Under the pieces are notes generated by a model that did no database searches, was not told the origin of the DNA, and was given only the letters and a program-made list of their open reading frames with translations. Source: Rubrimonas cliftonensis (GTDB lineage Bacteria > Pseudomonadota > Alphaproteobacteria > Rhodobacterales > Rhodobacteraceae). From it: 64,000 nucleotides of DNA. A program made the position numbers and the translations under genes. The DNA is taken from NCBI RefSeq assembly GCF_900107585.1, contig NZ_FNQM01000002.1, positions 1-64,000 of the forward strand, given 5' to 3'. This document shows, one piece after another, positions 1-64,000 of the stretch (within the stretch, counting starts at the first letter, position 1; every line of letters starts with the position of its first letter).

Positions 1-425
1 TCACCGCCCTCGGCATACCCGTCACCGAAGCCATAGGATGAGTCCGTCCGGGGAAAGGGGAAATCCGGCCCAGCCGTGATTTGCTCAACAGAGTCCCCTG
101 CAAGCCGTGTATCTGCTCGTGAGATCGATCGTGGGCCGATCGCGTCAGCCGCGCAGCATGCGCTTTCGGACGTGTGAAAGAGGGAATGTCCTCCCTCTTG
201 AGACAACCAGTTCGTGGGGCGCCGCGCCCGCGCCGATCCACCGTGAACATGATGGCGGACGTGTCGGCCAGAAACCAGCGGCTTCTGAGGTGGCGTGGCT
301 CACACCGTGATCGCACCCTGCCCGGCGCCAGGTAGCACGCCTGTCCTGTGAACGGCTGAGCCCTGTCCGACGCGTGTGTCGCCGCAGAGCGACCGATGAG
401 CCAGATCAGGGCCGTCAGCGGCCGG
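1..425. other. Non-coding stretch at left edge, with one hairpin
   Basis: No convincing gene is visible here; the open frames are short and have no recognisable motifs. In the third forward frame a short reading frame entering from the left edge closes at a TGA at 39-41, so this could be the last dozen codons of a gene lying mostly outside the window, but nothing identifies it. A perfect inverted repeat with 8-bp arms and a 6-nt loop lies at 178-199; it has no clear T-run and could be a weak terminator or a remnant. The composition is somewhat less GC-rich than the core genes further right. Confidence 0.5.
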
Positions 426-821
426 TCAGGCGAAGGGGTTCGCGATCCGGAGCCGGCCTTCCACCAGCAGGCCGTCCTGCATGTCCTCGCTCCACAGCGT
501 GGCGCAGCCGGCCAGCAGCGCGGCTGCGACGATCATCGCGTCGTAGACCGACAGGCCGTAGCGCTCGGCCAGCGCCCGACCAACGTCATGGGTCCGCGGC
601 GTCAGATCCTCGACTGCGCACAGCGCCCGGACGCCGGCGAGGAAGGCGCCCGTCTCCTCCCAACTCAGCCCCGCCTTCCGACGACAGTTCACCAGCGCCT
701 CGTTGAGCACCTGGACGCTGATCCGCGGCCCCTGCCCCAGGATCGCCTCGGCGCGGTCCGCTTTCGGCCCATCGTCCAGCAGGTAGAGAACCACGTTGGT
801 GTCGGCGAATTCAGCGCTCAT
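426..821 (-). CDS. PIN-domain ribonuclease toxin (VapC-like)
   Basis: A 131-residue single PIN domain, predicted to be the RNase toxin of a type II toxin-antitoxin pair. The expected acidic metal ligands are visible: Asp in the N-terminal FADTNVVLYLLD motif, Glu in VLNEALVN, Asp in SVYDAMIVAAAL, and the late SEDM pair. The length is normal for VapC proteins. The start overlaps the end of the upstream antitoxin gene by 11 nt, as is usual for co-translated toxin-antitoxin pairs, and the partner is an AbrB/MazE-fold protein. The RNA target cannot be read from sequence. Fold confidence is high; toxicity is inferred from the pairing. Confidence 0.88.
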   Translation of the reverse strand: MSAEFADTNVVLYLLDDGPKADRAEAILGQGPRISVQVLNEALVNCRRKAGLSWEETGAFLAGVRALCAVEDLTPRTHDVGRALAERYGLSVYDAMIVAAALLAGCATLWSEDMQDGLLVEGRLRIANPFA

Positions 822-1038
822 GCGTGGCGTCGCGGCCCAACCGCGCGGTCACGGGCAGCCTGCCGCGGAACCGGCGCAGGTCCGCGAGAACCTCGTCGGC
901 GCGCGCATGGCGGCGCAGCTTCACCGCGCCGTCATCTTTCACGAGTTCGATCCGGTCGCCTTCCTTCAGGCCCAGTTCCCGGACAAGGGCCGAAGGCAGG
1001 CGCACCGCAAGAGAGTTTCCCCATTTCGCAACCTGCAT
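811..1038 (-). CDS. AbrB/MazE/SpoVT-fold antitoxin
   Basis: A 75-residue antitoxin, predicted to bind DNA with its N-terminal swapped-hairpin barrel and the PIN toxin with its C-terminal tail. The diagnostic motif is near the start: QVAKWGNSLAVRLPSALV followed by LGLKEGDRIEL. I chose the ATG at 1038 because GGAGG sits about 6 nt upstream and translation begins directly with the conserved motif; an in-frame upstream ATG at 1074 would add 12 unconserved residues. It is the first gene of the pair and overlaps the toxin start by 11 nt. A near-palindrome about 30 nt upstream may be its own operator. Confidence 0.88.
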   Translation of the reverse strand: MQVAKWGNSLAVRLPSALVRELGLKEGDRIELVKDDGAVKLRRHARADEVLADLRRFRGRLPVTARLGRDATHER

Positions 1039-1065
1039 CGCAGCCTCCATGACCAACCCAGAAAA

Positions 1066-1077
1066 GATATACATATC
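1066..1077. promoter_or_regulatory. Candidate toxin-antitoxin operator palindrome
   Basis: GATAT-AC-ATATC is an inverted repeat with 5-bp arms, lying 28-40 nt upstream of the antitoxin start inside an AT-rich patch that probably also carries the promoter -10 region. A further GATATC lies at 1084-1089. AbrB/MazE-type antitoxins normally repress their own promoter through such palindromes, so an autoregulatory operator is the simplest reading. Not tested. Confidence 0.45.
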
Positions 1078-1225
1078 ACAATGGATATCCGCAAGGCTGT
1101 GGCTGGGCGAGGGGTCCCAGAGCCAAGCGGGATACTAAGCCATCGAGAGCACTGCGATGACGGGGGCAGTCGTCGGCGCTTTCTCACACGCCAAGATTTC
1201 CCGATGATGCTGACCCGCTGCCGTG

Positions 1226-1795
1226 TCAGTCGGCCCAGAGCGCGCCAAGCGCGAACCCCACCGCGTCGAACGGCGCCACGCGCACTTCGGCGTCGTCATG
1301 AAGGGCGGCGATCAGCACCCATGCGCCGTCCTTCAGCGCGAACGCCTCCAGCGTGCGCGCCGCAGGGTCGACGAACCAGAGCCATGCGACGCCCTGCTCG
1401 CGATAGACGTCGCGCTTCTCGGTGAGGTCGTAGGTCCGGGTGCTTGGCGACAGCACTTCGCAGACCCAGTCCGGCCCCACGGTGATCCCGACATCGTCCG
1501 GCAGGCTCGGAAGCCGCTCACGTTGCCATCCGGCGAGGTCGGGGACGAGAACCTCCTCGCCCAGATGAAGCTCCGGTTCGATCAGAATTGTCCAGCCGCC
1601 GGGTCCCCCTTCATCAGCGTCGAAGGGGCCGCCCAGTTTTACGCCCAATCGCGTGATCGCCCGGCTGTGCCTCGGCCTCGGCCGCGGCTGGAGGTGCAGC
1701 GCGCCGCGGATCAACTCGGCCACCATGTTCGGCGGCGCGTCGAGCACGTCCTGATAGGTGGCCGGCCGCTTGATGCTGGGCGTCTGGACGTTCAT
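1226..1795 (-). CDS. Uma2-family (DUF820) putative restriction-like endonuclease
   Basis: A 189-residue protein of the Uma2 family, a PD-(D/E)XK nuclease-fold group common in cyanobacteria and high-GC bacteria whose biological role is unsettled. Typical family blocks are present: IEPELHLGEEVLVPDLAGW in the middle, then EVLSPSTRTYDLTEKRDVY and GVAWLWFVDPAARTLEAF, carrying the acidic residues and Lys of the nuclease core. The ATG at 1795 follows AGGGAGG by 6 nt; the longer frame reaching 1921 has no such signal. It stands alone between the toxin-antitoxin pair and tRNA-Val, fitting an accessory location. Confidence 0.85.
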   Translation of the reverse strand: MNVQTPSIKRPATYQDVLDAPPNMVAELIRGALHLQPRPRPRHSRAITRLGVKLGGPFDADEGGPGGWTILIEPELHLGEEVLVPDLAGWQRERLPSLPDDVGITVGPDWVCEVLSPSTRTYDLTEKRDVYREQGVAWLWFVDPAARTLEAFALKDGAWVLIAALHDDAEVRVAPFDAVGFALGALWAD

Positions 1796-1937
1796 CGCGA
1801 GCCTCCCTTCGACCGATAAGTAGCACGCCCGTGCCCTTCCCGCACCAGCTGCAACCGCGCTGCGGAAACGCCGGGGATACGTCACCAAAAACCTGACCAA
1901 GAGCTTGCCGAAGGGGACCATAACCCGTTGAAGGATA

Positions 1938-2012
1938 TGGTGGGCGCGGCTGGGATTGAACCAGCGACCCCTACGATGTCAACGTAGTGCTCTCCCACTG
2001 AGCTACGCGCCC
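1938..2012 (-). tRNA. tRNA-Val (GAC)
   Basis: A 75-nt cloverleaf including an encoded CCA. The 7-bp acceptor stem pairs GGGCGCG with CGCGCCC, the D arm reads GTAGCTCAGTGGGAGAGC, the anticodon loop carries GAC (reads GTC/GTT valine codons), and the T arm contains GGTTCAATCC. Its 3' end points left, toward the Uma2 and toxin-antitoxin genes, the usual side for elements integrated at tRNA 3' ends. Confidence 0.95.
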
Positions 2013-2169
2013 CGCGCGCCCGGACGCGCCGGGCGTTTGCGTCGAAGCCGTATAGTGGCGCTTGGCGGACTGCGCAAGCCGCTTCGTCGGGAGGAGTTCG
2101 GCCGCCATTTCAACGGAGCGATGACGGGTTGCGCTAGGCGCCGGCCGCTCCGCCGCTACACTTGCACCC

Positions 2170-3033
2170 ATGAACGTCGCAGACGCCTACCTGCTGGACC
2201 AGCCGCGCGCGCCGCTTTCGCGGGCGGTGTTCAGTTCGCCGCATTCCGGGCGGCGCTACCCCGAACGCTTCGTCCGCGAGGCGCGGCTCGGGCGGGTCGA
2301 ACTGCGCGCCTCCGAGGACGCCTTCGTGGACGAACTCTTTGCGGATGCGCCCTTCTTCGGCGCGCCGCTGCTGCGGGCGCAGGCCCCGCGCGCCTATGTC
2401 GACCTCAACCGCGCGCCGGAGGAGTTGGACCCCGCGGTGGTCGAAGGCGTGCGGACCACTGGCCTCAACCCGCGAATCGCCGCCGGGCTCGGCGTGATAC
2501 CCCGCGTCGTGGCCGAGGGGCGGGCGATCTACTGGGGCAAGATCTCCGAGGCCGAGGCGCAGGAGCGGCTCGCCGCCTGCCACCGTCCCTATCACGAGGC
2601 GCTGGCCGGCCTGATGGCGCGGGCGCGGGCGGCCCATGGCGCGGCGCTCCTGTTCGACTGCCACTCCATGCCGTCGGACGCCCTGCGCGCCGCCCCGCGC
2701 GTCAAGGGCCGCAGGCCCGACGTGGTGCTCGGCGATCGCTTCGGCGCCTCCGCGGCGGAATGGGCCATGGTCCGCGCCCAGCAGGCCTTCGAGGCGGCGG
2801 GTTTTGCGGTCGCGCGCAACACGCCCTTCGCGGGCGGCTACATCACCCAGCGCTACGGCCGCCCGAACCAGGGCTGGCACGCTGTGCAGATCGAGATCGA
2901 CCGCGCGCTCTATCTCGACGAGAAGCGCGTGCAGAAGGGGCCTGGCTTCGAGGCGCTGCGCCGCGCCCTCGCGCCCGTTGTGGCCGCGCTCTGCGACGCG
3001 GCGACGGAGGCGGCGCCGCTCGCGGCGGAGTGA
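2170..3033 (+). CDS. N-formylglutamate amidohydrolase family protein
   Basis: A 287-residue member of the N-formylglutamate amidohydrolase (FGase) family, whose studied members hydrolyse N-formyl-L-glutamate at the end of one histidine degradation route. Recognisable blocks are SSPHSGRRYPERF near residue 16, YVDLNRAPEELDP near residue 76, the central LFDCHSMPS metal-site motif, and NTPFAGGYITQRYG with VQIEIDRALYLDE near the end. No hut genes are nearby, so histidine catabolism is not supported by context. No strong ribosome binding site precedes the ATG. It lies alone between two tRNA genes. Confidence 0.85.
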   Translation: MNVADAYLLDQPRAPLSRAVFSSPHSGRRYPERFVREARLGRVELRASEDAFVDELFADAPFFGAPLLRAQAPRAYVDLNRAPEELDPAVVEGVRTTGLNPRIAAGLGVIPRVVAEGRAIYWGKISEAEAQERLAACHRPYHEALAGLMARARAAHGAALLFDCHSMPSDALRAAPRVKGRRPDVVLGDRFGASAAEWAMVRAQQAFEAAGFAVARNTPFAGGYITQRYGRPNQGWHAVQIEIDRALYLDEKRVQKGPGFEALRRALAPVVAALCDAATEAAPLAAE

Positions 3034-3137
3034 GCCCCCTTGCATTCCCGACACCGCCGCCTTATCCGGACGGCGGCGCGAAGACGGGGGCCTGCACCCC
3101 TCGCCGCGCCTCGTCCCGGCTCGCCGGGAGCGGGCGG

Positions 3138-3212
<75 letters not shown>

Positions 3213-3308
3213 TTACTCGCCGACCATGAGCAGGGCTTCGGAGGCCGCGCGGCCCGCTCGGACGGGCGCCCTCGCCAGTGCCCGGCGCGCGTCGCCGGCG
3301 CCGTCGGC

Positions 3309-4127
3309 TCAGATGATCGCGTGGCGCACCTTCGCGCTCACCCATTCGCTGGCGACCACGGCGGCGAGGATCACGATGATGATCATCGTCACCTGCGGCC
3401 AGGCCAGCGTGTTGAGCGAGCCCGAAAGCTGCAGGCCGAGGCCGCCGGCGCCGACGAGGCCGAGCACGGCCGACTCGCGGATGTTGATGTCCCAGCGGAA
3501 GACGCTGACGCCCCAGAACGCCGGCGCGATCTGCGGCCAGACGGCGTAGGTCAGCACCTGCGGCCCGCTGGCGCCGGTCGCCTGCACGGCCTCAACCTGG
3601 CGCGCGTCGATCTCCTCGATCGCCTCGTAGAGCAGCTTTCCGATGAAGCCGATCGAGCGCAGCGCGATGGCGATGACGCCGGCCAGCAGCCCGGGGCCGA
3701 GGATCGAGACCAGCAGCAGCGCCCAGATCAGCGAGTTGATCGACCGCGACGCGACGATCACGAACAGCGCCGCCGGCCGCAGGATCAGCGCGCTCGGCGT
3801 GGTGTTGCGCGCCGCGAGGAACGCCACCGGCAGCGCGATGGCCACGCCCAGCAGCGTGCCGAGCGTGGCGATGTTCAGCGTGTCCCAGAGCGGCCCCCAG
3901 AGCCGCTCCATGTAGCTCCAGCGCGGCGGGAAGGCCCGGCCGGCGATGTCTGCGGCCTGGCGCGGCGCATCCGAGACGAAGGCCCAGATCGTCGTCTCCG
4001 TCATCACCTCCCAGCACCAGACCGTCAGCGCGACCAGCCCCAGCCAAAGCGCCCACTGCGCCAGCGACTGGCGCGGCGTGCGCAGCCGCCAGTCGAAGCC
4101 GCCGTCGGCGCGCCGCGTCACCGCCAT
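3309..4127 (-). CDS. phnE: Phosphonate-type ABC transporter permease (second PhnE)
   Basis: A 272-residue inner-membrane permease of the PhnE family, the channel half of a phosphonate/phosphite ABC importer. About six hydrophobic segments are visible. The C-terminal half carries the cytoplasmic coupling loop typical of the family (EAVQATGASGPQVLTYAVWPQ) followed by FRWDINIRESAVLGLVGAGG. It is last in the phnD-phnC-phnE-phnE order and starts 1 nt after the stop of the other permease, so the two probably form a heterodimer. No C-P lyase or phosphonatase genes are nearby. Confidence 0.9.
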   Translation of the reverse strand: MAVTRRADGGFDWRLRTPRQSLAQWALWLGLVALTVWCWEVMTETTIWAFVSDAPRQAADIAGRAFPPRWSYMERLWGPLWDTLNIATLGTLLGVAIALPVAFLAARNTTPSALILRPAALFVIVASRSINSLIWALLLVSILGPGLLAGVIAIALRSIGFIGKLLYEAIEEIDARQVEAVQATGASGPQVLTYAVWPQIAPAFWGVSVFRWDINIRESAVLGLVGAGGLGLQLSGSLNTLAWPQVTMIIIVILAAVVASEWVSAKVRHAII

Positions 4128-4128
4128 G

Positions 4129-4935
4129 TCACTGCACCCATCTGCGGATGTGGCTGGAGGCGTATTCCGCCGCCATCACGATGCCGATGATGATCAGCAG
4201 GATCGCCCCGGCGCTGTCATATTCGTAGCGGTCGATGGCGGTGTTGAGCGTCGCCCCGATGCCGCCGGCGCCGACGATGCCGATCACCGCGCTCTCGCGG
4301 AAGTTGATGTCCACGCGGTAGAGCGACAGGCCGACCAGCCGCGGCATGACCTGCGGCATGACCCCCCAGGTCACAAGCTGCAGCCAGCTCGCCCCGGTGG
4401 CGCGGATCGCCTCGGCCTGCGCCTCGTCGATGGTCTCGATGTCCTCCGCCAGCAGCTTCGACAGGAAGCCGATGGTCGCGAAGGTCAGCGTGAGGAAGCC
4501 CGCGAACGGGCCGAAGCCGAACATCGCCACCAGCAGGATCGCGACGATGATCTCCTGCAGCGACCGGCTGAGCGCGATGATCGCTCGGCAGACGTAGTAC
4601 ACCGCCGGCGGTGCGAGGTTGCGCGCGGCGCCGACGCCGATGGGAATGGAGATCAGCACGCCCGCGACGGTCGAGGTCACCGTCATGGTCAGGCTCTCGG
4701 TCAGCCCCTGGCTGATGTCGCGCCAGCGCGTCGTGAAATCCGGCGCGAGAAAGCCGCCGATGAAGCGGGCGCCGCGCTCCAGCCCGTCGGCCACCCGCGC
4801 CCAGTTGACGTCGAGCGTGCCCAGCGCCAGCGCGAGATAGACGGCCGCGCCCACGGCGAGCGCCCAGCGCCAGCGCGGATCCTTCACCATGGTCGGCGGC
4901 CGCCGCCATGTGCGGGGATGAGCCGTCTCGCGCAT
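4129..4935 (-). CDS. phnE: Phosphonate-type ABC transporter permease (first PhnE)
   Basis: A 268-residue permease paralogous to its downstream neighbour; both share the ATGAS...W.PQ coupling loop and the RVDINFRESAVIGIVGAGG-type ending. Hydrophobic segments span most of the chain after a charged N-terminus. Its start overlaps the ATPase stop by one base (TGATG), which indicates translational coupling. Two different PhnE subunits in one operon is a common alphaproteobacterial arrangement. Confidence 0.9.
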   Translation of the reverse strand: MRETAHPRTWRRPPTMVKDPRWRWALAVGAAVYLALALGTLDVNWARVADGLERGARFIGGFLAPDFTTRWRDISQGLTESLTMTVTSTVAGVLISIPIGVGAARNLAPPAVYYVCRAIIALSRSLQEIIVAILLVAMFGFGPFAGFLTLTFATIGFLSKLLAEDIETIDEAQAEAIRATGASWLQLVTWGVMPQVMPRLVGLSLYRVDINFRESAVIGIVGAGGIGATLNTAIDRYEYDSAGAILLIIIGIVMAAEYASSHIRRWVQ

Positions 4936-5753
4936 CAGGCGAGGCCCGCGAGCCGCTCGGCCTCGTCGCGCTCGGCCTCGCGGTCCGCCTCGGCGGCCTT
5001 GCGCATCGCCGTCCAGTCCTCCTCGCCGTAGATGCGGGTGAGGGCGGCGGCGTCGAGCGCGTCGGGCGGGCCGTCGAAAACAACCGCGCCCGCGCGCAGG
5101 CCGATGATGCGGGCGACGAACTGCTGCGCGAGCGCCACGTCGTGGATGTTGATGATCGCGGGCAGGCCGCGCTCGTCGCAGATCTCCACGATGAGCCGCA
5201 TGATCTGGCGCGAGGTTTTGGGGTCGAGCGAGGCGGTCGGCTCGTCCACCAGCAGCAGCTCCGGCTCCTGCGCCAGCGCCCGCGCGATGCCGACGCGCTG
5301 GCGCTGGCCGCCAGACAGCGCGTCGGCGCGCTTGTCGGCGTGCTCGGTCAGCCCGACCCGGTCGAGCAGGCGGAAGGCGTTCTCGATGTCGGCGGGCGGG
5401 AAGCGCCGCAGCCAGCTGCGCCAGAAGGACGTGTAGCCGAGCCGGCCCGACAGCACGTTCTCCATCACGGTCAGCCGCTCGATCAGCGCGTATTCCTGGA
5501 AGATCATGCCGATGCGCCGCCGGGCCCGGCGCAGCGCGCCCCTCGGTAGCGCGGTCACGTCCAGATCGCCCAGCCGCACCTTGCCCGAGGTCGGCTCGAC
5601 GAGCCGGTTGACGCAGCGGATCAGCGTGGACTTGCCGGCGCCCGATGGCCCGATGAGTCCCACCACCTGCCCCTTGGGCGCCGTGAAGCTGACGGCGTTC
5701 AGCGCCTTGTCGCCCGTGCGATAGGTCTTGACGAGGTTCTCGACGCTCAGCAT
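4935..5753 (-). CDS. phnC: Phosphonate-type ABC transporter ATP-binding protein
   Basis: A 272-residue ABC ATPase that powers import with the two PhnE permeases. Walker A is GPSGAGKST, the signature is [15 protein letters not shown], Walker B is [13 protein letters not shown], and the H-loop lies in [11 protein letters not shown] chose the ATG at 5753 because AGGAG lies about 9 nt upstream and translation begins with the usual [11 protein letters not shown]; the in-frame ATG at 5789 would add 12 unconserved residues. It sits between the binding-protein gene and the permeases. Confidence 0.92.
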
Positions 5754-5843
5754 CGGGCGGGCTCCTGCCGGGAACGCGGACGGGAACAAAATAGACGGGG
5801 CGCGGAGGCCGGAACCCGCGCGCCCCGCCGGAACGCGGTCAGA

Positions 5844-6794
5844 TCACTGGCAGGTGTACGCGACGCCGTTGGCCTCGTCGATCTTGCGGATGACCGCCCA
5901 ATCCTCCTGGAAGGAGATCGGGATGAACTGGGCCTCGCCCGATTTCGAGAACTCCGCCTCCAGCGACGAGCCCTCCCACTGGAACGAGCTGAACGCCTCC
6001 TTGATCTTCTCCTGCAGCTCGGGGGCGAGGTTGTGCGCCACGCCGTAGCCCGTCGTCGGGAAGGTCTGCGAGGTGTACAGGATGCGGATCTGGTCGGCGG
6101 AGATCACCTCGCGGCTCTCCATGCGCTTGCGCACCGAGTTCGCGATCGACGCGGCCGCGTAGTCCTTGTTCGCCACGCCGAGGATCGAGTTGTCGTGCTT
6201 GCCGGAGAACACGGCCTCGAAGTCGCGGCCCGGCTCCATGTCGTAGTCGGCCTTGAGGATCGCCGAGGGCGCCTTGAAGCCGGAGTTCGACGTCTCGGAG
6301 GTGAAGGCGAGCTGCTTGCCCTTGATGTCCTCGACCGTCTCCACGCCCGAGCCGGGGTAGGTGATGATCTCCATCTCGTAGCCGAAGCTGCCGTCGGCGG
6401 CCGCCATCATCGTGAACGGGCGGAAGCCGGCGCAGGCGACGGCCAGCGGGTTGGAACCGGTGTTGAAGCCCGCGATGTGCAGGCGGCCGGCGCGCATCGC
6501 CTCGATCTGCGCGGCGTTGGACTGGACCGGGAAGAACTGCACGGTCTTGCCCGTGACCTCCTCCAAGTGGGTCAGGAAGTCGGCCCAGGCCTCGGCGTAG
6601 ACCGCCGGATCCTCGACGGGCGTATAGGCGAAGATGAGCGTGTCGGGGTCGACGAGCTGCGCCGGATCGGTCGGAATGTCGGCGATCATGTCGCCGTCGG
6701 CGTCGGCGTAGCGGCTGTCGAGCCTGAATTCGGCCATCGCCGGAGCGGCGGCGAGCAGGGCGACGCCGGCGACGGCGGAGAGAAGGCGGGACAT
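5844..6794 (-). CDS. phnD: Phosphonate/phosphite-type periplasmic binding protein
   Basis: A 316-residue solute-binding protein with a clear signal peptide (hydrophobic core ending AAPAMA, residues 1-21). It shows PhnD-family features: a region predicting the phosphonate loop (QSNAAQIEAMRAGRLHIAGF) and the conserved SETSNSGFKAPSAIL stretch that contacts the anion in known PhnD/PtxB proteins. It is first in the operon, about 90 nt from phnC. The real ligand (aminoethylphosphonate, phosphite, or a phosphate ester) cannot be decided from sequence, and there are no neighbouring catabolic genes to help. Confidence 0.9.
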   Translation of the reverse strand: MSRLLSAVAGVALLAAAPAMAEFRLDSRYADADGDMIADIPTDPAQLVDPDTLIFAYTPVEDPAVYAEAWADFLTHLEEVTGKTVQFFPVQSNAAQIEAMRAGRLHIAGFNTGSNPLAVACAGFRPFTMMAAADGSFGYEMEIITYPGSGVETVEDIKGKQLAFTSETSNSGFKAPSAILKADYDMEPGRDFEAVFSGKHDNSILGVANKDYAAASIANSVRKRMESREVISADQIRILYTSQTFPTTGYGVAHNLAPELQEKIKEAFSSFQWEGSSLEAEFSKSGEAQFIPISFQEDWAVIRKIDEANGVAYTCQ

Positions 6795-6806
6795 CGGTTG
6801 GCTCCC

Positions 6807-6824
6807 ATGACTGTGTTGCGACAG
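6807..6824 (-). promoter_or_regulatory. Pho-box-like direct repeat upstream of phnD
   Basis: Read on the minus strand, CTGTCGC-AACA-CAGTCAT resembles the two 7-bp CTGTCAT half-sites with a 4-bp spacer bound by PhoB (5/7 and 6/7 matches). Phosphate-starvation control would suit this operon. However, it ends only 12 nt before the chosen phnD start and abuts the ribosome binding site, leaving little room for a normal -10, so it may be a downstream repressor site or coincidence. The same bases also form ACTGT-6-ACAGT. Confidence 0.35.
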
Positions 6825-6858
6825 TGTAACTAGGGGCGCTCGCCGACGCTTGCGTTAC

Positions 6859-6875
6859 GAAACCGTGACGGTTTC
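6859..6875. promoter_or_regulatory. Perfect 17-bp palindrome between phnD and mnhA
   Basis: GAAACCGT-G-ACGGTTTC is a perfect inverted repeat with 8-bp arms around one central base. It lies in the 299-bp divergent region, 64 nt upstream of the phnD start and about 220 nt upstream of mnhA. Such a short-centred palindrome is typical of a dimeric repressor operator; the phn operon is the nearer target. The regulator is unknown. Confidence 0.5.
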
Positions 6876-7093
6876 ACGACTGGCGCCGCGCCTCGCGCGC
6901 TTGTCATCCGCCGATGCGATCGCAGCCGCCGCCCAGCCGGCGCGACGGCGCCGCGGGGGCGCGCGTCGGGTGGCCGCGTGCGCCACGTCGCAAGGTCGGC
7001 CACGGCCTACGTTCCTTTTCCCGGAGCAGCCGATATGCTTTGGTCGCCCGGCTCCGGGCTTCGATGTAGGCCACGCATGATGACTGGACCGGC

Positions 7094-9943
<2,850 letters not shown>

Positions 9944-9944
9944 A

Positions 9945-10280
9945 ATGGAGCTTCTCGTCGCAACCGCCATCGGGGCGCTCACCGCGTCCGGCGTCTACCT
10001 GATCCTGAGGCTGCGCAGCTTCCCCGTGGTGATCGGCACGGCGATGCTGTCCTATGCGGTCAACACCTTCCTGTTCGCCACCGGCCGGCTCGCGGTGAAC
10101 CAGCCGCCGATCCTCGGCGCCAGCGCGGCGGGCGTGGTCGACCCGATCCCGCAGGCGCTCGTGCTGACGGCCATCGTGATCTCCTTCGGCATGACCGCGC
10201 TCATCGTGATGCTGATGCTGCGCGCCTATCTCGAGACCAGCGACGACGCGGTGAACCTCGACCCGGAGGACCGGCCGTGA
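9945..10280 (+). CDS. mnhC: Na+/H+ antiporter subunit C (MrpC)
   Basis: A 111-residue, three-helix membrane subunit related to NuoK. The family pattern includes GVYLILRLRSFPVVIGTAMLS near the N-terminus and DPIPQALVLTAIVISFGMTAL in the last third. It lies 1 nt after mnhA, with GGAG-like bases at the end of that gene. Its stop overlaps the GTG start of mnhD (GTGA). Its usual role is in the proton path with the A and D subunits. Confidence 0.93.
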   Translation: MELLVATAIGALTASGVYLILRLRSFPVVIGTAMLSYAVNTFLFATGRLAVNQPPILGASAAGVVDPIPQALVLTAIVISFGMTALIVMLMLRAYLETSDDAVNLDPEDRP

Positions 10281-11803
10281 ATCACTGGATCATCGCGCCG
10301 ATCGTCCTGCCCGCGCTCGTCGCGCCGCTGATCGTGCTCGCGCTGCGCTACGACCTGCTGCTGCAGCGCGTCGCGTCGCTGGCCGCCTGCGCCGGGCTGC
10401 TCGGCCTTGCGGTCGGGCTGATCGCGATGGCGGGGGAGGGGCCGCCGCAGGCCTATCTGCTGGGCGACTGGCCGGCGCCCTTCGGCATCGTCCTGGTGCT
10501 CGACCGGCTGTCGGCGATGATGGTGCTGCTGACGGCGCTGCTCGGGCTCGGCGTGGCCGGCTACGCCGCCGGTTCGGGGTGGGACACGCGCGGCCGGCAC
10601 TTCCATGCGCTGCTGCAGTTCCAGCTCATGGGCCTGTGCGGCGCGTTCCTGACCGGCGACCTGTTCAACCTGTTCGTGTTCTTCGAGGTGCTGCTGATCG
10701 CCTCCTACGGGCTGATGCTGCATGGCGGCGGCGCCGCGCGGCTGAAGGCCGGCGTGCACTACATCGTCGCCAACCTCGCCGGATCTACGCTGTTCCTGTT
10801 CGCCGTCGGCGCGATCTACGCGGCGACGGGCACGCTCAACATGGCCGATCTTGCGGTGAAGGCGGGGTCCGCGACGGCCGAGAACGCCGATCTGCTGCGC
10901 GTGGGCGGGCTGCTGCTGCTGGCGGTGTTCGCGCTCAAGGCCGCGCTCGTGCCCCTGCATTTCTGGCTGCCCACCGCCTACGCCGCCGCGCCCGCGCCCT
11001 CCGCCGCGCTGTTTGCGGTCATGACCAAGGTCGGCGCCTATTCGGTCCTGCGGGTCTACACCCTGATCTTCGGGGCGGAGGCCGGCTCTTCCGCCTGGCT
11101 GGCGGCCGACTGGCTGATCCCCGCGGCGCTGGTCACGTTGGCCGTCGGCGCCGTCGGCGTGCTGGGCGCGCGGCGGCTCGGCGCGCTCGTTTGCTTCTCG
11201 GTGGTCGCCTCCATGGGCACGGTGATGGCGGGCGTGGGGCTCTTCACCGAGCGCTCGGCGGCGGCGGCGATGTTCTACATGGCGCACTCCACGCTGGCCG
11301 CGGCGGCGCTGTTCCTGATCGTGGAGCTGGTGTCGGAGCGGCGGACGCGCGGCGACCGCATCGCCCCGGCGCCGCAGATGCGCCACGGCGAGCTCGTCGG
11401 CGGGTTCTTCATGGTGGCGGCCATCGCCATGGCCGGGCTGCCGCCGCTCGGCGGCTTCCTCGGCAAGCTCATGGTGCTGGACGCCGCCCGCGCCGACCCC
11501 GCAGTCTGGTGGATCTGGGCGGTGGTGCTCACCGGGTCGCTGGTGATGGTCGTCGGCTTCGCGCGCGCCGGCTCGGTCCTCTTCTGGCGCGTCGAGGGCG
11601 AGCCGGCCGAGGGGCTTTCGAAACCTGCGAACGCGCCGCTGTGGGCGACCGGCGCGGCGCTCGCCGCGCTGGCGGCGCTGACCGTCTGGGCGGGGCCGGT
11701 CACCGGCTACATGGAGGCCGCGGCGGCGCAACTGCACGCGCCGCAGGACTATGTCGACGCCGTGCTGGGCGCCCAGACCGTCGCCGCGAGGGCCCTGCCA
11801 TGA
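10277..11803 (+). CDS. mnhD: Na+/H+ antiporter subunit D (MrpD)
   Basis: A 508-residue proton-translocating membrane subunit of the NuoM/NuoN type. Conserved helices include GLCGAFLTGDLFNLFVFFEV near residue 120 (with the helix Glu that is essential in MrpD homologues), FALKAALVPLHFWLPTAYA near residue 220, and AMAGLPPLGGFLGKLMV near residue 385. It begins with GTG, overlapping the mnhC stop, and its own stop overlaps the mnhE start (ATGA), so the operon is translationally coupled throughout. Confidence 0.95.
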   Translation: MNHWIIAPIVLPALVAPLIVLALRYDLLLQRVASLAACAGLLGLAVGLIAMAGEGPPQAYLLGDWPAPFGIVLVLDRLSAMMVLLTALLGLGVAGYAAGSGWDTRGRHFHALLQFQLMGLCGAFLTGDLFNLFVFFEVLLIASYGLMLHGGGAARLKAGVHYIVANLAGSTLFLFAVGAIYAATGTLNMADLAVKAGSATAENADLLRVGGLLLLAVFALKAALVPLHFWLPTAYAAAPAPSAALFAVMTKVGAYSVLRVYTLIFGAEAGSSAWLAADWLIPAALVTLAVGAVGVLGARRLGALVCFSVVASMGTVMAGVGLFTERSAAAAMFYMAHSTLAAAALFLIVELVSERRTRGDRIAPAPQMRHGELVGGFFMVAAIAMAGLPPLGGFLGKLMVLDAARADPAVWWIWAVVLTGSLVMVVGFARAGSVLFWRVEGEPAEGLSKPANAPLWATGAALAALAALTVWAGPVTGYMEAAAAQLHAPQDYVDAVLGAQTVAARALP

Positions 11804-12291
11804 CCGACCGCCTGTTTCCGCACCCGCGCCTGAGCGTGACGCTCATGCTGGTGTGGATGATGCTGGTGAACGAGGTCAGCCTCGGGGCGCTCGTTCTCGG
11901 GGCCGCGCTCGGGGTCGTCGTGCCGCTGCTGACGGCGCCCTACTGGCCGGGCAGACCGCGCTTGACGCGCGGCTGGGGCCTCGCGGGCTTCGTGGCGCTG
12001 GTGCTGCGCGACGTCGTCGCTGCGAACATCGCCGTCGCCCGACTCATCATCTTCCACACCAACGCGTCGCTGAGGCCCGCCTTCTTCGCCGTGCCGCTGG
12101 AGCTGCGCCAGCCCGAGGCGATCACGCTGCTTGCCGGCGCGATCACGATGACGCCCGGCACCGTCTCATGCGACCTGTCCGCGGACGGGCGGAGCCTGCT
12201 CGTCCATGTGCTCGACGCGCCGGACCCCGACGCGGTGCGCGACGAGATCAAGCTCCGCTATGAGAAACGCCTGATGGAGATCTTCCCATGA
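11800..12291 (+). CDS. mnhE: Na+/H+ antiporter subunit E (MrpE)
   Basis: A 163-residue membrane subunit with N-terminal hydrophobic helices (MLVWMMLVNEVSLGALVLGA) and a cytosolic tail. The MrpE block AITLLAGAITMTPGTVSCDL is present near residue 107, followed by LVHVLDAPDPD. The ATG at 11800 overlaps the mnhD TGA, and its stop overlaps mnhF by the same ATGA arrangement. MrpE is needed for assembly of the antiporter complex. Confidence 0.93.
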   Translation: MTDRLFPHPRLSVTLMLVWMMLVNEVSLGALVLGAALGVVVPLLTAPYWPGRPRLTRGWGLAGFVALVLRDVVAANIAVARLIIFHTNASLRPAFFAVPLELRQPEAITLLAGAITMTPGTVSCDLSADGRSLLVHVLDAPDPDAVRDEIKLRYEKRLMEIFP

Positions 12292-12557
12292 TCGAGTATG
12301 CGCTCGGCTTCGCCTACCTCGCCTTCGGCGCGGCGCTCGTGCTGAACCTCTGGCGGCTCGCGCAGGGGCCGAGCGCGGCGGACCGGATCCTCGCGCTCGA
12401 CACCATGGTGATCAACGGCATCGCGCTCGTGATCCTGATCGGCGTCAGCCAGGCGACGGCCGTCTACTTCGAGGCGGCCATGCTGCTCTCGCTGGTGGGC
12501 TTCGTCTCGACGGTGGCGCTGACGAAGTTCATCCTGCGCGGGGACGTGATCGAATGA
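12288..12557 (+). CDS. mnhF: Na+/H+ antiporter subunit F (MrpF)
   Basis: An 89-residue protein with three predicted helices. The family pattern is clear: GPSAADRILALDTMVINGIA in the middle and LLSLVGFVSTVALTKFILRG near the end. It overlaps both neighbours by ATGA. Confidence 0.92.
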   Translation: MIEYALGFAYLAFGAALVLNLWRLAQGPSAADRILALDTMVINGIALVILIGVSQATAVYFEAAMLLSLVGFVSTVALTKFILRGDVIE

Positions 12558-12958
12558 GCGGCGCGGGCGTCACGATCGTCGAGGCGCTGGCGAGCCTGCT
12601 GATCGTCATCGGAGCGGTCTTCGGGCTGGTCGGCTCCTACGGTCTGGTCAAGCTGCCCGATCTCGTCATGCGGCTGCACGCGCCGACCAAGGCCACGACG
12701 CTCGGCGTCGGCGGCGTGCTGCTCGGCGCGATGGTCCACGCCTGGGGGGTCGAGGGGCGGTCGAGCTGGCACGAGCTGCTGATCGCGCTGTTCCTGTTCG
12801 TCACCGCGCCGATCTCGGCCAACCTTATCGCGAAGGCGTGGCTGCATCGCGAGGGCGCCGACCGGCCTCTCCCGCCCACGGGGCGCGAGTGCGGCTGGGC
12901 GAACGACGACCCGCCGCCCGACGCCTCGGAAAGCGGACGGGGCGACCCGCCGCGCTGA
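12554..12958 (+). CDS. mnhG: Na+/H+ antiporter subunit G (MrpG)
   Basis: A 134-residue last subunit with three hydrophobic segments. MrpG hallmarks are GSYGLVKLPDLVMRLHAPTK near residue 33, and FLFVTAPISANLIAKAWLHR near residue 82. A hydrophilic acidic tail of about 30 residues makes it slightly longer than many homologues. It completes an AB-C-D-E-F-G set, so the complex is encoded in full. The next gene is convergent. Confidence 0.92.
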   Translation: MSGAGVTIVEALASLLIVIGAVFGLVGSYGLVKLPDLVMRLHAPTKATTLGVGGVLLGAMVHAWGVEGRSSWHELLIALFLFVTAPISANLIAKAWLHREGADRPLPPTGRECGWANDDPPPDASESGRGDPPR

Positions 12959-12986
12959 CGCCGCCGCAGGCCCTGGCGTCTGATGA

Positions 12987-13014
12987 GGGCCGCGTCAGGA
13001 GGGCCGCGTCAGGA
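12987..13014. repeat. 14-bp tandem duplication at the ATPase stop codon
   Basis: GGGCCGCGTCAGGA occurs twice, head to tail, at 12987-13000 and 13001-13014, followed by a partial GGGGCC. The TGA of the neighbouring minus-strand ATPase (12995-12997) lies inside the left copy. A 14-bp duplication shifts the frame, so this event probably reset the protein's C-terminus by a few residues. Confidence 0.8.
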
Positions 13015-15610
13015 GGGGCCCTAGTCTGATCTGCTTCTCGATCTCGACGATGGCGAAGAACGCCGCGCCGACCCCGACGATGACGAGCCCATCCGCCAAC
13101 GGCACCGGCCGCGTGCCGAGCAGCGCCTGCAGCGGCGGCAGATAGGTCACCGCGAACTGCGCCGCGACGACCGTCGCGACCACGGCCCAGACGACCGGCG
13201 TCGCCCGCAGGGCGCGCCATGTCAGCGAGGTTCCGTGCATGTTGCGGATGACGAACAGGTTGAACACCTCCAGCACGACCAGCGTGTTCATCGCCATCGT
13301 CTGTGCGAGCGCCAGCGAATGCCCCCGGTCGATCGCATGGCTGAAGACGCCGAACACCGCGGCGATGAACAGCGCCGTCACGAACGCGACGCGCCAGACG
13401 AGTTCCGCCGAGAGCAGCGGCGCGTCGCGCCGGCGCGGCGGTCGGGCCATCGCGTCCGGCTCGCTCGGCTCGAACGCGAGCGCCACGCCCAGCGTGACCG
13501 CGGTGATGAGGTTGATCCACAGGATCTGCACCGCCGTCACCGGCAGCGCCAGCCCCGCCAGCAGCGCGAGCACCACCACCAGCGACTCGCCCGCATTGGT
13601 CGGCAGCGTCCAGCTGATCACCTTCCGAAGATTGTCGTAGACCGTCCGCCCCTCCCGCACGGCCGCGGCGATGGTGGCGAAATTGTCGTCGGCGAGCACC
13701 AGATCCGCAGCCTCCTTCGCCGCCTCGGACCCCTTCAGCCCCATCGCAACGCCCGCGTCGGCCCGTTTCAGCGCCGGCGCGTCGTTCACGCCGTCGCCGG
13801 TCATGGCGACAGAGAGGCCGTTGGACTGCAGCGCCGCGACGAGGCGCAGCTTGTGCTCCGGGCTGGTGCGGGCGAACACGTCCACGCCCGCGACCTGAAG
13901 GGCCAGCGCGGCGTCGTCGAGCCGGTCGATGTCGGCGCCGGTCATCACGCGGGCGGGGTTCTCCAGCCCGATCTGTGCGGCGATGGCGGCGGCGGTGCCG
14001 GCATGGTCGCCGGTGATCATCTTGACGCGGACGCCCGCCGCCCGGCACTCCGCGATCGCCGCGACCGCCTCGGGCCGCGGCGGATCGATCAGGCCGACGA
14101 GGCCGAGAAAGACCATCCCGCCCTCCAGCGCCGCCTCGTCGATCCGCGGGCCGGGCTGGGCGCGCTCCGCCAGCGCCAGCACCCGCAGCCCCCGGCGCGC
14201 CATCGCCTCCGCGCGCGCCGTCCACGCGGCGTGGTCGGTGTCGGGGCACATGCCGAGCACGCGCTCGGGCGCGCCCTTGAGCCGAACGACGCGGCCCTCC
14301 TCGCCGTCGGTCAGCACCGCCATGAACCGGTGGCGGCTGTCGAAGGGCACGGCGTCGATGCGCCGGGCCGTGATTTCCGGCGAGACCTTGGCGGCGAACG
14401 CCCTGAGCGCGCCCTCCATCGGGTCGCCCTCGACGGTCCAGACGCCGTCGCGAAGCCGCAGCGCCGCATCGTTGCAGAGCGCCGCCGCCGCGCTCAGCCG
14501 CGCCAGGTCTCCGGCGGGCGTCACGGCCCCCTCCGGCGCGTAGCCTTCACCCGAGACCTCGAAGGCCCCCTCCGGCGTCTCGACCGCCGCGACGACCATC
14601 TCGTTGCGGGTCAGGGTGCCGGTCTTGTCGGTGCAGATGACCGAGACCGAGCCGATCGCCTCGATCGCGGGCAGTCGGCGGACGATCGCGTTGCGCCGCG
14701 CCATCGCCTGCACCCCGATGGCGAGCGTGATGGTCATGACCGCGGGCAGCCCCTCGGGGATCGCGGCGACCGCCACCCCGACCACCACCATGAAGATCTC
14801 GCCGAAATCCCGGTGGTCGACGAAATGCCCGTAGATCAGCAGCAGCGCCGATACGGCAAGGATCAGCAGCGACAGCCAGCGCGCGAAATGGTCCATCTGC
14901 GCGACCAGCGGCGTCGAGAGCGTCTCGACCCCCGCGAGCAGGCCGCCGATGCGGCCGATCTCGGTCGTCTCGCCAGTCGCCGTCACCAGCCCGCGGGCCG
15001 TCCCCTGTGTGACGAGCGTGCCCGACCAGAGCATCGAGCGCCGGTCGCCGAGCGGCGCGTCCGCCGCGACCGGCTCGGGGGTCTTGTCGACCGGGACGGA
15101 CTCGCCGGTCAGGATGGCCTCCTGCGCCGCGAGGCCGCGCGCCTCCAGGATGCGCAGGTCGGCCGGCGCCTTGTCGCCCGCCTCCAGCAGCACGACGTCG
15201 CCGGGCACGAGATCGGCGCCGTCCACGCTGGCGCGGGCGCCGTCGCGCAGCGTCGCCGCCCGCGGCGCCAGCATGCCGCGGATCGCGGCCATCGCCGCCT
15301 CCGCCTTGCCTTCCTGGACGAACCCGATGACGGCGTTGGCGAGCACCACGGCGATGATCACGCCCATGTCCACCCAGTGCTGCAGCGTCGCCGTGACCGC
15401 GGCCGCCCCGAGCAGGACGTAGATGAGCACGTTGTCGAACTGCGCGAGAAAGCGGCGCGCGGGCCCGCGGGTCCGCGTTTCCGGCAGTCGGTTGGGGCCG
15501 AGCGCGTCGAGACGGCGCGCGGCCTCGGCGCTGGTCAGGCCCGAGGGCGCGGCGTCGAGCGCCGCCAGGCAGTCTTCGGGCGTGCGGCTGTGCGCATCGG
15601 TCAGATGCAT
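12995..15610 (-). CDS. P2-type cation-transporting ATPase
   Basis: An 871-residue P-type ATPase of the SERCA/PMA-like HAD-IC group. It has an N-terminal cation-ATPase domain, the actuator loop [10 protein letters not shown], the M4 motif [11 protein letters not shown], the phosphorylation site [13 protein letters not shown] near residue 327, and the hinge [16 protein letters not shown]. About ten membrane segments are expected. In M6 the sequence is [17 protein letters not shown], so the Asp that in SERCA ligates both Ca2+ ions is Ala; the ion is therefore uncertain (Na+, K+, H+ or an altered Ca2+ site). The ATG at 15610 has AAGGA about 8 nt upstream; the longer frame to 15844 is low-complexity. 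It is convergent with the Na+/H+ antiporter operon. Confidence 0.88.
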
Positions 15611-15996
15611 GGGCTGCCATCCTTCGTCCGCGGCCTGTCCGGTCGCGGCGCGGCCCGTCGCGGGGGACGACCGCGCCTCGCGCGCAACACAAGGTGGAAT
15701 CGCCCCGCGTCGCAAGCGCCGCGCCGGGCGTGCGGCGACATGTTCCGGCGGCGGCGCCCCAGGCGGCGGGCAGGCCCCGCCGGACCCGCACGCCCGCGGT
15801 CTTGCGGGGACGCGCCTGCTCCGCCGCGACGCCGCGCCGGTCATGAATGCGGCGGGCCGTCGGGCGGGCGAGTAGCAGGGGGCGGAGGGGCCGGCGGGGC
15901 GTTCGTCGCCATGACGCCGCCCCTCCAGGCCCGTGCTTCCCGGACCTGCGCTTCTCAGGTCACGCTTTTCAGGCTACGCTTCCCAGCCTATGCTTC
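15611..15996. other. Gap between the FAH-family and ATPase genes
   Basis: About 385 bp without a credible gene; the forward and reverse frames that cross it have no family motifs and are very rich in Arg, Ala, Pro and Gly. The right end is occupied by degenerate 14-bp repeats described separately. The rest should hold the ATPase promoter, but no clear -35/-10 pair is evident. Confidence 0.6.
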
Positions 15997-15999
15997 TCA
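15928..15999. repeat. Five degenerate 14-bp tandem repeats starting at a stop codon
   Basis: On the minus strand five consecutive units follow the consensus TGRGAAGCGYRGSC: 15986-15999, 15972-15985, 15958-15971, 15944-15957 and an irregular last unit at 15928-15943. The first three letters of the first unit are the TGA stop of the FAH-family gene. Units differ at 2-5 positions, so the array is not recent. It has no obvious dyad and no terminator T-run. The function is unknown. Confidence 0.8.
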
Positions 16000-16761
16000 A
16001 GCTGCCGCCATCGTCACCGGCAGGTCGCCGATTCCGTCGATGACCACCGTCACCGCGTCGCCGGCCTTGACGGGCCGCGCGCCCAGCGAGGTGCCGCAGG
16101 CGATCACGTCGCCGGGCATGAGCGTGACGTCGCGCGACAGTCGCGAGACGATCTCGGCGGGGCCCATGAACATGTCCGACGCGGCGTAGCTCTGCCGTTC
16201 GCGTCCGCCCACCATCACCTTCACCGTCAGCTCCCGCCAGTCGAGCCCGGTCGCGACGACCGGGCCGATCACGCCGAACCCGTCATAGCCCTTGGCCCGG
16301 GTCCATTGCGGGAAGCTCGGCTCGGCGGTGAGTATCTCCAGCGCCGTGAAGTCGTTGACGCAGGTGTAGCCGAGGATCGCCGCCGCGGCCTCCGCCTCGG
16401 TCGCGTCCCGGCAGGGCGCGCCGATCACCACCCCGAGCTCGCCCTCGAAGAGCACGCGCCCGACGCCCTCCGGGATGACCACAGTCGCCCCCGGCCCCGC
16501 CAGCGACGTGGCGGGTTTCAGAAACCAAAGCGGATGATCGGGCCGGCTCAGCCCGTTCTTCTCGGCCGCGGCGGCGAAATTGTTCCACAGCCCGATGAAC
16601 TTGCCCGGCTCGCAGGGCGGCAGCAGCGTCGCGCCCGCCAGCGGCTCGTCCGGCCCCGCAGCCTCCGTCGAGCCCAGCCTTGCGCGCGGCGAGAGCGCGC
16701 CGTCGCCCAGAACCCCGGTCAGAATGCGGCCGTCTTCCGTGCGAATGCGAGCGAACTGCAT
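15997..16761 (-). CDS. Fumarylacetoacetate hydrolase (FAH) family protein
   Basis: A 254-residue enzyme of the FAH superfamily, which cleaves or isomerises C-C bonds in keto acids using a divalent metal. The metal ligands are visible: the Glu pair in RVLFEGELGVVIG near residue 105 and Asp in GYTCVNDFTALE near residue 138. KFIGLWNNFAAAAEKN and WFLKPATSLAGPG precede them. It resembles HpcE-like 2-hydroxyhepta-2,4-diene-1,7-dioate isomerases and acylpyruvases, but no aromatic catabolism genes are nearby, so the substrate is open. The C-terminus ends in three Ala at the first unit of a 14-bp repeat array. Confidence 0.88.
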   Translation of the reverse strand: MQFARIRTEDGRILTGVLGDGALSPRARLGSTEAAGPDEPLAGATLLPPCEPGKFIGLWNNFAAAAEKNGLSRPDHPLWFLKPATSLAGPGATVVIPEGVGRVLFEGELGVVIGAPCRDATEAEAAAAILGYTCVNDFTALEILTAEPSFPQWTRAKGYDGFGVIGPVVATGLDWRELTVKVMVGGRERQSYAASDMFMGPAEIVSRLSRDVTLMPGDVIACGTSLGARPVKAGDAVTVVIDGIGDLPVTMAAA

Positions 16762-16906
16762 GACGTGTTCCTGGCGTTGGGCGCCGGCGTGCGATTGCGG
16801 GGGCGCGCGGCTGGCGGGGGGAGGCCTGAACGCAGACTGTCCCGCCCCGCGCGCCCGTTGGCAACCCGCCCTGCCGCGCCGGCTTCTGGCGGCTGGGCGC
16901 CCGGCG

Positions 16907-19087
16907 CTATTGCGCCGCGCGCGCTTCGGTCAGGCGCGGCGCGTCCTGCGCGCCGGCGCGGCCGCGGCCCGAGAGGCTGGGATGCTCCATGAAGAAGGCG
17001 TGCGCGTTGAACGCCTTATCCCCCTCGGGCGGCTGCGCGCGGGTGAAACTGCCGTCCCCGGCCAGCACCCAGCTCTGCGCCTCGTCGCGCAGGTTCGCCG
17101 CCATCACCTGCTCGATGATCTGGGCGTGGACGGTCGGGTTGAAGATCGGCACCAGCGTCTCGACGCGGCGGTTGAGGTTGCGGTCCATCCAGTCCGCCGA
17201 GGAGATGTAGACCTTCGCGGCCCGTCCCGGCAGGCCCTGCCCGTCGCCGAAGCATACGATGCGCGAGTGCTCCAGGAACCGCCCGATCAGCGACTTGACG
17301 CGGATGTTCTCGCTCAGCCCCTTCACGCCGGGCCGCACGCCGCAGATGCCGCGCACCACCATGTCGATGCGCACGCCGGCCTGGCTGGCGGCATAGAGCG
17401 CGTCGATCACCTCCGGCTCGGTGACGGAGTTCATCTTGGCCCAGACCTGCGCCGGGCGCCCCGCCCGCGCGTGGCCGGCCTCGCGCTCCAGCCCCTCGAT
17501 CAGCGTCTTCTTGAGCGTCAGCGGCGCGGCGGCGAGCGCCTCCAGCCCGGTCGGCTCGGCGTAGCCGGTGACGTAGTTGAACAGCTTGGCGGCGTCTCGC
17601 CCCAGCGTGGCGTCGCAGGTGAAGAGCGACAGGTCGGTGTAGATGTTGGCCGTGATCGGATGGTAGTTGCCGGTCCCGAAATGGCTGTAGGTCACAAGCC
17701 TGCCGGCCTCGCGCCGCACCACGACCGAGATTTTCGCGTGCGTCTTCAGGTCGATGAAGCCGTAGACGACCTGCGCGCCGGCGCGTTCGAGCTGGCGCGC
17801 CTGGCGGATGTTGGCGGCCTCGTCGAAGCGGGCCTTCAGCTCAACCAGCGCCGTGACCGACTTGCCGTCCTCGGCCGCCTCGCACAGCGCCGCGACGATG
17901 GGGGAGTTGCGCGAGGTGCGGTAGAGCGTCTGCTTGATCGCCACCACGTCGGGGTCGTGCGCGGCCTGCTGGAGGAACTGCACCACGATGTCGAAGGACT
18001 CGTAAGGGTGGTGCAGCAGCATGTCCTTCTGGCGGATCGCCGCGAAGATGTCGCCCTCATGGTCCTTCACCCGCTCCGGCAGGCGGGGCGCATAGGGGGC
18101 CCAGCGCATCTCGGGCCGGTCTGAAATGACGATCTCATCCAGCGCCTTGACGCCGATCAGGCCCTCCAGCTCGATCACCTCGTCGCGGCCCACGCCCATC
18201 TCGCGGGCGATCTTGGCCTTGAGCTGCGCCGGCGCGTCGGCGGTGATGGTCAGGCGGATGGCGTCGCCCTTGCGGCGGCGCTTGAGCGCGGTCTCGAACT
18301 CGCGCACGAGATCCTCGCTCTCCTCCTCCACCATCATGTCGCTGTCGCGCAGCACGCGGAACACCGCCCGGCCGGTCACGCGGTAGCCCGGGAAAAGCCG
18401 GTCGAGGAACAGTCCGAGCAGGTCCTCCAGCCGCAGGAAGCGGATGGCGTCGCCGCGGTCGGGCAGGCGGACGAAGCGCTCGACCTGGGGCGGGATCGGC
18501 AGCAGCGCGTCGAGCTCCCCGCCGTCGCCGGCGCGCTCCAGCGAGAGCGCCAGCGCGAAGCCGCCATTGGCGATGAAGGGGAAGGGGTGGGCGGGGTCGA
18601 TGGCCAGCGGCGTGACCACCGGGAACACCTGATCGACGAAGTACTGCTCGACGAAGCCGCGCTCGGCGTCGGTCAGCGTGTCGGGTTCGGCGACATGCAT
18701 TCCGCGCGCGGCGAGCTCCTCTCGCAGCGCCGCCCAGACGCGCTGCTGCGCCTGCATCAGCGCGCGCGCGCCGGCGTCGATCTCGGCGAGCTGCTGGGCG
18801 GGGGTCAGGCCGTCGTCGGAGGGCTTCTCCACGCCCGCGCGCACCTGCGCCCGCAGCCCGGCGACGCGCACGGCGTAGAACTCGTCGAGGTTGTTGCCGG
18901 AAATGGAGAGGAACCGCACCCGCTCCAGCAGGGGATGGCTGACGTTCTCGGCCTCCTCCATCACGCGCCAGTTGAAGGCCAGCCACGAGACCTCGCGGTT
19001 GAAGAAGCGCGCCGGCGCCGCGAGGTCGAAGTCGGGCTCGGCCGCGGCGGCGGGGTCGACCGTGGTGTTGAGAAAGTCGGCGCGCAT
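16907..19087 (-). CDS. ppk1: Polyphosphate kinase 1
   Basis: A 726-residue enzyme that reversibly polymerises the gamma-phosphate of ATP into polyphosphate. It starts with the PPK N domain ([19 protein letters not shown], then [20 protein letters not shown]), followed by the head domain and two PLD-like catalytic domains. The autophosphorylated His region [12 protein letters not shown] lies near residue 475, and [15 protein letters not shown] near residue 630. I chose the ATG at 19087 because GGAGA lies 7 nt upstream; the frame extends 12 codons further without support. The next gene downstream in the same direction is an FAH-family gene 145 nt away; hda lies upstream. Confidence 0.95.
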
Positions 19088-19166
19088 GGGTCGGTCTCCG
19101 CAGGCTGTGTCGCAGGATCGCACTATCGTCGAAGGGCGGCGCGGGCGCGACGGGACGTCTCGCCGC

Positions 19167-19841
19167 TCAGCCGATCAGTTCGGCCGCGAGACGGCGGGTG
19201 ATGGGCCGTCGCGCGGCCAGCGACGCCGCGTCGAGCCGCGCCACGATCTCCGCGGCGGCGGCGAAGCTGCGCTCGATCCGCGCCGCGAGAAACGCCGGCA
19301 GGCCCGGCTCCACCAGCAGCCGCCGGTCGTCGAAGCCCTTGGCCAGCACGGCCTCGAGCAGCGCGTCGTCCGGCGGATGCAGCCGCGCCGCCGTGGTCGC
19401 CGAGAGGCGCGACACGAGGTCGGCCAGCCGCGTCGGCCAGCGCGCCGGCGGCTCGCGGCCGGTCAGCAGCAGCGGCGCGCCATGGGCCTCGGCCAGATTG
19501 ACCAGATGAAAGAGCGCGGGCTCCGCCGCCTGCGGCAGCCGGTCGGCGTCCTCGACCGCCAGCGCGCCGCGCGCCACGAGGCGGGGCGCGTCAGCTTCCG
19601 CCAGCCTCGCCGCCGCCACGATCTCCGCGCCGGACGAGGCGGCGAAGACATGGGCGAGATGGGTCTTGCCCGCGCCCGCCGGCCCGCAGATCGCAAGCCG
19701 CGGCCGCGGCCAGTCGCGCCAGCGCTCCACCAGCGCCAGCGCCTCGGCGTTGGCTGGACTGGCGATGAAGTCCTCGCGCCCCATGGCGTGCCGCGACGCC
19801 GCCGGCAGCGACAGGGGAAGCTGGCCGGCGGCCTCGGTCAT
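19167..19841 (-). CDS. hda: Hda/HdaA-like DnaA regulatory AAA+ protein
   Basis: A 224-residue DnaA-related AAA+ protein predicted to promote hydrolysis of DnaA-bound ATP after replication starts. Near the N-terminus QLPLSLP fits the QL[SP]LPL-type motif that binds the beta sliding clamp. Walker A is [12 protein letters not shown] near residue 53, and the region [11 protein letters not shown] supplies Walker B. DnaA domain IV is absent, as expected for Hda. It overlaps the upstream AI-2E transporter gene by ATGA, and the set ppk-hda-AI-2E is a conserved alphaproteobacterial arrangement. Confidence 0.88.
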
Positions 19842-20977
19842 TCGGCGGGCCGCCTCCCACGGTCGCGCTCATGGTCGCGCTCATGGTCGCGCTCGTGGTC
19901 GGGGTCGTCGGGCAGCAGCGCCTCGCCGCCCTGGTAGAGCCGGCCCTGACGGTACTGCTCCAGCGCGAAGCGCGCCAGCACGCCGATCGCCGCCGCCGTC
20001 GGCACCGCGATCAGCAGGCCGACGAAGCCCATCGCCGCCCCGAACGCCGACAGCGCGAACATCAGCCAGACCGGATGCAGGCCGACGCTGCCGCCCACCA
20101 GCCTCGGCGTGAGGTAGTTGCCCTCGACCGCCTGCCCGACCAGGAACACCGCCGCGACCGCGACGATCCACCAGGGTTCGCCCCAGAACTGAAAGAGCGC
20201 GATGCCGATGGAGAGAGCGCCCCCCACCAGCGAGCCGACGAAGGGGATGAAGCTGATCAGCCCGGCGAACAACCCCACGAGAATCCCGAAGTTCAGCCCG
20301 AGCGCCAGCAGCGCCACGGCGTAGAAGCCGCCGAGGATGATGCAGACGGTGAGCTGCCCGCGCACGAAGCCGGCCAGAACGCCGTCGATGTCGCCGGCGA
20401 TGCGGCGGATCATGGGGGCGTGGCGGCGGGGCAGCCAGTGGTCGATCTCGTCGATCATCCTGTCCCAGTCGAGCAGCATGTAGAACGCCACCACCGGCGT
20501 GATGATCACCAGCCCGAGGAAGTCGATCACCGCGACGCCGCCCGAATAGATCGATTCGACGATCTTGCCGCTGGCGTTCTTCACCTGCGTCTCGAGGTTG
20601 TCGAACGCCGTCGCCAGCAGCCCGCCCTCGGTGACGGCGGCCGGCGCGTAGCGCTCCATGCCGCCTTCGAGGAACTGCTGGATGGCCACTAGATAGTCCG
20701 GCGTCGCCCGCACGACGCGCGCGAACTGGTCGATCAGCACCGGCACGAGAACGAGAATCGCCATGATCGCCGCCAGCACCACGAGGCCCATCACGGCGGC
20801 GGTCGCCGCCAGCCGCGAAAAGCCGCGCCTCTCCAGCCGGTCCGCGACGGGATCGAGGAAATAGGCGATCGCCATGCCGGCCAGGAACGGCGTCACCGCG
20901 CCGGAGAAGAGCCACAGGAAGAGCGCCAGCGCCAGAAGCGCCAGTCCCCACCATCGCGCCTGTTCGCCCAGACCCAT
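19838..20977 (-). CDS. AI-2E transporter (PerM) family membrane protein
   Basis: A 379-residue protein of the AI-2E/PerM family with about eight hydrophobic segments, including VTPFLAGMAIAYFLDPVADR near the N-terminus and the FIPFVGSLVGGALSIGIALF block in the middle. The physiological substrate is usually unknown; the family name comes from the autoinducer-2 exporter TqsA, and some members act as Na+/H+ antiporters. The ATG at 20977 has GGAGG 6 nt upstream, better than the ATG at 21007. The tail consists of repeated HERD units from a 12-bp tandem repeat just before the overlap with hda. Confidence 0.88.
   Translation of the reverse strand: MGLGEQARWWGLALLALALFLWLFSGAVTPFLAGMAIAYFLDPVADRLERRGFSRLAATAAVMGLVVLAAIMAILVLVPVLIDQFARVVRATPDYLVAIQQFLEGGMERYAPAAVTEGGLLATAFDNLETQVKNASGKIVESIYSGGVAVIDFLGLVIITPVVAFYMLLDWDRMIDEIDHWLPRRHAPMIRRIAGDIDGVLAGFVRGQLTVCIILGGFYAVALLALGLNFGILVGLFAGLISFIPFVGSLVGGALSIGIALFQFWGEPWWIVAVAAVFLVGQAVEGNYLTPRLVGGSVGLHPVWLMFALSAFGAAMGFVGLLIAVPTAAAIGVLARFALEQYRQGRLYQGGEALLPDDPDHERDHERDHERDRGRRPAE
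19861..19896. repeat. In-frame 12-bp tandem repeat (HERD units)
   Basis: GGTCGCGCTCAT is repeated at 19861-19872 and 19873-19884, with a one-base variant at 19885-19896 and a more diverged unit to 19908. It encodes (HERD)n in the cytosolic tail of the AI-2E family protein. The unit is a multiple of three, so copy number can change without frameshift. Confidence 0.9.
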
Positions 20978-21127
20978 GCCGTTCCTCCAGTCGCCAGCCC
21001 ATCGCACATGCGGGCGACAGGCGGCGCGGTCAAGCGGGCCGCGCGCGAGGCTGCCGCGACGCCGCCTCGACCGCGCCGCGCCCGGCTGCGGGGAGCGCCG
21101 TGTCCGACGTGGACCTCGCCGCCCCGA

Positions 21128-21892
21128 TCAGGAGAACTGCTCGCGCAGCAGGCGCTCGCTCAGGCCATGGCCCTGATCGAAGAGCAGCTCCATCTCGACC
21201 GCGTTGTGGAACGCCACCTCCACCCGCGCCACCTGGCGGACCTCGGTGCTGTCGGCCACGGCGAGAACCGGGCGCTTGAGGCTGTCGAGAACCTCGATCG
21301 TCACCTGCGCCGTGCGCGGCAGGATCGCCCCGCGCCAGCGCCGCGGCCGGAAAGCCGCCACCGGCGTCAGCGCCATCATGTCCGCCTCCAGCGGCAGGAT
21401 CGGCCCATGGGCGGAGAGGTTGTAGGCGGTCGAGCCCGCCGGCGTCGCGACGATCACGCCGTCGCAGATCAGCATCGGCATCCGCTCCCGTCCGTCCACG
21501 AGGATGCGCAGGCGCGACGCCTGGTAGGTCGAGCGCAGCAGCGAGACCTCGTTGATCGCCAGCGCCTCGGTCGTCAGGCCGTGCACCGTGGTGGCCCGCA
21601 TCTTGAGCGGGTGGATGACGTAACGCTCCGCCGCCGCGAGCCGGGCGGGCAGGTCCGCCTCCGAATAGTCGTTCATCAGGAAGCCGACCGTGCCGCGATT
21701 CATGCCATAGACCGGCGCGCTCAGGTGCAGCGTGTCGTGGAGCGTGTGCAGCATGAAGCCGTCGCCGCCGAGCGCCACGATCAGGTCGGCCTCAGGGGCC
21801 GGGCTCTGGCCGTAGAGCTTCACCAGAGACTGCAGGCTCTGCTGCGCGTCGGGCGCGTCGCTGGCCGTGAAATGTATGCGCTGGACCGCCAC
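21128..21892 (-). CDS. nadK: NAD kinase
   Basis: A 254-residue ATP-NAD kinase, the source of NADP. The catalytic GGDG motif is in LIVALGGDGFMLHTLHD near residue 42, followed by YGMNRGTVGFLMND, the ALNEVSL-type block AINEVSLLRS and the strand-loop VIVATPAGSTAYNLSA. I place the start at the GTG at 21892 (VAVQRIHF); this gives the usual alphaproteobacterial length, and a purine-rich GGGGGAG stretch lies upstream. The open frame continues to 22411 but that part overlaps glyA and has no NAD kinase similarity. It is divergent from glyA. Confidence 0.9.
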   Translation of the reverse strand: MAVQRIHFTASDAPDAQQSLQSLVKLYGQSPAPEADLIVALGGDGFMLHTLHDTLHLSAPVYGMNRGTVGFLMNDYSEADLPARLAAAERYVIHPLKMRATTVHGLTTEALAINEVSLLRSTYQASRLRILVDGRERMPMLICDGVIVATPAGSTAYNLSAHGPILPLEADMMALTPVAAFRPRRWRGAILPRTAQVTIEVLDSLKRPVLAVADSTEVRQVARVEVAFHNAVEMELLFDQGHGLSERLLREQFS

Positions 21893-22229
21893 CCGCCCGC
21901 TCTCCCCCTCGCGGCCGGCTCCTGCGGGACGTCGCGCGGCCGACCTTGCGGCGCACTCTGGCCGGCGCGCGCGCGCGCGTCCATCGCGCTGTCGAGACGA
22001 GCGTCGGGCAGGGGCGCGCCTTCGGCCGAGGAATGGCGAGACGCCCCTGCGGGTGATGGCGGGCTCACCCGAAGTTGGGTGTCTTCCGCGCCGCAAGGGT
22101 GGCGCGCGAGAACGCCGGGCGTGATGATGTGTCGCTGCGCGCTTTCGCCTTCCACGGGTGGAGCGTTTCCTATACGAAACAAATCGAAAGCCAGCCTTGC
22201 GCTGAGCGAAACTTGCGGGAGAGAACGAC
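21893..22229. other. Divergent control region between nadK and glyA
   Basis: A 337-bp region with no gene. It contains an alternating purine-pyrimidine run, (CG)n-like, near 21960-21976, and a candidate -10 (TATACG at 22171-22176) upstream of glyA with no good -35. The glyA ribosome binding site GGAGAGA precedes its ATG by 5 nt. I looked for a glycine, SAM or tetrahydrofolate riboswitch and saw no matching conserved core. Confidence 0.5.
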
Positions 22230-23525
22230 ATGGACGCCTCAATCCGGGATAGCGGCTTCTTCACCGACGGCGTCGAACAGCGCGACGCCGCGCTCTTCCA
22301 GTCGCTGACAAACGAGCTCGCGCGCCAGCGCGACGAGATCGAGCTGATCGCGTCGGAGAACATCGTCAGCCGCGCCGTGCTGCAGGCGCAGGGCTCCGTG
22401 CTCACCAACAAGTACGCCGAGGGCTATCCGGGCAGGCGCTACTATGGCGGCTGCCAGCATGTCGACGTCGCCGAGAGCCTCGCCATCGAGCGCGCCTGCC
22501 AGCTCTTCAACTGCAAGTTCGCCAACGTGCAGCCCCATTCGGGCGCGCAGGCGAACCAGGCGGTGTTTCTCGCCACGATCAAGCCGGGCGACACCTTCAT
22601 GGGGCAGGATCTCGCCTCCGGCGGCCACCTGACCCACGGCGCCGCGCCCAACCAGTCGGGCAAGTGGTTCAACGCGGTGCAGTACGGCGTGTCGCGCGAC
22701 ACCAACATCATCGACTACGACGCGGTCGAGGCGATGGCGGTGGAGTGCCAGCCCAAGGTCATCATGGCCGGCGGCTCGGCGATCCCGCGCCAGATCGACT
22801 TCAAGCGCTTCCGCGACATCGCCGACAAGGTCGGGGCCATGCTGTTCGTGGACATGGCGCACTTCGCCGGCCTTGTCGCCGCCGGCCTCTATCCGAACCC
22901 GCTCGACTACGCCGATGTCGCCACCACCACCACGCACAAGACCCTGCGCGGCCCGCGCGGCGGCATGATCCTCACCAACGACGAGGCGCTGATCAAGAAG
23001 ATCAACTCCGCGGTGTTCCCCGGCCTGCAGGGCGGCCCGCTGATGCATGTGATCGCCGCCAAGGCGGTGGCCTTCGGCGAGGCGCTGACGCCCGAGTTCC
23101 GGGCCTACGCCCAGCAGGTGATCACGAACTGCCAGGCGATGGGAGAGGAGATCGTCAAGGGCGGCCTCGCGCTCGTCACCGGCGGCACCGACACCCACCT
23201 CATCCTCGTCGACCTGCGCCCGAAGGGCGTGACCGGCAAGGCCGCCGAGCAGGCGCTGGGCCGCGCCCACATCACCTGCAACAAGAACGGCGTGCCGTTC
23301 GACCCCGAGAAGCCGATGGTCACCTCCGGCATCCGCCTCGGCTCGCCGGCGGGCACCACCCGCGGCTTCGGCGAGGCGGAGTTCCGCGAGATCGGCCAGC
23401 TCATCGTCGAGGTGATCGACGGGCTGAAGGCGAACGGCGAAGACGGCAACGGCGCTGTCGAGGAGACCGTGAAGGCCAAGGTCAAGGTGCTCTGCGACCG
23501 CTTCCCGCTCTACCCCGGGCTCTGA
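22230..23525 (+). CDS. glyA: Serine hydroxymethyltransferase
   Basis: A 431-residue PLP enzyme that interconverts serine and glycine while charging tetrahydrofolate. The PLP lysine is Lys237 in [15 protein letters not shown]. Other family blocks are [15 protein letters not shown] near residue 33, [20 protein letters not shown] near residue 60, and the C-terminal [15 protein letters not shown]. Length and sequence are typical, with no irregularity. It heads the glyA-nrdR-ribD neighbourhood common in alphaproteobacteria, here with a thioesterase gene inserted. Confidence 0.97.
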
Positions 23526-23943
23526 GCGGGCTGCGAAGCCGGGGCGGCGAGGGCGTCGAGAGCCGCGCTCACCGCCTTCGCGGTCGACATGACGGCCGCG
23601 CACGGCGCATCCGGCGGCCGCGGAGCGACCTTCGCGGCGTCGCTGGGCGGGATCACCGCCGCCGTCCCGCACGCCTGCGTGGGCGACGGGCGGAGCGAGG
23701 CGGAAACGGGATCACCGGGCTCCGACGGCGTCATTGCGCCCTCGCGGCGACGTCGCGTTCAGGCGCCGAGCCCTGCTAGGGGCCGAAACCCCGCAGGCGC
23801 GAGGCGCTCCTGTCGATCCGGCTCCGACCGCGTCGCGACCCCGCCAGAAATGGCGAGACGTCGCGGGCGCTTCGGATGATACTGGCGCTGAAGGGCGACG
23901 ACCGGACCAGGCCGCGCCGCAGATGTCCCGCGCCAGAGAGAGC
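23526..23943. other. Gap between glyA and the thioesterase gene
   Basis: About 418 bp without a supported gene. A forward frame at 23589-23879 and a reverse one at 23510-23734 are compositionally ordinary GC-rich reading frames without motifs, and the reverse one runs into glyA. No clear terminator or promoter stands out. Confidence 0.55.
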
Positions 23944-24348
23944 ATGTCAGACCCCGTTCCCGTCTCCGCCGACGCCCGCCAGCTCGCGATCCGCGCCATC
24001 GCGATGCCGGCGGACACCAACGCCAACGGCGACATCTTCGGCGGCTGGCTCATGAGCCAGATGGACATGGCCGCCGGCGCCGTCGCGGCCCGCGTGGCGC
24101 GGGGGCGCGTGGCGACCGTGGCGGTGGACGCCATGAGCTTCCACGAGCCGGTCAAGGTCGGCGACGAGGTCACGGTCTATGCCGACGTCGTGAGGATCGG
24201 CCGCACCTCGATCCGCATGGCCATCGAGGCCCATCGCCGCCCGCGCGGCGAGGACGTCTCGGCGCTGGTGACGCGCGGCGTCTTCACCTTCGTCGCGATC
24301 GATGACGAGGGGCGGCCGCGGCCCATCGTCGACCCGGGCGCGATGTGA
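23944..24348 (+). CDS. Acyl-CoA thioesterase (YciA-like hotdog fold)
   Basis: A 134-residue single hotdog domain. It carries the family motif MPADTNANGDIFGGWLMSQM with the catalytic Asp region near residue 28, followed by AVDAMSFHEPVKVGDEVTVY and the substrate-side TSIRMAIEAHRR. Related YciA enzymes hydrolyse a broad range of acyl-CoAs. The ATG at 23944 follows AGAGAGAG; an in-frame ATG at 23923 would add seven residues. It sits between glyA and nrdR in the same direction. Confidence 0.88.
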   Translation: MSDPVPVSADARQLAIRAIAMPADTNANGDIFGGWLMSQMDMAAGAVAARVARGRVATVAVDAMSFHEPVKVGDEVTVYADVVRIGRTSIRMAIEAHRRPRGEDVSALVTRGVFTFVAIDDEGRPRPIVDPGAM

Positions 24349-24454
24349 GCCTCGCGAAGCCGCCAATCCACATCTCGGGCTCTTTCCCGGCCTCTACCCA
24401 AGCCCTCGTCCTGCGCCTATGGTGATGGAGGTCTGACGGGGTGGAGGGGACCGG

Positions 24455-24925
24455 ATGCGCTGCCCGTTCTGCGGAAACGCCGATACGCAGGTGAAGGACT
24501 CGCGCCCCGCCGAGGACCATGTCGCCATCCGTCGGCGGCGGTTCTGCCCGGCCTGCGGGGGGCGCTTCACGACTTACGAAAGGGTGCAGCTCCGCGATCT
24601 GATCGTCGTCAAGAAATCGGGGCGGCGTGAGGATTTCGATCGCGACAAGCTCGCCCGCTCCATCCGCATCGCGCTCCAGAAGCGACCCATCGAGCCCGAC
24701 CGCATCGAGCAGATGATCTCGGGCATCGTCCGGCGGCTGGAGAGCCTCGGCGACACCGACGTGCCCTCCGACAGGATCGGCTCCATCGTGATGGAGACGC
24801 TCGCGCGGATCGACACCGTCGCCTATGTCCGCTTCGCCAGCGTCTACAAGAACTTTCAGGAGGCGGGCGATTTCGAGGAGTTCGTGGCTGAGCTGCGCCC
24901 GGCCGCCTCTTCGGACCCGGTCTGA
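24455..24925 (+). CDS. nrdR: Transcriptional repressor NrdR
   Basis: A 156-residue repressor of ribonucleotide reductase genes that senses ATP/dATP. The N-terminal zinc ribbon has two cysteine pairs (MRCPFCGN and [15 protein letters not shown]), followed by an ATP-cone domain beginning [16 protein letters not shown] at about residue 50. The ATG is preceded by GGAGGGGACC. No nrd gene lies in the window. It is followed 17 nt later by ribD, a standard association. Confidence 0.96.
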
Positions 24926-24942
24926 GCGCGAGCGGGGCCGAG

Positions 24943-26091
24943 ATGACCGCAGGGGCCGATGAGGATGCGCAGCGCATGCGCGCCGCGCTCAGTCTGGCGC
25001 AGCGCGGGCTGGGCCTCACGGCGCCCAATCCCACGGTCGGCTGCGTGATCGCGAAGGACGGGCGCGTGATGGGGCGCGGCGTCACGCAGCCCGGCGGCAG
25101 GCCCCATGCCGAGCAGGTCGCGCTCGCGCAGGCGCGCGCCGCCTGGGGCGCAGAGGCGCTGCGCGGCGCGACCGCTTGGGTGACGCTGGAACCCTGCGCC
25201 CACCATGGGCGCACGCCGCCCTGCGCGGACGCGCTGGCGGCCGCCGGGGTGTCGCGCGTCGTCTCCACGGTGGAGGATCCCGACCCTCGCGTGCGCGGAC
25301 GCGGCTTCGCAGCGCTGCGCGCGGCGGGTCTGGAGGTGACGACCGGCGTGCTCGCCGACGAGGCGCTCGCCCTCAATGTCGGCTTCTTCACCCGTCTCGC
25401 GCTCGGCAGGCCGCATGTCACGCTCAAGCTCGCCGCCGCGCTCGACGGCCGCATCGCCACGGCCTCGGGCGAGAGCCGGTGGATCACCGGGCCCGCGGCG
25501 CGCGCGCGCACCCATCTGATGCGCGCACGGAGCGACGCGGTGCTCGTCGGCGCCGGCACGGCGCGCACCGACGACCCGATGCTCGACGTGCGCCTGCCCG
25601 GGCTGGAGGGTCGCAGGCCGCTCAGGATCGTCGCCGACGGCGGCCTGAGCCTGTCGCTCATGTCGCGCCTGGTGCGCAGCGCCGGCGAGCGCCCGCTTCT
25701 GCTGATGCACCGCGAAGGCGCGGCGCGTGAGCGTCGCGACGCCCTGCGCGCGCTCGGCGTCGAGATGCTGCCGACCGGGGATCGCAACGGCGAGCTGCTG
25801 CTCTCCGACGCGCTCGCCCGGCTCGGCGCCCGCGGCGTGACCCGCGTTCTGTGCGAAGGCGGGGGGCGCATCGCGGCCGCTCTGCTGCGCGACGACCTCG
25901 TGGACGAGATCGCGTGGTTCGCGGCCGGGGCCGTGCTGGGCGCAGACGCCGCCCCCGCGGTAGGTCGGCTCTGCGTCGAACGACTTGCGAACGCTCCGAC
26001 CTTCACGCTTTCCAGCCATGAACGGCTGGGCGGGGACACGCTGTCGGTCTGGACGCGGCCGCTGCCGGGTCTGCGGTGGTCCCCGGCTTGA
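24943..26091 (+). CDS. ribD: Bifunctional riboflavin biosynthesis deaminase/reductase RibD
   Basis: A 382-residue bifunctional enzyme for two successive steps of riboflavin synthesis. The N-terminal deaminase domain shows the zinc site: His-Ala-Glu in GRPHAEQVAL near residue 48 and the cysteines of TLEPCAHHGRTPPCADAL near residue 80. The reductase domain begins near residue 145 (PHVTLKLAAALDGRIATASG, then ESRWITG). Both domains look complete. The other rib genes do not follow; the next gene is convergent. Confidence 0.95.
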   Translation: MTAGADEDAQRMRAALSLAQRGLGLTAPNPTVGCVIAKDGRVMGRGVTQPGGRPHAEQVALAQARAAWGAEALRGATAWVTLEPCAHHGRTPPCADALAAAGVSRVVSTVEDPDPRVRGRGFAALRAAGLEVTTGVLADEALALNVGFFTRLALGRPHVTLKLAAALDGRIATASGESRWITGPAARARTHLMRARSDAVLVGAGTARTDDPMLDVRLPGLEGRRPLRIVADGGLSLSLMSRLVRSAGERPLLLMHREGAARERRDALRALGVEMLPTGDRNGELLLSDALARLGARGVTRVLCEGGGRIAAALLRDDLVDEIAWFAAGAVLGADAAPAVGRLCVERLANAPTFTLSSHERLGGDTLSVWTRPLPGLRWSPA

Positions 26092-26100
26092 GACGTCCGC

Positions 26101-26973
26101 TCAGTTCGAGGCGACCCGCGTCGGATACCGATAGAAGATGTGATCGTCGACGCGCTTGATCCTGACCAGCCGCCGGGCCCAATCGGGCTTCACGGCAGTC
26201 GTGTGGAAGTGCGTGGCGGCCCCGACGACGACCCTCGGACGGCCGGATAGCATGAGATTCGCGATCTTGCCGGCCAGCCGCCAGGCCGCCGGCTCGCGCA
26301 CGATCTCGGGCCGGCCGTCGCACATGAACGAGAACTGGCAGCTGTGCAGGCGCTTTTCGCCCTGCCGCACCACGCGGCAGATCGTGTCGGGGTAGGAAGG
26401 GCTGTCGACCCTGTTCAGCACGACCTCGGCCACCGCGACCTGACCTTCGAGCGTCTGGCCCCTAGCTTCGAAGTAGATCGCCTGGGAGAGGCAGCGCCAT
26501 TCCTCGCCGCCTGCGCCAGCGTCCACGCGCTTGACGTTGTCGAGGTCGATCGCGCCCGCCACGTCGCCGAGCAGCAGCTCCGCCATCGCGTCGTCCGCCG
26601 CGTCGCGCGCCAGCGTTCGGGCGCGGGCGTCGGCGTCGTTGAAGGCGGCGAGATTCAGCGCGTCCGTCGAGAGCGCCGCCAGGGCCGGCGCCGGGTCGGG
26701 CGCGCTGAGCGGCGCCGCACCTTCAAGACGCGACGCTGCCGCGTCGAGCTGTTCGAGCGCCACCCGCTCCACGGACAGCACGTTCCGGATGTGGTCCGCC
26801 GCCTCGGATAGCGCATCCGGGGACAGCGCGTCGTGGGAAAGCGCGGCGGCCGCCGCGGCTTCTTCGGTGAGTTCCGCGTCCACCTCGCCGGTCGCGCTCG
26901 CGGCGCCGGCGAAAAGAACCAAGGTGCCGGCGCAGACGATGCGCGCCGCGATGTGTGCCCTCTTGATCGGCAT
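26101..26973 (-). CDS. SleB-like cell wall hydrolase, secreted
   Basis: A 290-residue protein with an N-terminal hydrophobic signal segment (residues about 8-27, ending SAT) and a C-terminal SleB domain from about residue 157. The domain contains CLSQAIYFEARGQTLEGQVA with the catalytic Glu, VLNRVDSPSYPDTICRVV, and the late VVVGAATHFHT. SleB-family enzymes cleave peptidoglycan; in non-sporulating alphaproteobacteria they are thought to remodel the wall. The region between, residues 30-150, is Ala/Asp-rich and probably disordered. A strong inverted repeat lies upstream. Confidence 0.85.
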   Translation of the reverse strand: MPIKRAHIAARIVCAGTLVLFAGAASATGEVDAELTEEAAAAAALSHDALSPDALSEAADHIRNVLSVERVALEQLDAAASRLEGAAPLSAPDPAPALAALSTDALNLAAFNDADARARTLARDAADDAMAELLLGDVAGAIDLDNVKRVDAGAGGEEWRCLSQAIYFEARGQTLEGQVAVAEVVLNRVDSPSYPDTICRVVRQGEKRLHSCQFSFMCDGRPEIVREPAAWRLAGKIANLMLSGRPRVVVGAATHFHTTAVKPDWARRLVRIKRVDDHIFYRYPTRVASN

Positions 26974-27074
26974 GTTCGCCCTCTTGCGAGGCCGGTCGCG
27001 CCCGGCTGGCGCTTGCGCTCGGAACGCCCCCCTGCGTTCCGCCGCCCCGGCGTCTTCGATACAGTCCGGTTAAT

Positions 27075-27098
27075 CGCGTCACCGTAATCCGTGACGCG
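27075..27098. promoter_or_regulatory. Perfect 8+8 inverted repeat upstream of the SleB-like gene
   Basis: CGCGTCAC-8-GTGACGCG is a perfect inverted repeat about 100 nt upstream of the SleB-like gene, in the only intergenic space between it and meaB. Just upstream on the minus strand TACCCTGG occurs twice (27101-27125 region), which could be part of a control region. The arms and spacing suit a dimeric repressor or activator; as an RNA it would be a hairpin without a T-run. Confidence 0.5.
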
Positions 27099-27153
27099 GC
27101 CCCCAGGGTAATCCCTCCAGGGTACTCCCACAGAGCTGCAACCGTAAACATCG

Positions 27154-28133
27154 CTACTGTGGCGTAAATCCGACAGAAAGCGCCACAACTCCCCGCCGCC
27201 ACACGCGCTGCGCGAGCAAAAAAGGTGAATGTCGAGATTCCACAGGATCTAAGCAGTCCGACAATCTCGCGAATCCTTCGCTCCCGAAACCCTCGATCAG
27301 GGCCCGTCTCAGCCATATCGTCGCCTGCCGGGCGCGCGAATCGTTAAGATCGCCCAGTTTCGCCATGCGTTCGAGCAGCGCTTCGGCGAGCGCCTCGATT
27401 CCTTCGCCAGTGCCGGCGGAGCAGGTGAGGACCGGGATGGCCGCCCCGCCCTCGCCAGCCCCGCCGTCGCCAGCCGCGAGCGAGAGCGCTCCGCGCAGGT
27501 CCGCCGCGGCGCGCTGCGCGGGCGCGCCCATGTCGGCCTTCGTCACGACGGCGAGATGCGGGATCTCGATGATGCCGGCTTTCATGTACTGCAGCGCGTC
27601 GCCGGCGCCGGGCTGGGCGCAGAACACCACCGTATCCGCCACGTCGGCGATCTCGGTCTCGGACTGGCCGACGCCGACGGTCTCCACGATCACGATGTCG
27701 AACAGCGCCCGCATCAGCACCAGCGCCGGCCATGCGGTCGTGGCCAGCCCCCCGAGCGCGGCGCGCGCCGCCATCGACCGCACGAACACGCCTGCGTCAG
27801 CGGGGTCGGTCGTCAGGCGCGTGCGGTCGCCGAGCAGCGCGCCGCCGGTCCGCCGGGAGGAGGGGTCGACGGCGATCACCGCCACACGCGCGCCCTTGGC
27901 GCGGAACTGGCGGATCAGCGCGTCTGTGAGCGTCGACTTGCCGACCCCCGGCGGGCCGGTGAGCCCGATCGCGTGCCCCTTCGCCGCGCGCCACGCCGCG
28001 TCGAGCATCGCGGCCTGCGCCGGGTCGTCGGGACGGGCCTCGCAGCGCGCGAGCGCCTGCGCCAGCGCCCGCTTGCCGCCGGCGCGCACCCGCTCCAGCG
28101 CCGCGGCGCCGGCCGCGTCGGCCTCCGCGTCGC

Positions 28134-28137
<4 letters not shown>
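27154..28137 (-). CDS. meaB: Methylmalonyl-CoA mutase-associated G protein MeaB (ArgK)
   Basis: A 327-residue G3E-family GTPase that protects and reloads adenosylcobalamin-dependent methylmalonyl-CoA mutase. The P-loop is GPPGVGKST near residue 61, switch regions lie in VIAVDPSSRRTGGALLGDRT, the G3-type IVETVGVGQSE follows, and TKADMGAP gives base specificity. No mutase or propionyl-CoA carboxylase is in the window. Its ATG overlaps the stop of the PPDK-like gene (ATGA), so the two are translationally coupled. Confidence 0.93.
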
Positions 28138-30800
<2,663 letters not shown>

Positions 30801-30854
30801 ATGACTGTCTAACGCGCAATTAACGGGTTAGGAAAGCGGCAATGATGCGCTGCG

Positions 30855-30884
30855 GCGCCGCCCCCTTCCGGACGGGGGCGGCGC
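30855..30884. terminator. Strong GC hairpin between glyS and the PPDK-like gene
   Basis: GCGCCGCCCCC-8-GGGGGCGGCGC is a perfect 11-bp stem with an 8-nt loop, starting about 45 nt after the glyS stop on the minus strand. There is no long T-run, so it is either a weak intrinsic terminator or an attenuating or mRNA-stabilising structure within the operon. Confidence 0.5.
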
Positions 30885-30930
30885 GGCGGGGCAGGGCGAA
30901 GACGGGAGGCCGGGCGGCGCCGGCCGGCTC

Positions 30931-33207
30931 TCAGCCTTCGAGCTTCGAGAAATCCGCCGCGCGGCCCATCGCGTCGCGGATGCGCGCGAGCAGGCACAGG
31001 CGGTTTCGGCGCAGGATGGGGTTCTCGGCGTTGACCACGACATCCTCGAAGAAGGCGTCGATGGGCGCGCGCAGGCCGGCGAGCGCGGCCATTGCTTTGG
31101 TGAAGTCCTCCTGAGCCAGCGCGGCGTCCACCGCCGGCTCGGCGGCGTCGAGCGAGGCGAAGAGCGCCTTCTCCGCCTCGGCCTCGGCGAATTTCGGGTC
31201 GGGTTCCAGCGAATACTCCACCCCGTCCTTCTTCTCCTCCGCCGCGAGGATGTTCGCCGCCCGCCGATACCCCGCCAGCAGGTTCGCGCCGTCCTCCGTG
31301 CCCAGCAGCGCCTGCAGCGCCTCGACCCGGGCCACCAGCGGCACGAGATCGTCGGCCCCCTCGGTGAAGCAGGCGTCGATCACGTCGTGGCGGATGCCCT
31401 TGTCGCGGAGGTGGACGCGCAGGCGATCATGGAAAAAATCTAAAATGCTCCTTCTGATATCTGATGGTGCTTTGATCTTTTGGTGAACCACATCATCATA
31501 AGCGATTGTAAAAATCGATTCTTTAAAGTTTCGAAATATGCACGCCTCACCACTTTCAAGTATTTGTGAGATTTCGGGGTCGAGATTATTTTCATCGTCA
31601 AAAAAGTCTATAGCAAGCTTAAAATGTGTTCCGTCTATTTCTGCGTCAGAAATATGAAGCAGGCGCTTGTTATTCGCAAGTTGTAAAAAAATTATGCTCA
31701 GTGATATTTCAATGTAATGTGATAGAGATATTTTGTGGCTTGTGTCGGAGATATTACGAATGATACCCAGCGCCGCCCGCCTCAGCGCGAACGGGTCCTT
31801 GCTCCCCGTGGGCTTCTCATCAATCGCCCAGAAACCCGTCAGCATGTCGAGCTTGTCGGCCAGCGCGACCGCCACGCTCACCGGCGCCGTGGGAACCGCG
31901 TCCGACGGCCCCACCGGCGCATAATGCTCGGCGCAGGCCGCCGCCACCTCGGGCGCCTCGCCGGCGGCTTCGGCGTAGTAGCGGCCCATGACGCCCTGAA
32001 GCTCGGGGAACTCGCCGACCATGGCGGAGGCGAGGTCCGCCTTGGCGAGGCGGGCGGCGCGCTCGGCCATGTCGGGGTCGGCGCCCACCTTCGGCGCGAT
32101 CTCGCGGGCGAGCGCGGCGATGCGCTCGATGCGGTCGAACTGGCTGCCGAGCTTGTTGTGGAAGGTGACGGCGCGCAGCTTTTCCGCCATCGCCTTCAGC
32201 GGCGTCCGCCGGTCGTTCTCCCAGAAGAACGCCGCGTCCGACAGGCGCGCGGTCAGCACGCGGCGGTTGCCCGCGAGAAGCGCCGCGCCGCCGTCCTGCG
32301 CCGCGATGTTGGCCACGGTGACGAATTTCTCGATGCGCCCCGTGTCGGGGTTGCGCACCGAGAAGAATTTCTGGTGCGTCTTCATCGAGGTGCGCAGCAC
32401 TTCGGGCGGCAGGCTCAAAAACTGCTCGCCGATCTCGCCCATCACGCAGACCGGCCATTCCACGAGGCCGGCGACCTCCGCCAGCAGCCCGGCGTCCTCG
32501 ACCAGCTCCAGACCCTGCGCGAAGGCCAGCGTGCGCGCGTCCGCCTCGATGCGGCGGGCGCGCTCGGCGCCGTCGAGCACGACATGCGCCGCCTCCAGCT
32601 TCAGCGCGTAGTCGTCGAAGCCGGTGACGCGGATCGGCCCCGGCGCGTGGAAGCGATGGCCGAAGGTGACGTCGCCGGCGGCGACGCCGTCGATCTCGAA
32701 GGGGACGATCTCGGCGCCGGCCTCGTCGCTCAGCAGGCACAGGATCGAGTGCAGCGGCCGCACCCAGCGCAGGGCGCCCGCGCCCCAGCGCATCGACTTC
32801 GGCCACGGGAAGTCCCGCACCACGGCGGTGACGACTTCGGCGATCACCTCCGGCGCGGGGCGGCCCGGCTGGTCGATCACGGCGAAGAGCACGGCGCCCT
32901 TCTTGTCGGCGCGCTCCTCAAGCTGGTTGCGCGCAAGCCCGATGGAGCGCAGAAAACCCTCGATAGCCTTCTCCGGCGCGTCGGCGCGCGGCCCTTTGCG
33001 CTCCTCGCGGCGCGGCGTGGTCGCCTTCGGCAGGCCGCGGATGTCGAGCGTCAGGCGTCGCGGCCCGGCGAAGGCGCTGGCGCCCTCGTAGATCAGCCCG
33101 GCCTCCACCAGCCCGTCGGTGACGCGCTTCTTCAGATCATCCGCCGCCTTCGCCTGCATGCGCGCGGGGATCTCCTCGGAGAAAAGCTCAAGCAGCAGGT
33201 CGGCCAT
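30931..33207 (-). CDS. glyS: Glycyl-tRNA synthetase beta subunit
   Basis: A 758-residue beta subunit of the alpha2-beta2 glycyl-tRNA synthetase. It starts with the canonical [17 protein letters not shown] and ends with the anticodon-binding domain ([19 protein letters not shown]). The ATG at 33207 has GGAG 6 nt upstream; the frame extends 13 codons further without support. Residues about 480-593, encoded at 31427-31770, use strongly AT-rich codons (ATA, TTA, AAA, TTT), unlike the rest, yet the frame stays open and rejoins the conserved [21 protein letters not shown]. It is separated from glyQ by three genes, and a PPDK-like gene follows. Confidence 0.95.
31427..31770. other. AT-rich island inside glyS
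   Basis: A hand count of 31441-31740 gives 106 G/C in 300 bases, about 35%, against roughly 70% on both sides. The change is abrupt at both ends. The island is in frame with glyS and encodes about 110 residues, including runs such as [19 protein letters not shown] and [16 protein letters not shown]. The conserved flanking motifs (ALGIIR before, LDFFHD after) are themselves partly written in AT-rich codons, which hints that a homologous glyS segment from a low-GC donor was recombined in. No repeats or transposase fragments border it. Confidence 0.9.
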
Positions 33208-33295
33208 GGCGGGCTCCGGATAAGGCTGACGCGGGGCAAAGCCCATGGCGGCGGGAAGGTCAAGGGCCGCGCGCGACGCTGCGGGCCGGGCGCCC

Positions 33296-34252
33296 TCAGC
33301 GCCCCGGCGCGGGGTCGTCCAGCGGGCCGAACACCGACCAGCCGGTGCGCGCCGCCAGCATCGCCATCGCCTTGGAGCCGATCAGCGAATTGCCCTTCGC
33401 GTTCAGCCCCGGCGACCAGACCGCGAGCGAGGCGACGCCGGGAACCACGCCGAGGATGCCGCCGCCGACGCCGCTCTTGCCGGGGATCCCCACCGAGAAG
33501 GCGAACTCGCCCGAGGCGTCGTAGTGCCCGCAGGTCAGCATCAGCGCGTTGATGCGCCGCGCGCGCTGCGGCGTGATCACCGGGTCGCAGCCGCCGGTTC
33601 GGCCCGCGGCGGCAAGGTAGCGGCCCGCCGCCGCAAGCTGCCGGCAACTCATCGCGATGGCGCAGCAGTGGAAATAGACCTGCAGCACCTGCTCGACGGG
33701 GTGGCGCAGATTGCCCTCGGCGGCCATGAAGTTGGCGAGCGCGCGGTTGCGCATGCCCGTGCGCGCCTCCGACGCCGCCACCCGCGCGTCGCAGCCGACG
33801 CCCTCATCGCCGCAGAGCCGGCGCACCAGCGTCAGCACGTCGAGGATCGCCGCCTCCGGCGTGCGGTCGGCCAGCAGCACGTCCGCGACCACGATGGCGC
33901 CGGCGTTGATGAACGGGTTGCGCGGCACGCCGCGCTCGTGTTCGAGTTGCACGATTGAGTTGAACGGGTCGCCGGAGGGCTCGCGCCCGACCCGCCGCCA
34001 CAGCGCGTCCCCCGCGCGCTCCAGCGCGAGCGTCAGCATGAAGACCTTGCAGACCGACTGGATGGAGAAGCGGACGTCCGCGTCGCCGGCCGCCGCCGGC
34101 GGTCGCGCGGCGTCGACCGGCGCGACGGCGACGCCGAAGCGCGAGGGGTCGACCCCGGCGAGCTCCGGGATGTAGCTCGCCGGCGCGCCGCGCTCGGTCT
34201 CGCGCGCCATGGCGGCGGCGACGGCGTCGAGCGTCGCCTGAAAGCGGCTCAC
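33296..34252 (-). CDS. glsA: Glutaminase A
   Basis: A 318-residue glutaminase with a serine beta-lactamase-like fold, hydrolysing glutamine to glutamate and ammonia. The catalytic Ser-x-x-Lys is in [13 protein letters not shown], preceded by [44 protein letters not shown] and [17 protein letters not shown] follow, all family hallmarks. I place the start at the GTG at 34252, which overlaps the stop of the upstream gene (GTGA); the open frame to 34405 lies inside that gene. It is inserted between the DUF6446-like gene and glyS. Confidence 0.93.
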
Positions 34253-34674
34253 TCCACCACTTCGCGCCACTGGAACGCGCGCCCGTCGGGATAGACCGCG
34301 ACGATGCGGCGGAAGCCCTGCGGCTCCCGCCCCGCCTCCACAGCCCGCGCTCGGCCGGCTTCGAGATCGGCCCCGAGCGCTGCGGCGTCGTAGCAGTCGA
34401 ACCACTTCGGCGCGACGAGCGGCGCAGGGTCCGCCGCTTCGGGCGCGCCTTCGAGCGCCGCGGGATCAATGGTGAAGCAGCCGCGCAGCTTCAGCGGCGA
34501 GCTGTCGCCCGCCAGCCCGCGATAGTCGGAGACGGGCGTGTCGTTCTCGCCGACCAGCACCGACGTCCTGCCGTCGTCGCGCTCGTACCAGGCGTATACC
34601 TGCGCATACCAGAGCGCGGCCCCGAAGAGCGCGGCGAACGCCAGCAGAGCGATCATCAATGTTCTGCCCGACAT
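34249..34674 (-). CDS. Membrane-anchored DUF6446-like protein
   Basis: A 141-residue protein with one N-terminal membrane helix (residues about 5-23, [19 protein letters not shown]) and a soluble domain with two Cys (LRGCFTIDP and WFDCYDAA) that could form a disulfide outside the membrane. It resembles the small DUF6446-type proteins found between glyQ and glyS in Rhodobacterales; I recognise it by position and pattern, not by known function. Its stop overlaps the glsA GTG. Confidence 0.7.
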
Positions 34675-34846
34675 CGGTCCTCGCGCAAAGCTTGCAGCTC
34701 GCGTTGCATACGAGGCTGCGGACCCGCGTGCAACGCGGGCCGTCGACTCGCCGCGGCCGGGTCTGGCGCTCGCCGCGCCGGCTTAGTTGGTGGAGGTCGA
34801 TGCCGACCGCCGCCGAACCCGAGAAAAAATGGCGCCGGCAAACAAT

Positions 34847-35986
34847 CTACGGCATGCCCTGCCGTCGCGCGGCGTCCCTCCAGGCGCTCAGACGTTCGAC
34901 CGCTTCGAGCTGATCGACGGTGCGAAGCGTGGCGCTGCCGAAAAAACGGGCGTAAAGATGCTGAGTGGCGGCGAATACGTCCTCGGCCGTCAGCGTGTTG
35001 CGCCGCCGTGCGCAGGACATGCGGTCCTCGGTGAAGCCCCATCCGGCATAGTAGCCTAGGCCGTAGGTGACCACCTTGCAGCCGCGCAGAGCCGCCTCGA
35101 GCCCGGCGTTCGACGTGCACACGACGACGGTCGGCCGCGCCGCGCAAAGCAGCGCCAGCGAGGCGGCGCCGGGCGCGGTCACGACCTGTGGCATCTCGCG
35201 GGCGATCGCGGCCAGTTCCGCCTCGTTTGCGCCATTGAAGGGATGCGGCTTGTAGACCACGCGTCGGCCGGGATATTCATGCGCCGCGGCGGCGACCATT
35301 TCGACGTTGCCGTCCACCGCCGAGGGGCTGGCCAGCCACGCCATGTCGCCAGCGACCTGCCCAAGCACGACCACGTCGTCAGGCCCGATCACGCCCGACC
35401 AAGAACCGCAGATCTGGGCGTACTTCTGGATCTCGCCGCGCCGGGCTCGCGCGACCAGCGCCGCGGCCCGCGGGTCCTCGGTCCATGCGCCGGACTGGTA
35501 GGCGTTCAGCACCGCCTCAAGCTCCGTAGGGCGCCCGCCGTCGAAGTACGAGGCCAGCGCGTCCGCGAGGTAACCTTTCACCGGGCGCGTCGGCTCCCAC
35601 CCAGACAGCATCAGGGACGCCTCAAGCCGCACCACGCGCAGGCCAATCACCGCCGCGTCCTCGATGCCCATCTCCCGCTCGGCGTATCCCTAGACATACA
35701 GCGCGAGCCGGTCGCGGCGCGCCGTGCGAAGGATAGCTGTAATCAGTCGTCCTGCGAGCCGCGGCAGCCAGCGGGCGCCATGTCGCCGGACCTTCCAGAC
35801 GCGCAATCGGAACACGGAGGCGCCCGGCGCGGCGTGCCGCAGCACGGCTGCGCGGTCGCGGCCCACGGCGAGACCCAGGGCTACCGGGCGCGCATGCGAC
35901 AAAGCCGAGGCCATCGAGACCTTCACAATCAGCGTGACGAGATTGAGCCCGTCGCGCGCGACGGCGGCGAGCGCTGCGGGGGTCAC
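34847..35986 (-). pseudogene. KpsC-like capsule/Kdo glycosyltransferase gene, interrupted by TAG
   Basis: One continuous frame from a GTG at 35986 to 34847 is broken by a single TAG at 35690-35692. Upstream are 98 codons ending RRDRLALYV, then the stop, then GYAEREMGIEDAAV leading into a clear capsule-polysaccharide (PF05159) domain with YKPHPFNGANEAEL and NAGLEAALRGCKVVTYGLGYYAGWGFTEDR. The pattern V-stop-G-Y matches a VWGY motif, so a TGG-to-TAG change is the likely lesion. Without readthrough, a 274-residue product could start at the ATG at 35671. KpsC-type enzymes add beta-Kdo to capsule lipids. No capsule genes are nearby. A small hairpin at 35987-36001 separates it from glyQ. Confidence 0.75.
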
Positions 35987-36011
35987 GCGCGATCGTCGCG
36001 CTTGACACTCT

Positions 36012-36941
36012 TCACGCCGCCGCCCCGCCCTGCTCGGTCGTGAGATAGAGGTCGGCGCAGCCCTTCGCGAGCGCGCGCACGCGGGCGATGTAGGCCTGCC
36101 GCTCGGTCGGCGAGATCACCCCCCGCGCGTCTAGCAGGTTGAAGAGGTGGCTCGCCTTGATCGTCTGGTCGTAGGCGGGGTGGGCCATCGGGTTGGGGCG
36201 GTTCCCGGTCGCGGGATCGCCGGGCTCGGCTTCGAGGATGCGGCGGCACTCCGCCTCGGCGTCCTCGAAATGGCGCAGCAGCGCCTCGGTGTCGGCGACG
36301 TCGAAGTTCCAGCGGCTGTACTCGCGCTCTGTCTGCCGGAACACGTCGCCGTAAATCAGCGGTATGGGCGCGTCGGGGCTGTTGAACGGCATGTCCATGA
36401 CGTGTTCGACGCCGAGGACGTACATGGCGAGCCGCTCCAGCCCGTAGGTGAGTTCACCCGAGACCGGCCGGCAGTCATGCCCGCCGACCTGCTGGAAATA
36501 GGTGAACTGGCTCACCTCCATGCCGTCGCACCAGACCTCCCAGCCGAGCCCCCAGGCGCCGAGCGTCGGGCTCTCCCAGTCGTCCTCGACGAACCGCACG
36601 TCATGGGTCAGCGGGTCGAGGCCGATGGCTTTGAGACTGCCGAGGTAGAGGTCCTGTAGATCGGGCGGGCTCGGTTTGATGATGACCTGGAACTGGTAAT
36701 AGTGCTGGAGGCGGTTCGGGTTCTCGCCGTAGCGCCCGTCGGTCGGGCGGCGCGAGGGCTGGACATAGGCCGCCGCCCAGGGGCGCGGTCCGAGCGCGCG
36801 CAGGGTGGTGGCGGGGTGGAACGTGCCGGCGCCCACCTCCATGTCATAGGGCTGGAGCACGGCGCAGCCCTGCCCCGCCCAGTAGGTCTGGAGCCGCAGG
36901 ATGACGTCCTGAAAGCATCGCGGGGCGGTCTCGGCGGTCAT
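36012..36941 (-). CDS. glyQ: Glycyl-tRNA synthetase alpha subunit
   Basis: A 309-residue class II synthetase subunit containing the catalytic site for glycine and ATP. Typical blocks are [20 protein letters not shown] at the start, [18 protein letters not shown] near residue 38, [19 protein letters not shown], and the motif [17 protein letters not shown] near residue 155. I chose the ATG at 36941 with AAGAAGG about 8 nt upstream; the ATG at 36968 adds nine residues. It should form one operon with glyS, but three genes now lie between them. Confidence 0.96.
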
Positions 36942-37041
36942 CGGAAATGCCTTCTTCAGCGCGCGCATTGCCTAGCGCCGCGGCCCGAGCCGGTCAACGC
37001 GCGGGCTGGCGCATGATGGGGCGCGTCAGCCGTCCCCGGCC

Positions 37042-37758
37042 TCACTCCAGCGCGAAGACCATCTCGACGCTGGCGCTGATCGTGAGCGTTCCCGGCGCCA
37101 CCGGCGCGCTGTCGAAGGCCTCGGCGCGCATCATCGGGCGTGGGCCGCCGCCCTCGTAGCCGAGGCTCACGGAGAGCGGCGCGCCGAGCGCGACGCCGGC
37201 GGCGTCGGCCAGCAGCCGCGCCGCCGCCATCGCGTCCTCCACGGCCGCCCGGCGCGCCGCGTCGCGCGCCGGGCGCGGGTCGGAAAGGTCGAAGCGGACG
37301 CCCTCGAACACGTTCGCCCCGCCCGCGGCTGCGGCGTCGAGCAGCGCGCCGACGCCATCGAGGGCGCGCAGCGTCACGGTCATGGTCTGGCGGGCCGCAT
37401 AGCCGGTGATCGACGGCCCCTCGGCGCCCTGGTCGCGCGCGTAGCGCGGGGCGAGCTGCAGGTCGTCGCTGCGGAGATCCGCCTCGGCGACGCCGGCCGC
37501 GCCAAGCGCGTCCAGCAGGCCGCGCATCCCCGCAGAGGCGACCGCCCAGGCCCGCGCCGCCGTCTCGGCCTCGGCGCTGACGCCGAGCCTCGCCTCGGCG
37601 ATGTCCGGCGACGCGGCGACGGCGCCGGACCCCGTCACGCGCAGGGTCCGCGCGCCAGTCTCCTGCGCCGTCGCCGTCGCCGTCGCCGTCGCCGACGCCG
37701 CCAGCGCCAGCGTCGCCAGCGCCGCGAGCCCGCCCGTGAACATCCGTGTCAGCGCCAT
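37042..37758 (-). CDS. SIMPL-domain (DUF541) periplasmic protein
   Basis: A 238-residue exported protein. The signal peptide (residues 1-32) ends in an Ala-Thr repeat encoded by a 6-bp tandem repeat, before AQETGARTLRVTGSGAVAAS, the usual start of the SIMPL domain. LGVSAEAETAARAWAVAS and LAPRYARDQGAEGPSITGY follow, with two predicted repeats of the fold. E. coli and Brucella homologues (YggE, BP26) are periplasmic, linked to oxidative stress and forming channel-like oligomers. The ATG at 37758 has AAGGAG 6 nt upstream. It is divergent from the next gene. Confidence 0.88.
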   Translation of the reverse strand: MALTRMFTGGLAALATLALAASATATATATAQETGARTLRVTGSGAVAASPDIAEARLGVSAEAETAARAWAVASAGMRGLLDALGAAGVAEADLRSDDLQLAPRYARDQGAEGPSITGYAARQTMTVTLRALDGVGALLDAAAAGGANVFEGVRFDLSDPRPARDAARRAAVEDAMAAARLLADAAGVALGAPLSVSLGYEGGGPRPMMRAEAFDSAPVAPGTLTISASVEMVFALE

Positions 37759-37849
37759 CCGCGTCTCCTTTTCCCCGCCGCTCGGCTCTTGGCCGCTTGT
37801 CTTGCGGGAGGTAGTCTTGAACTTGGACGAAGTGGTTGGGAAGAGCGCG

Positions 37850-39643
37850 ATGGCGCGTCGGGGCGGGATGGGCGGCGAGGCCGTGGGGCTGGTTCTGTCC
37901 TTCTCCACGGACGGTGTGCGCCTTTTGGGCCGCGAGGCCGGCGGCGCATGGGGCGAGCTCGGCCTTGCGCGCACGGCGGACCCAGGCTTCGGTGCGGCGG
38001 CGCGCGCGTTCGGCGCGGCGGCGGCCAGCTTCGCGCCGGGGACGGCGGTCGATGTCGCTCTGCCCCCCGAACACGGTGTCACGCTGTCGCTGGCTGCCGA
38101 TGCGGGCGAGGGCGAAGCCGTCGCGGCCCTGTCGAAGGCGCTCGGCGCGCGCGCGAAGCACGCCGTCTGGGCGCTGGGCGCGGCGACGCCGGGCGCGCCG
38201 CGGCTTCTTTCGGCCGCGGACGCCGAGACCGTGCGCGAGGCGCGGGTCTATGCCGAGAGTTGGGGCCTCGCGCCGGCGACGATATCCTCCAGCGGCGCCG
38301 ACGGCCTGCCGCACGGCCCTGCGCTCTGGCGCTCCAGAGACCCCGCCGCAGACCCGACCGCATACCGCGCCGCGCCCGCGCGTCCGGCTGAACGGGCTGA
38401 CCCGGCTGAACGGGCGGCCCCGGCTGAACGGGCGGCCCCGGTGCGGGATGCGGCGAGGCGGCGCGCCCCCGTTCCTGCGCGGTGGCTGGCCGGTCTGCTG
38501 GCCGCAGGCGTCCTCGCCTGCGGCGTCGCGGCCTTCGCGGCGTTCGCGCCGCCCGATCGCGGCAGCGGGCGCGCGCCCGAAGGTTCGGGGCCGACGCTGG
38601 CGACGGCGCCGCCGGCCCCCTTCGCCGGGGTCCGCCCCGCGCTCCACGACGCGCCGCCCCGCATCGCCGCGGTCGCCGCCGCGCCCTTCGCCGGCGCCTT
38701 CGCGCCGGAGCGGCCGGCGGCGCAGGCGCCGTCGCAGTCGCCGCCCCGGCCGGAGACCGAGGCGACGACATCGCGCGTCCTGCTCCTGCTGGCCGACACC
38801 CGCCTGCCGTCGGCTGCGGCTTTCGCGTGGCGGGCGCCGCTTCCGACCGGGCTGGAGCGTCCGCCCTTCGTGCTGATCAACGCGCCGCTTCAGGCGCCGC
38901 CGCCGAGCTTCCGGCCGGAGCCGCCACAGGCGAGCGAGGCGCCCCAACCCGCGCCTCAACCGGCGCCGCTCGCCCGGCCCGCAGACGGCGTTCCGGACGT
39001 CGCCGGCGAGCCGGTCGCCGACGCCCCGGCCCCTCAACCGGAGTCGGTCGCGGTCTCCCCGGCCGTCGAACAGGTCGACGCCGTTTTCCCGCCGCCCGGG
39101 CAGGAAGCCGCCGCCGAGGCCGGAGCGCTCCCCGCCCCTGCGCCGGCTGGAGATGGGCCGCGTCAGGGGGGCGAACCCGAGGCCGAGCAGGCGCCTGGAA
39201 ACGCCGCGGCTGAGGCGCGCGCCGCACCGCTCGGGCCCGCGCCAACACCTCGCCCCGCGGCGCTCGCCGCGGAGGCGGAGGCGACGATTGCGCGCGCTGA
39301 AGCGTCGGCGCGCGCGCCGAAGCCGACGAAGCGCCCGGCCCTCGCCGCGCGACCGCGCGCATCGACGACGGCGCAGGGGGCGCGACCGCCGTCCTCCGTC
39401 GGCCGCTCGGTGAGTTCCGCGGCCACGATCCGCAACGGGCTTCCGGCGTCCGGCCCCAACCTGATCGGGGTGTTCGGCGCGCCGAACGGCCGGCGCGCCA
39501 TCATCCGCGACGGCTCCGGCGCGCTGCGCCGCGTGGCTGCGGGCGACAGGGTGGATGGCTGGGTGGTGGGGGCCATCACCGAGGAAAGCGTGCGCCTGCG
39601 CTCCGGCTCGACGACGAGCACCCTCCGCCTGCCGGGGCGCTGA
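37850..39643 (+). CDS. Large Pro/Ala-rich protein with one membrane helix, unknown function
   Basis: A 597-residue protein I cannot assign. The N-terminal 170 residues form a folded domain (AVGLVLSFSTDGVRLLGREA, then a beta-rich segment) reminiscent of conserved Rhodobacterales proteins with GspL/PilM-like N-termini. A membrane helix follows at about residues 207-228 (WLAGLLAAGVLACGVAAFAA), then a long Pro/Ala-rich linker of about 280 residues, and a compact C-terminal domain (LIGVFGAPNGRRAIIRDGSG, DRVDGWVVGAI) resembling the small GspC/PilP-type beta domain. The start is the ATG at 37850 with GGGAAGAG upstream. An 18-bp tandem repeat lies before the helix. An envelope-spanning role is inference. 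Confidence 0.65.
   Translation: MARRGGMGGEAVGLVLSFSTDGVRLLGREAGGAWGELGLARTADPGFGAAARAFGAAAASFAPGTAVDVALPPEHGVTLSLAADAGEGEAVAALSKALGARAKHAVWALGAATPGAPRLLSAADAETVREARVYAESWGLAPATISSSGADGLPHGPALWRSRDPAADPTAYRAAPARPAERADPAERAAPAERAAPVRDAARRRAPVPARWLAGLLAAGVLACGVAAFAAFAPPDRGSGRAPEGSGPTLATAPPAPFAGVRPALHDAPPRIAAVAAAPFAGAFAPERPAAQAPSQSPPRPETEATTSRVLLLLADTRLPSAAAFAWRAPLPTGLERPPFVLINAPLQAPPPSFRPEPPQASEAPQPAPQPAPLARPADGVPDVAGEPVADAPAPQPESVAVSPAVEQVDAVFPPPGQEAAAEAGALPAPAPAGDGPRQGGEPEAEQAPGNAAAEARAAPLGPAPTPRPAALAAEAEATIARAEASARAPKPTKRPALAARPRASTTAQGARPPSSVGRSVSSAATIRNGLPASGPNLIGVFGAPNGRRAIIRDGSGALRRVAAGDRVDGWVVGAITEESVRLRSGSTTSTLRLPGR
38384..38437 (+). repeat. 18-bp tandem repeat, three units
   Basis: Three head-to-tail units of CCGGCTGAACGGGCGGCC at 38384-38401 (two mismatches near the end), 38402-38419 and 38420-38437. 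They encode the juxtamembrane PAERAA repeats of the large unassigned protein, in frame. Confidence 0.9.
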
Positions 39644-39674
39644 CGCCCCCCGCCGAGCACCGCGCCGGCTGCGG

Positions 39675-41308
39675 TCAGGCCGCGCCGGCGCGGCCGGCCC
39701 GCCACGCGGCCCAGGCCTCCGGCGTGTCGAGATCGACCGCCGCCGCCTCGCCGGGCGTCGCTACGAGTTCGACCAGATCGGCGTGCTCGGCGAGCACGGC
39801 GCGCGCGCCGGCGTCGCCTTCGAGCCGCCCCAGCGTCTCGAAGAAGCGCCTGCCGAAGAGCACGGGATGCCCCGGCGCGCCGGAGGCGGTGGCGGCGCGA
39901 CAGATGGCGCGGCCCTCCTCGGGGTCGAAGGCGGCGATCAGACGGTCGACATGGGCGGGGCCGATCTCCGGCATGTCGGCCAGCGCCAGCAGCACGGCGT
40001 CCGCCTCGGCGGGAGCGGCGGCGAGTCCCGCGCGGATCGAGGCGGCCATCCCCTCCGCGGCGAGCGGGTTCTCCACCACGCGCACGCCGAGGCCCTCGAG
40101 CGCCGCGCGCCGGGCGGCGTCTGCGGGACCGACCACGGCGATCACCATGTCGGCGCGGCTGTCGAGCAGCGCGCGCGCGGCGCGGACGATCTGCGGCGCG
40201 CCGTCGATCTCCTCCATAAGCTTGTCGCGCCCCGCCATCCGCCGCGAGGCGCCCGCGGCCAGCAGCAGCGCCGCCACCAGCGGCCGGCGCGGCGCGGTGG
40301 CGCCGCCGGCGCGCGGCGCGGGGCGGGAGGGGATCTCCTTGAGCAGACCGCCGACGCCCATCGCCGCGATGTCCGCAGCCGTCACGGGAAGGCGCGCGAC
40401 CAGCCGCTCCAGCACCCAGTCCGCGCCGTTTAGCTTCGGCGACCGGGCGCAGCCCGGCAGCCCGAGGACCGGTCGCCCGCCGATGTCGCCGAGAAAGAGC
40501 AGGTTTCCAGGATCGACCGGCATCCCGAAGCGCGCCAGCGCGCCGCCGGCCGCGACGACCGCCGCCGGCCCCACGTCGAGCCGGTCGGAGGTGGCAGAGG
40601 CCGTCAGCACGAGCGTGAAGTCGCCGTCCGCCCCGGCGAGCGCCGCGGCCAGCGCCCCGGTCTCGTGGGCGACCTCGACCTCGCGCACTGCGGTCACGCC
40701 GAGCCCCGCCAACCGGGCGCGCACCGCGTCGGCGCCCTTGGTCAGGAGCGCGGGCTTCATGCCGGGCGTGACGGTCAGCGCCAGCGTCGCGCTGCGCAGG
40801 GCGAAGGGATGGGCGGCCAGCGCGGCTCTCCCGGCCTGCCGGGCGCGCGACGCCAGCGCCGCGCAGACCGCCTCCACGGCGGCTCTCGGCGCGCCATAGG
40901 GGATGATCTTCACCGTCGCCGCCATCTGGCGCGGCGCGACGCGGGCGAAGTCGGGCAGCGTGGCCACGGTCACCGCCTCGTCCACGGCGTTCGCCGCGGC
41001 GATCGCCTCGTCGTCGACGCGCAGCACCGCGGCCTCGGCGGCGAAGAGGTTGGCGCGGCCGGTGAAGGGCGCCGAGAGATCGAGATGCGGCCCGGCCAGC
41101 GCCCGCGCGACCTGCGCCGCGGCGGCGTCCTCGTCGATGTCGTCGGGTTCGAGCCGCGCCACCGTCACGCGCGCCAGACCGGCCTGCGCCAGCGCCGCGA
41201 CATCCGCCGCGGAAAGCCTGCGCCCTTTCTTCAGCTTGCCCGCCGGCAGCGCGAGCGAATGGGCCAGGACCGCGCCCTCGGCCTCGGCCGGCGGAACCGC
41301 GCCGAACT

Positions 41309-41312
<4 letters not shown>
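39675..41312 (-). CDS. Molybdopterin-binding and MobA-like nucleotidyltransferase fusion
   Basis: A 545-residue two-domain protein. The N-terminal part (to about residue 340) is MoaB/MoeA-like molybdopterin-binding, with MAATVKIIPYGAPRAAVEAV and FTLVLTASATSDRLDVGPAA. The C-terminal 200 residues are a MobA/MocA-type nucleotidyltransferase: LLLAAGASRRMAGRDKLMEE near residue 355, then ADAVLLALADMPEIGP and SGAPGHPVLFGRRFF. Such proteins add CMP or GMP to the molybdenum cofactor for xanthine/CO-dehydrogenase-type enzymes. The start is a GTG at 41312 overlapping the xdhC stop (GTGA). Confidence 0.88.
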
Positions 41313-42343
<1,031 letters not shown>

Positions 42344-42459
42344 GCGTGCTCCTCCGCAGCACATGGTAGTGTCTCGACGCGCCCGGCGCCATGTCCGCGC
42401 GGCGAGATGTCCTTCGCTGCGCCCTTCGCAGCGATGGAGCCGGCGGCGGGAGACGCGCC

Positions 42460-43014
42460 TCAGCCCTCCAGCCGCCAAAGCTCGGGATAGAGGGCGACGA
42501 CGCCGTGCTCATCCACCCGCAGGCGGGCCGTGTAGCCGTTGTCGGGCGAATCGTAGCGGTAGACGTCCTCCGCCTCGCGCGCATAGCGCTGACGCAGCGG
42601 CTTCAGCCGCCAGTCGCGCGGGTCGAGCCACGCCGCGACGCCGCCGCCCGCCGCGCCCACAGCCAGCCCCATCCGGCGGAGGGCGACGGTGTTGGTCGCC
42701 GGGGTGAAGCCGAGATCGACGTCCAGCGCGTCGGGCGGCGCATCGGTCGCGGCGCCGTCGACGGTCCAGCCCTCCGGTCCGCGGGCGATCTCGAAGCGGA
42801 GGTCGCGCCCGCCGACCCAGCCTTCGACCAGCGCGGCGCGTGAGCCGCCGTCGCGGTCGCATGTCACGCAATAGGCCATGCGCGCGTTCTCGCCGTTCTC
42901 GCGCCACACCGCGACGCCCTCCAGCACGAGGTCGTCGGGGCCGGCGCTGATGCGGCAGGCGTCCGCGCCCGGCGCGTCGAGCCGCCGCCACAGGACGGTG
43001 CGCTCAGCCCTCAT
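42460..43014 (-). CDS. Putative glycolipid-binding family protein (DUF1089)
   Basis: A 184-residue protein of the putative glycolipid-binding family (PF06475-like). Recognisable parts are VLWRRLDAPGADACRIS, AYCVTCDRDGGSRAALVEGW, VDLGFTPATNTVALRRMGL and the C-terminal AEDVYRYDSPDNGYTARLRV. No signal peptide is visible, so it is probably cytoplasmic. Its start overlaps the end of the vWA gene by 11 nt, so it is co-translated with a molybdenum-enzyme maturation gene, an unexplained pairing. Confidence 0.78.
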   Translation of the reverse strand: MRAERTVLWRRLDAPGADACRISAGPDDLVLEGVAVWRENGENARMAYCVTCDRDGGSRAALVEGWVGGRDLRFEIARGPEGWTVDGAATDAPPDALDVDLGFTPATNTVALRRMGLAVGAAGGGVAAWLDPRDWRLKPLRQRYAREAEDVYRYDSPDNGYTARLRVDEHGVVALYPELWRLEG

Positions 43015-44245
43015 CGAGCATCCGCATCAGCCGCGCCTTCTCGCCGACGTCGTCGGGCCGGGTCAGCGCCGAGGCCAGGGCGGCGATGCTGTCGATGCTG
43101 TGCGCCGCGCGAAAACTGTCCACGTTCGGCAGCAGCGCCCGCACCCCGCCCGCGCGCGGCGCGAAGCCGTCCCAGCGCAGCAGCGGGTTGAGCCAGATCA
43201 GCTTGCGGCAGGACAGGCGCAGCCGCTCCGCCTCCCTGGCGAGGATGGCGGGGTCCTCCCGGTCCAGCCCGTCGGTGATCAGCAGCACGACGGCGCCCTG
43301 GCCCAGCACCCGGCGCGACCAGTCGCGGTTGAAGGCGTGCAGGCAGGCCCCGATGCGCGTGCCGCCCTCCCAGTCCTGCGCCTCGCGTCCGGCGCGCTTC
43401 AGCGCCTCGTCGGCGTCGCGGCGGTGCAGGTGGCGCGTGACGTTGGTGAGCCGCGTGCCGAAGGTGAAGCTGTGGACATGCGCCCAGCCGGCCCCCTTCG
43501 CGTTGGAGGCGCCATGCAGGAAGTGCAGCAGCATCCGGCTGTAGGTCGCCATCGAGCCGGAGATGTCGCAGAGCGCCACGAGCGAGGGCCAGCGCTGGCG
43601 GCGCTCGCGCCGGGCGAGGTCGCGGATCTCGCCGTGGCGCATGGCCGCGCGCACCGTGCCGCGCCAGTCGGCGATGCGCCCGCGCGCGCTGGCGCGGGTG
43701 CGGCGCGACGCGATCGGCTGCACGGGCAGGGCGATGCGGGCGATCGCCAGCCGCGCCGCCTGCGCCTCGTCGGCGCTCATCTGGTCGAAGTCGCGCGCGC
43801 GCAGCCGCTCTTCGCCCGAGAAGGCTAGGGTGGCGTCGATCTCGATCTCCTCGCCATCCTCCGGCGGCGGGGGCGGCGGCTTGCGCGCGCCCTGCATCAG
43901 CGCCTCCATGGCGCGCATCTCGCCGGCCTGCTTCTCGCGGTCGCGCGGCGGCGCGCGCATCTGCGGCATCAGCGAGGCCATCATGCGCTCGATGAAGGCG
44001 GGGTCGCGCCAGAACAGGCCGAAGGTCGCGGCGAACACGGCGCGGTGCTCGGGGCGGGAGACGAAGCAGGCGGCGAGCGTGTGATAGAAGTCCTCGCGGC
44101 TGTCGAAGCCGGCCGCCTCGACGGCGCGGATCGCCTCGGTCACGCGGCCCGGACCCACCGGCAGCCCCGCGGCGCGCAGGGCGCGGGCGAAGTGGACGAT
44201 ATTCTCGCCCAGCCGGCCGTTCTTGGGGATCGCAATTTCGGCCAT
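43004..44245 (-). CDS. CoxE-like von Willebrand factor A protein
   Basis: A 413-residue VWA-domain protein of the CoxE type. The N-terminal region includes IVHFARALRAAGLPVGPGRV and TLAACFVSRPEHRAVF; an acidic/proline linker (KPPPPPPEDGEE) follows. The VWA domain near residue 250 has a MIDAS motif (VALCDISGSMATYS), GGTRIGACLHAF and LLITDGLDRED. CoxE proteins work with a MoxR-type AAA+ ATPase (CoxD) to build the metal centre of CO dehydrogenase-like enzymes; no such ATPase gene is in the window. The ATG at 44245 has GGCGGAGA upstream. Confidence 0.88.
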   Translation of the reverse strand: MAEIAIPKNGRLGENIVHFARALRAAGLPVGPGRVTEAIRAVEAAGFDSREDFYHTLAACFVSRPEHRAVFAATFGLFWRDPAFIERMMASLMPQMRAPPRDREKQAGEMRAMEALMQGARKPPPPPPEDGEEIEIDATLAFSGEERLRARDFDQMSADEAQAARLAIARIALPVQPIASRRTRASARGRIADWRGTVRAAMRHGEIRDLARRERRQRWPSLVALCDISGSMATYSRMLLHFLHGASNAKGAGWAHVHSFTFGTRLTNVTRHLHRRDADEALKRAGREAQDWEGGTRIGACLHAFNRDWSRRVLGQGAVVLLITDGLDREDPAILAREAERLRLSCRKLIWLNPLLRWDGFAPRAGGVRALLPNVDSFRAAHSIDSIAALASALTRPDDVGEKARLMRMLDEG

Positions 44246-44313
44246 CGGCTTCTCCGCCCGCTGAGGCTCGGAGTCTTGGTCGCGCCGACGTTGCGGCGCA
44301 AGGGCCGGGCAGG

Positions 44314-44922
44314 TCAGGCCGCGATGGCGGCCGCGCCCCGGTTCATCGCCGCAGCGAGCGCCGGGCGCGCCCGCACGCGGCCGAGATAGGCGCCGACGCT
44401 GCCGCCCGGCAGATCGAACTTCGCGCTCTCGGCCCAGCCGGCGCAGTGGCCGAGCAGCAGGTCGGGCACCGTGAAGGCGTCGCCGGTGACGAAGGGCGCG
44501 TCGCCCAGACGGCGCTCCAGCGTCTCCATCGCGCGGGCGAACTCGGCGCGGCAGGTCTCCTTCACCGCGGGCACGCGCAGGGCCTCCGGCAGCGCGAAGC
44601 TGTGCTTGCCCGCGGTCCACAGCGCGCCCTCGATCTCGTCGACGCAGAACTGGGTGAAACTGTCCTGACGCGCGCGCGCCAGCGTTCCGGCGGGCGCGGT
44701 CAGCGCGCCGGCGCGATCCGCCAGATACTGCACGATCGCGACCGAATCGGTTATCGCCTCGCCATCCACGACCAGCACCGGGATCTTCCCAGCGTCATTC
44801 ACCGCGAAGGCTGTTTCGGAGCGGGGCAGGGCGGGGTCGTAGTCGCAGCTCTCGCCGAGTTCCTCAAGCATCCAGAGCACGCGCATGGCGCGAGATCGCG
44901 GATGACCGACAAGTCTGAGCAT
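44314..44922 (-). CDS. Glutathione S-transferase family protein
   Basis: A 202-residue GST with an N-terminal thioredoxin-like domain (MLRLVGHPRSRAMRVLWMLE, then GKIPVLVVDGEAITDSVAIV with the cis-Pro and the Glu/Asp-Ser glutathione-binding pair) and an all-helical C-terminal domain (TGDAFTVPDLLLGHCAGWAE). The catalytic residue is likely Ser10 or a nearby Arg; the substrate is unknown. It lies 68 nt upstream of the vWA gene in the same direction. Confidence 0.88.
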   Translation of the reverse strand: MLRLVGHPRSRAMRVLWMLEELGESCDYDPALPRSETAFAVNDAGKIPVLVVDGEAITDSVAIVQYLADRAGALTAPAGTLARARQDSFTQFCVDEIEGALWTAGKHSFALPEALRVPAVKETCRAEFARAMETLERRLGDAPFVTGDAFTVPDLLLGHCAGWAESAKFDLPGGSVGAYLGRVRARPALAAAMNRGAAAIAA

Positions 44923-44961
44923 CGTCCGCGCCGGATTGGGAGATTCGCTCTACGGTGGGCG

Positions 44962-45066
44962 TCAGCGACGCTCGCGCGACTTGACCCTTACGGGGATCGG
45001 CTGAGGCGCGGGCGACGGCAGAAGGTCATCGAGAAACTCGGCGAGGGCCTCGAGGATCTTTTTCAC
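44962..45066 (-). CDS. Candidate 34-residue small protein
   Basis: A short frame in an otherwise empty 289-bp gap. It starts with GTG at 45066, with GGAAGGGAG about 7 nt upstream, a much better ribosome binding site than most in the window. The predicted peptide has an amphipathic helix (KKILEALAEFLDDLL), a Pro-rich middle (PSPAPQPIPV) and a basic end (RVKSRERR), which is more protein-like than chance reading. It has no recognisable family. It is upstream of, and in the same direction as, the GST and molybdenum-enzyme maturation genes. Confidence 0.4.
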   Translation of the reverse strand: MKKILEALAEFLDDLLPSPAPQPIPVRVKSRERR

Positions 45067-45211
45067 AACGCAGCTCCCTTCCCACGGACAGCATCTGACA
45101 AGCGTCCACCCGACATGTTACTTAGTCCTTAAGCCCGCATGAGCAAGCAGCGCTGGCCGAAACGATACCCGGTCGCGGCTCTGCGTCAACTGCGACGGAT
45201 CGGCGACGGCC

Positions 45212-46300
45212 TCAGCTCAGCCGCGCGCAGGCGAGGCCGTCGTCGCGGAACAGGTGGCAGAGCGCGCCGTCGAGCCCGAGCACCGCCTGTCCGCCCTCGC
45301 GCGCCTGCGCGTCGCCGGGGGCGCGGGCGATCATCCGCTGGCCGTCCGGCAGAACGACATGCATGAGATGGCTCTCGCCCAGCTGCTCCACCACGTCGAC
45401 CTTGCCCTCGACTCCGACGCCGCCGTTCGCCGCGCCCATGTGCTCGGGCCTGATCCCCAGAGTGACCGGCTCACCCTCGACGACCCCCTCCGCCGAGACC
45501 CGTGCGGTCACTTCGCCGCCGCCGGGAAGGGCGCAGCGCACGCCGTCCGGTCCCGTTCCCGTCGCACGGGTCTTGATGAAATTCATCTGGGGCGAGCCGA
45601 TGAAACCCGCGACGAACAGGTTGCGGGGGTGATGGTAGAGCCTCAGCGGCGCGCCGACCTGCTCCACCTCGCCAGCGCGCAGCACCACGATCTTGTCGGC
45701 CAGCGTCATCGCCTCGACCTGATCATGCGTGACGTAGATCATGGTCGCCGCCATGTCCTGGTGCAGCTTGGCGATCTCGATGCGGGTCTGCACCCTCAGC
45801 GCCGCGTCGAGGTTGGAGAGCGGCTCGTCGAACAGGAACACCTTGGGGTCGCGAACGATGGCGCGGCCGATCGCGACGCGCTGGCGCTGGCCGCCCGACA
45901 GGTCCTTTGGCAGCCGGTCGAGCAGGGGCGTGAGTTCGAGGATGCCCGCGGCCTTCTCCACCGCCTGCTTCACCGCGTCGTCGCCGCCGCCGGCGAGCCG
46001 CAGCCCGAAGGCGATGTTCTCGAACACCGTCATGTGCGGGTAGAGCGCATAGCTCTGGAAAACCATCGAGATGCCACGCTTCGCCGGCGGCAGGGCGTTC
46101 ACGCGCTTGCCGTCGATCAGCAAATCGCCGCTCGTGATGTCCTCCAGCCCGGCGATGAGACGCAGCAGGGTGGACTTGCCGCAGCCCGAGGGGCCGACGA
46201 ACACGACGAACTCGCGGTCGCGGATCTCGAGGTTCACGCCGTGGATCGTCTCGACCTTGCCGAAGGATTTTCGGACGTTCTTCAGCAGAACCTCGGCCAT
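45212..46300 (-). CDS. aglK: Alpha-glucoside/trehalose ABC transporter ATP-binding protein
   Basis: A 362-residue ATPase of the MalK/UgpC type with a C-terminal TOBE regulatory domain. Walker A is GPSGCGKST near residue 37, the signature [16 protein letters not shown], Walker B VFLFDEPLSNLD, and the switch His in YVTHDQVEAMTLA. The TOBE part includes VTLGIRPEHMGA. The ATG at 46300 has GGGGAG 6 nt upstream. It is last in the E-F-G-A-K operon. Confidence 0.9.
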   Translation of the reverse strand: MAEVLLKNVRKSFGKVETIHGVNLEIRDREFVVFVGPSGCGKSTLLRLIAGLEDITSGDLLIDGKRVNALPPAKRGISMVFQSYALYPHMTVFENIAFGLRLAGGGDDAVKQAVEKAAGILELTPLLDRLPKDLSGGQRQRVAIGRAIVRDPKVFLFDEPLSNLDAALRVQTRIEIAKLHQDMAATMIYVTHDQVEAMTLADKIVVLRAGEVEQVGAPLRLYHHPRNLFVAGFIGSPQMNFIKTRATGTGPDGVRCALPGGGEVTARVSAEGVVEGEPVTLGIRPEHMGAANGGVGVEGKVDVVEQLGESHLMHVVLPDGQRMIARAPGDAQAREGGQAVLGLDGALCHLFRDDGLACARLS

Positions 46301-46322
46301 CACTCACTCCCCGTCGTTCTGT

Positions 46323-47984
<1,662 letters not shown>

Positions 47985-47990
47985 CGCGGT

Positions 47991-48817
<827 letters not shown>

Positions 48818-48821
<4 letters not shown>

Positions 48822-49783
48822 CGCGGGTCTCCCCCCAGCTTCACCTTGCCGATGGTGATGGTGGCCAGCGTCAGCGCCGCGATGATGAGAAACAGCATGG
48901 TCGAGGCGGCGGAGCCGTAGCCGACGTCCTGGAAGTCCACCAGCTGCTGCCGGGCGTAGACCGACATCGTCATGGTGTCCTGCGAGTTCGACGTGAGCAC
49001 ATAGATCAGGTCGAAGATGCGCAAGCTGTCCAGCGCGCGGAAGATCACCGCCACCATCACCGCCGGATAGACGAGCGGCAGCGTGACCTTGAAGAACACC
49101 CGCACCGGGTGCACCCCGTCCACCCGCGCGGCCTCGTAGCAGTCGCTGGGCAGCATCTGCAGGCCGGCGAGGATCAGCAGCGCCATGAAGGGCGTCGTCT
49201 TCCAGACGTCCACGATGATGACGGCGAGCATCGCGGTGTCTGGGCTGGCGGTCCACGCCACCGGCTCCGCGAGCAGGCCGAGCGTCATGCCGAGGTCGTT
49301 GAGCATCCCGAACTGGTCGTGCAGCATCCAGCCCCACATCTTGGCGCTCACGATGGTCGGGATCGCCCAGGGAATGAGGATGGCGGCGCGCACCCAGCCG
49401 CGGCCGGGGAACTTCACGTTCAGCGCCAGCGCCACGATCATGCCGAGGACCGTCTCCAGGCTGACCGAAACGAAGGTGAAGTAGAGCGTGTTCCAGACCG
49501 CGGTCCACCAGTTCGCGTCGGACAGCAGGCCGCCCCATTCGCTGTTGTAGAAATTGTCGACGCCGACGAAGCCGTAGTTGCCGATGTCCGACAGGCTGGC
49601 GTCGGTGAAGCTGAACCAGATGGTGCGGATCAGCGGCCAGCCGGCCACGAGAAACAGCACCACCACCATGGGCGCCAGAAACAGCAGCGCCGAGCGCACC
49701 TTCGCGCGTGAAAGTTCGCTGCCTTCGCCGCCTGTCCGCGCCCGTTCTGGCGCGGCGGCGTGCAGGTTCGCGGCTTCGGCCAT
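48818..49783 (-). CDS. aglF: Carbohydrate ABC transporter permease (MalF type)
   Basis: A 321-residue permease. A charged N-terminus of about 28 residues precedes the first helix (LLFLAPMVVVLFLVAGWPLI). The coupling loop YEAARVDGVHPVRVFFKVTL lies near residue 240. It is 76 nt from the binding-protein gene and overlaps aglG. Confidence 0.92.
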
Positions 49784-49859
49784 CGTCGCGTCTCCCCCCC
49801 CAAGGCCGCGCGCCCCGGGCGATCTTGCGCCGCCCGGGGCCGTTATCGGTCGCGTCGCG

Positions 49860-51134
49860 TCACCAGCCGCGGCGCTTGACCCCGTTCAGCTCGCCCTCCA
49901 GCGCGGCGAGCGCCGACTGCGCGTCGGAGCGGCCGCTCAGCACGTTGTGGGCGGCGTTCCAGAACGCGCTCGACACGCGGTTGTACTTCTCGCCGGTCAC
50001 GCGCGAGGGGCGCGCCACCGCATTCGTGAAGGTGTCGTAGAGGTCGCCGAAGAACGGCACGGCGGCGAGCACCTCCTCGTCCCGATAGAGCTCGGCGATG
50101 GTCGGGTTGTAGGACGCCTTGATCGCCCGGCGCTTCTGCTCCTTGTAGGAGGTCAGATACATCACGAGGTCGGCGGCGATCTCGGGATTGGCCGAGTAGC
50201 GCGATACAGCGAGCTGCCAGCCGCCCAGCGTGCCGGTGTACTGGCCCTCTTCGCCGCCCTTCGGCAGCGCCACGACGCCCACCTTGCCCTTGATCGGGCT
50301 GTCGTCGGAGTTGGCGAGCGACCACGCATAGGGCCAGTTGCGCATGAACACGGCGTTGCCCGACTGGAACACGCCCCGCGCCTCCTCCTCGGCGTAGTTC
50401 AGCACGCCCTCCGGGGTGATCTCGCCGACCCAGCTTCCGGCGAGGTCGAGCGCCCTGACCGCCTGCGGATTGTTCACCGTGATGTCGCCGTTCCCGTCGA
50501 CGATCGTGCCGCCGCGGTAGGCGTGCAGCCACTCCAGCGCGTCGCAGGTCAGACCCTCATAGGCCCGGCCCTGGAAGACGAAGCCCCAGATGTCGTCGTC
50601 GCCCGCGGCGCGCTCGGCGTCCATCACGAGCTTCGCCGTCTCGGTGAGGTCTTCCCACGTCTCGGGCACGTCGCGACCATGCTTCTCCAGCAGGTCGCGG
50701 CGGTAATAGAGCACGCCGGCGTCAGTGTACCACGGCATCGCCTTGAGCGCGCCGTCCACCGTGTTGTTGGCGATGATCGCCGGGAAGTGCCCGTCCTCGG
50801 CGCCGTCCGAATACTGCGACAGGTCGATGAAGTGCGCGCCGAGGATGCCTGGCCAGATCACGTCGATCTGGAACACGTCGATATCCTTCGCGCCGGCGGC
50901 GAGAAGTTGCTGATAAAGCGCCAGACGCTCGGTCGTGGAGTTCGGCGTCGAGACCACCGTGACGCTGTGGCCGGTCTCCGCCTCCCACGCCCTCACCCCT
51001 TCCTCGCAGAGCGCGAGTTCGGCGCCGACGGCCCCGCAGGAAATCGACAGGTCCGCAGCTTCGGCGGCAAGGGGCGCGGCGGACGCGCCGGCGACGAATA
51101 CGGCCGCGGCGGCCGCGAACGATGCGGGTTTCAT
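49860..51134 (-). CDS. aglE: Trehalose/alpha-glucoside periplasmic binding protein (ThuE/AglE-like)
   Basis: A 424-residue solute-binding protein with a signal peptide (residues 1-27, ending AAEA). The mature start DLSISCGAVGAELALCEEG and the stretch VVSTPNSTTERLALYQQLL with DVFQIDVIWPGILGAHFIDL closely recall ThuE of Sinorhizobium, a trehalose/maltose binder; operon order matches aglEFGAK. Substrate is therefore trehalose, maltose or related alpha-glucosides. The ATG at 51134 has GGAGAGGAGA upstream. No LacI-type regulator gene is adjacent. Confidence 0.9.
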   Translation of the reverse strand: MKPASFAAAAAVFVAGASAAPLAAEAADLSISCGAVGAELALCEEGVRAWEAETGHSVTVVSTPNSTTERLALYQQLLAAGAKDIDVFQIDVIWPGILGAHFIDLSQYSDGAEDGHFPAIIANNTVDGALKAMPWYTDAGVLYYRRDLLEKHGRDVPETWEDLTETAKLVMDAERAAGDDDIWGFVFQGRAYEGLTCDALEWLHAYRGGTIVDGNGDITVNNPQAVRALDLAGSWVGEITPEGVLNYAEEEARGVFQSGNAVFMRNWPYAWSLANSDDSPIKGKVGVVALPKGGEEGQYTGTLGGWQLAVSRYSANPEIAADLVMYLTSYKEQKRRAIKASYNPTIAELYRDEEVLAAVPFFGDLYDTFTNAVARPSRVTGEKYNRVSSAFWNAAHNVLSGRSDAQSALAALEGELNGVKRRGW

Positions 51135-51358
51135 GGACTTCTCCTCTCCCGGTCGGTCGCGCGCCCGCTGGTCGATGGGCGCGTCTTTCGTGTTGCTTAT
51201 CAACCTACAGAGGCGCCGCACCGGGTCAACCCCAAGGGGTGAACCGGTTCCAGCCTTGTCCCGGCGTCGCCGGTGCGGCAGACTGCGGCGGCGTCCGGCA
51301 TCGGCCACGCTCGCGCGACGGCGCCGCATGGCGCGAGGGCTGGAGGGAGGCCACCGGG

Positions 51359-53287
51359 GTGGACGGACCGCTGCGCACACCGATTATCGCGCTGCTCGCC
51401 ATGCTGGCGGCCACGCCGGCCGCCGCGCAGGAAATCGCCGACCGCATCTGGTTCGGCGGGCCGATCCTGACCATGGAGGACGGCGCGATGCGCGCCGAGG
51501 CGCTCGCCGAGAAGGGCGGGGTGATCCTCGCCGTCGGTTCCGAGGCTTCGGTGGCGACCCATCGCGGCGCCGGCACCCGGATGATCGACCTCGCCGGCCG
51601 CACGATGCTGCCGGGCTTCGTGGACGCGCACGGACATGTCTTCGCGATCGGGCTGCAGGCCTTGTCGGCGAACCTTCTCGCGCCGCCCGACGGGTCGGTG
51701 ACGGATATCGCGGCGCTTCAGGCGACGCTCGGCGATTGGGCCGCGGCCCACCCCGAGCGGGTGGCGCGCGCCGGCCTGATCCTCGGCTTCGGCTATGACG
51801 ACGCCCAGCTCGCCGAACTGCGCCACCCCACGCGCGAGGCGCTGGACGCCGTCTCGACCGAGACGCCGGTCTACGTGATCCACCAGTCGGGCCATATCGG
51901 CGTCGCCAACAGCGCGGCGCTGGCGGCGGCGGGCGTCGACGCCGCCAGCGTCGATCCCGCGGGCGGCGTGATCCGGCGCCGCGGCGACGGCCAGCCGGAC
52001 GGCGTGCTGGAGGAGGCCGCCCATTTCGCCGCGCTGATGCGGCTGATCGGCGAGCTCGACGCCGATGCGGGCCGCGCGATCTTCCGCGCCGGGACCGAGC
52101 TGATCGCCTCGTTCGGCTACACCACCGCGCAGGAGGGCCGCGCCACTCCGGGCGCCGCCCGGCTGATGCAGGCGGTCGCGCGCGAGGAGGGCCTCGCCAT
52201 CGACGTGGTCGCCTATCCCGACGTGCTGCTCGACCGCGACTTCATCGCCGGCGCGGTCTCGCGCGACTACGCGCACGGCTTCCGGGTCGGCGGCGCGAAG
52301 CTGACCATCGACGGCTCGCCGCAAGGCTTCACCGCGCTGCGCGACCGTCCCTATCACGCCCCGCCTTCGGGCTTGCGGGCCGACTACCGCGGCTACGCCG
52401 CGGTGACGCCGGAGCAGGTGTTCGACGCGGTGGACTGGGCGTTCGGCGCCGACATCCAACTGCTGACGCACGCCAACGGCGAGGGCGCCGCCGACCTGCT
52501 GATCGCCGCGATCCGCACCGCGACCGCCGCGCATGGCCGGGCCGACCGCCGGCCGGTCCTGATCCACGGCCAGTTCCAGCGCGAGGACCAGGTCGACGCC
52601 TTCGTGGCGCTTGGGGTGTTTCCGTCCCTGTTTCCGATGCACACGTTCTACTGGGGCGACTGGCACCGCGAGCGCACCGTCGGTCCGGCGCTGGTCGACG
52701 ACATCTCGCCCACCGGCTGGTACCGCGCGCGCGGCGCGATGTTCTCCACCCACCATGACGCGCCGGTGGCCTTCCCGGACTCGATGCGGGTGCTCGACGC
52801 GACGGTGACGCGGCGCTCGCGCTCGGGCGACGTCATCGGCCCCGACCAGCGCGTGGACGTGATCACCGCGCTCAAGGCGATGACGATCTGGCCCGCGTTC
52901 CAGCATTTCGATGAGGACCGGAAGGGCTCGCTCGCGCCCGGCAAGCTCGCCGACCTCGTGGTGCTGTCCGGCGACCCGACCGCGGTGGACCCCGAGACGC
53001 TCGACGCCCTGCGCGTCGTCGAGACGATCAAGGCCGGCCGCACCATCTTCGCCGCGCCGCCGCCGGCGGACCGGCGCGGCGCGCTGGGGTTCCGCCCGGG
53101 GCGCGACGGCGCCGACCCGTTCGCCGCTTTCCTGCGCGGCGCGGCGGCTGCGCGCGACGCCGCCGGACTTGGCGGCGGGCCGCTGGCGCGGGCGATGCGC
53201 CGCGCGGCGGCGGCCGGCCCGCATGACGCCGCCTGCGTCGCCGGCGTCCTGTCCGACGCGCTCGCCCTGTCGGCCGCGGCGCGCTGA
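51359..53287 (+). CDS. Exported amidohydrolase (YtcJ-like)
   Basis: A 642-residue metal-dependent hydrolase of the YtcJ-type amidohydrolase_3 family with a signal peptide (residues 1-22, ending AAAQ). The HxH motif is in MLPGFVDAHGHVFAIG, the bridging Lys in GGAKLTIDGSPQGFTA, the metal His residues in LTHANGEGA and LIHGQFQRED, and the catalytic Asp in STHHDAPVAFPDS. The start is the GTG at 51359, with GGAGGGAGG about 8 nt upstream; the frame extending to 51122 crosses the aglE start and is not supported. The substrate is unknown; activity would be periplasmic. It is divergent from the sugar operon. Confidence 0.88.
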   Translation: MDGPLRTPIIALLAMLAATPAAAQEIADRIWFGGPILTMEDGAMRAEALAEKGGVILAVGSEASVATHRGAGTRMIDLAGRTMLPGFVDAHGHVFAIGLQALSANLLAPPDGSVTDIAALQATLGDWAAAHPERVARAGLILGFGYDDAQLAELRHPTREALDAVSTETPVYVIHQSGHIGVANSAALAAAGVDAASVDPAGGVIRRRGDGQPDGVLEEAAHFAALMRLIGELDADAGRAIFRAGTELIASFGYTTAQEGRATPGAARLMQAVAREEGLAIDVVAYPDVLLDRDFIAGAVSRDYAHGFRVGGAKLTIDGSPQGFTALRDRPYHAPPSGLRADYRGYAAVTPEQVFDAVDWAFGADIQLLTHANGEGAADLLIAAIRTATAAHGRADRRPVLIHGQFQREDQVDAFVALGVFPSLFPMHTFYWGDWHRERTVGPALVDDISPTGWYRARGAMFSTHHDAPVAFPDSMRVLDATVTRRSRSGDVIGPDQRVDVITALKAMTIWPAFQHFDEDRKGSLAPGKLADLVVLSGDPTAVDPETLDALRVVETIKAGRTIFAAPPPADRRGALGFRPGRDGADPFAAFLRGAAAARDAAGLGGGPLARAMRRAAAAGPHDAACVAGVLSDALALSAAAR

Positions 53288-53349
53288 GGCGCGGGGCGCG
53301 CGGCGGCGCCGCGTGGGAGAACCCAGCCGGCGCCGCTCGAACCCGCCGC

Positions 53350-54633
53350 TCAGAGACGGTCCCGCAGGGCGTACCACGTCATCGCGAGCGCCAGCAGCGC
53401 CGGCCGGAGCCGGTCGCCGCCGGGGAAGGGCGGGCAGGGGACGCGCGCCAGCACGTCCCAGCGGTCGAGCGCGCCGCGCACCGCCTCCGCCGCGACGGCG
53501 CCGCCCATGGTGGCCATGTGGACGCCGGCGCCGGACCATCCGCCGATCACCAGCGTCCGCGTCCCCGCCCTGCGGAACAGCGGCGCGCGGGCGGCGGTGA
53601 TCGCCAGCGTGCCGCCCCAGGCGTGATCGATCCTGACGTCGCGCAGTTGCGGGAAGACCTTCGCGAGCGGCCGCCGCACCAGCGCGGCGACGTCGTCGGG
53701 AAACCGCTGCGAATAGGTCTCGCCGCCGCCGAACAGCAGCCGGTCGTCGGGCGTCAGCCGGAAATAGTTGAGCACGAAGCGGCTGTCGGCGACGCATTCG
53801 CGCCCCGGGATGAGCGCCGCGCCGTCGAGCGGCTCGGTCGCGACGATGAAGTTGTTGATCGGCATGACCCGCGCCGCCGCGCCGCGCTCCAGCCGACAGA
53901 GATAGCCGTTGGCGGCGACGATCACCCAGTCCGCCGTCACGGCCCCTGCCGCCGTCTCGACCCTGCCCTCCTCCAGGCGCGTCGCGAGCGTGCGCTCGTG
54001 CAGCCGCGCGCCGGCTGCCTCCGCCGCGGCGGCGAGGCCGAGCGCGAAGTTGAGCGGGTGCAGATGGCCGCCCTCGCCGTCCTCCAGCCCGCCATGATAG
54101 CCCGGCGAGGCGACGCGGGCGCGCATCTCGTCGCGCCCGAGGGCGCGGATCGACGGATGGCCGTAGCGCGTCGCGGCGTGCTCGGCGTAGGCCTCGAAGT
54201 CGCGCAGGTGCGCTGGCCGGCAGGCGGCCTCCAGGTGTCCCGGCGCGAGGTCGCAGGCGATGGCGTGCTCGGCGACCAACCGCTTCACCAGCGCGGTGGC
54301 CTCGGTCGAGATCGCCCATATCCTGCGCGCGTCCTCCGGCCCCACCGTTTTCTCGTAGGTCCGGATGTCGGTGCGCGGCCCGTGGCTGAGCTGCCCTCCG
54401 TTGCGCCCCGACGCGCCCCAGCCCATCCGGTGCGCGTCGATCACGACCACGTCGAGCCCGGCCTGCGCCAGATGCAGCGCCGCCGAAAGCCCGGCGTAGC
54501 CGCCGCCCACCACGCACACGTCCGCCCGCGTTTCGCCGCGAAGCTCCGGCCGTTCTGGCGCCGGGTTCGCCGTGGCGGCGTACCAGGAGGGCGCGTGCGC
54601 GCCGGGGAGGTCGTTGGCGAAGAGATGGTTCAT
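53350..54633 (-). CDS. puuB: FAD-dependent oxidoreductase (PuuB-like gamma-glutamylputrescine oxidase)
   Basis: A 427-residue DAO-family flavoprotein. The dinucleotide motif VCVVGGGYAGLSAALHLAQ is at about residue 40 and DAHRMGWGASGRNGGQLSHG follows, a pattern typical of PuuB/OrdL oxidases. The C-terminal GWSGAGVHMATMGG is the second FAD block. In E. coli PuuB oxidises gamma-glutamylputrescine made by PuuA; a PuuA-like gene lies 4 kb away with a transaminase and agmatinase, which supports the role. Closely related oxidases also act on other amines. Confidence 0.8.
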   Translation of the reverse strand: MNHLFANDLPGAHAPSWYAATANPAPERPELRGETRADVCVVGGGYAGLSAALHLAQAGLDVVVIDAHRMGWGASGRNGGQLSHGPRTDIRTYEKTVGPEDARRIWAISTEATALVKRLVAEHAIACDLAPGHLEAACRPAHLRDFEAYAEHAATRYGHPSIRALGRDEMRARVASPGYHGGLEDGEGGHLHPLNFALGLAAAAEAAGARLHERTLATRLEEGRVETAAGAVTADWVIVAANGYLCRLERGAAARVMPINNFIVATEPLDGAALIPGRECVADSRFVLNYFRLTPDDRLLFGGGETYSQRFPDDVAALVRRPLAKVFPQLRDVRIDHAWGGTLAITAARAPLFRRAGTRTLVIGGWSGAGVHMATMGGAVAAEAVRGALDRWDVLARVPCPPFPGGDRLRPALLALAMTWYALRDRL

Positions 54634-54769
54634 GGGCTCGGCGGCGCTCCAGGTTTACGGCGGATCGCCGCAGGGCGTCAGGGCGATGGCGCGGCGGCGA
54701 GACCGCGCCTAGTGTCGGCCGCGTCAGGTGGACGTCGCCGCGAATGGCGATCGCAATAGGGAGACCGAC

Positions 54770-55201
54770 ATGGGTCTGTTCAGTTTTCTCAAGGATGCAG
54801 GAAAGTCCATATTCGGCGGCTCGGCCGAAGCCGCCGAGCCGGAGAAGCTCAAGGAGGAGATCGCCGGCGCAGGCGTCGACGCCTCCAAGTTCGACGTCGC
54901 GATCGAGGGCGACAAGGTGGTGCTGAGCGGCGCCGCCGCCACGCAGGAGGAGCGCGAGAAGGCGATCCTCGCCGTCGGCAACATCGAGGGCGTCGCGACG
55001 GTCGAAGACGTCGTCACGGTCGCCGCGCCGGAGCCGGAATCGGCGTTCTACGAGGTGAAGAAGGGCGACACGCTCTCCGGCATCGCAAAGTCGCAGTATG
55101 GCGACGGCAACAAGTACATGAAGATCTTCGAGGCGAACAAGCCGATGCTCTCGCACCCTGACAAGATCTATCCTGGCCAGAAGCTGCGCATTCCCGCCTG
55201 A
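54770..55201 (+). CDS. kbp: BON-LysM protein (Kbp/YgaU-like)
   Basis: A 143-residue protein with a BON domain (residues about 30-88) and a LysM domain (VKKGDTLSGIAKSQYGDGNK, then KIYPGQKLRIPA) at the C-terminus. It matches E. coli Kbp (YgaU), a cytoplasmic K+-binding protein of about the same size; the N-terminus GLFSFLKDAGKSIFG is typical. The ATG at 54770 has AGGGAG 6 nt upstream. No signal peptide. Confidence 0.92.
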   Translation: MGLFSFLKDAGKSIFGGSAEAAEPEKLKEEIAGAGVDASKFDVAIEGDKVVLSGAAATQEEREKAILAVGNIEGVATVEDVVTVAAPEPESAFYEVKKGDTLSGIAKSQYGDGNKYMKIFEANKPMLSHPDKIYPGQKLRIPA

Positions 55202-55259
55202 AAACCGCGCTGGAGCTGCGGTCCCGCCCCGGCGGGGCCGTCGGCCTTCCGCCGCAAGG

Positions 55260-55871
55260 TCAGCCGAGCCGCCTGAGCGCGTCGGCCGGGGTCTCGCCCC
55301 AGATGCGCCGGATGCGGCGGTCGCGCCCGCAGGAGGCGCGATAGAAGCCGTATTTCGCCGCGTTCGTCTCATGGTAGTTCTGGTGATGGTCCTCGGCCGG
55401 CCAGAACGTCGCGGCATCGCGGATGGGCGTCTCGATCTCGTCGTCGAGCGCCTCGGCCGCCGCCGCCCTCGCAGCCTCCGCCGCCGCCCGCTGCTCGGGC
55501 CCGCCGACGAAGATCGCGGGCGCATAGGACGGGCCGCGGTCGCAGAACTGGCCCCGGTCGTCGAACGGGTCGATGGTGCGGAAATAGATCTCCAGCAGCC
55601 GCGGGTAACTCACCCGAGCGGGGTCGAAGCGGATGCGCACCGCCTCGGAGTGCCCCGTCCCGCCATAGGTCACCTCCTGGTAGGTCGGATTCTCGACCCA
55701 GCCGCCCGTGTAGCCCGAGACCGTCTCGACCACGCCCGAAACCTTGTCGAAATCCGCCTCGACACACCAGAAGCAGCCGCCGGCGAAGATGGCGGCCTCG
55801 AGCGCCGCGTCCTGCGCCAGCGCGCCCCTAGCCGCCAGCAGCATCAGCGCCGCTGCGAATAGCCTGATCAT
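55260..55871 (-). CDS. msrA: Peptide methionine-S-sulfoxide reductase, exported
   Basis: A 203-residue MsrA with an N-terminal signal peptide (residues 1-19, ending GALA). The catalytic Cys is in IFAGGCFWCVEADFDKVSG near residue 35, with GYTGGWVENPTYQEVTYGGT following. The later ATFWPAEDHHQNY is also conserved. Extracytoplasmic MsrA forms repair oxidised envelope proteins. It is monocistronic, between the Kbp gene and the transaminase. Confidence 0.92.
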   Translation of the reverse strand: MIRLFAAALMLLAARGALAQDAALEAAIFAGGCFWCVEADFDKVSGVVETVSGYTGGWVENPTYQEVTYGGTGHSEAVRIRFDPARVSYPRLLEIYFRTIDPFDDRGQFCDRGPSYAPAIFVGGPEQRAAAEAARAAAAEALDDEIETPIRDAATFWPAEDHHQNYHETNAAKYGFYRASCGRDRRIRRIWGETPADALRRLG

Positions 55872-55979
55872 CCCGTCGCCTCCGCCGCCCGTCGTTCAGA
55901 TAGCGCGGCGCGACCGGCGAACCACGCCGACGCCCGCACCGCGCGGGTGAATCGCCGCAAGGCGCGCGATGCGGCCCGC

Positions 55980-57374
55980 TCAGGCCGCTGCGCCCTTGCG
56001 CGCATAGGCGTCCGCAAGGCCGTCCAGCGCCTTGCGGGCGCGGGCCGCCAGCTCGTCGATCTCCCCATGCGAGATGACCAGCGGCGGCGAGATGATCATG
56101 GTGTCGCCCACCGCCCGCATCACCAGCCCGTTCTCCACGCAAAGGTCTCGGCACCGGGCGCCGGCGCCCATGCCGTCGAGCGGGGCCAGGCGCGTGCGCG
56201 CCGCGCTGTCGCTCGCCAGCTCCAGCGCGCCGAGCAGACCCTTCGTGCGCGCCTCGCCCACCATCGGGTGATCGGCGAGGCCCGCCCATGCCTTGGCGAG
56301 ATAGCCGGCCAGATCGTCCCTCACCCGCTCCACCAGCTTCTCCTCGCGCAGGATGCGCAGGTTGGCCAGCCCCGCCGCGCAGGCCGCCGGATGCCCGCTG
56401 TAGGTGTAGCCGTGGTAGAACTCGCCCGCCTTGTGCGCCACGACCTCGGCCACCCGGTCAGAGATGAGCACGCCGCCCATCGGGATGTAGCCCGACGTCA
56501 TGCCCTTCGCGATGCTCATCAGGTCGGGCTCGATGGCGTAGGTGTCGGAGCCCCACCAGTTCCCGGTGCGCCCGAAGCCGCAGATCACCTCGTCGGCGAT
56601 CAGCAGGATCTCGCGCTCGCGGCAGATGCGGCTGATCTCCGGCCAGTAGGTCTCGGGCGGGATGATCACGCCGCCGGCGCCCTGGATCGGCTCGGCGATG
56701 AAGGCGCAGACGTTGTCCTCGCCGATCGCGTCGATGGCGGCCTCAAGCTCGCGGGCGCGGGCGCGGCCGAACTCCGCCGGGTCGCTCTCTCCGCCCTCGC
56801 CGAACCAGTAGGGCTGGCCGATGTGGTGCACGCCGGGCACGGGCAGGCCCGACTGCGCATGCATCGCGCCCATGCCGCCGAGCGAGGCGCCGATGACGCT
56901 GGAGCCGTGATAGGCGTTCCTGCGCCCGATGAACATCTTCTTGGAGGGCTTGTCGAGACAGTCCCAGTAGACCCGAGCGAGGCGGAACACCGTGTCGTTG
57001 CTCTCGCTGCCGGAGTTGGTGAAGAACACGCGGCTCATGTGGGCGGGCGAGACTTCCGACAGCGCCTCGGCGAACTCCGTCGCGGCCGGATGGGTGCACT
57101 GGAAGAAGGTGTTGTAATAGGGAAGCTGGCGCATCTGCCGCGCAACGGCCTCCACGATCTCCTCGCGCCCGTAGCCTACGTTGACGCACCACAGGCCCGC
57201 CATGCCGTCGAGCAGGCGGTCGCCGTCATTGGTCGTCAGCCAGCAGCCCTGCGCCGACGAGATCACGCGCGTCCCCTTCGCGGCGAGCTCCGCCGTGTCG
57301 GTGAACGGGTGCCAGTGATGCGCGGCGTCGGACGCCTGGATCTCGGCGGTGGTGCGCAGGTTGAGAGCGGTCAT
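55980..57374 (-). CDS. spuC: Class III aminotransferase (SpuC-like putrescine/pyruvate transaminase)
   Basis: A 464-residue fold-type I, class III transaminase. The PLP Lys is in MSIAKGMTSGYIPMGGVLIS near residue 285; VFFTNSGSESNDTVFRLARV and IGRRNAYHGSSVIGASLGGM are characteristic of omega-amino-acid transaminases. It resembles putrescine- or spermidine-pyruvate transaminases used in polyamine breakdown, consistent with neighbouring speB and puuA-like genes in divergent orientation. 4-aminobutyrate or beta-alanine remain possible substrates. Confidence 0.82.
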   Translation of the reverse strand: MTALNLRTTAEIQASDAAHHWHPFTDTAELAAKGTRVISSAQGCWLTTNDGDRLLDGMAGLWCVNVGYGREEIVEAVARQMRQLPYYNTFFQCTHPAATEFAEALSEVSPAHMSRVFFTNSGSESNDTVFRLARVYWDCLDKPSKKMFIGRRNAYHGSSVIGASLGGMGAMHAQSGLPVPGVHHIGQPYWFGEGGESDPAEFGRARARELEAAIDAIGEDNVCAFIAEPIQGAGGVIIPPETYWPEISRICREREILLIADEVICGFGRTGNWWGSDTYAIEPDLMSIAKGMTSGYIPMGGVLISDRVAEVVAHKAGEFYHGYTYSGHPAACAAGLANLRILREEKLVERVRDDLAGYLAKAWAGLADHPMVGEARTKGLLGALELASDSAARTRLAPLDGMGAGARCRDLCVENGLVMRAVGDTMIISPPLVISHGEIDELAARARKALDGLADAYARKGAAA

Positions 57375-57525
57375 CGGGCCTCCCGCCGTCGGGTGTCTGG
57401 GGGTGTGGGATGGAGCCTACCTCGTATGCGCGGCCGGGCAGGTCAAGCCGCCGTGGCGCCGCGGCGCCTTGCCTTCGCGGCCCCGCCCGTGCATCGGTCG
57501 GGGCTGAACGCCCGGAGCCGAACCG

Positions 57526-58521
57526 ATGAGCACGCCGCCAGAATCCCCCCAGCAAGCCGCCCTTCGCCGGCGTGACAACGCCTTCGCCGTGGACGATCCG
57601 CACGCGGTGACCCATGACGAGTACATGTATGCGGGCGCGCTCAGCTTCTGCCGGCGCCGCTACGCGCGCACGCTGGAAGGGGTCGATCTCGCGGTGGTCG
57701 GCGTGCCGTTCGACACCGCCGTGACGAACCGCCCCGGCTGCCGGCTGGGGCCGCGCGCGATCCGCGCCGCCTCGACGAACCTCGCCTGGTCGCGCGCCTG
57801 GCCCTCGCCCTTCGACCCGTTCGAGCGGCTGAGCGTGGCCGACTGGGGCGACGTGTGGTTCGACCATGGCCGCCCCGAGACCGTGCCCGCCCAGATCGAG
57901 GCCGCGCTCGCCTCGGTGCTGGAGCAGGGCGCCGGCGTCCTGGCTCTGGGCGGCGACCATTTCACGACCTGGCCCAGTCTCAAGGCCCATGTCGCCAAGC
58001 ATGGCGGGCCGCTGGCGCTGGTGCAGTTCGACGCCCACACCGACACATGGCCCGACGACGGCCGCATCGACCACGGCACGATGTTCTATCACGCGATCCG
58101 GGAGGGGCTGATCGACCCCGCCGCCTCGATTCAGGTCGGCATCCGCACCACCAACGACGACCCGATGGGCGTTCAGGTCTTCGACGCGCTGATGGTCCAC
58201 GAGCAGGGCTGGCGCGCGGCGGCGGAGGCGATCCGCGCCCGCGTCGGAAACCGCCCGGTCTATGTGACCGTCGACATCGACGCGCTCGACCCGTCGCAGG
58301 CGCCGGGCACCGGCACGCCGGTCTGCGGCGGGCTGTTCATGCACCAGCTCAGCCAGATGATCCGCGCGATGCAGGGGCTCGACGTGCTCGGCATGGACGT
58401 CGTGGAGGTCTCGCCGCCCTACGACAACGCCGAGATCACCGCGCTGGCCGGGGCGACGGTCGCGCTGGAGCTCGCGTGCCTCTACGCTTCCGGAGCCCGC
58501 TTCGCGGCGAGGAGGCCATGA
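57526..58521 (+). CDS. speB: Agmatinase-family ureohydrolase
   Basis: A 331-residue ureohydrolase, predicted to convert agmatine to putrescine and urea. All manganese ligands are visible: LALGGDHFTTWPSL near residue 145, VQFDAHTDTW near residue 167, and VTVDIDALDPSQAPGTGTP near residue 248. Related family members act on guanidinobutyrate or guanidinopropionate, so agmatine is the likely but not certain substrate. Its stop overlaps the start of the puuA-like gene (ATGA), so product and next enzyme are coupled. Confidence 0.88.
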   Translation: MSTPPESPQQAALRRRDNAFAVDDPHAVTHDEYMYAGALSFCRRRYARTLEGVDLAVVGVPFDTAVTNRPGCRLGPRAIRAASTNLAWSRAWPSPFDPFERLSVADWGDVWFDHGRPETVPAQIEAALASVLEQGAGVLALGGDHFTTWPSLKAHVAKHGGPLALVQFDAHTDTWPDDGRIDHGTMFYHAIREGLIDPAASIQVGIRTTNDDPMGVQVFDALMVHEQGWRAAAEAIRARVGNRPVYVTVDIDALDPSQAPGTGTPVCGGLFMHQLSQMIRAMQGLDVLGMDVVEVSPPYDNAEITALAGATVALELACLYASGARFAARRP

Positions 58522-59882
58522 ACATGTTCGCCGCCCGCGCCGCCGCCTTCATGGCCGAGAACCCCGACGTCGAGATCGTCGAACTGGTGTTCCCCGACAT
58601 GAACGCGGTGATGCGCGGCAAGTGGCTGCCGGCGCGGCAGATCGAGAAGCTCGCCAAGGGGTCGGTGCGGATGCCGATGTCGACCTACAACCTCGACATC
58701 GCCTCGGAGGACGTCGTGGCGGCCGGCATCGCCGTCGACATCGGCGACCCGGACGGCGTCGGCTGGCCGATCCCGCACGCCTTCGGCCGCTGCCTCTGGG
58801 CCGAGCGGCCCACCGCGGTCGCGCTGATGACCATGACCGAGCCCGGCGGCGCGCCCTGCGTCTATGACCCAAGGCAGGTGCTCGCCCGCGTCAACGACCG
58901 GCTGAAGGCCAAGGGGCTGACCGCGGTGGTGGCGCCGGAGCTGGAGTTCTACCTCGTCGACGGCGAGACGGACGATTTCGGCCACGCCCGCCCGCCGCTT
59001 GGCGTCGGCGGCGACCGGCTGGAGGCGAGCCAGGTCTACATGCTCGACGTCAAGTCGGCGTTCTCCGGACTGCTGGCCGAGATCGACGCCGCGGCCATCG
59101 CGCTGGGCGCGCCGGCGGAGGCCGCCACGGCCGAATTCGGCCCCGGCCAGTTCGAGATCAACCTCGCCCATGTCGAGGATCCGCTGGCCGCGGCCGATCA
59201 CGCGATCATGCTGCGCCGGGCGATCAGGGGCGTGGCGCGCAAGCACGGCGTGGACGCCTGCTTCATGGCCAAGCCCTATGGCGACCAGTCCGGCTCGGGC
59301 CAGCATTTCCACGTCTCGCTGATCGACGCCGACGGGCGCTGCGTGTTCGACAGCGGCGAGATGGCGGCGCCGAACGCAGCGATGCGCGCCGCTGTCGGCG
59401 GGCTGCTGGAGACGATGGCCGACGCGACGCTGCTGTTCGCGCCGCACCTGAACTCCTACCGCCGGCTGAGGCCGCATTCCTATGCGCCCTGGCTGGCGAC
59501 ATGGGGCCTCGACAACCGCAACGTGGCGGTGCGCTGCCCGGCGCTCGCGGGGCGCGCGGCGCGGATCGAGCATCGCGTGGCGGGCGCCGACGCCAACCCC
59601 TATCTGGCGCTCGCCGGCATTCTCGGCGGCGTGCTGCGCGGGCTGGAGACCGCCGCCGACCCCGGCGAGCCGACCGAGGGCGAGGCGCAGCCGCAGGCGC
59701 GCAGCGCCCTGCCGACGACATGGCCCTCCGCAATCGAGGCCTTCGAGAGTTCCGACTTCATCCGCGACACGCTCGGCGCGGAGTTTGCGCGCGTGTTCGC
59801 GATGATGAAGCGGCAGGAGATGGAGCGGCTGCTGGAGAGGGTGACGGACGTCGAATACGACACCTATCTCCGCACCATCTGA
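58518..59882 (+). CDS. puuA: Glutamine synthetase-family gamma-glutamylpolyamine synthetase
   Basis: A 454-residue glutamine-synthetase-fold ligase. The ATP/metal motifs VAPELEFYLVDGE, EFGPGQFEINLAHVEDP, DQSGSGQHFHVSL and NRNVAVRCPALAG are present. Members beside amine oxidases and transaminases act as PuuA, joining glutamate to putrescine. The ATG at 58518 overlaps the speB stop; a second ATG at 58524 sits at a better distance (8 nt) from GGAGG and may be the true start. Confidence 0.85.
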   Translation: MNMFAARAAAFMAENPDVEIVELVFPDMNAVMRGKWLPARQIEKLAKGSVRMPMSTYNLDIASEDVVAAGIAVDIGDPDGVGWPIPHAFGRCLWAERPTAVALMTMTEPGGAPCVYDPRQVLARVNDRLKAKGLTAVVAPELEFYLVDGETDDFGHARPPLGVGGDRLEASQVYMLDVKSAFSGLLAEIDAAAIALGAPAEAATAEFGPGQFEINLAHVEDPLAAADHAIMLRRAIRGVARKHGVDACFMAKPYGDQSGSGQHFHVSLIDADGRCVFDSGEMAAPNAAMRAAVGGLLETMADATLLFAPHLNSYRRLRPHSYAPWLATWGLDNRNVAVRCPALAGRAARIEHRVAGADANPYLALAGILGGVLRGLETAADPGEPTEGEAQPQARSALPTTWPSAIEAFESSDFIRDTLGAEFARVFAMMKRQEMERLLERVTDVEYDTYLRTI

Positions 59883-59925
59883 CCGGCGCGTTCCGGGACT
59901 GTCGCCGGGGGCCCGGCGCCGCCTC

Positions 59926-62592
59926 TCAGCGCGGCGCGAGCCGGTCGAGCGCCGCCGCCGCCTCCCGCCGCGACGGCGCAGCCCTGTGGAGGGCGCGCAG
60001 CAGGCTCGCGGCGGCCGCCGGGTCGCGCCGCGCGAGCGCCTCGGCGAGAAGCAGGACCGGGTTGTAGGCCGGCGCGAAGTCGGGGCTGAGCCGCACGACC
60101 TCCAGCAGATCCGGCGCGAGCCGGGCGGCGTCCGTCGCCGGATCTCCCGTGACCGCCGTCGCGCCCGAGGCGCCCAGCGCGATGAAGCGGTCGCGGGCGC
60201 GCCAGTAGGCTTCGAGGCGCGCGGCGAAGTCGGCGGCCTGCGCGGTGGGCGGCAGGGCCACTGCGTCGGCCGCCCGGCGCGGCATGGCCTCGGTCAGCGC
60301 GATCAGGCGATCGGCCGCCGGGCCGAGCGGGGCGTAGACGGTGCGCGGCGCGGCGTACATCGCCACCGGGTGGTCGTCGGTGTTGAGCGGCCCGTCGCCG
60401 ACGAAGGCCGCCAGCGCCTCCGGCCCTGCGATGAAGCCGCCGAACAGGGCGAACGGGTCTCCGAGCCCGGTGGCGGCCAGCGCCTCGCGCAGCCTGTCGT
60501 CAATCTTGCGCCGCATCAGCGCCGCGGCCTCCGGCGGCGCGCCGGCCTCGGTCCCCACCAGCGCCAGCAGCGGCGTGATGACGTTCTGGTTGCCCATGTA
60601 GAGCCGCGCGTCGGGAAACGCCGTCTGGAAGCTGCGCGCGATCAGCCTGAAGGTGGCCAGGTCGAGCTGATGCAGCGGCAGCCACTGCGTGAACACGCCG
60701 CCCGCCGCCAGCCGCGCCCTGATCGCCTCGAAATGCTCCACGGTGTAGAGCATCCCGGCGCCGTCGCGCGCCGGGTGGAAGGTGTCGGCGAGGATGACGT
60801 CGTAGCGCTTCGGCGTCGCCGCCACATGGCGCCGCGCGTCGGCGACAGACAGGGCGATGCGGTCCCCCGCCGCGGCGATCTCCCGGTCCACCGCCTCGAA
60901 ATACGGAACTAGCGCCAGCGCTTCGGGGAGGATGTCCACCGCCTCCACGCGCAGCCTCGGGTGCGCCGCAGCGGCGGCGACCGTGGCGCCGGTGCCGACA
61001 CCCAGAAACAGCGCCGAGCGCGGCTCGGGGTGCAGCATCAGCGCAAGATGGCCCTGTACGCGGTCGAGCCGGTAGCTCGGCGTGCCGCCCATGACGAAGG
61101 CGCCGTCGACCAGCAGGTAGCGCGCGCCGGTGGCGTCCTGCGTCACCGAAGCGGAGGCGGAGGGGCCGTCGAGATGCGCGAGCACCGCGCCGCCGGGCGG
61201 GATCGTCACGAGCCGCCGATCGAACGGGCCGAGAAGGGTCAGCCCGGCCAGCGCGGCTGGCAGACCGAAGGCCAGCGCCGCGCCGGCGCGGATGCGCCCG
61301 CGGGGCCAGAGCGCCGCCGCCAGCGCGAGATACCCCAGCGCCAGCGCCGCCAGCGCTCCCACCGGCCCCAGCGCCGGCACGAGCCCCAGCCCCACGGCGA
61401 CCGGCGCCAGCGCCGCGCCGAAGGTGTTGGCGGCGAAGGCGGCGCCGAGGCCGCCGTCGGGCCCGCGCATCGCCTGCGCCAGCGCGCTGAACAGCGCGCC
61501 CATCGCCGCGCTCGCCGGGCCGAAGACGAGGATTGCGAGCGCCGCCTCGCCCAGCGGGCCGCCGCTCTGCGCACCGGGCAGAGCGGCCTCCAGCGCGTCG
61601 CGCAGCGCCGGCCCCGCCAGCGCCGCCAGCGCGCCGGTCGCGCAGGCGCCGGCGGTGATCGCCGCGAGCGCGCCGCTGTGGATGGCGCCGGGGCGGCGGG
61701 CGCAGAACCTCTGCCAGAGCGCGGCGCCGATGGCGGCGCCGGCGAGGTAGACGGCCACTGCGGCGGCGAAGGAATAGACGGTGTTCTGCATCGCCTGCGC
61801 CAGCGCGCGGATGGTGGCGATCTCGAAGCCGATGCCGAGCAGCCCGCTGGCGAAGAGCGCGGCGAGCCCGGCGGTCGTCCAGCCGCCGCCGGCTTCGCAC
61901 GCCGGCAGGCGCGGCCGCGCCGCCTCGCCGCGCGCGGGGCCGGCCAGCATCAGCCCGGCGCAGAGGATGTTGACGGCGGCGAAGGCGCAGAGCGTCGCGG
62001 CGTAGCCGAGCGCCGGGGCCAGCCAGGCCGCCGTCAGCAGCGCGCCGGCCATCGCGCCGGCAGCGTTCGCGGCGTAGAGACCGCCGAGTCCCCTGCCGTC
62101 GCGCGCGGCGCGGGCGAAGGCGCGTTCGGCGGCGGGCAGCGTCGCGCCCATCGCCACCGTGGCCGGCGCCAGCAGCAGCAGCGGGCCGCCGAACGCCGCC
62201 GTCCAGCGCCAGAGCGGGGAGGGCGCGACGCCCATCGCCTCCAGCAACAGGTCGTTCGCCAGCGGGATCAGGAAGATCAGCGCCAGCGTCCAGACCCCGA
62301 TCGCGACCTCGAGGCCGGCATACCACAGACCCGGCCGCCGGCTGCGCGCGATGGGTTGGTCGAGGGCCAAGGCGCCGAGCGCCAGCCCCGCGAAGAACGC
62401 CGCCACGACGGCTAGGGTGGAGAGCGCCTCGTGACCCAGCCCCACGCCGAGCATCCGCGTCCAGACCACCTGATAGCCCAGCCCGGCGAAGCCGGAGAGC
62501 ACGAGCAGGCCATGCATGGCGAGGCGCGACCCTCCGGCGGCGCGCGTCTCGGCGCCGGAAGGCGACGGATCCGGGGCGGCCGCCGCCGTCAT
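59926..62592 (-). CDS. Fused membrane protein/spermidine-synthase-like protein
   Basis: An 888-residue fusion. The first 450 residues are hydrophobic with about 10-14 helices (FAGLGYQVVWTRMLGVGLGH at the start is typical of this fused family). The remainder is a spermidine-synthase-like methyltransferase fold: ALFLGVGTGATVAAAA binds an S-adenosyl ligand, followed by VEAVDILPEALALV and YDVILADTFHPARDG. True spermidine synthases have a D(S/T)xDP motif here; this reads DTFHP, so polyamine synthesis is doubtful. A helical tail of about 150 residues follows. Its start overlaps the 2OG oxygenase stop (ATGA). Confidence 0.85.
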   Translation of the reverse strand: MTAAAAPDPSPSGAETRAAGGSRLAMHGLLVLSGFAGLGYQVVWTRMLGVGLGHEALSTLAVVAAFFAGLALGALALDQPIARSRRPGLWYAGLEVAIGVWTLALIFLIPLANDLLLEAMGVAPSPLWRWTAAFGGPLLLLAPATVAMGATLPAAERAFARAARDGRGLGGLYAANAAGAMAGALLTAAWLAPALGYAATLCAFAAVNILCAGLMLAGPARGEAARPRLPACEAGGGWTTAGLAALFASGLLGIGFEIATIRALAQAMQNTVYSFAAAVAVYLAGAAIGAALWQRFCARRPGAIHSGALAAITAGACATGALAALAGPALRDALEAALPGAQSGGPLGEAALAILVFGPASAAMGALFSALAQAMRGPDGGLGAAFAANTFGAALAPVAVGLGLVPALGPVGALAALALGYLALAAALWPRGRIRAGAALAFGLPAALAGLTLLGPFDRRLVTIPPGGAVLAHLDGPSASASVTQDATGARYLLVDGAFVMGGTPSYRLDRVQGHLALMLHPEPRSALFLGVGTGATVAAAAAHPRLRVEAVDILPEALALVPYFEAVDREIAAAGDRIALSVADARRHVAATPKRYDVILADTFHPARDGAGMLYTVEHFEAIRARLAAGGVFTQWLPLHQLDLATFRLIARSFQTAFPDARLYMGNQNVITPLLALVGTEAGAPPEAAALMRRKIDDRLREALAATGLGDPFALFGGFIAGPEALAAFVGDGPLNTDDHPVAMYAAPRTVYAPLGPAADRLIALTEAMPRRAADAVALPPTAQAADFAARLEAYWRARDRFIALGASGATAVTGDPATDAARLAPDLLEVVRLSPDFAPAYNPVLLLAEALARRDPAAAASLLRALHRAAPSRREAAAALDRLAPR

Positions 62593-63209
62593 CGGAAATT
62601 CAGCACGTAGCCCCAGCTGTCGAGCCGCTCGGGGAGGGCGTTGAAGGCCGCCGTCAGCCGCGGCGGGCCCTGGTTGGGCGGCACCTCGTGCATCATGTAG
62701 CTCGGAAACAGCACCATGTCGCCGGGCGCGACCGGCGGCATCGAGAAGATCGGCGAGTTGAACGGGTTCACCTCGCAGCGCCGGTTCTGGTTCTCCATCA
62801 CGAAGCCCGTCGCGCCCACATGGCGGTGGAACACGGTCGCCGCGGAAGGGTGCGTCTCCGTGAGGTAGAGCACGCCGGAGATGAAGCTGTTGGCGTGGTT
62901 GTGCATCTTCTGGGCGCCGCCGGTCTCCATGCGGTTGATCCAGATCTCCTTGATCGCCCAGCCCAGCTCCTCGCCCAGCAGCGTCTTGCCATAGGCGCGC
63001 AGGCGCGGGCCGACGCAGCGCAGGACGGCCGTGAAGTTCTCGTGGCTGCGCGGGTCGGCGACGGGCGTGTGGGCGAGCAGTGCGGTGCGCACGTTCGGCC
63101 CTGTCGCGGACTCGGTGAACTGGTCGATCAGCGCGGATACGAGCTCGGGCGGCGCGACGCCGCGCGCGACCATGACCGGCGTGGGAAACAGACCGACGAT
63201 CTCATCCAT
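62589..63209 (-). CDS. Putative 2OG-Fe(II) oxygenase (TIGR02466-like)
   Basis: A 206-residue protein resembling the TIGR02466 group of putative 2-oxoglutarate/Fe(II) oxygenases. Iron-site candidates are the His residues in GAQKMHNHANSFISGVLYL near residue 105 and MMHEVPPNQG near residue 172, with the 2OG-binding Arg in PPRLTAAFN. I chose the ATG at 63209 (MDEIVGLFPTPVMV), which is the family's usual beginning; the frame extends to 63305 without similarity. It is co-translated with the fused membrane protein. Confidence 0.8.
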   Translation of the reverse strand: MDEIVGLFPTPVMVARGVAPPELVSALIDQFTESATGPNVRTALLAHTPVADPRSHENFTAVLRCVGPRLRAYGKTLLGEELGWAIKEIWINRMETGGAQKMHNHANSFISGVLYLTETHPSAATVFHRHVGATGFVMENQNRRCEVNPFNSPIFSMPPVAPGDMVLFPSYMMHEVPPNQGPPRLTAAFNALPERLDSWGYVLNFR

Positions 63210-63368
63210 GGGCCCTGTTCCGCTCCCGGCTGCGCAGGAGAGCGTTAACACCGGGCGCGAGCGCGTTGAACGACCGTCATCGAAATTTGATGTTGCCGCC
63301 GTCACGGCCCTGTCACGCCGTGCGTGCTATTCGTTCCGAAATCATGATCATGACTGGGAGACCGACGG

Positions 63369-63788
63369 ATGCTTTCCCGACGCGCCGCCATTTTGTCCTG
63401 CGCCGCCTTCGCCGCCACCGGCGCGCGGGCGGCCGAGCTGCTCGAGGTCGCCGCGCTGCATGCGCCCGAAGAGCAGTTTTCAGACCTCGCCCGCGCCCAT
63501 GAGGGCCGACGCGCGCGGTTTCGCGGCTACATGGCTCCGCCGCTGCGCGCCGACGCCAGCTTCTTCGTGCTGACCGGCGTGCCGATGTCGATCTGTCCGT
63601 TCTGCGACACCGAGTCGGAGTGGCCGCAGGACATGCTCGCCGTCTATGCCGACCGGGTGATCGAGGTGGCGCCGTTCTACAAGCGCATCGAGGTGACGGG
63701 GACGCTGCGGCTCGGCGCCCACACCGACGAACTCACCGGGCTCGTCAGCCGGGTCAGGGTCGAGAACGCGGTCTACGCGCCGGTCTGA
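63369..63788 (+). CDS. Small exported protein with CPFC motif, unknown function
   Basis: A 139-residue protein with a signal peptide (residues 1-21, MLSRRAAILSCAAFAATGAR; the double Arg could direct Tat export). The mature part holds FFVLTGVPMSICPFCDTESE with a Cys-Pro-Phe-Cys pair near residue 76, which may bind a metal or form a disulfide, and a beta-rich end (IEVTGTLRLGAHTDELTGLV). I do not recognise a named family. The ATG has GGGAGACC upstream. Confidence 0.8.
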   Translation: MLSRRAAILSCAAFAATGARAAELLEVAALHAPEEQFSDLARAHEGRRARFRGYMAPPLRADASFFVLTGVPMSICPFCDTESEWPQDMLAVYADRVIEVAPFYKRIEVTGTLRLGAHTDELTGLVSRVRVENAVYAPV

Positions 63789-63810
63789 GCGGCGCGACGG
63801 GGGCGGGGGG

Positions 63811-64000
63811 TCAGAGCCCCCCGGCCTGCGCGACCGTCAGCGCGAGGGAGGCCGCGCCGGCCGCCGCCAGCCAGCTTCCCGCCACGCGCCACACCATCGA
63901 CAGCAGCGGAACGCGGTCCGCCGCGGCGCGCGCGCAGGCGACGCCCAGTATCACTGCGACGGACCCCGCCGCCGTGACGCCGAGGGAGAACAGGATCGGG
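63811..64000 (-). CDS. C-terminal end of a membrane protein (truncated by window edge)
   Basis: The last 62 codons of a gene running off the right edge. The sequence has two hydrophobic helices (ILFSLGVTAAGSVAVILGVA and WLAAAGAASLALTVAQAGGL) joined by a short basic loop. The two-helix ending recalls HupE/UreJ-type proteins, but this is only a resemblance. It is convergent with the small CPFC protein. Confidence 0.65.
   Translation of the reverse strand, partial: PILFSLGVTAAGSVAVILGVACARAAADRVPLLSMVWRVAGSWLAAAGAASLALTVAQAGGL

Follow-up and report, generated by a model that had tools for sequence, protein, structure and literature searches.

How an AT-rich tract comes to lie in frame inside the GC-rich gene for an essential aminoacyl-tRNA synthetase subunit is the question raised by the window, i.e., the whole stretch of 64,000 nucleotides analysed here, in which the following features are relevant:

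30931..33207, minus strand: glyS, glycine--tRNA ligase beta subunit, 758 aa (TIGR00211, PF02092, DALR_1, 7yse_C)
31427..31770, minus strand: AT-rich in-frame island, residues about 480-593, 35.8% GC, read here as the genome's own allele of a hypervariable cassette
31741..31806, minus strand: 5' (upstream) edge, loop GSKD and helix H19, residues 468-489 (aligned to E. coli G473-R482; predicted helix 474-489)
31402..31467, minus strand: 3' (downstream) edge helix, residues 581-602, with R595 corresponding to E. coli R531 (alignment; predicted helix 581-602)
31453..31755, minus strand: cassette core of 101 aa, used as search query (only the own genome matched at E 1e-3 among 394 family genomes)

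The glyS gene and its AT-rich island

The gene is likely to start at 33207 (MADLLLELF), within an ORF that opens at 33246. Its product scores 753.7 bits against the NCBIfam model TIGR00211 (cut-off 300) and 609.8 bits against Pfam PF02092 (tRNA_synt_2f; cut-off 29.2), also matches DALR_1, and aligns to 7yse_C at E 2.4e-104. Family model, tRNA-contact residues and overall fold all agree with the beta subunit of an (alpha beta)2 GlyRS. The island (31427-31770) has 35.8% GC over 344 bp, against 71.5% in the rest of glyS and 71.9% in the window, where the lowest other 340-bp stretch has 59.4% (10-base steps). This bears out the description, in an earlier note on this DNA, of an island of about 35% GC in surroundings of about 70%, and the hand count given there (106 G or C among the 300 positions 31441-31740) is exact. 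The edges that it called sharp are also seen in 100-bp windows, with GC fractions of 0.74 at 31300-31399, 0.34-0.38 between 31450 and 31749 and 0.76 at 31850-31949. As had likewise been stated, the minus-strand glyS ORF crosses the island without a stop, and the conserved motifs at both edges are written in AT-rich codons (GGT ATC ATT CGT; ATT TTA GAT TTT TTC CAT GAT). The tract, which is of foreign composition and in frame, replaces a segment and leaves glyS undisrupted.

Alignment with the E. coli enzyme places the island between two tRNA-contacting helices: R481 and R482 align with the LRR that directly precedes the island, and R531 with the R of the FFHDR that directly follows. The tRNA contacts of E. 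coli GlyRS at the edge regions of the site are described in the available part of PMC9908026. The residues matching the acceptor-stem contacts G473, D474, D476, R481, R482 and R531 are present, S standing for D474, whose contact in E. coli is made via the backbone (same part of PMC9908026). Judged by this alignment, the island replaces a short connection between the two helices in the HD domain of the beta subunit, a domain delimited as residues 341-540 in the available part of PMC8464048. An AlphaFold2 model of the window protein (mean pLDDT 87.9) has helices at 474-489, 495-515 and 581-602, with most of 516-575 at low confidence, and its best structural match is E. coli GlyRS with tRNA (7yse_C; Z 35.5, 638 residues, rmsd 4.8). 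The protein thus resembles the E. coli beta subunit (7yse, 7eiv) in the whole fold and in the tRNA-contacting residues flanking the site, but where E. coli has a short connection (about 491-519 by alignment), the Rhodobacteraceae compared have 28 to over 160 variable residues. One such cassette, from Paracoccus (L229), was modelled with three relatives in the alignment (mean pLDDT 76.9; block pLDDT 54-87 in the insert), giving helices at 166-193, 198-211 and the start of 224-252, and is predicted with moderate confidence to form a helical extension.

Nothing in the domain searches identified the island. No intein or homing-endonuclease domain was listed when the whole protein was scanned with Pfam at E 1, no Rfam match at the gathering score pointed to a self-splicing intron in 30900-33300, and the Pfam family PIMT_C, considered for the island (E 0.0041), was set aside at 17.5 bits, below its cut-off of 22.9.

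The same site in relatives

The site was compared in 230 loci from genome sets with one genome per species, 222 of which had both anchors; merging 13 duplicates left 209 distinct loci. This sample is uneven, in that 87 of the 209 are from Paracoccus, six come from other families (L023, L024, L025, L027, L029, L030) and part of the loci are the best 80 of 589 candidates; the weak matches of the island search (L112-L141) and the loci of the class search (L142-L165) were excluded. Among the eight loci without both anchors, L040, L055, L189, L197 and L258 are open through the site in the stretch read (the read of L197 stops before the 3' motif), L018 is cut at a contig end, and L031 and L233 lack an anchor. 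By length and family, 51 of the 209 genes are of the native form, 113 have long non-native inserts and 45 are short. Single-linkage clustering of the inserts at E 1e-3, in which weak similarities are included, gave clusters of 51, 13, 4, 4 and 4 members, followed by threes and twos, and 83 singletons. The 51-member family has a composition near native and the motif EIADHGVFGAAF, and the 13-member cluster consists mostly of short related loops, which may be ancestral. Removal of 17 inserts with fewer than 24 residues after trimming from the 158 non-native ones left 141, among which no sequence is shared (mean column identity 7%). The earlier note had presented the mosaic as an unusual one-off; this view has to be given up, since 158 of the 209 GlyS genes carry a segment outside the common native form. 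Its proposed comparison with the same segment in normal codons in close relatives does not apply, since the segment occurs in no relative compared, and the insert in the one genome from the same genus (L009) is unrelated to it and likewise of low GC (0.48-0.50 vs 0.72-0.75). Judged from these sequence comparisons, the AT-rich tract represents one allele at a hypervariable cassette site that lies in the HD domain of the GlyRS beta subunit and is seen across the Rhodobacteraceae.

Length variation is specific to this site, since a stretch in the N-terminal part of GlyS measures 81-82 aa in 157 of the 157 distinct stretches that were readable, with one exception, the Paracoccus genome G575; the extra insert near residue 86 in that genome was considered as a second hypervariable site and rejected as a one-off in the sample. 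In other alphaproteobacterial families, the connection is mostly short, comprising 24-64 residues in the 19 loci with a clean end (one further locus lacks such an end and three more lie outside the count), with GC that is native or up to about 0.1 below. Longer connections outside the family are those of L025 and L027, with 74 and 95 residues and a GC of 0.50 vs 0.57 and 0.63-0.65.

Low GC is shared by most of the cassettes. The 113 long non-native inserts have a GC of 0.51 (sd 0.05) and a GC3 of 0.52 in hosts with a GC3 of 0.83; examples are the inserts of L060 (GC3 0.49, host 0.91), L073 (0.43, host 0.77) and L190 (0.50, host 0.84). Insert GC3 hardly follows host GC3 in the long inserts (r 0.21, n=113), whereas it does so in the native form (r 0.73, n=51). 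Because families at 26-49% identity in high-GC hosts keep a GC3 near 0.5 in most of their long members (exceptions are L021, at 0.78, and several short members), low GC is mostly a standing property of the cassette pool and does not signal a single recent import. Among the 113, the window allele has the lowest GC (0.36) and the largest deficit (-0.35), and its GC3 is 0.32.

This extreme composition bears on the explanation offered in the earlier note, in which a single homologous recombination event with the glyS of a low-GC donor produced a tract that is otherwise unremarkable. The low GC3, the AT-rich codons that extend over both conserved edges and the preservation of the protein motif at each of them are in agreement with such an event, and these edge codons suggest that the last swap carried the edges in from another glyS. 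The part of the explanation that stands is the exchange of a segment between glyS genes, which is strongly indicated; a special low-GC donor did not turn up, and none has to be invoked, because the site is hypervariable and mostly of low GC in the relatives compared. At E 1e-3, the cassette core matched only its own genome among 394 family genomes (the 30 other genomes listed up to E 0.5 all had E values of at least 0.0116), and in 385 class genomes it matched its own genome and, weakly, one other (E 4.9e-4; 29% identity to a 1388-residue frame in a 0.9-Mb genome). No match at E 1 was obtained among 50,697 phage and 72,556 plasmid records. Thus, as a full account of the island, a single low-GC donor is unlikely, while recombination of this kind is compatible with the data as the last step for the window allele.

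Candidate functions and vehicles were also sought for the cassettes at large. Pfam and PADLOC each gave nine family matches to the 141 non-native inserts, with one member each, which were judged to be chance or weak (the best were ChaB in Pfam, at 6.8e-5, and DruC in PADLOC, at 9.5e-4), and the same inserts had no match in PHROGs. The search for a viral shuttle yielded no lead, as an IMG/VR scan with one GlyS gave no relative and the phage glyS genes match the HD block at less than 60% (14 of 14 records). The plasmid records with glyS either match the HD block at less than 60% or are, for the most part, large replicons or replicons of chromosome size from other genera.

The cassettes are open in frame far beyond chance: from composition, the mean probability of an open frame among the 113 long non-native inserts is 0.024, which corresponds to 2.7 expected open inserts, and only 5 of 226 shifted frames are open. 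In three of four close non-native pairs the insert dN/dS is 0.21, 0.11 and 0.12 (the fourth is saturated at synonymous sites), and many families have equal or near-equal insert lengths, so that in these three pairs the cassette is apparently under protein-level constraint. Insert dS exceeds core dS about 2.5-fold (0.55/0.23; 2.12/0.85; 2.69/1.05), which could reflect older alleles or weaker codon bias. These observations are relevant to the proposal that the site is a tolerant loop that takes up arbitrary, functionless in-frame DNA, which is then replaced and lost by drift. A long insert does seem dispensable for charging, because some family members (L012, L014, L017, L020) have only 28-31 residues at the site, and the absence of a convincing known domain among the inserts fits the same proposal. 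The dN/dS values in the three computable pairs and the conserved lengths argue against it, as do two results described below, namely the recurrence of related inserts in distant flank lineages and the synonymous constraint at the edges. We therefore regard a functionless loop as no better an explanation than the low-GC donor, and improbable in its turn.

Replacement of cassettes and the DNA at their edges

Genes with very similar flanks mostly differ in their cassettes. An insert is shared by 9 of 32 pairs with a flank identity of at least 95% and by 23 of 632 pairs at 90-95%; among the pairs that share one, several have the native form or a short loop. In the closest pair, from Paracoccus (L236/L257), flanks with 98.4% protein identity and DNA identities of 0.94 and 0.97 enclose unrelated inserts, with identity on the 3' side ending sharply at gac|CTCCTC. 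Similarly, Ruegeria atlantica and R. halocynthiae (L065/L070) show no detectable insert similarity between flanks that are 97.6% identical over a 250-residue core (95.1% in a longer core). In 27-base bins, flank identity near swapped inserts is not clearly lower than farther out, save in the 5'-adjacent bin. The reverse situation is illustrated by L003 and L043, which have a common insert (42% identity, E 3e-15) and cores that are 63% identical; this insert family was found in one of the 394 family genomes, the source of L003.

The relation between insert family and ancestry was assessed on a midpoint-rooted tree of 87 Paracoccus genes, built from glyS flanks only (at most 450 nt upstream and 300 nt downstream of the insert) and therefore blurred by any recombination in the flanks; loci of G024 were taken as Paracoccus, being identical to named Paracoccus loci. 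None of the 16 multi-member insert clusters forms a clade, and two members of one cluster, L229 and L241, are sisters. Parsimony requires 73 changes of insert family, compared with a minimum of 55 and a shuffled mean of 75.3, and a weak phylogenetic signal is possible because 73 changes or fewer sufficed in 36 of 500 shuffles. On this glyS-flank tree, insert families thus appear almost randomly distributed. The 87 genes hold 56 families, 40 of which were seen once (Chao1 134, coverage 0.54). Unrelated centres between near-identical flanks and a centre family independent of flank phylogeny, the features tested for a recombining hypervariable domain, were both found. As a control, two Paracoccus contigs were compared over the roughly 77 kb in which they are syntenic, and seven breaks were examined: two fall in glyS (the cassette site and the N-terminal site in G575), one lies in an Ala/Pro-rich linker of 77% GC, and the remaining four have no ORF spanning them in both genomes. 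In the roughly 77 kb of this contig pair, glyS was the only conserved gene with an unrelated in-frame replacement inside it.

The edges of the cassette have a synonymous signature of their own. In long-insert genes, the conserved edge residues are encoded with G or T before the cassette (TTG, GGG, CGG) and with C-rich codons after it (CTC CTC TCC TTC CTC CAC GAC CGC); a C-free tract precedes the cassette and a polypyrimidine tract follows it. Divergence from the codon usage of the gene itself, at the edges versus elsewhere, is 0.88 vs 0.24 in 63 long-insert Paracoccus genes (p 1.7e-7), 0.63 vs 0.17 in 50 long-insert genes of other genera (p 6.8e-9), 0.35 vs 0.18 in 45 short ones (p 0.0025) and 0.26 vs 0.19 in 49 native-form genes (p 0.09), these p-values being indicative because the columns are neighbouring and the genes related. 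A pyrimidine run of at least 15 follows the cassette in 42% of long-insert genes vs 1.5% under a synonymous null, in 16% of the native form vs 1.4%, and in 9% of short genes vs 1.0%. The signature is therefore strongest in long-insert genes and weaker in native-form ones; the window allele is without it (pyrimidine run 8, C-free run 7).

Several origins of this signature were considered and rejected. An RNA or DNA hairpin between the edges was not borne out in 108 low-GC loci, with a cognate duplex energy of -38.78 vs -38.58 kcal/mol for mismatched edges and z against a synonymous null of -0.52 (native form -0.80). No single Chi-like motif common to the G-rich strands of the two edges emerged, no 6-, 7- or 8-mer being present in 12 of the 113 loci on both; the five-letter GGCGG reached 12 of 113 on both edges, and TGGAG and CCTTC were little or not enriched on the 5' side. 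The codon usage of one donor is ruled out because the preferences are opposite on the two sides, leucine codons being CTG/TTG-rich before and CTC-rich after the cassette. If a break arose inside the cassette, the invading 3' tail would, judged by wobble bases, be formed by the G-rich strand on both sides, as is also the case for the invading 3'-tail strand at Chi-type sites.

Competing explanations and the meaning of the cassette

A signature at both edges that is strongest in long-insert genes could be expected of a selfish in-frame mobile element of the rickettsial palindromic type, or of a retro-element of the diversity-generating type that rewrites the segment. Rickettsial palindromic elements have many related copies per genome and a palindrome over the whole element, whereas the island occurs once in its own genome (G000, a 98-contig draft) and lacks a long inverted repeat, with palindrome arms of only 10-13 nt (85-90% complementary) inside 31350-31850. 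Diversity-generating retroelements have a template repeat elsewhere in the genome and a linked reverse transcriptase, and here again the same draft holds no second copy of the island. Moreover, the one insert family that was sought in 125 Paracoccus genomes (L170, L176, L229, L241) gave six matches, each beside the glyS HD block, and the lack of any sequence common to the 141 non-native inserts is equally contrary to a mobile element. A selfish or segment-rewriting element is accordingly a good deal less credible than either explanation discussed above. Less credible still is very fast point evolution of one homologous segment with no replacement: inserts are indeed more diverged than flanks within families, but this process does not account for unrelated inserts of different length between genes that are 94-97% DNA-identical on both sides, nor for the recurrence of insert families across the tree. 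Finally, an assembly artefact in this genome, which the sharp GC steps might have suggested, can be dismissed almost outright in view of the open frame, the conserved motifs on both sides, the position in the interior of a 583,907-base contig and the presence of a like segment in independent genomes.

We consider it probable that the site holds a hypervariable cassette that is swapped whole by recombination and whose diversity is kept by frequency-dependent selection. Cassettes would be replaced through homologous recombination within the conserved flanks, both among strains and across species, and drawn from a standing pool that comprises at least dozens of families; we infer the exchange between strains from species-level patterns. 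Less certainly, negative frequency-dependent selection would preserve the diversity of the pool. Its most plausible cause would be an antagonist, such as a phage protein or a competitor's toxin, that recognises this part of GlyRS and that rare versions escape. The fuller proposal, that the HD domain of GlyRS harbours a multi-allelic recognition locus with frequency-dependent selection driven by an antagonist and that, in addition, the DNA at both edges has evolved to promote recombination, is put forward tentatively and is on balance doubtful.

Conserved flanks around unrelated centres that are exchanged by recombination are known from flagellin, pilin and the target-recognition domains of HsdS, i.e., from surface proteins and DNA-recognition subunits, whereas GlyRS beta belongs to an essential aminoacyl-tRNA synthetase of the cytosol. 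Many unrelated families of low-GC cassettes, about 80-130 aa long, likewise characterise the tips and immunity genes of polymorphic toxins, which differ in that the present cassette lies inside an essential enzyme and has no convincing match to a toxin or immunity family. By analogy, fungal heterokaryon-incompatibility loci also combine balancing selection with a narrow footprint, according to the available part of PMC11138114, but these are eukaryotic self/non-self loci. No report of such a cassette in an aminoacyl-tRNA synthetase was found among the titles and abstract openings listed from mainly open-access literature.

The genes for core translation enzymes are expected to stand out by their high conservation and their low degree of mosaicism. 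On the practical side, the cassette part of glyS is unsuited as a phylogenetic marker, and it offers a compact system for protein-module swapping within an essential gene, with the synonymous signature at its edges as a separate clue to the mechanism of exchange. An exchangeable cassette in a core translation enzyme would imply an unrecognised interaction at GlyRS, and the natural cassette alleles may serve as a ready list for finding the partner.

Gene neighbourhood and phage records

The neighbours of glyS, which encodes the GlyRS beta subunit, all lie within two stretches of the window, 27154-30800 and 33296-34674, and are as follows:

Directly upstream of glyS (30931..33207, minus strand): glutaminase (PF04960) and a DUF6446 protein
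On the downstream side: pyruvate phosphate dikinase, along with a MeaB GTPase

glyS is also present in several phage records (matches H16-H29 from the phage collection), some of them merely 2-9 kb long, and these entries may represent bacterial contamination or prophage flanks.

Inserts in GlyS of relatives

The GlyS insert at L197, a locus read in genome G244, is among the longest, and the FFHDR motif, the conserved 3' end anchor of the cassette, was not reached within about 160 residues from the site start. Additionally, GlyS of one Paracoccus (L305, G575:C5) carries a second, unrelated insert in its N-terminal part, near residues 86-160, and a comparable N-terminal length difference was absent from all 157 distinct readable stretches of other GlyS. 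This insert contains the stretch IRADLVIGDVPFEIKK, which resembles a PD-(D/E)XK nuclease motif; a Pfam search with a slightly inexact copy did not back this likeness.

Synonymous codons at the cassette edges

Across the glyS loci read in relatives, the edges of the cassette, the hypervariable in-frame segment of the HD domain, bear a strand-asymmetric synonymous-codon signature, C-free before the cassette and polypyrimidine after it, which is strongest in the long-insert genes.
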